From positions 40,928 through 72,979 of the forward strand of contig PCUY01000074.1 in the NCBI GenBank assembly GCA_002787815.1: 32,052 nucleotides of DNA. The letters are read 5' to 3'. Below, in pieces: positions 1 through 32,052 of the stretch (within the stretch, counting starts at the first letter, position 1; each line of letters starts with the position of its first letter). A program made the position numbers and the translations under genes. The notes under the pieces were generated by a model. It saw nothing but the letters and a program-made list of their open reading frames with translations. It was not told the DNA's origin and made no database searches. Origin of the DNA: Bacteroidetes bacterium CG12_big_fil_rev_8_21_14_0_65_60_17 (lineage in GTDB: Bacteria > Bacteroidota > Rhodothermia > Rhodothermales > UBA10348).

Positions 1-215
1 CAGCAGGCGAGGCGCGCCAGCACGCGTTGCAGATGTACATGGATCCACCACTGCTGTGCCTGGCCCGGCATCCAGTCGCCGTAAACGCTATCGCTCCAGG
101 AAAAAACCACTTCGATGGCGGACGCCTGCCCGCTTCCAACGGCTTGCCAGGCTCCCTCCAGGGCAGGATGGTCCGAGAGGCGCACGTCGCGGTGCATCCA
201 TACGATGGCGGTCAT
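1..215 (-). CDS. phrB: DNA photolyase, N-terminal part (cut by window edge)
   Basis: The 71 visible residues are the start of a deoxyribodipyrimidine photolyase/cryptochrome. They begin MTAIVWMHRDVRLSDHPAL, the family's N-terminal signature (compare W-F-R-R-D-L-R-L-x-D-N-P-A-L). An acidic/aromatic stretch follows, then the helix with QQWWIHVHLQRVLARLA that starts the antenna-binding alpha/beta domain. Family members repair UV-induced pyrimidine dimers using light and FAD. The FAD domain lies outside the window, so photolyase cannot be told from cryptochrome. The start is the ATG at 215. Its first bases overlap the TGA of the upstream SDR gene (ATGA at 215-212), so the two genes are probably translated together. 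Confidence 0.85.
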   Translation of the reverse strand, partial: MTAIVWMHRDVRLSDHPALEGAWQAVGSGQASAIEVVFSWSDSVYGDWMPGQAQQWWIHVHLQRVLARLAC

Positions 216-943
216 CGTGGCAATACAGTGGCCAGACCACCGTCTACGGGAATGACGGCTCCGGTCACCCAGCCGGCATCGTCCTGCAGCAACCACGCTA
301 TGGCCGATACCACATCGGACGGCTGACCGACGCGCCCCAGCGGATGCATGGCCTCGGAGAATTCCCGATTCTGCTTGTTGGACAGGATGGGTTCGGAGAG
401 CGGTGTTTCCACCATTCCCGGCGCAACCGCGTTCACACAGATCCCCCGGGAGGCGTAGCTGGCCGCTGCAGAGCGCATCAGGCCCTCAATACCCGCCTTG
501 GCCGCGGCGATGGCACCGTGATTTTTCATGCCGATCGATGCGGCGGCCGTGCTCACGAGCACGATCCGTCCTCCCGTTTTGTACATCACCTTGCTGGCGG
601 CCCGCACGACGGAGAACGCGGTCTTCAGATTCTGGGAGATGACAGCGTCGAAATCTGCTTCGGATGTCAGGTGCTCCGGACGCAGCAGAATGGAGCCCGG
701 AAGGTGGACGACGGCGTGCAGCCCTTCCCGGGACGCCTCGCGCGCGAGGTCCATTGTCCACTTGAAGTCCGATGCGTTGAGCGGAAGCGCTGTTGCGCCG
801 TATGTTGTAGCCAGATCGGTAAGTGGATCTGCCGTGCGAGCCGACAGTACGAGTCTGTGCCCGGCGTTCGCCAACCTGTGAGTGAGTTCACGGCCAATGC
901 CGCCGGTAGCCCCGGTTATCCAGATGGTTTTTTCGTGTTGCAT
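212..943 (-). CDS. SDR-family oxidoreductase-like protein lacking the catalytic tyrosine
   Basis: A 243-residue Rossmann-fold protein of the short-chain dehydrogenase/reductase superfamily. The NAD(P)-binding motif TGATGGIG lies at residues 10-17. The substrate-site serine is in LVSTAAAS (about Ser131), and the C-terminal half has the usual N-A-V-A-P-G and D-G-G segments. In the YxxxK motif the Lys is present (Lys149) but the Tyr is an Ile (Ile145, in NHGAIAAAK), so normal SDR redox catalysis is doubtful. The ATG at 943 is chosen because the protein starts four residues before the first beta strand; the frame stays open upstream without SDR homology. It ends in an ATGA overlap with the photolyase gene, which suggests one operon and perhaps a light- or DNA-damage-linked role (inference). 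Confidence 0.88.
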   Translation of the reverse strand: MQHEKTIWITGATGGIGRELTHRLANAGHRLVLSARTADPLTDLATTYGATALPLNASDFKWTMDLAREASREGLHAVVHLPGSILLRPEHLTSEADFDAVISQNLKTAFSVVRAASKVMYKTGGRIVLVSTAAASIGMKNHGAIAAAKAGIEGLMRSAAASYASRGICVNAVAPGMVETPLSEPILSNKQNREFSEAMHPLGRVGQPSDVVSAIAWLLQDDAGWVTGAVIPVDGGLATVLPR

Positions 944-1007
944 GATTCGTTCAATGCCCCTCGAGGGACGACGATCCGATCGGAAAACGACTTCCGATCG
1001 CAATCGT

Positions 1008-2210
1008 GTGAACCTGTCGTTCAAACGACTGTCGGGGGTAGCCCGCCGGGGAATATGGGTGTTGGCTGTACTCGCGCTGATGCCCCCCCTTGCCGCATGG
1101 GGACAGTTTCTCTCGACCGGAGATATTGCCATCACGGGCATGAATATGACCGACCCCAATGAGTTCGCCTTCGTGGCGCTGGTCGAGATTCCCGAAGGCA
1201 CGGAAATATTCTTCACCGACAACGGATGGACGGCGTCGGGCACGTTCCGCGATGAAGAGGACACGATGCGATACGTCGCTCCCGGCCTCATTCCCCGGGG
1301 AACGGTCGTCGTCGTAAACGGTACCGTGGGCCGCGTTCCAGGCCTCGGGACGGCTGGCGACCAGTTGTTCGCCTACCAGATATCATCTGGCGGTACCATC
1401 CGTTTTCTGTATGGTATCAACAACACGCCTCTCGAAGATGCGTGGCAGCAGGATTCGGTGAGCGACCTCGACACGGCGCTACCCACGCAGTTGGCAGACG
1501 GCTTTACAGCCGTCTCGCTTCCCCACTGCGACAATGTCGTCTATATAGGCGTTGCGACGGGCAGACAGTCGGAGCTGTTGGCGCTCATTTCCGATCCGTC
1601 CGGTTGGATCTGCCAGAATGCGTTCCATCTCAACCTGCAACTCAATCCATTCGACGTAACGGGTGTTCTGAATGCCATTCCGACCTTCACCCATACGTTG
1701 CCCGACACAACGATCGGCGTTGGGCAGCGGCTTGAGTTCAACTATGAGGCGACAGACCCGGATGGACAGGTCCTGCTCTTCGCCGCCGAAGACCTGCCGG
1801 CGGGTGCCTTCCTGGCCCCGACAACGGGGCTCTTCGTCTGGACGCCCGTAAGTGGTCAGGTAGGCACGCACACTATTCGCGTTCGCGTGAGTGACGGCAT
1901 CGCTTCAACGTTGTCCAGCGCAGTCGTTACTGTGGCGACGGATGTAGCGCTGGACGAAAAACCCCAGTCGCCCCACGAACGCGCTGTTCTGGACGTCTGG
2001 CCCAACCCGGCTCCTGGTCAGGCGACAGTGCACCTGTCCGAGCCCGGAACGGTTATGCTGTATGACGTGAGCGGCAGGCGCGTTCGTTCGGAGTGGTGGC
2101 CAGCGGGATCCCACGTCCTTGACACGTCCTCGCTCCCTCCGGGCCTCTACCGGATAGTCTATGCCGGTCGTCAGCACAGCCAGAGCAGCGTCTTCGTGGT
2201 GTCGCACTGA
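1008..2210 (+). CDS. Secreted lamin-tail-like/Ig-domain protein with T9SS sorting domain
   Basis: About 400 residues with a signal peptide (RRGIWVLAVLALMPP, cleavage near residue 30). Next comes a lamin-tail-like (LTD) region at about 33-200, with EIPEGTEIFFTDNGW. A putative Ig/cadherin-like domain follows at about 225-320, with ATDPDGQ, the G-x-F-x-W-T-P pattern and VRVSDG. The last 70 residues are a T9SS C-terminal sorting domain: VWPNPAPGQ, then MLYDVSGRRV, then LPPGLYRIVY. The protein is therefore probably exported through the outer membrane and attached to the surface or released. Its binding target is unknown. The start is uncertain: GTG 1008 gives a compact signal peptide and leaves 64 bp to the divergent SDR gene, whereas ATG 954 or 942 would add a long charged N-terminus. 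No Shine-Dalgarno sequence is visible for any of them. Confidence 0.8.
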   Translation: MNLSFKRLSGVARRGIWVLAVLALMPPLAAWGQFLSTGDIAITGMNMTDPNEFAFVALVEIPEGTEIFFTDNGWTASGTFRDEEDTMRYVAPGLIPRGTVVVVNGTVGRVPGLGTAGDQLFAYQISSGGTIRFLYGINNTPLEDAWQQDSVSDLDTALPTQLADGFTAVSLPHCDNVVYIGVATGRQSELLALISDPSGWICQNAFHLNLQLNPFDVTGVLNAIPTFTHTLPDTTIGVGQRLEFNYEATDPDGQVLLFAAEDLPAGAFLAPTTGLFVWTPVSGQVGTHTIRVRVSDGIASTLSSAVVTVATDVALDEKPQSPHERAVLDVWPNPAPGQATVHLSEPGTVMLYDVSGRRVRSEWWPAGSHVLDTSSLPPGLYRIVYAGRQHSQSSVFVVSH

Positions 2211-2253
2211 TTCAGGGCATGTCGTCCCCATTTCTTTTCAATGGATTCGTCCC

Positions 2254-3180
2254 ATGAAGCTTTTTCGTCAACTTCCTGTCTTTCTCGTCGTCATGGCACT
2301 GGCTGGATGCGCAACATCCCCCGATTGGGAGGTGTTGGAAGAGCAGCTCAGCGAGCGTCTTGAATCGCTCGACGGAACGTCCGGACTCTACCTGCGCCAC
2401 CTCCCGACCGGTCGTGAGATTTCCATCCGGGCCGATTCCGTGTATCCGACGGCCAGTATGATCAAGGTCACCATTCTGGCGGCGCTTGTGGACCGCGTCG
2501 AGCGGGGCGAGCTTGCGTGGACAGAAAAGTTGGTCTACCGCGACTCCCTGTTCTACTCGGACGCCGACATTACGGGTGAACTGCAGGACGGGGCGACCGT
2601 TTCGCTCGATATGCTGGCTCGACTCATGACCTCCTACAGCGACAACACGGCCAGTCTCTGGCTGCAGGAACTGGCGGGTACGGGCGTGGCCATCAATGCC
2701 TGGCTTGCAAGCGAGGGTTTTGAGACTACGCGTATGAATTCCCGGACGCCGGGTCGTCGCAGCGACTGGGAAGCGTACGGATGGGGTCAGACATCCCCGC
2801 GCGAGATGGCGCAGCTCATGGTCATGATAGCCGAGGGCCGCGCGGTCAGTCCGGCGGCAAGTGATCGTATGCTTCGTTTGCTGTCGGGCTCCTATTGGGA
2901 TGGCGAGATGCTGTCGGTCCTGCCCCCGGGAGTTGAGGTCGCATCCAAGCAGGGGGCCGTCAGCGCATCGAAGTCGGAGGTTGTTTTCGTCCACGCGCCC
3001 GGTGGCGCCTACGTGCTCTGTGTGATTACAAACAAGCAGACAGATACGCGTTGGGCGCAGGACAACGAAGGATATGTGCTGCTTCGGGATGTGTCCCGGT
3101 TGGTCTGGGAAACGCTTGAGCCTGATTATCCATATTCGCCGCCCGCCGGAGCGGACCGGTGGGCTCCGCCCTCGGAATAG
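2254..3180 (+). CDS. Beta-lactamase-like serine hydrolase lipoprotein
   Basis: 308 residues of the class A beta-lactamase/penicillin-recognising fold. A lipobox (ALAGC) puts the lipidated cysteine at Cys19. The active-site SxxK is Ser68-Met-Ile-Lys71, followed by the SDN motif at 129-131. The third motif is KQG (232-234) rather than KTG. The omega-loop E-x-x-L-N of true class A enzymes is not recognisable: TTRMN occupies that place, so the deacylating Glu166 appears to be missing. This favours a cell-wall or other serine hydrolase over a real antibiotic-degrading enzyme, but the fold alone cannot settle it. The ATG at 2254 is chosen because it opens the lipoprotein signal peptide. It lies 43 bp downstream of the T9SS cargo gene on the same strand. 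Confidence 0.85.
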   Translation: MKLFRQLPVFLVVMALAGCATSPDWEVLEEQLSERLESLDGTSGLYLRHLPTGREISIRADSVYPTASMIKVTILAALVDRVERGELAWTEKLVYRDSLFYSDADITGELQDGATVSLDMLARLMTSYSDNTASLWLQELAGTGVAINAWLASEGFETTRMNSRTPGRRSDWEAYGWGQTSPREMAQLMVMIAEGRAVSPAASDRMLRLLSGSYWDGEMLSVLPPGVEVASKQGAVSASKSEVVFVHAPGGAYVLCVITNKQTDTRWAQDNEGYVLLRDVSRLVWETLEPDYPYSPPAGADRWAPPSE

Positions 3181-3215
3181 TTGTGATGTCCTGTGGCGAG
3201 GGCACGTAACTCATT

Positions 3216-3596
3216 TCACGAGGAACGGAAGTTCTCCTTGCGCGGCCTTTCAATCCGGTTTTTCTCGTGGCGGGGTATCAGGACTTCGGCTCCTGTATGA
3301 TCACGCGATACGATATATGCTGCAGATACCGTACGGCGCACATCGGCGTGGGCCATACCAATCATCCGGGAAATGGTGATGGTTCTGAAACCCTTCCGCG
3401 CCATGGACATGATGCGTTGTCGGGTTTTGCGCCGCTCCTCTTCCTTCGCCTGTTTCTCCTCATCCCGTGATCGCAGGCCAGCCTGTTCCAGGATGCGATG
3501 TACGCGACCGGGAGTAACGCCAAAGGCCGAGGCAATTTCGCCCACGCTCAGGCCTTCACGGTAAGCGGCTACGATCTGTTCGCCAGGAAGGGACAT
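3216..3596 (-). CDS. Small protein with two helix-turn-helix motifs, unknown function
   Basis: 126 residues. The N-terminal part (about 5-42) reads like a DNA-binding helix-turn-helix of the resolvase/sigma-4 type: AAYREGLSVGEIASAFGV, then TPGRVHRILEQAG. A charged helix (EEKQAKEEERRKTRQ) leads to a second HTH-like unit around 62-92, with RKGFRTITISRMIGM followed by ADVRRTVSA. The tail is basic. No ligand or oligomerisation domain is visible, so it could be a small regulator or the DNA-binding remnant of a recombinase. It lies just downstream of a decayed gene and converges with the serine hydrolase gene, 35 bp away. The specific function is not recognised. Confidence 0.55.
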   Translation of the reverse strand: MSLPGEQIVAAYREGLSVGEIASAFGVTPGRVHRILEQAGLRSRDEEKQAKEEERRKTRQRIMSMARKGFRTITISRMIGMAHADVRRTVSAAYIVSRDHTGAEVLIPRHEKNRIERPRKENFRSS

Positions 3597-3617
3597 CGGT
3601 CAGGGACAGGCCAGAAG

Positions 3618-4108
3618 ACGTTCGTATTGACGATGTAATCAGCATACTTGGGGTTACGCGACAACCCTCACTGGCCTACGCGCATGACCTTGCCCGTGTT
3701 CGAGGATTTGGCCAGAAAACGGGACAACTGCCAGTCGGCTACACTTTCAGAAAGAAAGTCGAATACGAAAACTCCTGCTCCGGCCAAGAACAGCCATGTC
3801 GCTGACCCCCTGGGTTCGGTGTCCGGCCCCAGGCTTTACGCCATGCGCGATATCGGGAGTCTTCCGCGCCTTGCCGATTTCGACGGTGAACATGCCATGC
3901 CAGGCGAAATCCCCACAACATAGCCCATGTGGAAAATGCGGCTCGGAATACCGTCGGTGCCGGATCCAGGACGAACGAAATCATGGCTGCTCCAGGGGCC
4001 CCTCGCGATATCTGCGATTTCCATACGTCTGAGAACAACGGACAGGGCAAACCAGAACAGGATCCAGACCCACAGGAAGAAGGCTGAAATGAGCGTCACA
4101 ACCGGCAT
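3618..4108 (-). pseudogene. Decayed DUF1295-family membrane protein gene
   Basis: Joining three reading frames rebuilds a DUF1295 (steroid 5-alpha-reductase-like) protein. Frame one (4108 to about 4000) has a membrane helix and VVLRRMEIADIARG. Frame two (about 4000 to 3828) has the family hallmark LWGFRLAWHVHRRNR, then GAEDSRYRAWRKAWG. Frame three (about 3828 to 3668) has a hydrophobic helix and ESVADWQLSRFLAKSS followed by GKVMRVGQ. A TGA at 3670-3668 interrupts just before SRNPKYADY, which matches the family's S-R-H-P-N-Y-F-G-E motif. The rest of the C-terminus is gone. Two frameshifts, a nonsense codon and a truncation mean no active product. Intact relatives are multi-pass membrane proteins often placed with lipid-modification genes. 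Confidence 0.72.
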
Positions 4109-4121
4109 GATCCGTCGAAAA

Positions 4122-4292
4122 GCGGGTGACTACGGTGGCGACGACCAGCGGCCACTCCCGGTGCGTTGCATGATTGGTCAGGTCATATGTGCCGTATGCA
4201 ATCAGTCCATACAGCGCGCCGTGCGCGAATACACGCGTAAGCCCGGATGCAGCGTTGACGGCCGGCATCAACAAGAGCAGCGTGAGACCCAT
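4122..4292 (-). pseudogene. Remnant of a DUF2177-family membrane protein gene
   Basis: The segment encodes a hydrophobic stretch (MGLTLLLLMPAV) and then AHGALYGLIAYGTYDLTN with HATHREWPLVVATVV. This is close to the strongest conserved block of DUF2177 proteins (G-A-L-F-G-L-x-A-Y-x-T-Y-D-L-T-N-x-A-T-x-x-x-W-P). Normal family members have about 130 residues and four membrane segments. Here the first half is absent, because the frame upstream runs into the terminator and tRNA genes. The last helix is lost as the frame continues into unrelated sequence. It sits directly upstream of the decayed DUF1295 gene on the same strand, so both are probably leftovers of one former operon. Confidence 0.68.
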
Positions 4293-4293
4293 G

Positions 4294-4332
4294 CCAACAG
4301 AAAAGGCTCCGCGAGGGAGCCTTTTCTGTTGG
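4294..4332 (-). terminator. Rho-independent terminator of the tRNA operon
   Basis: Perfect 17-bp inverted repeat (4294-4310 with 4316-4332) around a 5-base loop. On the minus strand the core is GGCTCC-loop-GGAGCC followed by TTTTCTGTT, so the inner stem plus the T-run acts as an intrinsic terminator. The matching A-run on the other side could make it work in both directions. It follows tRNA-Cys directly and overlaps its encoded CCA end. Confidence 0.85.
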
Positions 4333-4403
4333 AGGTGACGGGCGGATTCGAACCGCCGTACAGGGTTTTGCAGACCCTTGCCTAGCCACTCGGCCACGTC
4401 ACC
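4330..4403 (-). tRNA. tRNA-Cys (anticodon GCA)
   Basis: The minus strand folds into a standard cloverleaf. The acceptor stem pairs GGTGACG with CGTCACC, the anticodon loop is CTGCAAA (anticodon GCA), and the T arm contains GGTTCGAATCC. The discriminator base is U, as expected for tRNA-Cys, and CCA is encoded at 4332-4330. It is the last gene of a three-tRNA operon. Confidence 0.96.
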
Positions 4404-4412
4404 TTGTTCGTG

Positions 4413-4489
4413 TGGCGCGCCCGGCAGGACTCGAACCTGCAACCTGCGGTTTAGAAGACCGCTGCTCTATCCGGTTGAGCTACGGGCGC
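4413..4489 (-). tRNA. tRNA-Arg (anticodon UCU)
   Basis: Cloverleaf on the minus strand with acceptor GCGCCCG/CGGGCGC, D arm AGCTCAACCGGATAGAGC, anticodon loop CTTCTAA (anticodon TCT) and T arm GGTTCGAGTCC. Discriminator G and an encoded CCA (4415-4413) follow. It reads the AGA/AGG arginine codons. Confidence 0.96.
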
Positions 4490-4519
4490 AGGAATGTTGG
4501 ACCCGCCGGAAAATATGTG

Positions 4520-4594
4520 TCGGGGTGGCAGGATTCGAACCTGCGACCCTCTGCTCCCAAAGCAGATGCGCTAACCGGGCTGCGCTACACCCCG
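4520..4594 (-). tRNA. tRNA-Pro (anticodon UGG)
   Basis: Cloverleaf on the minus strand with acceptor CGGGGTG/CACCCCG, anticodon stem TCTGC/GCAGA around loop TTTGGGA (anticodon TGG) and T arm GGTTCGAATCC. The discriminator is A and the next bases are CAC, so CCA is not encoded here, unlike in its two neighbours. It is the first gene of the tRNA operon. Confidence 0.95.
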
Positions 4595-4650
4595 AATGTT
4601 GACAGCCTGGAAGTGCGTTGAAGAACCAGCGTGCGCCTGGACACGTGCGC

Positions 4651-4772
4651 CGGAATGACAGATGCAAGGCGTCCCGACGCCGAATAGCAGCGCTATTCGA
4701 AGGAGGGACAACGCAGCTGATGGTGTTTCGCCGCCGCGTACGGGTGTGCGATTGTTTTTCAACGGACTTCTA
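4651..4772. repeat. Structured intergenic element between DUF4295 and the tRNAs
   Basis: Non-coding stretch with nested inverted repeats. The inner stem pairs 4681-4688 (CGAATAGC) with 4692-4699 (GCTATTCG) over a 3-base loop. The outer stem pairs 4671-4675 (GTCCC) with 4705-4709 (GGGAC), separated by a 5x5 internal loop. Flanking blocks read GATGCAAGGCG on the left, ACAACGCAGCTGATGG on the right, and TTTTTCAACGGACTTCTAG at the far end, reaching into the DUF4295 stop codon. From memory, similar block-hairpin-block sequences recur between genes in many unrelated bacterial genomes; I know no assigned function. Its strand of action is unclear. No other copy was noticed in this window. Confidence 0.5.
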
Positions 4773-4946
4773 GAGCTTCGTCTTGGCTTCCTTGAGTTCA
4801 TCCTGGACGTGATCCACATGCACCATTTTGTGCCGGAAGGAATACTGTCCGTTGGATTTTTTTTCGGCAAGGACCACCTTGGCCATTTTCTTGGCTTCTG
4901 CCTTCTGGCGGAGGACCTTGTCACCGAACGATTGTTTCTTTGCCAT
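4770..4946 (-). CDS. DUF4295 family small basic protein
   Basis: 58-residue lysine-rich protein starting MAKKQSFGDKVLRQKAEAKK, with a core NGQYSFRHKMVHVDHVQDEL. This matches DUF4295, a short basic protein encoded beside L28 and L33 in Bacteroidota and relatives. A ribosome-related role is suspected from its size, charge and constant neighbours, but it is not proven by the sequence. The start is the ATG at 4946, 11 bp after the rpmG stop. A run of eight A residues in the gene encodes part of its Lys-Lys. It is too short for most ORF cut-offs but well supported by synteny. Confidence 0.85.
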   Translation of the reverse strand: MAKKQSFGDKVLRQKAEAKKMAKVVLAEKKSNGQYSFRHKMVHVDHVQDELKEAKTKL

Positions 4947-4957
4947 GGTTTACGTCC

Positions 4958-5128
4958 TTACTTCGTTTCCCGGTGCAAGGTGTACTTGCGCAATACGGGG
5001 TTGTACTTCTTGAGTTCGAGCCGGCCTGGTGTATTACGCCGGTTCTTCATGGTGGAATACCGCGACGAACCCGGGGCCTCGGTGCAGTCCAGAATTACCT
5101 TGTGGCGGACATCTTTTGCTTTTGCCAT
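4958..5128 (-). CDS. rpmG: Large ribosomal subunit protein bL33
   Basis: 56 residues beginning [20 protein letters not shown] and ending [17 protein letters not shown], a typical L33 of the large ribosomal subunit near the E site. The family core R-Y-x-T-x-K-N-R-R-N-T-P-x-R-L-E-L-K-K-Y is complete. It lacks the paired Cys zinc ribbon (only one Cys is seen), so this is the zinc-independent form. It lies 20 bp after rpmB and 11 bp before DUF4295, in one transcription unit. Confidence 0.96.
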
Positions 5129-5148
5129 TGTAGTTACCTCGTATCAGG

Positions 5149-5385
5149 TCAGACGTTGATGCCGTTGGCACGGGCATCTTTGAGCACGGCCGTGATACCA
5201 TGCTTGTTGATGGTCTTGATGGTTTTGGCCGATACGCGCAGCGTTACCCAGCGATCTTCTTCCGGTATGAAGAAACGCTTCTTCTGCAGGTTGAGTTCAA
5301 ACCGCCGCTTGGCTTTGTTGTGTGCATGGGAAACGTGGTTGCCGGCCACTGGTCCTTTCCCTGTAAGCTGATCTTTCTTTGCCAT
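5149..5385 (-). CDS. rpmB: Large ribosomal subunit protein bL28
   Basis: 78 residues with the L28 signature: a Gly-rich start (LTGKGPVAGNHVSHAHNKAK), then RRFELNLQKKRFFIPEED and RWVTLRVSAKTIKTINKHG. The protein belongs to the large ribosomal subunit. The ATG at 5385 gives the standard MAKK start; the frame is open 15 codons further upstream without homology. It is the first gene of the rpmB-rpmG-DUF4295 unit. A weak promoter candidate lies about 55 bp upstream. Confidence 0.96.
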   Translation of the reverse strand: MAKKDQLTGKGPVAGNHVSHAHNKAKRRFELNLQKKRFFIPEEDRWVTLRVSAKTIKTINKHGITAVLKDARANGINV

Positions 5386-5439
5386 GTGATTATACGCTTG
5401 TTTCCCGGTTCCAGGCCGCACAAACGGCACAGACAGGTC

Positions 5440-5469
5440 AATATACTTCTCCGAACCTCACTGAAGCAA
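5440..5469 (-). promoter_or_regulatory. Weak promoter candidate for rpmB
   Basis: On the minus strand TTGCTT (5469-5464) and TATATT (5445-5440) are separated by 18 bases, about 55 bases before the rpmB start. Only half of the -35 box matches the consensus. Bacteroidota-type promoters differ from that consensus, so this is tentative. Confidence 0.22.
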
Positions 5470-5546
5470 CTCGGCAACGGACCTCTGTCGGGCCAGTTCC
5501 GACTAATTTTCGTGAAGCCGGCCGGATGCGGACAGAAATCGGCGTG

Positions 5547-6812
5547 TCATCCAGACATGGCCACGGCTTCGGCCGGGTTGATAGCTGCCGCCCGGACGGC
5601 CGGATACCATGCCGCAAGTACACACAGCCCGAGTGCAAGGATCCCGATGAGGGACACATCGGCCGTTCGGATGGCGACCGGGTACGCATCGATCAGGAAG
5701 GAGCCGGCGTCGGCCAACTTCACGAATCCGTATTGTTTCTGTGCCAGCGATACCAGAACGCCCAGAATGACTCCGGCACCACTTCCTGCCGCGCCGATCA
5801 GCAGGCCTTCAAGCAGGAAAATCCGCCTGATGTCTCGCCGCGCAACACCCATGGCGCGGAGGGCACCTACGTCCCGTCGCTTCTCGATCACAATCATGGT
5901 CAACGAACCCACAATATTGAATGCCGCGACAAGTACAATCAGCATCAGCACCAGCAGGGCCCCGTATTTTTCGAGTTGCATCACGTCGTAAAGCGGGCGT
6001 TGCAGGTCGTACCACGTCTCAACCGTAAACTTTTTCGGATCCAGTCGACTCAGCAGAAAGCCCTTTACCCGCGCGGCCTCGTCGAGGGAGCTGAGGCGAA
6101 GATCCAATCCGGTCAGCCCGGTTGGCTGATCAAACAGACGTCGCGCTTCATCGATATGGATTTCCACGTAGCTCTCGTCAAACATGGACTGCAGCTCAAA
6201 CAGCCCCCGCACTTCAAATTGTCTGAGCGGACTCCCGGACAGCACCCGGGTGAACATGCGTTCGATGGCAGGTGCTGAAACCAGTGCAATACGCGAGGCC
6301 GGCTGACCGGGGCTTCCCGGTGTGAGGAGCAACCGCTCACCGAGTCTTTTACCGATCACGATTCCGGGTCGCCGGTTCTGTCTCCCCAGGTCGTAGTTAC
6401 CGAATGAGATGGCCGATGCTACGCCCGTGCTCGTCGGTACATGCGCCGGATCCACACCACGAACATGCACGATCTTGTTGACGTCTGCTGCCGCATCGTG
6501 CATGATGAGCGCCTTGCCCTCGATATATGGGACCACGCTCTCGACAGAGGGGTGCTCCAGGGCCAATGCCATGAGGGTATTTTCACCCATCCCGGCTTCC
6601 ATGTCGACCTGGACAATGCGCACATGGGGATCGTGCGAGACGAGCATGTCGCGCACGAAGTCGAAGAACCCGTTCAATACCGACAGCACGACAATAAGCG
6701 CAGCCACGCCGAGTGCCACGCCAATGGCCGATATCGCCGTAATCCTGGATATGAGCGGCATGGAGCGCCGCCCCGACAGGTAGCGCTGCGCAATCGCGAG
6801 CCGGTAGTCCAT
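5547..6812 (-). CDS. LolC/LolE-type ABC transporter permease
   Basis: 421 residues with the MacB/LolCE/FtsX plan. One N-terminal membrane helix (about 24-50, ISAIGVALGVAALIVVLSVL) is followed by a large periplasmic domain (about 55-275). Three C-terminal membrane helices (about 284-305, 333-355, 388-410) surround the FtsX-type loop EKRRDVGALRAMGVARRDIR. The N-terminal block RYLSGRR...ISRITAISAIGVALGVAAL is characteristic of lipoprotein-releasing permeases, so the likely role is extraction of lipoproteins from the inner membrane with a separate LolD ATPase. No ATPase gene is in the window. Its ATG overlaps the stop of the upstream lipoprotein gene by one base (TGATG), indicating coupling. Confidence 0.85.
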   Translation of the reverse strand: MDYRLAIAQRYLSGRRSMPLISRITAISAIGVALGVAALIVVLSVLNGFFDFVRDMLVSHDPHVRIVQVDMEAGMGENTLMALALEHPSVESVVPYIEGKALIMHDAAADVNKIVHVRGVDPAHVPTSTGVASAISFGNYDLGRQNRRPGIVIGKRLGERLLLTPGSPGQPASRIALVSAPAIERMFTRVLSGSPLRQFEVRGLFELQSMFDESYVEIHIDEARRLFDQPTGLTGLDLRLSSLDEAARVKGFLLSRLDPKKFTVETWYDLQRPLYDVMQLEKYGALLVLMLIVLVAAFNIVGSLTMIVIEKRRDVGALRAMGVARRDIRRIFLLEGLLIGAAGSGAGVILGVLVSLAQKQYGFVKLADAGSFLIDAYPVAIRTADVSLIGILALGLCVLAAWYPAVRAAAINPAEAVAMSG

Positions 6813-7639
6813 CAGCGGGCCGCCGTGTCCATAAAGAGCGGCTCAAAACTCGAAAACGCGCGCTCATCGACCGTTTCCGGAAGCGAGATATTGTCGGTCA
6901 TCAGATGTGTCGTGCCGACCATGTCCGTCTTGCGATCTGATAGACGCACGGTGACGTCACCCACTTCGTACGGCCTGAATCCCAGCCAGTCCCACTTGGT
7001 GATGGGCGCCTTTTCGCGCCCCTCCAACACGTAGCCCCACGTCTGAAGTTGGCCCGTCGTCCTGTTGAGCCAGAACCAGAACTGATCACCGGGCGTGAGT
7101 CCAACGCCGTCGTAGGTAAGTTTGATCACCTCCTGCTCGACCGTTGCCGAATCGGGAACCAGTGTGCGGGTTACGCCCTCGTCGAGCAGTTTGATGGGCG
7201 CCAGCAGCCAATACGTGTCGTTGATATAGGCCCTGTAGGCACGCGCAAGCAGGTCTTCCTGTGTGTCGGTGGCAAGCACTTCCCCGTTCGCCGCGGCCGT
7301 TCCCTCTCGTGTGTTCACATTGAACACGACCACAATACGGTCCTCGTCCTGATCCCACTCAAGACGGTAGTCGCCCGTGGCCCGATCCCATAGATGCGTC
7401 CTGAAAACGGTTTTTTCAATGCCCGCCTCGCGTCCGAAATCAAACTTCAGATAGCGTACACGCGACCAGGCTTCGGGTCCCCCTACCGCATCGAACGAAC
7501 GCATGGCCAGCGAATCAGCATGCGTTTCAAGAGGTGGTATGTCCACGGTTACCACGGGGTCGGAAACATTGTCGTCGTCCGCCGGCTCTGGTGCACACGC
7601 GGCCAGAACGAGAGCGAACAGGAGTGGGGTGTATTTCAT
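6812..7639 (-). CDS. DUF6503-like lipoprotein
   Basis: 275 residues. A lipoprotein signal (LLFALVLAAC) gives a lipidated Cys15, followed by an acidic tether. The mature part opens with AMRSFDAVGGPEAWSRVRYL, matching the G-G-x-x-x-W-x-x-x-x-x-x-x-F pattern of DUF6503 and related beta-rich outer-membrane-associated proteins of Bacteroidota. It has many Trp/Tyr-rich strands (DQFWFWLNRTTGQLQTWGYV), suggesting a LolA/LolB-like half-barrel, but no function is established. Because it is coupled to the Lol-type permease gene, a role in lipid or lipoprotein handling is possible (inference). ATG 7639 is chosen; ATG 7657, six codons upstream, is an alternative. Confidence 0.72.
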   Translation of the reverse strand: MKYTPLLFALVLAACAPEPADDDNVSDPVVTVDIPPLETHADSLAMRSFDAVGGPEAWSRVRYLKFDFGREAGIEKTVFRTHLWDRATGDYRLEWDQDEDRIVVVFNVNTREGTAAANGEVLATDTQEDLLARAYRAYINDTYWLLAPIKLLDEGVTRTLVPDSATVEQEVIKLTYDGVGLTPGDQFWFWLNRTTGQLQTWGYVLEGREKAPITKWDWLGFRPYEVGDVTVRLSDRKTDMVGTTHLMTDNISLPETVDERAFSSFEPLFMDTAAR

Positions 7640-7751
7640 TGGATGGTTGGGTCTCATTAATAAATGTGCTATAGGCCTGGGACGTGGATGCACCGGGCAA
7701 AAGTACATCCACAGACGAACAATACGCACAGATGCGTTGTTTTGATTTCCG

Positions 7752-8465
7752 ATGCCCAGAATTGTCCCGTACATAGCCTTGTTCCTTGTCGCTGCCGGTC
7801 TCGCCTTGTTCCCGAACAGCAGTGCGGCCCGGCAGACCGACCCGCAGCGTGAACCCGGACAGCAGGAGGCCCCGAGCGGGCTGGGTGCCCAGGTACTGCT
7901 CACCAATTCTGGATTCGGTCTCGGGGGATATCTGCGCAGGCTGCTGCGCGACGATCAGACAGCGACCCTTGAAATCAGTCTGTCAGCCGCGGAAGACGAA
8001 CGTGAAGTCAGTTTTTTCGACCGGTTCGGTGATCGGGACGTGCCCAACAAACGCACCTACCTGCTGGAAATACCCATTCACATCGGTCTGGAACGCAGAC
8101 TGTTCAGACCATTTATCGAAGACAACTTCCGGCCCTATTTCCACATAGCCGGCGGGCCTGTACTGGGGTGGAACTATCCCTATTTCAGGGATGAGAACGG
8201 GAATGACACGTTCGATGACGGCGAGCGCACGTTCGGAGTCATCAGCGGCATGTTCAGGGGGCGCCTGGTACCCGGACTCGGATTGTCGGTCAGCATCGGC
8301 GCCAATTTCGGCGAGTTGGAAGGAGTCACACAAGGCGTTCGGCTTGGCTTCCGGATGAACGTCTACAACGAGGATATCGAACTGCTTGAGCCTGCGGTCA
8401 AAGCACCCGACAACGTGCTCACGACCCCCTTCATCATGTTCCACTTCGGGCGGCAGCGCCAATAG
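7752..8465 (+). CDS. Outer-membrane beta-barrel-like exported protein
   Basis: 237 residues with a clear signal peptide (MPRIVPYIALFLVAAGLALF, cleavage near residue 26). The mature protein is rich in alternating polar/aromatic strands: RTYLLEIPIHIGLERRLF, then FRPYFHIAGGPVLGW, then GLGLSVSIGANFG. It ends in FIMFHFGRQRQ, with an aromatic residue close to the C-terminus. This resembles the small OmpW/OMP_b-brl barrels of Bacteroidota. An acidic loop (DENGNDTFDDGE) could bind calcium. Function unknown. It diverges from the DUF6503-like gene (112 bp gap), and its stop lies 44 bp from that of ychF, with no clear terminator between. Confidence 0.7.
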   Translation: MPRIVPYIALFLVAAGLALFPNSSAARQTDPQREPGQQEAPSGLGAQVLLTNSGFGLGGYLRRLLRDDQTATLEISLSAAEDEREVSFFDRFGDRDVPNKRTYLLEIPIHIGLERRLFRPFIEDNFRPYFHIAGGPVLGWNYPYFRDENGNDTFDDGERTFGVISGMFRGRLVPGLGLSVSIGANFGELEGVTQGVRLGFRMNVYNEDIELLEPAVKAPDNVLTTPFIMFHFGRQRQ

Positions 8466-8509
8466 GCGACGGCACCCGGCAGGCTACAACTCCAGGCAGG
8501 CCACGACCA

Positions 8510-9604
8510 CTACACGTTGAACCGGAAGAGCAGAACGTCCCCGTCGCGAACCGTATAGTCTTTTCCTTCAGAACGCATGAGCCCGGCATCGCGGGCCTTG
8601 GACTCACTCCCAAGCCGGGAATAGTCTTCGTAGGCAATCGTCTCGGCGCGTATGAATCCGCGTTCGAAGTCCGAGTGGATCTGTCCCGCCGCCTGTGGGG
8701 CTTTGAGCCCGCGCGAAATGGTCCACGCACGCGTCTCCGTGGGCCCCGACGTGAAAAACGTGATCAAATCCAACAACGCATAGGCCGATTGGATGAGTCT
8801 CTCAAGTCCACCGGACGCCAGACCCAGTTCCTCCAGGAACTCGGCGCGCTCGTCTGACTCCAGTTCGGCTACCTGCGCCTCGAGTTCGGCCGACACGACG
8901 ACGACGCCCGCCCCCTCCTCTTCAGCCCGTGACCGGACGGCGTCGACATGGGCATTGCCGCGAGGCAGATCACCCTCCGCAACATTGGCAGCATAGAGTA
9001 CGGGCTTGCCCGAAAGCAGGAAAAGTGATGCAAGCCAGGCCTCTTCTTTCTCGGACACGGACAGGGTACGGACGGCGCCGCCATCTGACAGATGAGCAAG
9101 CACCCGCTCGTAGAATGCCAGCTCTTCCCGCGCCGCCTTGTCTCCGCTTCGGGCGACTTTCGTCGTGCGTTCAATCCGCTTTTCCACCGCCTCGAGATCC
9201 TTGAGCAACAGTTCCGTTTCAATGATCTCGATATCCGAGACGGGATCAACCCGTCCCGAGACGTGAACAACATCTTCGTCATCGAAGCACCGTACCACAT
9301 GCACAATGGCATCGACCTCGCGGATGTGGGCCAGGAACTTGTTCCCCAACCCCTCCCCCTTAGAGGCTCCCGCCACGAGACCCGCGATATCCACGAACTC
9401 TATGGTCGTTGGCACTACCTTTTTGGATTTGTTCAGCTTTCCCAAAACGCGCAGCCGCTCGTCAGGAACCGGAACCATGCCTACATTGGGTTCAATGGTA
9501 CAGAACGGGTAATTTGCCGATTCCGCGCCGGCTTGACTGAGCGCATTGAAGAGCGTGGATTTGCCCACATTGGGCAGCCCCACTATTCCACATCGAAGAG
9601 CCAT
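8510..9604 (-). CDS. ychF: Obg-like ATPase YchF
   Basis: 364 residues, full length. The P-loop is GLPNVGKST at 9-17, the switch [19 protein letters not shown] lies around residues 73-89, and a coiled-coil insertion follows. The C-terminal TGS domain includes [17 protein letters not shown] and ends in [11 protein letters not shown]. YchF binds ATP rather than GTP and associates with ribosomes and stress responses. The ATG at 9604 gives the canonical MALRCGIVG start. The start lies only 14 bp from the divergent exported-protein gene, so its promoter must overlap that gene. Confidence 0.97.
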
Positions 9605-9618
9605 AAAAGGAGGGTGTC

Positions 9619-10188
9619 GTGCGAGAAGTTGCCCGCATCAAGCGTACAGACGGTGTTTTGTTTCGTCTGCATGGAAAATGCGTGCTTGCGCTGACCGCAT
9701 GTGCAGCCGCGCTGCTGTTCATTGCGCCGGGCGTCCTGGCCCGCCAGACGGCGCCTGAAGGGATCTACCTGCAGGCAGGTTTGGCCGGCGTGGGCGGTTA
9801 TGGCGCGTCGGTCGGACTCGTCGGTGCGCGACGCATGCATACGCGTGAAGCCCACCTCGTGTCCGAGCTCGATCCCCTGCTCAGGAAAAGCACCGAGCAG
9901 GTCCGTATGGCTCTGCTGCTCGGCTCCTCGTTGCGCGTCTTCGGCGTGGAACGGACTGTGGGCAATGTGGGCTATCGCGGCTACGACGTCGACGTTGGAA
10001 TACGTGCCGGTCCTGCACTGTCCTTTTCATCGCGCGACAATACAGTGGCAAGGAACAGCCGCTTTTCGCTGCTTCTTGAACCAGCCGTCCGCATCTCCCA
10101 TGTTCGACCCGGAGGCCGGATCTGGTTCCTGGACGTGGGCACGATCAAACCCGCCGTGCGGATCGGAGTCTGGATAGACACGCGCTGA
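9619..10188 (+). CDS. Exported protein of unknown function, possibly a small barrel
   Basis: 189 residues. A basic N-terminus (MREVARIKRTDG) and a hydrophobic core (VLALTACAAALLFIAPGV) give a signal peptide cleaved near VLARQT. The mature part is strand-like and Gly-rich: GIYLQAGLAGVGGYGASVGL, later NVGYRGYDVDVGIRAGPAL and LLLEPAVRISHV. The chain ends AVRIGVWIDTR, compatible with a small outer-membrane barrel or lipocalin-like shell. GTG 9619 is chosen because a strong Shine-Dalgarno sequence (AAGGAGG, 9607-9613) lies five bases before it, unusual for this genome; TTG 9658 is an alternative. It is convergent with the phosphatase gene, whose stop is adjacent (10189). Confidence 0.62.
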   Translation: MREVARIKRTDGVLFRLHGKCVLALTACAAALLFIAPGVLARQTAPEGIYLQAGLAGVGGYGASVGLVGARRMHTREAHLVSELDPLLRKSTEQVRMALLLGSSLRVFGVERTVGNVGYRGYDVDVGIRAGPALSFSSRDNTVARNSRFSLLLEPAVRISHVRPGGRIWFLDVGTIKPAVRIGVWIDTR

Positions 10189-10845
10189 TCATCCCGAGTA
10201 CGGCACTGACACGAACGTACGCTGTGGAAGCCTGACCGCTGTCAACGTCCCGAGCGTCGGGTTGTTGTGAAACACGCACCCGGTATCGATATTGATCAGA
10301 TTCCGCTTGTTGACCGGTTTGGGCACGGGCGTGTGGCCACATACGACAGTTTTTTCCCAGTTGAGGGTGGGCTGCTTGAGGTGACTGCGTTCCCACAGCA
10401 GCACATCCGGATCGGCCCGCTCGAGATTTTCGGCAATACTGAGCGCGGGGTCCAGCCCCGCGTGCACAATCACCTCGTCCTCGGTCTCGTACCAGAGCTG
10501 CGTCTGGCGGACAAAATCAATGTGCCCCTTCGGTATTGAAATAACCCCATCATCGTCCCGGTAGCTTTCCAGGGTCGTGATGCCGCCGTTCACGGCAAAC
10601 AGTTCATACTCATCCCTGTCCAGGTAGTCGAGAAAGAGTTTTTCATGGTTGCCGCGCAGGAATGTGCACGAAACCGATTCGCGCAGACGAAGCAGACGAT
10701 CTATCACCCCTTTCGAATCGGGACCCCGGTCCATGTAATCTCCCACGAACACGATATGGTCGTTCGCTCCGGGATTGAGTTCGGCCAACAGGTCATCCAG
10801 GCTGCGGGCGCATCCGTGGATATCTCCTACAACTACCAATCCCAT
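10189..10845 (-). CDS. PPP-family metallophosphoesterase (protein phosphatase 1-like)
   Basis: 218 residues with the three metal-binding signatures of PPP phosphatases: GDIHG (8-12), GDYMDRG (35-41) and GNHE (65-68). The later histidines are in IVHAG and VCGHT. Bacterial members (PrpE/PphA type) remove phosphate from Ser/Thr/Tyr proteins or hydrolyse dinucleoside polyphosphates; the substrate cannot be told here. The length is normal for the bacterial family. It starts one base after the nusB stop, so it is probably co-transcribed with nusB. Confidence 0.9.
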   Translation of the reverse strand: MGLVVVGDIHGCARSLDDLLAELNPGANDHIVFVGDYMDRGPDSKGVIDRLLRLRESVSCTFLRGNHEKLFLDYLDRDEYELFAVNGGITTLESYRDDDGVISIPKGHIDFVRQTQLWYETEDEVIVHAGLDPALSIAENLERADPDVLLWERSHLKQPTLNWEKTVVCGHTPVPKPVNKRNLINIDTGCVFHNNPTLGTLTAVRLPQRTFVSVPYSG

Positions 10846-10846
10846 A

Positions 10847-11314
10847 TCATTTCTCAGCTTTTGCGTCTGTATCGATCAGTCCGCGCCCCTTCTTGTTCAG
10901 AGACCCCGATTTTTTAAGGTCGGCCAATATCGCGTCAAGTACACCATTGACAAACTGACCCGATCGTTCGGTCGAATACTTTTTGACCACTTCAATGGCC
11001 TCGTTGATGGTGACTTTGGGGGGTATGTCAGGAAAGTGAACCAGTTCGGCAATGGCCATTCGCAGTACAAGACGATCTATCAGCGCAATCCGCGACAATT
11101 CCCAGTTCTGTGTGTAATCGGACACGAGGCGTTCTGCCTCCGGCTGCATGTCCAGAACCCGCAGGAAAAGCCGCTTTGCAAAGGCTCGCCCCTCCCTGTC
11201 TTCCAACTGCTCATCAATGATGGTCTCAAGCACGTGCTCCGCGCTGTCCATTCCGACACTGAACGCATACAGGGCCTGCATGGCGCGCTCTCTGGCCTCT
11301 CTACGGGTGCTCAT
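10847..11314 (-). CDS. nusB: Transcription antitermination factor NusB
   Basis: 155 residues, all-helical. The N-terminal STRREARERAMQALYAF matches the R-R-x-A-R-x-x-A-x-Q-x-L-Y motif that binds boxA RNA. The C-terminal half has IDRLVLRMAIAEL, then PPKVTINEAIEVVKKYS and FVNGVLDAI, the usual NusB core that contacts NusE. It supports antitermination of rRNA transcription. ATG 11314 gives the family start; the open frame extends 28 codons upstream without homology. A basic C-terminal tail (LKKSGSLNKKGRG) is slightly longer than in E. coli. Confidence 0.95.
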   Translation of the reverse strand: MSTRREARERAMQALYAFSVGMDSAEHVLETIIDEQLEDREGRAFAKRLFLRVLDMQPEAERLVSDYTQNWELSRIALIDRLVLRMAIAELVHFPDIPPKVTINEAIEVVKKYSTERSGQFVNGVLDAILADLKKSGSLNKKGRGLIDTDAKAEK

Positions 11315-11464
11315 GACCTTTTCAAATAACACGGTGGAAGTATTCCAGTAGAATAGACCGCACAAGCCCATATTGGCAATCAGGATGCACCAATTCATGA
11401 AGGGTTCGCCGCAGAAAATGGTTCAAGTGGGGTTATTTCCCGTTCAGAACCGGGTCCATTGGGC

Positions 11465-13624
11465 ATGGCCTGGCTCGTCTCCCGCTTCGACCCGCGCATC
11501 AGCATCGCGGCCTCCCTGCTGCTGGGAATAATCCTGTCCCTGTACATCGGACTCTCACTGGATACGGTGGCCGGGGCCTGGTTGATACTGGCCGCGTTGT
11601 TGGTCCTGTGCCGCCGCCGCCGCGCGTTGCGCACGTGGGGACTCTTGATGCTTGCCATAACGACCGGTCTGTTCTCCCGCGGCGGAACGGCCTCGCAGCA
11701 CGCCACGGCTGACCGGATTCCTCTGCGCGAAGCCCACCTCGTCGAGGGCACCATCACGTCTATCCGCGCGCATCGCATCACGCTCTGCAACCGGACAACA
11801 TGCATACAGGTGGTCCTCCCGAAAGAGCACCCCTCTGATCTTCATGTGTCCGATCTTTTGCTCGTTCACGGACGCATCAGGCCACCTCTTCCTCCGCGCA
11901 ATCCGCATGATCTGGACGAGCGGCAGCTGGCCCGGACGCTGGGCGTAAACTACTTCCTCGAGGATCCACTCTGGATGCGCATACAGCACCCCGAGGACCG
12001 ATTCCTCCACCGCCTTGCGCGTGCACGCAACCGCGTCACGCAACGCATTCAAAGGCGCATGGCGAACGCCGGCTCGGCGGCCATCCTCGCGGCCCTCTTG
12101 ACCGGAAACCGGAGCGCCATCGACGAAGAAACCCGTGGGCAGTTTTCCGACTCAGGACTGTCCCACGTGCTCGCCGTGTCCGGACTGCATATTGGACTGC
12201 TCGCATTCATCATGCTGGCACTGGCCCGTTCGCTCATGCGCCGCTTCCGCATGCACGAAAACCTGCGCCGTGCGCTCTCCGGGGGTCTGTCCATCTTTGG
12301 AATAACCTTCCTGGCCCTCTGGATGGGAGCGACGCCGTCTGTTTCGAGAGCAGCCCTGATGGGCGTCGTTCTATTCGGAGCCTTCGCCCGCCGCCAGCCC
12401 TACTCCCCCTGGACAGCTTGGTGGTGGGCCCTTGTCGCCGGCCTCATAACGGCGCCCGACGCATGGAGAGCCGCCGGATTCTCGCTTTCTTTCGCCGCCG
12501 TAGCAGCCATTCTGCTGTTTCTGCCCACCCTCTCTCGCCTTCGCACGCGGCCCATTCCCGCGAGCATCCTGGTCTCGGTTGCCGCCACTCTCGGGACCGC
12601 ACCCCTGCTTGCCCACCACATGGGCCACGTTCCGGTAGCGGGCGCGCTGCTGAGTCCTTTTGTCGTCCCACTCATGCCGCCCATCCTCGTTTTCGGAGCC
12701 CTGATGCTCGTCGACCCGGGTCCTCTCTCTGTCTGGATTGCCGACCTTCTCGTCACGCTGCTTCGACATGCCGCACTCTGGGGCAGTAACTGGCCGGAGT
12801 GGACCCGCCTTTCCGGCATACACATCATGATCTGGCCATGGCTGCTCCTTGTCATTTTTGCACCCGCAGACAGACGAAAACGCGTCAGACGAACCATCAT
12901 CGCCCTTACAATGGCCTGCGCGGCAGTCATCACATGGCCTGTTCCGGCCGCACTACACTATACACAACTTGATGTTGGACAGGGAGATGCGACGGTTCTC
13001 GTTTTTTCATCACGCTATTCCGTCGTGATCGATACCGGCGCCTCTGAATATGCCGGGCGCGCCATCGAGCGCCATCTCCGTGCACATGGTGCACAGAAAA
13101 TAGACCTGCTCATCCACTCACATCCACACGCCGATCATACCGGTGGATCGCGCTATCTGGCGTCGGTCATGCCAATTTCCCGCTACGTGGACAACGCGAA
13201 CCTGGGCCGCGGCGATTCTCTCGTTCTCGGCCGATATGGCCGCCTCTATGCGCTGCATCCACCAAAAAAAAACCAGCTTTCCAAGAATGAGGCCTCGCTT
13301 GTACTGCGCCTGCAGGCCGGCTCCACGTCATTTCTTTTCATGGGAGATGCAGAGCAGGCCGCCGAGTACGCGACCGCACAAGCCTTCGGGCCGCTGCTCG
13401 ATGTGGATGTGGTAAAAGTGGGCCACCACGGGTCGCGATCGAGCAGCACGTTGCCGCTTGTGGTGAGAACCACGCCACACACAGCCGTCGTGAGCGCAGG
13501 TCGGAACAACCGTTTTTCACACCCCCACGAGGAGGTCATTGCCTTATGGCGCGCGCATGCCGACAGTGTGCACGTAACGGCGCGGCACGGCGCGTTCGTA
13601 CACGCGGTTCCGCCGCATCAGTGA
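11465..13624 (+). CDS. comEC: ComEC/Rec2 DNA-uptake channel protein
   Basis: About 719 residues with the full ComEC plan. N-terminal membrane helices and a DUF4131-like OB domain (20-190) come first. The polytopic competence domain has the signature SHVLAVSGLHIGLLAF near residue 240 and about ten helices to residue 490. A C-terminal metallo-beta-lactamase-like domain has LDVGQGDATVLVF, the metal-binding HSHPHADHTGG and VKVGHHGSRSSS. ComEC forms the inner-membrane channel for single-stranded DNA during transformation; the MBL domain may degrade one strand. The ATG at 11465 is preferred over TTG 11459. A run of nine A residues at 13264-13272 lies in the MBL coding part. The 3' end overlaps the convergent stress-protein gene by 7 bp. 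Confidence 0.94.
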   Translation: MAWLVSRFDPRISIAASLLLGIILSLYIGLSLDTVAGAWLILAALLVLCRRRRALRTWGLLMLAITTGLFSRGGTASQHATADRIPLREAHLVEGTITSIRAHRITLCNRTTCIQVVLPKEHPSDLHVSDLLLVHGRIRPPLPPRNPHDLDERQLARTLGVNYFLEDPLWMRIQHPEDRFLHRLARARNRVTQRIQRRMANAGSAAILAALLTGNRSAIDEETRGQFSDSGLSHVLAVSGLHIGLLAFIMLALARSLMRRFRMHENLRRALSGGLSIFGITFLALWMGATPSVSRAALMGVVLFGAFARRQPYSPWTAWWWALVAGLITAPDAWRAAGFSLSFAAVAAILLFLPTLSRLRTRPIPASILVSVAATLGTAPLLAHHMGHVPVAGALLSPFVVPLMPPILVFGALMLVDPGPLSVWIADLLVTLLRHAALWGSNWPEWTRLSGIHIMIWPWLLLVIFAPADRRKRVRRTIIALTMACAAVITWPVPAALHYTQLDVGQGDATVLVFSSRYSVVIDTGASEYAGRAIERHLRAHGAQKIDLLIHSHPHADHTGGSRYLASVMPISRYVDNANLGRGDSLVLGRYGRLYALHPPKKNQLSKNEASLVLRLQAGSTSFLFMGDAEQAAEYATAQAFGPLLDVDVVKVGHHGSRSSSTLPLVVRTTPHTAVVSAGRNNRFSHPHEEVIALWRAHADSVHVTARHGAFVHAVPPHQ

Positions 13625-14523
13625 TCAATGAATACAGGTACTTTTGATCGGGTAAGCAGGACTTGGGTACTTTTACCCAGATGGACGTGCCTGATTCCGG
13701 ATTTGGTCTTGGCTCCGGCCACGATCAGGTCGGACTCCAGGTTGTCGGCTTCCCGAAGTATGCAGTCCTCCACATCACTGTCCTTCATGCTCAGGACGTT
13801 GGCCTTGAATCCATAATCGGCCAGGTAACTGCGGGTCAGTTCAAGGTACAGGGCACTCTCGGCCGATTCCGTCGATTCGACATGCAGCACATCGATGTCG
13901 ATGTCGGAACCGAACGGCTGCATCTGCACGAATCGCCGGAGCGTACGCGCCCCCGGTTCTCCACCGTCAGTGGCAAAAAGGACGCGCTTCACGGGGCGAT
14001 AGGTTCCAGGGACGACAAGGCTCGGCCCAATGGTCTGCGTAATGACGCGCGCAAGGGTCTGGGTTTCTTTTTTTGGATGTGCGTAGAAGAAGTGGGGGTC
14101 CTGTCCAATAACGAGTACATCATGGTACTTCATGTCTTCCACAATGCGCTCAAAAGGCACACCTTCTTCAACCAGTTCGACATGTTCGCATGCTGACGTA
14201 TCGGCAATGCGCTTGAACTCATCCAGCAGTTTGCGTGCGCGGCCGCGCGTCTCTTCGGTCAGTCTTTCGCGCAGCTTCTCTGCGTAGTACATCGACCCGA
14301 TGCCGCCTCCGCGGGCACTCGATTCAATGCTTTCCATGTCGACGACCGCCAAGCCAGTGAGGCGCGCCGTGAAGCGTTTTGCCATGTCAATGCCATAACG
14401 GGTGGCAACCGGGGTGTCGGAGTCGCGGTCAAGAGCGACCAGAATACGCTTGATCATAGGGCCTTTGGAAGTGGTGTCCTGTTCGAAAGTATGATACGGG
14501 AGAAGAGTCGGCAAGGCCGTCAT
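13618..14523 (-). CDS. Universal stress protein, tandem UspA domains
   Basis: Two UspA domains. The first begins KRILVALDRDSDTPVATRYG and continues through ARLTGLAVVD and HDVLVIGQDPH. The second begins VKRVLFATDGGEPGARTLRR and ends with VAGAKTKSGIRHVHLGKST. The second domain keeps the ATP-binding-like G-2x-G-9x-G(S/T) pattern only loosely. Such proteins help cells survive starvation and other stress. ATG 14523 is chosen because AAGGAG lies eight bases upstream, but it adds 22 residues (MTALPTLLPYHTFEQD...) before the usual MIKRILV start, so ATG 14457 remains possible. The final 7 bp overlap the convergent comEC end. Confidence 0.88.
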   Translation of the reverse strand: MTALPTLLPYHTFEQDTTSKGPMIKRILVALDRDSDTPVATRYGIDMAKRFTARLTGLAVVDMESIESSARGGGIGSMYYAEKLRERLTEETRGRARKLLDEFKRIADTSACEHVELVEEGVPFERIVEDMKYHDVLVIGQDPHFFYAHPKKETQTLARVITQTIGPSLVVPGTYRPVKRVLFATDGGEPGARTLRRFVQMQPFGSDIDIDVLHVESTESAESALYLELTRSYLADYGFKANVLSMKDSDVEDCILREADNLESDLIVAGAKTKSGIRHVHLGKSTQVLLTRSKVPVFIDH

Positions 14524-14531
14524 CCACACGT

Positions 14532-14537
14532 CTCCTT
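14532..14537 (-). promoter_or_regulatory. Shine-Dalgarno site of the universal stress protein gene
   Basis: AAGGAG on the minus strand, eight bases before ATG 14523. It is one of the few strong ribosome binding sites in this window and decides the longer start. Further upstream, TTGTTC (14598-14593) and TACTAT (14576-14571) with a 16-base spacer form a weak promoter candidate in AT-rich DNA. Confidence 0.5.
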
Positions 14538-14781
14538 ATTATTCTTTTGAAATAATTTGAACAGATCGCAATAGTAGAACGTGTGGATATGTGAACAAGT
14601 CCGGCGCGGTCTGTCTTTCAGCGTGGTTATGACGGGATTTAAGGGGCGTGGACACGAGGCGTTGATTGTGCGAAAGTTGGTGGTGCTTTGTGTGGCGCAT
14701 TCGTGAGATGGTTTGTCAACGAAGTGCGGGCAGGATGTCAACACACCGTGCACAAATGTGGCTGCGCTGCGCTTGGGCCTG

Positions 14782-16068
14782 TTATGCTTGCTTCAGCCGG
14801 GAGAGCATGCCTTTCTTGTAGGCCTCGACGCCGGGTTGGTCAAAAGGATTGACACCCAACATGTAGGCGCCAACGGCCACTGCGTGCTGAAAAAAATAAA
14901 TCACTGCGCCCACATGCTCTTCCGTCCGCCGTTCGAGAGCGATCTGCATGACGGGCGTCGTGCCGGAGGAATGCGCCTCGCGCGTGCCTTCGAATGCCGC
15001 CCTGTTGACGTGGGAAAACGTGCGGCCGGCAAGGTAGTTCAGGCCGTCCAGATTGTCGTCCGTTTCCGGGATGGTCAATGAATCGGACACATTGCGTACA
15101 ATAAGGAACGATTCAAAGACGGTCGGATCTCCGTCCTGGATGAACTGGCCGAGTGAGTGAAGGTCGGTCGTGAATGTGGAGACAGCGGGAAAGAGGCCCT
15201 TTCCGTCTTTTCCTTCGGACTCGCCGAAGAGCTGTTGCCACCAGGCACCGAGACGCGCCAGTTCCGGCTCCATCGTGGCCAGCAATTCGGTCTTGTAGCC
15301 CGACTCATAGAGTGCAATACGGCGGGCTGCATAGGCAGCGGCGGCGGGCAACTCCTGCGGCGATGTCGCCGACGCGGTGCCCGTATTTGTGTACATGCTT
15401 ACCGCTCCATAGAAAAGCGAACGGATGTCCAACCCGGCAACCGCGATCGGCAAGAGGCCAACGGGTGTCAACACGGAGAAACGACCGCCTACATCGTCTG
15501 GAATTACGAATTGGCGGTACCCCTTATCGGACGCGAGATGCTGCAGGGCCCCACTGTCACGGCTCGTAGTGACCACGATACGTGCCTCCGGATTGTCGAA
15601 GGAGCGTTCTACGAAACCCCTCAGGACGCGGAAGGCAAGTGCCGGCTCGAGCGTCGTGCCACTCTTCGAAATGACATTGACATATACGGACTTGCCCTCG
15701 AGGTGTCTGAGGAGCGAATCCAGATACGTGCCTGAAAGGTGATGGCCTGCGAAAATAACGTCTACACCGTGGGAGCGGAACGCGGGGGCCAGGGCGGCAA
15801 TCACGGCATCGGCTCCGAGATAGGAGCCCCCGATACCGACACAGACCAGCACATCGGCCTCCTCGCGGATCTCGTTTGCCAGGCGGTCGAGTCGCTCGAG
15901 GAGTGCATCGTTTGGAGCCGCGAGCATGGTTCGCCATCCGAGCCACTTGTTGCCGGGTCCGGTTCCGGAAACGAGCAGGTTGTGGGCGTCCACGGCGCGG
16001 CGCTGAGCGCCTGCCAGGACATCGTCGGCTATGCGGGCATCCGCGCCGGAAAAATCAGTATGCAACAT
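14782..16068 (-). CDS. pgi: Glucose-6-phosphate isomerase
   Basis: 428 residues, the short form seen in Bacillus-type PGI. It shows the substrate-binding VCVGIGGSYLGADAVI (about 76-91), the phosphate-binding SKSGTT (134-139), and the C-terminal G-V-E-x-Y-K-K-G motif carrying the catalytic lysine (VEAYKKGML, near residue 420). The enzyme interconverts glucose-6-phosphate and fructose-6-phosphate in glycolysis. The ATG at 16068 is 21 bp after the GntR gene stop, so both are probably in one operon. The partial dyad TGGTATAGTGACC (16068-16080) overlaps the start region. The 3' side is followed, on the same strand, by a 258-bp gap before the stress-protein gene. Confidence 0.95.
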   Translation of the reverse strand: MLHTDFSGADARIADDVLAGAQRRAVDAHNLLVSGTGPGNKWLGWRTMLAAPNDALLERLDRLANEIREEADVLVCVGIGGSYLGADAVIAALAPAFRSHGVDVIFAGHHLSGTYLDSLLRHLEGKSVYVNVISKSGTTLEPALAFRVLRGFVERSFDNPEARIVVTTSRDSGALQHLASDKGYRQFVIPDDVGGRFSVLTPVGLLPIAVAGLDIRSLFYGAVSMYTNTGTASATSPQELPAAAAYAARRIALYESGYKTELLATMEPELARLGAWWQQLFGESEGKDGKGLFPAVSTFTTDLHSLGQFIQDGDPTVFESFLIVRNVSDSLTIPETDDNLDGLNYLAGRTFSHVNRAAFEGTREAHSSGTTPVMQIALERRTEEHVGAVIYFFQHAVAVGAYMLGVNPFDQPGVEAYKKGMLSRLKQA

Positions 16069-16089
16069 GGTATAGTGACCCGGGAAAAG

Positions 16090-16896
16090 TTATTTGATGT
16101 CGCTTTGGGGGCGTTTGAACACCGGCTCGAATTCGCTCAGCGGGAGAGGTTCCCTCGACGGCCGCCCATCGCGCCGCCGCAGTTCTATTTCGTAGGCCAC
16201 GCGGTCACTGCGATACCACCGCTGCTGGTGATATATCGGACGATCCCCTTCGGTGAACGACGTGCGCTCAATGAGCAACAGGGCACGGCCCCAGGGAACG
16301 TCAATGAACTGTGCAACGTCGTTCGGAGCATTGACCGACTCAATCCGGAAGCGACCGCGGCAGACACAGATGCCGTATTCTCTTTCCAGGATCGAGAAAA
16401 TGGTATCCGACTCCAGGTCGTGCGGCTCCAGCAGTGTAGCGTACGTCATGGGAAGCCACGTTCTGTCCATGGCAATCGGCTCTCCATCTCCGAGCCGCAG
16501 GCGATCCAGACGGAGGACGGTGGTCTGTGGGGTCAGCTTCAGGTGGGGGGCCACAACGGCAGGCACAGCTTCCGTGGCATGATGCAGCACGCGCGAGGAC
16601 GCTTCAAGACCCGCCAGTTGCATGTCCTGCGCAAAATCAGTGAGTCGGACCAGACCGTGACGCACCTGCCGGTCCTGGACAAAAGAGCCCACTCCCTGGC
16701 GCCTGTAAATGAGATGCTCCGATTCCAACGTCTGGAGGGCGCGGCGCACCGTGATGCGGCTCACCCCGAATCGGGTCCCGAGATCACTTTCGCTCGGCAG
16801 TTTTTCGTTTTCTGACAGGAGTCCGCGCTCAATCCGGTCCCGGAGCCAGTCGGAGACCTGTTCATGCCGTGGTTTTCCTGGATGTAGTTCAGACAT
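16090..16896 (-). CDS. GntR-family transcriptional regulator (HutC/UTRA type)
   Basis: 268 residues. The N-terminal winged helix (about 8-75) contains PSESDLGTRFGVSRITVRRA and YRRQGVGSFV, typical GntR. The C-terminal UTRA ligand domain (about 85-250) includes TTVLRLDRLRLGDGEPIAMD and RFRIESVNAPNDVAQFIDV, ending in YRSDRVAYEIELRR; this places it in the HutC/NagR/TreR group, which usually senses sugars or small metabolites. Placed directly upstream of pgi, it probably senses a hexose-phosphate or related compound (inference). The palindrome TGTTATAACA nine bases before its start suggests autorepression. Confidence 0.9.
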   Translation of the reverse strand: MSELHPGKPRHEQVSDWLRDRIERGLLSENEKLPSESDLGTRFGVSRITVRRALQTLESEHLIYRRQGVGSFVQDRQVRHGLVRLTDFAQDMQLAGLEASSRVLHHATEAVPAVVAPHLKLTPQTTVLRLDRLRLGDGEPIAMDRTWLPMTYATLLEPHDLESDTIFSILEREYGICVCRGRFRIESVNAPNDVAQFIDVPWGRALLLIERTSFTEGDRPIYHQQRWYRSDRVAYEIELRRRDGRPSREPLPLSEFEPVFKRPQSDIK

Positions 16897-16904
16897 GCTG
16901 GGCC

Positions 16905-16914
16905 TGTTATAACA
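16905..16914 (-). promoter_or_regulatory. Palindromic operator/-10 candidate before the GntR gene
   Basis: TGTTATAACA is a perfect 10-bp palindrome that contains a -10-like TATAAC on the minus strand. If used as the -10, transcription would start about three bases before the ATG at 16896, giving an almost leaderless mRNA. A repressor bound here would block its own promoter. Confidence 0.4.
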
Positions 16915-16954
16915 CGTACTGGAACACGCCGGGTCCCGTCAATGATCCGTCGTG

Positions 16955-18106
16955 TCAACACGCTGGTAAGCGGACGCTGACCGTCGTTCCATCGCGGCGC
17001 GTGGAAGTGACCGAAATATCGCCGCCGTGGGCACGCGTGACCACGGCGGCGTAGGTCGTGCCGAGACCTGTACCCCCCCGATCCATCTTCGTGGAATTGA
17101 ATTTGTCGAAGAACCGCTCCAGGCGATCGGCTGGAATTTCAGGCCCGCCGTTGTGGACACTCACGAGCACGTCTTCGTCCTCGCGAGCGATAGTAACGCG
17201 CACCCGCAGATCGGACGCGTCCAGATGCTCGGCAATATGCTCCAGCGCGTTCTTGATCAGGTTCGTGAAGACGCCAGGCAGGAAGTCGCGGTCGGCCTCC
17301 ACGACAAAGGGACCGTCTGAGGCGACGTCGAAAACAAGCTGGCCCGGACCCGACTTCTGGATACCCGTGTCCAACAGATCCCTGATCAGCTCCAGAAGAT
17401 CCGTCCGGCGCAGATTCAGGGAGACATCTTCCTGCTCGAATGACTGTAGCCGTTTCATGGCGACAAGCAGGTTTTCGACCATGCGGGTACCATCACGGAT
17501 GTGAGCCAGCCAGGTCATTTGGCGTTCGCTGAGGCAGTCTCCCGCGCTGTCTGTCAGCAATTCCGCATACCCGGATATGGGTCCGAGCGCATTGTTGACC
17601 TCGTGGCGCAGGAAGGCTTCCTGTTCCCGATGGAGCCGCTTGATCAGTGCGAGTGCATCCTGGAGCTCGAGAATCCGGTCCTCGCGCTCGGCCCGCAGCC
17701 GTGCCAGCGTCAAATGGGTGTCGACCCGCTGGAGGAGTTCTTCCGTCTGGAACGGTTTGGTCACATAGTCCACGGCCCCCAGTTCAAACCCTTTGAGCAC
17801 GTCTTCCGTTTCTGTTTTCGCGGTCAGGAAAATCACCGGAATGTCGGACGTATCCGGGTCGAGTTTGAGCGCCCGACAGGCGGCGAACCCGTCCATGACG
17901 GGCATGATCACGTCGAGCAATATCAGGTCCGGCCGTGCTCTTGCGACGGCTTCGAGCGCTTTCTCGCCGTCAACGGCAACGCTGACGTCGTGACCCGCCT
18001 GCCGAAGGACACTTCCAAGCACCTGCAGGTTTTTCGGGGTGTCGTCGACAATCAAAACGTGTCCTGACGGGGTGCGCATCTGTGACCTGGTAAAGCGTGG
18101 ATTCAT
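16955..18106 (-). CDS. Receiver-first histidine kinase (REC-HisKA-HATPase)
   Basis: 383 residues, no membrane segment. An N-terminal receiver domain has the acidic pair Asp21-Asp22, phospho-acceptor Asp65 in LLDVIMP, and Lys117 in VTKPF. A coiled linker (about 122-162) leads to the kinase: H-box FLRHEVNNALGPISGYAE with His168, N-box NLIKNALEHI, and ATP lid motifs VHNGGPEIP and GGTGLGTTYAAVV. The receiver probably controls the attached kinase, the reverse of a usual hybrid kinase. Its ATG (18106) overlaps the stop of the upstream propeller kinase (ATGA), so the two are made together and are likely partners. Its output target is not visible. Confidence 0.93.
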   Translation of the reverse strand: MNPRFTRSQMRTPSGHVLIVDDTPKNLQVLGSVLRQAGHDVSVAVDGEKALEAVARARPDLILLDVIMPVMDGFAACRALKLDPDTSDIPVIFLTAKTETEDVLKGFELGAVDYVTKPFQTEELLQRVDTHLTLARLRAEREDRILELQDALALIKRLHREQEAFLRHEVNNALGPISGYAELLTDSAGDCLSERQMTWLAHIRDGTRMVENLLVAMKRLQSFEQEDVSLNLRRTDLLELIRDLLDTGIQKSGPGQLVFDVASDGPFVVEADRDFLPGVFTNLIKNALEHIAEHLDASDLRVRVTIAREDEDVLVSVHNGGPEIPADRLERFFDKFNSTKMDRGGTGLGTTYAAVVTRAHGGDISVTSTRRDGTTVSVRLPAC

Positions 18107-21100
18107 GACGCGTCCGTGGACGGATGGATGAGGGGGCCTACGGCCTCGACCGCGCGCGCCATCTGGTCAGGGTCGAACGATGCCGCGGCCCGGAAAAGGA
18201 TGTCCGCTATGCGCTCAAGTTCGGAATGCGCATACCGCCGGGCCAGATCCTGGACAGAATATGCAAGAGATTCGATATCTCCGACGACCTGTCTGTCACG
18301 GGCCACCTGCCAGGCAGGCGAGAGTGCGGAAAGTTCTTTCTGCAGCGTGTCGTCGGCTATCGTGACCCTGTACGGGTCTGGTCCATCGACCAGGGTGTCC
18401 TTTTTCTGTAGATGCGGGGCTTCTGCCTGCGTAACGTCCTGTGCAAGGAATCGGGACAGCGTGCGGATCAGGTCGTCGCGGCCGATGGGTTTGGGTAGAT
18501 AGGCGTCGGCCAGGCGGCGCAGCTCGGCCACCTCTTCGCTCATCACAGCGGCACTGATTACAACGATGGGCAGTTCGGCCACCGCACGCGCGGAGCGGAT
18601 GCGCCGGGCCGTCTCGAGCCCGTTCATGACCGGCATCTTGGCGTCGAGCAGCAGCAGGTCAACGGGGTGTTCGGCCAGTTTTTCAAGCACGCCCACCCCG
18701 TTGGCTACCTCGTCAACCTGTAGGCCCATGGGCTCCAGCATGGCCCTCATGAGTTCCCGGTTTCTGGCGTTGTCGTCGGCAACCAGAATGCGTGCCGGCA
18801 GGAACGGGCGCTCCTCATTCGCAGCAAAGTCGTCCTGCGCCGCCACGTCTCCCGAAACAGGGCCCACAGGCACATCCCGCAGCACGACCTGGAAGGTGGA
18901 GCCCTTTCCGGTCGCACTCCGAACGGAGATGTCTCCCCCCATCAATTCCACGAGACGTCTCGAAATGGCCAGTCCAAGTCCCGTTCCGCCATATTCGGCG
19001 GCGGTCTGCCCAGCGGCCTGGTCAAAGGCGCCGAAGACCGTGTCGAGCTGGTCGACAGCTATGCCGATTCCGGTGTCTTCGACTTCAAACCGAAGCGTCG
19101 CCGCATCACCGCTCACCGGCGCATTGAGCCGGGTGCGGAGCACGACATGTCCCCGCGACGTGAACTTGACGGCATTGCCCACCAGATTGAGCAGAACCTG
19201 CCGAAGTCGGTGGTCGTCCAGCGTAACCATGCGCGGCACATCCTCGTCAATTTCAGTTCGGAGCGCGATGCCCTTTTCCTCGGCCTTCTGTCGAAAGACA
19301 ACGCCTATATCGTGCACAATCTGGTGCAGATCCGCCAGGCGGGGTTCGATATCCAGTTTGCCCGCTTCCACCTTCGAAAGATCCAGAATGTCGTTGATGA
19401 GCGTCAGCAGACTGCGGGCCGAGGTCTGGATGTGATCGACCCACCGGCGCATGTCGGCCTCCGTGACGCGCCGGGCCAACAGGTCGGTGAAGCCGAGAAT
19501 GGCGTTCATGGGCGTCCGGATTTCATGGCTCATATTGGCCAGGAACCGGGACTTGGCCTGGTTGGCACGGTCGGCCTCCTCGGCGAAACGTTCGGCACGC
19601 TCACTACTCAACTCGAGCGCCTCGTTGGCCTTGGAGAGAAGACGTTTCTGCCGATCGACCTCGCGTCGCTGGATGTCCATCTCGGTGTTCTGGGCAGACA
19701 GCTGCCGGGCCTGCTCCTCGATCCTGTTTTTGGTCGTACGCAGCTCGTCAAGCTGGATCTGAAGTTGCATCCGTGTCTGCTGGATCTGGCGGTTGCGCCC
19801 GGTAAGCTCCTTGTTGCGCTCGGCAAGCTCCCGGCGCTGCGTCTCCAGCGCAGCAGTCTGTGCACCAAGACGTTCCTCAAGGCGACGGTTTGACGCTTCA
19901 AGGCGCGAAACATGAAAGCGGCCCAGAGCCCGGCCCGCCAGCAGAATGGTTGTGCCCAGGAACAGTACATAGAGCAGATATACCCACCATGTACGGTGCC
20001 ATGGAGGGCGGATGTCAAAGGACATGCTGCGCACGGAGCTGATACTGCCCATGGTGCCGCGCGCCCGGACTTCGAAGGTATACGTCCCCTCCATCAATCC
20101 GGCCCAGGAGGCGGCAGGATTGAGCGACCACTCGGACCATGTATCGTCGGCACCCAGTAGCCGGGTCTGGTAGCGGATCGATCCGATCTGATCGAAGTCC
20201 GGGACAGCAAAAGCAATGGCAAACCCGTTTTCCTCGTACGGTAACGTGAAGGTGGGCATGTCGTTGGCGTCGGGCGCCAGGCCACCGAACAGGAGTCTAC
20301 CGCGGGTCCGCACCTGGCGGATGAGGGGTGCCGGTGTCTGTCGCCGCGGCCGTACGCGCGTTTCATTGAAGAGAAACAGGCCCCTGTCGGTGGCTATCCA
20401 GCAGGCCGACGGAGACGTGCACAGGAAATCGGTCAGGCGCGTGGATGACAGGCGCTGAAGGTCTTCATATCGGACAAGGACACCCTCGGTATCGTCGTCC
20501 GTGCGGATACGCCCCGAAAGCGAGGGCGAAAACATCCAAGTGCGGTCAAGCCCGTCCTCTCCTACCCAGGATATCCGGTCGGGAGGACCGTCCACAAGGC
20601 GGATGAGGGAGGCGTCGTTCACGAAGCGGTTGCTGTCGGGGTCGTACCGCTGCAGACCCGCCCGTCCGAGGAAACGAACCTGCCCGCCGAGCACGACAGG
20701 GCGCGTAATTCCCGCTCCGAGCCCGCTCCGTTCGTCAAACCGCACCGCGCGGGCGAATGTGCTGTCAAAACGTGTCATGACAAGACCGGATGGAGACAAG
20801 CCCGCCCATATTGTGCCATCCCGGGCAGCGGCCAGGTAGGAGACGAACCCGAGATCTTCTTCGGCATGCAGCGGTGCCGTCAGGGCGCCACTGAGCGGAT
20901 CGAAGCGCAACAATGTCAATCCCCGGGTGTGCCCGACGACCCAGGTCTCAGTTGTTGTCGTGTCGGAGGCGGCGCGATAGGGCAGGATGGTCTGAGGTAC
21001 ACCCGGGATGGCCACGTGCAGCATGTCCGGAGTGTCCTCGCGCCATAGGTGAACACCGTCCCCTGCAGCAATGAAGAGACCCTGCGTGGTGGAGAGGATG

Positions 21101-22281
21101 TCAAACACCGGCACGGTGATGTCGGCGACGGCATCAAACCGGGCAGGAGACAGCGCGGCTCGTGCATTCGGCACCGGAGTTTCCGGTAGTCCGGCGACAA
21201 ACAGACCGCGCTCGGTTCCGGCCCATAGCCGTCCCGCGTGCGATTCGACCGCCCTGACGGCGCCTGCCGGGCGCGCGTTTTCGGGTAGTTCCGAGAGGGC
21301 ATTGCCAAACTCGACAAGCGCCAGGCCATCGCTCGTCGAGAGCCAGAGTCGGCCGGCGCTGTCGAGTGTCAGCGATCTGATTTCGCCGAACGGAAGGCCG
21401 GCCGTATGGTCGAGTCGCGACACCGACGAAGTTTTCTGATCCACGACGAGCAGCCCGCTCGACCGGGTCCCAAGCGCGAGCCGGCCATCGGGCAGGCGGA
21501 CTCCGGAAAGAAGCCGGTAGGGACGCAGCCGATCGGCCAGAAACGTATCCCAGGGGGAGATGCGGCCGTTCAGGAAGTGCATGAATGCACCTGAGGCGGA
21601 GACGAGAAGCTGCGTCGTATCGGATGTGGCGACGGTGAGCGTCAACGCGTCGCGGGCAAACATCCTGGCATCTCCTTCGGCAAGGGTGAACTGGCCGTTG
21701 TCATAGCGACTCAGGCCGCGCCCCCACTGGGATACCCAGAGCGCTCCATCTACCGTGAAAGCGTGCTGTACGGGTGCGTCCGTGGTGGTCGTGAGCAGTG
21801 TATCGGACCGGGCATCGAACAGGCGATTGGCGGTAATGAAATAAATGCCACGTGCGTGCGGCAGGGCGGCCAGGACGTCGTCGAAACGGCCACGACCCTC
21901 ACTGGCCGCATCCAGAAACGACGTGAACACCGGCCGGTAAACGGAGTCGGGTACCAGACGTCCAAGCTCGGCCGTTGCCCCGACGTAGAGCATCTGGTCA
22001 TGGACGGCAAGTCGCTGCGGTGTGCGGCGCCCCGGCAGGGGGAGCAGCCGCCACGACAGGCCATCGTACTCGAGGAGTCCTTCTTCATTGGCGGCATAGA
22101 CGAGGCCCTCGTCCAGCACGGCGATATCATGATTTCCGGGGTGATGACCGTATTCGGCCGGCGAAAAGTGCCGTACATGCGGAAATTCCGGTACCTGGGC
22201 GGCAACGGTGGTGCTCGGACCCAGTGCGGCCACTATTATGAGGAGCCGGTGGAGGTGTCGGGTGGGAAGAAGTCGGGTCAT
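18103..22281 (-). CDS. Beta-propeller hybrid sensor histidine kinase
   Basis: 1392 residues. A signal peptide (about 1-28) precedes a large periplasmic sensor of degenerate two-component propeller repeats (about 40-680; for example EIRSLTLDSAGRLWLSTSDG). A Y_Y_Y domain follows (about 690-755, IRYQTRLLGADDTWSEW) and one membrane helix (about 764-786). A long coiled coil (about 790-910) leads to HisKA with His919 in SHEIRTPMN, then HATPase (GNAVKF, DTGIGI, GGTGLGLA). A receiver has Asp1213 in LLLLDAKMP. The last 100 residues are helical and not a recognisable HPt. ATG 22281 is chosen because it opens the signal peptide. Unlike HTCS regulators it has no C-terminal DNA-binding domain, so output must go through other proteins. 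Confidence 0.94.
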   Translation of the reverse strand: MTRLLPTRHLHRLLIIVAALGPSTTVAAQVPEFPHVRHFSPAEYGHHPGNHDIAVLDEGLVYAANEEGLLEYDGLSWRLLPLPGRRTPQRLAVHDQMLYVGATAELGRLVPDSVYRPVFTSFLDAASEGRGRFDDVLAALPHARGIYFITANRLFDARSDTLLTTTTDAPVQHAFTVDGALWVSQWGRGLSRYDNGQFTLAEGDARMFARDALTLTVATSDTTQLLVSASGAFMHFLNGRISPWDTFLADRLRPYRLLSGVRLPDGRLALGTRSSGLLVVDQKTSSVSRLDHTAGLPFGEIRSLTLDSAGRLWLSTSDGLALVEFGNALSELPENARPAGAVRAVESHAGRLWAGTERGLFVAGLPETPVPNARAALSPARFDAVADITVPVFDILSTTQGLFIAAGDGVHLWREDTPDMLHVAIPGVPQTILPYRAASDTTTTETWVVGHTRGLTLLRFDPLSGALTAPLHAEEDLGFVSYLAAARDGTIWAGLSPSGLVMTRFDSTFARAVRFDERSGLGAGITRPVVLGGQVRFLGRAGLQRYDPDSNRFVNDASLIRLVDGPPDRISWVGEDGLDRTWMFSPSLSGRIRTDDDTEGVLVRYEDLQRLSSTRLTDFLCTSPSACWIATDRGLFLFNETRVRPRRQTPAPLIRQVRTRGRLLFGGLAPDANDMPTFTLPYEENGFAIAFAVPDFDQIGSIRYQTRLLGADDTWSEWSLNPAASWAGLMEGTYTFEVRARGTMGSISSVRSMSFDIRPPWHRTWWVYLLYVLFLGTTILLAGRALGRFHVSRLEASNRRLEERLGAQTAALETQRRELAERNKELTGRNRQIQQTRMQLQIQLDELRTTKNRIEEQARQLSAQNTEMDIQRREVDRQKRLLSKANEALELSSERAERFAEEADRANQAKSRFLANMSHEIRTPMNAILGFTDLLARRVTEADMRRWVDHIQTSARSLLTLINDILDLSKVEAGKLDIEPRLADLHQIVHDIGVVFRQKAEEKGIALRTEIDEDVPRMVTLDDHRLRQVLLNLVGNAVKFTSRGHVVLRTRLNAPVSGDAATLRFEVEDTGIGIAVDQLDTVFGAFDQAAGQTAAEYGGTGLGLAISRRLVELMGGDISVRSATGKGSTFQVVLRDVPVGPVSGDVAAQDDFAANEERPFLPARILVADDNARNRELMRAMLEPMGLQVDEVANGVGVLEKLAEHPVDLLLLDAKMPVMNGLETARRIRSARAVAELPIVVISAAVMSEEVAELRRLADAYLPKPIGRDDLIRTLSRFLAQDVTQAEAPHLQKKDTLVDGPDPYRVTIADDTLQKELSALSPAWQVARDRQVVGDIESLAYSVQDLARRYAHSELERIADILFRAAASFDPDQMARAVEAVGPLIHPSTDAS

Positions 22282-22374
22282 ACCGCCGCATGGAAAACGG
22301 AAAGGTACACGCCGGAGCACAGTATATTGCTCCCCGATACCCGCTGGTACGGAAACCTGTCCCTCGTTTGCGCT

Positions 22375-23745
22375 ATGCCGCGTCTCCTTATTGTCGATGA
22401 CGAGCCTTCCATCCGCCGCACGCTGAAGGAATTGATGACCATGCAGAAGTATGACGTGGTCGAAGCCGAAAATGGTGCCGAGGGCCTCCGGAAAATAGAG
22501 GCCGAGTCGTTCGATCTTGTCCTCTCGGACATGATGATGCCGGAAATGAACGGCATGGAGCTTCTCAAGGCGGCCAAATCCCGGTGGCCGGACCTCCCGT
22601 TCGTGATGCTCACGGCCAATGCCACGATTGAGCTGGCCGTCGAGGCCATCAAGGAGGGTGCCTACGATTTCGTGCCCAAGCCGCCCAACCTGCAGCGCTT
22701 TCTGGTTACGGTCCGCAATGCACTCGATGCCGAGAAGTTGCAGCGGGAGCATACGCGCATGAAAGCACGCCTCGAGAAAATTGACACCTCCATTCCACCG
22801 CTTCTCGGAGAAAGTCCCGCCATGAAGCGGATCAAGAAACTGCTGCACAAAGCCGCGCCATCAGAAGCCCGTGTACTCGTCACCGGCGAGGCCGGCAGCG
22901 GAAAGGAACTGATTGCCCAGTGGATTCACCATCTGTCCGTGCGCAGCTCGGGTCCCTTCGTGGCACTGAACTGTGCCGCCATTCCGGCTGAACTCATTGA
23001 AAGTGAGTTGTTCGGGCACGAAAAAGGCGCTTTCACGGGTGCACACAAACAGCATATCGGATCGTTCGAGCAGGCCGACGGCGGGACGCTGTTCCTCGAT
23101 GAAGTGGGCGACATGTCACCGGGCGCCCAGGCCAAAGTGCTCCGCGTGTTGCAGGAGAGTCAGGTCAGGCGCGTGGGAGGCGACAAGGCCATTTCGATTG
23201 ATGTGCGTGTCGTGGCGGCCACCAACAAGAACCTGGAGGAAGCGATTGAAACCGGGGAGTTCCGGGACGACCTCTTTCATCGCTTGGCGGTCATCCGCGT
23301 GGAGTCGCCGCCCCTGCGCGAGCGCCTGGAGGACATAGACCTACTGGCTACACATTTCTGCGAGCAGCTCAGCGTTCGCAACGGCATGCCTGGCAAATAC
23401 TTTTCTGACGAGGCGCTGCATCAGCTGCGTACCTTTCCCTGGCGCGGAAACGTGCGCGAGCTGCATAACGCCGTGGAACGCCTTATAGTCCTCAGTGACA
23501 ACGACGAAATCAGCGTCGACGATGTGGATCTCTTTGCCAACCCGGGAAAGGCCCCCCAGGACTCGATTGCCTACCTGGCAGAGCAGCACCCGAGGATTGC
23601 CGACTTCCGGGATGCGGCCGAAGCGGCATTCCTTCGCCGCAAACTGGCAGCCGTGGACGGCAATATTTCCCGCCTCTCCGAGGAAATAGATCTTCAGCGC
23701 TCGAACATCTATGCCAAGCTGAAGAAGTTCGGAATTGAATATTAA
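22375..23745 (+). CDS. NtrC-type sigma-54-dependent response regulator
   Basis: 456 residues. A receiver (1-115) has Asp8-Asp9, acceptor Asp52 in LVLSDMMMP and Lys102. The AAA+ domain (about 143-375) has Walker A GEAGSGKE (171-178), the sigma-54 contact loop GAFTGA (218-223), Walker B TLFLDE (238-243) and the arginine-finger region FRDDLFHRLAVIRV. A Fis-type HTH ends the protein (DGNISRLSEEIDLQRSNIYA). When phosphorylated it should activate sigma-54 promoters. It diverges from the propeller kinase across 93 bp, so the two probably share a control region and a signalling path. ATG 22375 starts the receiver exactly; the open frame upstream overlaps the kinase gene. No sigma-54 promoter was found in the window by eye. 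Confidence 0.95.
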   Translation: MPRLLIVDDEPSIRRTLKELMTMQKYDVVEAENGAEGLRKIEAESFDLVLSDMMMPEMNGMELLKAAKSRWPDLPFVMLTANATIELAVEAIKEGAYDFVPKPPNLQRFLVTVRNALDAEKLQREHTRMKARLEKIDTSIPPLLGESPAMKRIKKLLHKAAPSEARVLVTGEAGSGKELIAQWIHHLSVRSSGPFVALNCAAIPAELIESELFGHEKGAFTGAHKQHIGSFEQADGGTLFLDEVGDMSPGAQAKVLRVLQESQVRRVGGDKAISIDVRVVAATNKNLEEAIETGEFRDDLFHRLAVIRVESPPLRERLEDIDLLATHFCEQLSVRNGMPGKYFSDEALHQLRTFPWRGNVRELHNAVERLIVLSDNDEISVDDVDLFANPGKAPQDSIAYLAEQHPRIADFRDAAEAAFLRRKLAAVDGNISRLSEEIDLQRSNIYAKLKKFGIEY

Positions 23746-23809
23746 GGCTTGTTAACACTACACCAAAGAGCACCATGGCGCGGCGGCGCCACGGAGACCC
23801 CCGCCGGAG

Positions 23810-24898
23810 TCAGGCTCCCGGCAGCGTGATGATGAAACGCGTTCCGTGGGGCGATACCGATTCAGCGCGGATGGCTCCATCCATGGCATCCATGGCCAGG
23901 CGACAGAATGCGAGTCCGAGTCCCACACCCGCCCGAACATCCGATTCGGCCGACTCCACCTGGTAATACCTGTCGAAAATCCGCTCGTGCAGGTCATCGG
24001 CAATGCCTGGACCGTCGTCCTCGACGACCAGCTGTACGTGTCCATTCTCCGGGCGCGCAGAAAGAAGTATTCGCGTGGCGGGACGAGCATACTTGAGGGC
24101 GTTGGCCAACAGATTGGCCAGCACGCGTCCAAGCAGCAGTTCATCGGCCTGCACCACAATCCCCCCGTCCATCTCGATTTCGAGGGCCAGGTCACGGTCT
24201 TTCGCAAACGGCGCATATTCCGCTTTGATCTGTGCCAGAAACGAGCCCATGTCGATGCTGTTTGCATGTACGGGCATCGTGCCCGACTCCAGCTTCGAGA
24301 GGTCCAGCATGGACTCGATCATGGTACCCATGGCAGATGCCGCGCGCTCCAGATGACCGAGCCGGTCCGCATCACCTTCGCCCAGCATCCGCATCATCTG
24401 CAGGTTCATCTGGATGACCGAAAGCGGGTTGCCCAGATCGTGCACAATCATGTGCGTGAGTGCATCTCGCATCCGGATCAGATCCTGTTCGGCTTCCCGG
24501 AGCCTCTTCTTTTCGAGACTTCCCGACAGTCTCGCCTCCAGGATTTTCGGATTGAACGGCTTTGAGAGAAAGTCGGTCGCGCCAAGCTCCAGACATCGCG
24601 CAATACTGGGTACATCGTCGCGCCCCGATATCATGATCACAGGAATGATCTGCAGCATGTCGTCGCCACGCATGAACTCAAGAACGCCGTATCCGTCGAG
24701 TTCGGGCATGTCAATATCGAGAAGCACCGCATCGAAGGGCTCTTCCTGCAGACGTTCGACAGCCTCCTTTCCGTTGTGACATGACTCGGACGCATAACCG
24801 AGCGCGTGGAGGTATTCGCCGAGCAGGTCCCGGTTGAGCTTGCTGTCGTCAACAACGAGAATGTGGGCCGTTTCAGGGCGTGATTGTGGATCGGTCAC
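23810..24898 (-). CDS. Second receiver-first histidine kinase
   Basis: 362 residues, soluble. A receiver (about 11-128) has Asp17-Asp18, acceptor Asp61 in LLDIDMPELDG and Lys113 in LSKPF. A short helical linker leads to HisKA with His153 in MIVHDLGNPLSVIQMN, then HATPase with N-box LANLLANALKYA, G1 EDDGPGIADD and G2 GVGLGLAFCRLAMDA. It has the same domain order as the kinase at 16955-18106 but belongs to a different H-box subtype (HDLGNPL versus RHEVNNAL), so the two are not recent copies. GTG 24898 is chosen from where the receiver begins; the frame is open to 25114 with no homology. It converges with the NtrC gene, 64 bp between stops. Confidence 0.9.
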   Translation of the reverse strand: MTDPQSRPETAHILVVDDSKLNRDLLGEYLHALGYASESCHNGKEAVERLQEEPFDAVLLDIDMPELDGYGVLEFMRGDDMLQIIPVIMISGRDDVPSIARCLELGATDFLSKPFNPKILEARLSGSLEKKRLREAEQDLIRMRDALTHMIVHDLGNPLSVIQMNLQMMRMLGEGDADRLGHLERAASAMGTMIESMLDLSKLESGTMPVHANSIDMGSFLAQIKAEYAPFAKDRDLALEIEMDGGIVVQADELLLGRVLANLLANALKYARPATRILLSARPENGHVQLVVEDDGPGIADDLHERIFDRYYQVESAESDVRAGVGLGLAFCRLAMDAMDGAIRAESVSPHGTRFIITLPGA

Positions 24899-25359
24899 GG
24901 TGTGGACGCATGTGTGGAACAACCTGTGTGAAGCCGTGCGCTGCACGCTGCAAGTATACGCACCGTGTCGACTCGGCCCCAATACTGTTTCGAAATCGAA
25001 ACACAACCATACCTTACTCCCGGACGGGTTCGCCGTCACCCCCCTTTTTTCTGTAGATGCGGCGAACGGCGGATGGACTGGTACGGGGTTTGCCCCTTGT
25101 AGCCGTGACACCAACCGCGATCGACATGAATACTGTACAAACCGCCTGGAAACCGCTCTTCGTGATATCGCCCGATACGGCGCGCAAGGCGCGCATGTAC
25201 CGACTTTCGTCGGTCAGGCCTTCCAATGAGCGCCCCGCCTGGATCCGGCTGGACCGGGCCGTCCGTTCAGCCTGTCCCATATACCGGATTCCGCATGCGG
25301 AATTGGATGTGCCCATCTGGCGACTATAACAGGGCACGGTGTTTGTACCCGTTACTGTT
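24899..25359. other. 461-bp intergenic stretch with undecided small ORFs
   Basis: The stretch lies between the divergent REC-kinase gene and the pilin-like gene. It holds a strong dyad at 24986-25003. Two overlapping opposite ORFs are open: plus 25057-25329 (90 residues, MRRTADGLVRGLPLVAVT start) and minus 25014-25316 (100 residues, basic, with SPSAVRRIYRKKGG near its end). Neither has a Shine-Dalgarno sequence, a signal peptide or a family I recognise, and they exclude each other in most of their length. I therefore call no gene here. The right part must carry the promoter of the pilin-like operon. Confidence 0.4.
24986..25003. promoter_or_regulatory. Perfect 8+8 operator-like dyad
   Basis: TGTTTCGA-AA-TCGAAACA: two perfect 8-bp arms with a 2-bp spacer, 88 bp upstream of the receiver-first kinase gene and 357 bp upstream of the pilin-like gene. 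It has the size and symmetry of a dimeric repressor site (TetR or MarR type). The cognate protein is unknown. Confidence 0.45.
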
Positions 25360-25821
25360 GTGAAACTTCGATTCCTGCATATCCTCGTTCTGGCCGGATT
25401 GTTCGGCGTGCTTGTCGCACCCGCGTCGGCGCAGCGTCTGATGATGCTCGGCAGCGGTGCCGTACAACTCAACGTATCTCCTTCGCCGCACGAAGGAGGT
25501 ACCTACCGGGATACGGACGAGTCGACGCGAATCCTGTGGAATCAGGCGCGGTCGCGCTCCAAGGTCACCGTTTCCACGTTCGCGCCAGGGCAGTCCTACA
25601 GGCTGTATGCGGAAGCCGTAAACGTCAAGCGTGGCGTATCGGTTGGTCGCGTCGAACTGCGCGACGGCATGCACGATACCGACCTGATCGTGAATATCGA
25701 GAAGAAGAAAGCAGGCTTCGCCAACATCCGCTACATTGCAGAGGCTGATATTACCGACGGATCGGACGAAACCGCCATGAGCGACCAGCATACAGTGACG
25801 TTCACCCTCACCGAGCAGTAA
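25360..25821 (+). CDS. Small exported pilin-like beta-sandwich protein
   Basis: 153 residues. The signal peptide (VKLRFLHILVLAGLFGVLVA, cleaved at ASAQ) is followed by about 128 strand-rich residues with an early VQLNVSPSP, a central KVTVSTFAPGQSYRLYAEAV and a final HTVTFTLTEQ. The end pattern (x-x-I-x-Y-x-x-x-A-D-I-T-D-G ... T-V-T-F-T-L-T) resembles exported Ig-like subunits of fibre systems, and the protein at 30703-31281 has a related layout. It is the first gene of a tight operon with a PapD-like and an usher-like protein (3-bp gap to the next gene), so it may be the structural subunit (inference). GTG 25360 is chosen over GTG 25339 because it opens the signal peptide. Confidence 0.68.
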   Translation: MKLRFLHILVLAGLFGVLVAPASAQRLMMLGSGAVQLNVSPSPHEGGTYRDTDESTRILWNQARSRSKVTVSTFAPGQSYRLYAEAVNVKRGVSVGRVELRDGMHDTDLIVNIEKKKAGFANIRYIAEADITDGSDETAMSDQHTVTFTLTEQ

Positions 25822-25824
25822 TCC

Positions 25825-26673
25825 ATGGTTTCTGACCGCATGTTGCGACGCGCTGCTGCGAACGGCGCCATGGTGGCGGCCGGCCTCCTGGTGGTAGTCC
25901 TGACCACGAGTGCGGCCCTGGCGCAGATTACTGTCCGCGGCCAGCTGGCCCACGACATGGAGACCGTACCCGGAGCCACGCTCACGGGATCTGTCACGAT
26001 AGACAACGAGACGAGCGAGTTGCAGCAGGCACGCGTATACCAGCGCGACTACCTTTTTTTCGCCGACGGCACCAATTCGTACGACGACCCGGGAAGCACC
26101 GCTCGCTCGAATGCGGACTGGATTACATTTTCACCGGAACAGGCCACGGTGCCGCCCAATGGCTCCGTAACAGTTTCCTACCAGATCAATGTCCCCGACA
26201 GCGCTGGCGATGGCTCCTGGTGGAGTATGCTGATGGTCGAGGCAATTGACCGTGACTCCCGCGAGTCCACGCTTGGCGACGATGCGCCCCCCGAGAGGGA
26301 GGTCGGCTTCCGGCAGGTGACGCGCTACGGAGTACAACTTGCAACGCATGTCAACCCGACTACCGCCGAGCCGGGTATTGATCTGGACAATGTCAGCCTG
26401 CAGGCGCTCGAGGACGGGCGTACCATGTTTCAGATCGATGTTCTCAACGTGGGCCGTATCATGATGCGTCCCGATGTTTACATGCGTCTTTTCGATACAG
26501 ACGGAAATGAGTATGGTCCATTTCAAGGTGTCCAGTACCGGCTCTACCCCAACACGTCGACGCGTCAGCGCATTGAGTTGGTCGGTGTACCCGCCGGTAC
26601 CTACCAGGCGGTGTTCGTAGTCGATGCAGGCGGCGATGCTGTGTTCGGCGGCCAGTTCGAATTGACGCTCTGA
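25825..26673 (+). CDS. PapD-like periplasmic chaperone candidate
   Basis: 282 residues. A signal peptide (about 1-32, MVAAGLLVVVLTTSAALA) is followed by two Ig-like parts. The first (about 33-145) has the logic of a fimbrial chaperone N-terminal domain: an opening ITVRGQLAHD strand, SVTIDNETSELQQARV, then ADWITFSPEQATVPPNGSV and a W-W-S-M-L-M-V-E strand. The second (about 165-282) has TMFQIDVLNVGRIMMRPDVY and TYQAVFVVDAGGD. PapD-family proteins hold unfolded subunits in the periplasm before export by an usher. The family match is by pattern only. It lies between the subunit-like and usher-like genes, with gaps of 3 and 2 bp. Confidence 0.68.
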   Translation: MVSDRMLRRAAANGAMVAAGLLVVVLTTSAALAQITVRGQLAHDMETVPGATLTGSVTIDNETSELQQARVYQRDYLFFADGTNSYDDPGSTARSNADWITFSPEQATVPPNGSVTVSYQINVPDSAGDGSWWSMLMVEAIDRDSRESTLGDDAPPEREVGFRQVTRYGVQLATHVNPTTAEPGIDLDNVSLQALEDGRTMFQIDVLNVGRIMMRPDVYMRLFDTDGNEYGPFQGVQYRLYPNTSTRQRIELVGVPAGTYQAVFVVDAGGDAVFGGQFELTL

Positions 26674-26675
26674 CG

Positions 26676-29600
26676 GTGATACGAATGAGGGGCCCCCGGT
26701 ATGCCCTGTCGGTTTCTGTTCTGGGATGGTTTCTTTTGCTCGCGTGGGGCTCGATGCCTCGCGCAGCCTGTGCGCAGACGGTGCGCGTGTCGGCGCCCGA
26801 GCGCGTGGAAGCGGAGCCCGGCATGGTCATCTCCCTGCCGGTACGCGTTGTCGCCACCGGGGAGATGACGCTGCGTCTCGATCCGGTGCTGCCGCCCGGC
26901 TGGAGCATTCTGATACCACCACCTGCCATGAGCATGTCCCCGGGCACGCCCGCGACGCGGATAGTATCGATCCAGATCCCTTCCAGTGCAGCAGCCGGCG
27001 TGTGGCGTGTGGCATTCCGTGTGCGCGGGCAGCCGGATGACACCGCTGCCGCAGGGCCAGGTGCCGAAGGCTCGCTCCCTGCAGCCGAAACAGAAATAAC
27101 GGTTACCGAGCGCACCAGCCTTACGCTTTCGCTCGTCGATGCCCCCTCCCGCGTGCGTGCGGGCGCGCCGGTCGAGGCCACTTTTGCCATCGAAAACACC
27201 GGCAACCATACCGCTTCGTTCCGGATCGAGGCGGAAAGCTCGCTGCAATACGACACGCGTGTGGCGCCGGATCTGATCGAACTTGAACCATCGGCCCGGT
27301 CGCAAGTCCAGGTCCAGGCCCGCACGCGGGACGACCTGGTCAACGAGCTGACGCACGTGTTGCGGATCCGTGCGCAGGAGGAGGGTGAACGCGGGACGGG
27401 AGAAGAGAGCCGGGCCACGACGCAGATCGTGCCTGTCCGCCGGCCGGCCCGGCGACTCGAGGAAGGGCAGCTTCCGGTGCTGTTCACGGTGCGGGGCACC
27501 ACGGAGTCCGGTCGAAGCGACGCGCAGGCAGAATTCGAGATCCCGGCGACACGCGTCGGAGACCGGGTATATTCCGCCAGGCTTCGGGGACCGGACATGC
27601 GGTCGAATGCCGCGTTCGGGGAGCGGGACGAATACGCCGCCCAGATGGAAGGACGCCACATTGGCCTTCGCATGGGCGATCAGGATTATCGGCTGTCGGA
27701 TCTTCTCGACACCTCTTTCTTCGCGTTCGGGGGAGAGTTGTCCCTGGATCGTGACCGCGTGCAGGGAGCCGCATTTGCTTCTCGAACGCGTCACGTGTTT
27801 CCGGAAACGGGACGTGCCGGGGCCTATGTGCACCTGTGGCCACACCAAAAGGTGGCCGTTGAACTGAACGCACTGACCAGGGAAAAATTCGAGCCGGGTG
27901 AGGCGGCTTCCATTGCGACCCGGTGGCTACCCGTGGACGGGGCGGAGCTGGCCGCCGAGGTGGCCCACGGGTGGTATGACATTGGCGAAGGCAGCGCTCT
28001 GCAGCTTTCGGCGCAGGGATCGTTTCCCTGGATCGTGTTTTCAGGTCGCGCCGAAACAGCCGACCCGTTCTTCCTGGGGGGTATCCAGAACTCGGAGCGC
28101 CTGCAGAGCAGCTTCGCCGTCCGCGGAAACCACTGGATCCGGATCGAAGGGCTCGGCCGTGCGGAGCGCCGGTTTTTCGATGCATCCAGAAGCCGGGACC
28201 GCGCACTCGAGAACAGGCTCTTTCGAGGCGGGGCGGGCGGCTCTTTTTCCCTTGGAAACAACCGGCTGCAGACCATGCTGGTCGGTCAGTTCCAGGATCG
28301 CCGGGTCGCCGAGACCGGACTCGACCGCCAGGAGAAGAGCGTCGCGCTCCGTCTCAACTTCAACAGCCGCGGTTTCGGACTCAATGCCAGCGGGGAAACG
28401 GGCCGGATTGTCGACGACGGTTTTTCCGAGGGCACGTTTTCGTCGGTCAGCGGATCGGCATTCAAGGTAATGCGAGCCTTCTCACTCAGCCTGACGGCAT
28501 CCTACTTGGAAGGAATCACATTCTTCAGTCCGCGTGAACAGGAGCGCGTAACAGTGGGATCGACGCTGTCGTTTGACGCAGGCCGCGGGCTCAGCGCCTC
28601 GGCATCGGCCTTCCGAAGCCGCGAGACGGGTGCTTTTTCGCAGACGTTCACTTTGTTCGATGCGCGCGTGGCGGCATCCCTGTGGTCGAACCACGAACTG
28701 GAACTGCGGGCACGGGGGTCGCAGACCAGCTTTTCGTCAGATGTGCGCACGGGAACGTTCAGCCTTGCCTATCGCATTCCGTTTTCGGTCCGGGCGCCGT
28801 TCTCCGGGGAGCGGACACAGACGACGGTTTCTTTCCGCGTGTTCGACGTGGAAACAGGCGAGCCGCTGAAGGGCGTCGTCTTTGTGGCGGGTCGGACGCG
28901 GGCCGATTCGGACAGCGATGGATTGGCCCGGCTGGTCCTCACCGGCGGGGAGCAGTTCGTATTGCTGGACCAGGAGTCGATTGGCCTTGACCGCATGCCG
29001 ACGGTGCCTTTTCCCATTGAGGTCGGTGCGGTGTCCCAGGGGGTCACGGACGTCGGTATTGTGCGATCCTCGCGCTTGAGCGTGCGTGTCGAAGCGGGTC
29101 GTCGGCAAACGGAGCTCGATGCCGCGCTAGGAAGCGACCTGGATCGACGTGCGCTTTCCGGGCTGGTTGTTGAGGCCCGGATGGGCGAGAATCGGTTCCG
29201 ACGCCTGACCGACGAGGAAGGCAGGGCGCAGTTTCCGCCACTCGTACCGGGGTTGTGGGAGGTATTCCTGCTCGATAGATCTCTGCCCGAGAATTACCGG
29301 ACGGCACCGGAGAGCGCATTGGTAGAGCTCATTCCCGGCGGAGTTGGCGAGACGGTGTTTCGTCTCGAGCCGGCCGAAAGGCGCATTCGTTTCGTGACGA
29401 GTGGAACGGGCGTATCGGTTGGCGTCCCGGGAAAAGCGATCGGTGCCCAGGCCGCGCCCGGTGCAGACGCCGCGCCCGCGCCAGCCGGAGACGGAAATGA
29501 CGACATGGACGGCACCGAAATGGAGGACGCCGAAATGTACGGCCGGACAGTCCGCGTGAAACAGGGCGATACGCTCTTTTCGTTGGCACGACAGCATTAT

Positions 29601-29756
29601 GAGAGCCAGTGGCACTGGGTCCGGATATGGCTTGCCAACCGGGATGTGCTCGAATTGCCGGATCTCGTTCCCGCCGGTACGGTGCTCAGGCTTCCTGCGA
29701 CCGGCCCGCTTACCGAGGAGGAATGGCGGGTTATCCGTCGCCAAGGGGACGAGTAG
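26676..29756 (+). CDS. Usher-like outer-membrane protein with NEW3, CnaB-like and LysM domains
   Basis: 1026 residues. A signal peptide (about 1-33) leads to two Ig-like NEW3-type domains (about 35-140 and 149-240, with VEATFAIENTGNHTASFRIE). A long run of amphipathic strands (about 300-710) alternates aromatic and polar residues, as in a large outer-membrane barrel: GFGLNASGETGRIVDDGF, then SGSAFKVMRAFSLSLTASYL. Two carboxypeptidase/CnaB-like domains follow (about 717-800, FRVFDVETGEPLKGVVFVAG; 827-905, LVVEARMGENRFRRLTDEEG). An Ala/Pro and acidic linker (about 920-955) precedes a C-terminal LysM (VRVKQGDTLFSLARQ, about 957-1007). The barrel with a trailing CnaB domain suggests an usher that exports subunits; LysM may anchor it to peptidoglycan. 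GTG 26676 or ATG 26685 may be the start. Confidence 0.72.
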   Translation: MIRMRGPRYALSVSVLGWFLLLAWGSMPRAACAQTVRVSAPERVEAEPGMVISLPVRVVATGEMTLRLDPVLPPGWSILIPPPAMSMSPGTPATRIVSIQIPSSAAAGVWRVAFRVRGQPDDTAAAGPGAEGSLPAAETEITVTERTSLTLSLVDAPSRVRAGAPVEATFAIENTGNHTASFRIEAESSLQYDTRVAPDLIELEPSARSQVQVQARTRDDLVNELTHVLRIRAQEEGERGTGEESRATTQIVPVRRPARRLEEGQLPVLFTVRGTTESGRSDAQAEFEIPATRVGDRVYSARLRGPDMRSNAAFGERDEYAAQMEGRHIGLRMGDQDYRLSDLLDTSFFAFGGELSLDRDRVQGAAFASRTRHVFPETGRAGAYVHLWPHQKVAVELNALTREKFEPGEAASIATRWLPVDGAELAAEVAHGWYDIGEGSALQLSAQGSFPWIVFSGRAETADPFFLGGIQNSERLQSSFAVRGNHWIRIEGLGRAERRFFDASRSRDRALENRLFRGGAGGSFSLGNNRLQTMLVGQFQDRRVAETGLDRQEKSVALRLNFNSRGFGLNASGETGRIVDDGFSEGTFSSVSGSAFKVMRAFSLSLTASYLEGITFFSPREQERVTVGSTLSFDAGRGLSASASAFRSRETGAFSQTFTLFDARVAASLWSNHELELRARGSQTSFSSDVRTGTFSLAYRIPFSVRAPFSGERTQTTVSFRVFDVETGEPLKGVVFVAGRTRADSDSDGLARLVLTGGEQFVLLDQESIGLDRMPTVPFPIEVGAVSQGVTDVGIVRSSRLSVRVEAGRRQTELDAALGSDLDRRALSGLVVEARMGENRFRRLTDEEGRAQFPPLVPGLWEVFLLDRSLPENYRTAPESALVELIPGGVGETVFRLEPAERRIRFVTSGTGVSVGVPGKAIGAQAAPGADAAPAPAGDGNDDMDGTEMEDAEMYGRTVRVKQGDTLFSLARQHYESQWHWVRIWLANRDVLELPDLVPAGTVLRLPATGPLTEEEWRVIRRQGDE

Positions 29757-29918
29757 TGCGCGCTTGTTGTGGCGGCGTTGCGGGTGTGTTGCGGCGGCGA
29801 AACAGCCCGGAGGGGGCTCCGGTCTCCAAGCCGCTCTTTACGTAGATGCAGGGCGGTTGAGTGCATTCGGCACCCCAATTGACATGGCTTATGGCAGCAC
29901 ACCAAACAAACTGCCGCC

Positions 29919-30686
29919 ATGTCACCTTCATACAGAACCGAGGAATACGTCCGCGCTTGGCTTGCCGAGCCATCCCAGAAGAACCGGGATCGCGTCGTGG
30001 GGTCCATGGAGCCCGTTATCAGGCACATCCTGTCCAGCCTTCGAACCCATGCCGGTGATATTCTGACGGAAAATGACCTGTTCCAGGCCGGGGTCGTAGG
30101 CGTGCTTCAGGCGCTCGATCAATTCCGTCCTGATATGGACGTCCGCTTCGTGACCTTTTCCTGGGTGCGCATTCGCGGCGAAATCATAGATCTGGTTCGC
30201 CGGATGGATCCCCTGCCCCGCCGCCGCCGGGCCAAGGTGGCGGCCATGTACCGCGCTGAAAACGAGCTGGCGCAGGAGAAGGGCGATTGGCCGCGGATGG
30301 AAGATGTGGCCAACAGGCTGCTGGTGGACCCGGTACACGTGGAAAATACGCGCATGGACGCGCGCCGCCGCGAGCGGCTTTCGCTTCACACGACTATCGG
30401 AGAAGCAGGCGAGTCCGAACTGGTCGAAATGCTTGAGGCTCCCGATGGTTTGGAGCGGTTTGATGACGCCGAATGGTTGGACGTATCGCGTCATCTGACA
30501 AGGGCTCGTCGGCTGCTTACCCAGCGTGAACAGGACATACTCGACCTGTTCTACAACGAGCAGCTGACGCAGGCGGAAATTGGATCCATACACGGCATAT
30601 CGGAGGCACGGGTATCCCAGGTTCGGCGCCGGGCGATAGAGAAATTGCGCCCCCGTGTGGAGGCTACGCTGCGAACAGCAGCGTAA
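29919..30686 (+). CDS. FliA/WhiG-type alternative sigma factor
   Basis: 255 residues of the sigma-70 family group 3. Region 2 has LTENDLFQAGVVGVLQALDQ and VRFVTFSWVRIRGEIIDLVR with DPLPRRRRAK, the hallmark of FliA/WhiG sigma factors. Region 3 is around WPRMEDVANRLLVDP. Region 4 ends with TQREQDILDLFYNEQLTQAE and IGSIHGISEARVSQVRRRAI. It directs RNA polymerase to a separate promoter set, classically flagellar or sporulation genes. No flagellar genes are in the window. It starts 162 bp after the usher-like gene, and its stop lies 16 bp from that of the convergent second pilin-like gene. An association with the surface-fibre operon is suggested only by position. Confidence 0.92.
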   Translation: MSPSYRTEEYVRAWLAEPSQKNRDRVVGSMEPVIRHILSSLRTHAGDILTENDLFQAGVVGVLQALDQFRPDMDVRFVTFSWVRIRGEIIDLVRRMDPLPRRRRAKVAAMYRAENELAQEKGDWPRMEDVANRLLVDPVHVENTRMDARRRERLSLHTTIGEAGESELVEMLEAPDGLERFDDAEWLDVSRHLTRARRLLTQREQDILDLFYNEQLTQAEIGSIHGISEARVSQVRRRAIEKLRPRVEATLRTAA

Positions 30687-30702
30687 GTGCGACCATGCAC
30701 AA

Positions 30703-31281
30703 TCAAGGAAGCACGCCGAACTGGATATTCTGGTACGAGGTGTGGGATGTCCGCGATACCGGATCGACAACGGTAATGGTGAGCAGCCGATTCTCGATTT
30801 CAAGCTGATCGACGTCGTCGCTCACAACAAACTGAAAAGAGATAACCCGGCCGTTTTCCAACCCCCGTGACATTCCGGTGACAGCCGCCACGTCACGGCC
30901 ACCTCTCGTAACATCGACCCAGCCACTGCTCCTGCCGAGGGAGCTGGCAACTGACACGGCCAGGTGCGTACCGGTTGGCATGGGCCTGTCCAGACTGACT
31001 TCGATGCGCACGTTGTCGACATTTGAGGTCAGGTTGTAGAAGCTGCTCCCGTCCCGGACTACGGCATTTCCAGGTGTCACGTGTCTGTCTACAATAAGAG
31101 GTACAGGGTTGCTGCTCACGGCCATGACCACAATGGGCTCAACGCCAAGCCGCACGGTGTGCGAACCGGTGGCCAGCACCCGGCCCCCGGGAAGCGGCTG
31201 GGATACGGCCGCACCCGCCGCAAGTACCGTGACGAGTACTGCGGTGGCGAGAGGGGCGCGCACACGCCGAGACCGGTCCAT
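30703..31281 (-). CDS. Second exported pilin-like protein
   Basis: 192 residues. A basic start (MDRSRRVRAP) and hydrophobic core (LATAVLVTVLAAGAAVSQ) form a signal peptide. The mature chain is strand-rich: TVRLGVEPIVVMAVSSNP, then VDNVRIEVSLDRPMPTGTHL, then RVISFQFVVSDDVDQLEIEN and RLLTITVVDP. The layout (VRIEVSLDRPMPTGT ... SGWVDVTRGGRDV ... ISFQFVVSDDV ... LLTITVVD) parallels the last part of the protein at 25360-25821, suggesting that both belong to one group of exported Ig-like subunits. ATG 31281 is chosen to open the signal peptide; ATG 31317 is possible. It is convergent with the sigma-factor gene and lies 82 bp after the CBM2 protein gene on the same strand. Confidence 0.65.
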   Translation of the reverse strand: MDRSRRVRAPLATAVLVTVLAAGAAVSQPLPGGRVLATGSHTVRLGVEPIVVMAVSSNPVPLIVDRHVTPGNAVVRDGSSFYNLTSNVDNVRIEVSLDRPMPTGTHLAVSVASSLGRSSGWVDVTRGGRDVAAVTGMSRGLENGRVISFQFVVSDDVDQLEIENRLLTITVVDPVSRTSHTSYQNIQFGVLP

Positions 31282-31363
31282 GGAGGAAACCAAAAAATGG
31301 CAAACAACTTCTTTCATGTAATCGACAGTTCGGATGCCGGTTTCAATCTGTTGGAGGGAAGTA

Positions 31364-32052
31364 TCAGCGCCCAAGCAGGATTTTTCGGGTTTCCGCGTGC
31401 CCCTGTCCGTCTTCCACGCGTACAAGGTAGAGGCCGGGGCTGAGAGAAGCCGCGCCTACGCGCAGCGCATGGCTGGCACTGGCAGAAAGCACGCCATCGT
31501 GCACAACCCGGACAAGACGACCAGAGACGTCCCAGAGCGTAGCGCGTACGTGGCTTGTCGCGCCGAGAGCGAGTTCAAGACGGGTTTCGGCATGGAATGG
31601 ATTCGGGTAGGGCATACCCAGTTCCAGGCCAGTCGGCAACTGGCCTGCATCGTCCGACTCGTTCGATACCTGCACCAATCGAAGGAACGTACAGGACTGG
31701 TTGCCGAATGCACATCCCAGCGGTTCGGCGAAGGTGCCGTCGTGGCTGCCGTCGAACCCGAATGTGATATTCTCGCCCGCTGGAATACAGGCATTGCTCT
31801 CGATGTTCGTGACGAGGTAGGATCCGTCAGGGTTCTGCGTGAAGACGCTCTCCCAGTGCCGTCCGACCGTCATGTTCTCGATGAGTGAGAATTGCAGGCT
31901 CCAGCCCCGGATGAACCCACTCGTGTTGTTCGTAATGCGGACAAGAGCCACGAACTGGGAGGACGTCACACTCAGGAACCGGAAATCAATATCCGGAAGT
32001 TGGGTTGTCGGCGCGACGCCGTCCGGACATGCACCGCCTGTATCGCCGCCAC
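31364..32052 (-). CDS. Secreted protein with family 2 cellulose-binding module and T9SS sorting domain (cut by window edge)
   Basis: The reading frame stays open to the window end; 229 C-terminal residues are seen. A segment with VALVRITNNTSGFIRGWSLQ, then VGRHWESVFTQNPDGSYLV and CIPAGENITFGFDGSHDG follows the family 2 carbohydrate-binding module pattern (W-x-x-x-F ... W-x-x ... G-x-x-x-x-x-N ... I-x-P-G-x-x-x-x-F-G-F-x-G). The last 85 residues are a T9SS sorting domain: MPYPNPFHAETRLEL, then ATLWDVSGRLVRVV and LSPGLYLVRVEDG. The protein is thus probably exported through T9SS to bind a polysaccharide such as cellulose or chitin. Any catalytic domain lies outside the window. Confidence 0.82.
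   Translation of the reverse strand, partial: GGDTGGACPDGVAPTTQLPDIDFRFLSVTSSQFVALVRITNNTSGFIRGWSLQFSLIENMTVGRHWESVFTQNPDGSYLVTNIESNACIPAGENITFGFDGSHDGTFAEPLGCAFGNQSCTFLRLVQVSNESDDAGQLPTGLELGMPYPNPFHAETRLELALGATSHVRATLWDVSGRLVRVVHDGVLSASASHALRVGAASLSPGLYLVRVEDGQGHAETRKILLGR

Follow-up and report, generated by a model that had tools for sequence, protein, structure and literature searches.

An operon in Bacteroidetes bacterium CG12_big_fil_rev_8_21_14_0_65_60_17 probably specifies a system that builds a thin surface fibre in the manner of a chaperone-usher assembly line. Three co-directional genes, spaced by 3 bp and then 2 bp, specify a subunit (P0001), a chaperone (P0002) and a barrel protein (P0003), all of which have a signal-peptide-like N-terminus. 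The genes lie in the window, the 32,052-nucleotide stretch of contig PCUY01000074.1 that was analysed (Table 1). The gene order and its conservation, the folds, the domain order and the existence of two subunit classes are computational results. A preliminary description of this DNA had the positions, spacing and signal peptides of the three reading frames right, but it overlooked the C-terminal LysM domain of P0003 and the subunit-like gene for P0005.

Table 1. Positions of the cassette genes and neighbouring features in the window.
Feature	Positions	Strand	Remarks
P0001 (gene 1), Ig-like subunit, mature protein ~128 aa	25360..25821	+	alternative GTG start at 25339
P0002 (gene 2), PapD-like periplasmic chaperone with two Ig domains, related to WxLIP	25825..26673	+	282 aa; fold and sequence-profile match
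P0003 (gene 3), usher-like outer-membrane protein	26676..29756	+	1026 aa
LysM-coding part of P0003 (residues 960-1007), predicted peptidoglycan anchor	29553..29696	+	Pfam LysM, 25.4 bits (cut-off 20.9)
FliA/WhiG-type sigma factor, possible regulator	29919..30686	+	TIGR02479, E 7.8e-44, below its cut-off
P0005, second subunit-like gene, candidate extension-bearing fibre subunit	30703..31281	-	N-terminal strand GSHTVRLGVEPIVVMAVSS

Both candidate starts of the first gene are GTG codons, and the signal peptide is better from the one at 25360 (VKLRFLHILVLAG...). The source genome (2.9 Mb, 95.5% complete) carries a second cassette of identical gene order on contig 39 (G000:C39), the subunit, chaperone and barrel of which are 37%, 40% and 24% identical, respectively, to those of the window. 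Upstream in the contig-39 cassette are two more small subunit genes and the gene for a large T9SS-sorted protein. The operon in the window itself has a single subunit gene, which counts against the fibre reading. A sigma-factor gene neighbours this cassette type in L030, L033 and L050-L053 as well.

The chaperone gene occurs in 18 of 60 genomes of the order to which the source belongs and in 15 of 148 genomes in a sample of the phylum. When 84,980 species genomes were scanned with an alignment of seven sequences, 107 loci were confirmed, of which 80 were returned. Going by record titles, the hosts of these 80 loci belong to the Rhodothermales and Bacteroidota, Ignavibacteria, KSB1, Zixibacteria, Krumholzibacteria, Delta- and Gammaproteobacteria, Planctomycetota, Spirochaetes, Acidobacteriota, Armatimonadetes, Elusimicrobia, Synergistaceae, Opitutaceae, Halanaerobiia (Orenia) and some Clostridia bins, and the cassette spans more than a dozen bacterial phyla. 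Many of the hosts are metagenome-assembled genomes; isolates include Thiocapsa marina, Thiococcus pfennigii, Thiohalocapsa marina and Orenia metallireducens. Deinococcus deserti has all three genes on a complete plasmid, where they are annotated as a hypothetical protein, a FimB/Mfa2 fimbrial subunit and a carboxypeptidase regulatory-like protein. The genes stay together in relatives; their separation there was one of two outcomes that the preliminary description would have taken as a refutation. Across 102 loci (about 94 of them distinct) searched with profiles in all six frames, the barrel gene was directly downstream of the chaperone gene in 98 and at least one subunit gene was upstream in 99. 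Among loci with room around the chaperone gene, L046, L049 and L128 have no barrel, and L046, L047 and L049 have no subunits. Chaperone and barrel distances are correlated across 48 loci (Mantel r 0.75, against 0.26 for the best of 999 permutations). Since a second cassette is present in the same genome and about 100 loci spread over many phyla keep the order, the arrangement goes beyond chance. No prior description of the system was found in the literature searched, the coverage of which leaves out subscription journals and preprints.

The AF2 model of P0002 (68 sequences, pLDDT 94.7) has a two-domain PapD-like fold. Such a fold in the middle protein had been set beforehand as the other point on which the original proposal could be refuted, and it is borne out by structural matches to CfaA, FimC and CsuC. 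The best Foldseek match of P0002 in the PDB is WxLIP from Enterococcus faecium (9i25 and 9i1y, E about 1e-12), with CsuC, CfaA, FaeE, DraB, FimC and Caf1M among the lower matches, and VIA-align gives Z scores of 17.0 for WxLIP, 13.4 for CfaA, 12.5 for FimC and 11.9 for CsuC. WxLIP is also the sole match of the chaperone-family profile in the whole PDB (hmmsearch, E 1.3e-4, 170 residues). By hhalign, the family matches eight WxLIPs from plasmid records at 92% (E 5.7e-7, 232 columns), whereas its match to three E. coli chaperones, FimC, EcpB and EcpE, is weak (13%), and that of WxLIP to the same three is 2%. The nearest known relative of P0002 is WxLIP rather than PapD. Searches of Pfam and NCBIfam gave only sub-threshold matches to P0002, including one below the Pfam cut-off for DUF916-DUF3324 (WxLIP). 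The predicted donor G1 strand comprises residues 167-176 and follows a 25-residue F1-G1 loop (142-166). Positions 166, 168, 170 and 172 are hydrophobic in 81-100% of the 68 chaperone sequences, which is the alternating G1 pattern; Gln171 in this strand is invariant, as are Arg94 and Arg167. Chaperones of the chaperone-usher pathway hold the C-terminus of the subunit with invariant basic residues, a role for which these two arginines are candidates.

The likeness to the Gram-positive WxL/WxLIP surface clusters extends beyond the chaperone, the probable homology of which to WxLIP covers both domains. In WxL clusters a small Ig-like partner gene immediately precedes the WxLIP gene, as that of P0001 precedes that of P0002, and the partner proteins end in a YxxTLTWxL strand similar to the C-terminal strand of the subunits. 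In the published WxLIP-WxL model, the WxL sandwich is predicted to take up a long WxLIP hairpin strand, which completes it in parallel (PMC10599100). This strand completion appears to resemble donor-strand complementation; the words chaperone, PapD and fimbria are absent from the WxLIP text (PMC10599100). It could be that the cassette is the diderm counterpart of a WxL cluster, in which P0002 stably holds single Ig proteins as a coat on the surface or the peptidoglycan, the barrel serves for export and no polymer is formed. Such a coat is unlikely, even with the closeness of P0002 to WxLIP in fold and sequence, the matching operon order and the LysM or SPOR tails, which are known peptidoglycan binders. 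Unlike the WxL clusters, the cassette has an outer-membrane barrel and diderm hosts, and its chaperone ends in a strand (273-281) without a C-terminal membrane helix. The subunits also do not match WxL domains, either in Pfam or by hhalign of WxL proteins against the three subunit families, and an N-terminal strand that is so regularly present on some subunits and missing from others would serve no purpose in a monomeric coat.

This N-terminal strand is among the evidence for a fibre. The subunits were described by three fixed alignments (A10, A11 and A12), iterated HMM profiles having merged, and the alignments are homologous by hhalign (A11-A12, 99.7%; A11-A10, 93.5%). In Pfam and NCBIfam the subunits have only sub-threshold matches, and all matches of their profiles to the PDB were taken as chance. 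The N-terminal extension was measured from the predicted signal-peptide site (our own heuristic) to the conserved body. Positions of subunits relative to the chaperone gene were taken from six-frame matches, with which most of the exceptions at position 1 in an ORF-based count, largely missed ORFs, disappeared. Subunits encoded further upstream have a median extension of 19 residues, with at least 13 residues in 112 of 117, while those adjacent to the chaperone have a median extension of 5, with fewer than 13 residues in 73 of 79 and 13 or more in the other 6. The association of extension with gene position has a Fisher p of 5e-40, a value that ignores the relatedness of the sequences. Body family A12 is found at both positions, and its extension is short near the chaperone and long far from it. 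In the upstream subunits the N-terminal strand is 18-20 residues long with an alternating V-x-V-x-V at -12/-10/-8; these three positions are hydrophobic in 87-90% of the extensions, and positions -11 and -9 in 9-19%. A TVTYT-like strand is present at the C-terminus of nearly all subunits.

By hhalign, P0001, whose gene is directly upstream of the chaperone gene, is a homologue of the other subunits (99.7%). Its mature N-terminus lies only ~5 aa ahead of the conserved body and its C-terminal strand is HTVTFTLTEQ. P0005 aligns with the extension-bearing subunit family and has an extension of ~30 aa; a homologue is found at the equivalent place in L030 and, by position, in L050 and L051. Judged from the sequences, long extensions on upstream subunits and short ones on adjacent subunits are what would be expected of a donor-strand fibre with an extension-less tip. 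P0001 is predicted to be that tip or the first-exported subunit, and the subunits presumably lack a G strand.

The AF2 model of P0003 (50 sequences) has a pLDDT of 84.1 and a pTM of 0.54, so that the single domains are good and their mutual arrangement is uncertain. A signal peptide and two Ig/NEW3 domains (~36-118 and ~136-252) precede a barrel (residues 265-706) of about 26 strands, as assigned by DSSP on the predicted model. The barrel is followed by two transthyretin/CarboxypepD_reg-like domains (~715-899), a disordered linker (906-954) and the LysM domain (Pfam E 1.4e-5, above its cut-off). Among 46 members of the barrel family, Pfam finds CarboxypepD_reg in 45, NEW3 in 24, SPOR in 10 and LysM in 5. 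The even strand number and the peptidoglycan-binding tails are in keeping with both ends of the barrel being in the periplasm. The barrel model has no plug and its inter-strand loops are at most 13 residues long. Its 50 homologues have no plug-sized insert (none exceeds 26 residues), and since the barrel segment measures 418-485 residues in all 50, no homologue can fit an inserted usher-type plug. As a speculation, the plug-less barrel might be kept shut by its C-terminal domains or by two conserved loops, 306-318 (RGPD...) and 339-347 (LSPLTE in homologues).

The top Foldseek matches of P0003 include FimD (E 9e-12) and PapC chains, in support of an usher-like protein. These matches, together with CfaA as the pilus chaperone nearest to P0002 and a weak match of one homologue (L075) to CooC_C (25.5 bits, cut-off 29), would also suit a canonical chaperone-usher locus, archaic or alternative, that has diverged beyond the reach of Pfam. 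A canonical locus is nonetheless very improbable, as the source genome has no match to the Usher domain (PF00577) in a search that does find E. coli, none of the 50 barrels has an inserted plug, the predicted strands number 26 and two Ig domains stand at the N-terminus. Nor did hhalign detect an usher signal when the barrel family was aligned with FimD and EcpC, which is a weak test with two usher sequences only. For the barrel alone, VIA Z scores are 20.4 for MtrB, 17.0 for FimD and 16.9 for PapC, and the best superposition with MtrB, which is not an usher, counts against an usher-like reading. MtrB of the Mtr complex (PDB 6r2q) is, like P0003, a large plug-less outer-membrane barrel, and it has 26 strands. 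Unlike MtrB, P0003 has flanking domains and a chaperone partner, and the cassette has no cytochromes. That P0003 is a porin of the MtrB type or a general channel for secretion, and the exported proteins are unrelated, is scarcely credible despite the leading MtrB match, as the barrel almost always occurs together with Ig subunits and a PapD-like partner and the CxxCH haem motif is absent from all cassette proteins tested. An MtrB-like electron conduit was rejected on the same absence of haem motifs.

The chaperone-usher pathway (FimC-FimD of type 1/P pili, archaic CsuC, alternative CfaA/CooC) shares with the cassette a single operon, a two-domain PapD-like chaperone that has an F1-G1 hairpin, and small Ig-like subunits, one class of which lacks the N-terminal strand that the others carry. 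Both also have a barrel between N-terminal and two C-terminal beta-sandwich domains, a likeness of domain order. The usher barrel has 24 strands, in contrast to the ~26 without a plug in the P0003 model, and a plug domain inserted in the barrel is part of the usher definition (PMC11001860). Unlike ushers, P0003 has two NEW3/Ig N-terminal domains and transthyretin-like C-terminal domains, with a LysM or SPOR tail in its family, and P0002 is closer to WxLIP than to the chaperones of the pathway. No cassette protein scores above a Pfam cut-off for the Usher, PapD_N/PapD_C or pilin families. The cassette is not filed under the chaperone-usher pathway because, as modelled, it departs from 24 strands and a plug, and because all sequence-family tests come out negative. 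It appears to work like that pathway, probably in fibre assembly, but it does not belong to the classical family. The parts thus differ from FimD and PapC, as the preliminary description held; of its proposal of a distant chaperone-usher version in a T9SS-using bacterium, the usher-like character stands, but the system extends beyond Rhodothermota and beyond bacteria that use T9SS.

In the proposed assembly line, subunits would enter the periplasm with their Ig folds incomplete. P0002 would lend its G1 strand to each subunit and ferry it to P0003 in the outer membrane, where the N-terminal Ig domains would receive the chaperone-subunit complex. At each joining step the chaperone strand would give way to the N-terminal strand of the subunit that follows, and the joined subunits would pass through the ~26-strand barrel. 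Having no N-terminal strand, P0001 would lead and form the tip, and the shaft would be made of extension-bearing subunits, which may be P0005 here and, on contig 39, P0009 and P0010 of the second cassette. A LysM (or SPOR) tail would tie the assembly platform to the peptidoglycan. Donor-strand complementation and exchange, polymerisation, the direction of assembly and gating are the parts of this scheme that we infer.

It is conceivable, if somewhat short of probable, that the cassette represents a donor-strand fibre pathway in its own right, which spans phyla and shares ancestry with Gram-positive WxL/WxLIP. The WxL surface proteins of monoderms and the chaperone-usher pili of diderms would then be linked as two branches of an ancient strand-donating family in which the barrel was gained or lost with the cell envelope. 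If the fibre reading is right, a major class of surface fibre would be unannotated in more than a dozen phyla, and the cultured hosts affected would include purple sulfur bacteria, Orenia and Deinococcus. The cassette would also provide an independent version of the chaperone-usher system in which to study plug-less gating and peptidoglycan anchoring, and, because P0002 would sit between the one-membrane WxLIP and the two-membrane PapD, the origin of PapD-like chaperones would become testable.

The three regulatory genes that flank the cassette of the window (table) are found again, in whole or in part, at L030, L033 and L050-L053, which are loci with homologues of the chaperone gene. This recurrence suggests that the cassette type of the window is under dedicated regulation.

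Regulatory genes and genes for T9SS-sorted proteins near fibre loci
Feature	Locus	Position	Strand	Setting
Sigma-54-type response regulator	window	21763-23745		flanks cassette
Hybrid response-regulator/histidine kinase	window	23810-25114	minus	flanks cassette
FliA/WhiG-type sigma factor	window	29919-30686		flanks cassette
Protein with CBM2 cellulose-binding domain and T9SS sorting tail	window	31364-32050	minus	adjoins fibre locus
Large T9SS-sorted protein	L006	11817-14798		second cassette type
Large T9SS-sorted protein	L035	2108-5185		second cassette type
Large T9SS-sorted protein	L036	9036-13190		second cassette type
Large T9SS-sorted protein	L074	31-7302		second cassette type

A few divergent chaperone homologues, at L046, L049 and L128, are all found without a barrel gene, and at L046 and L049 clear subunits are absent as well; these homologues may serve a different role. 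As for WxLIP, the closest match of the chaperone, a plasmid record labelled Klebsiella pneumoniae (CP069367.1, 101785-102283) has a 92.6% match to an Enterococcus faecium WxLIP fragment, which is probably due to contamination or a chimeric assembly.

The subunit-like protein P0005 (30703-31281) has extra C-terminal residues, SRTSHTSYQNIQFGVLP, beyond the last strand common to the subunits. This stretch might complete the protein's own fold and mark one end of the fibre.

Where Rhodothermota carry the second type of cassette, the subunit genes are directly preceded upstream by a gene for a T9SS-sorted protein of very large size, 993-2423 aa (table). In that second type, the fibre operon and a T9SS cargo are placed as if they were partners.
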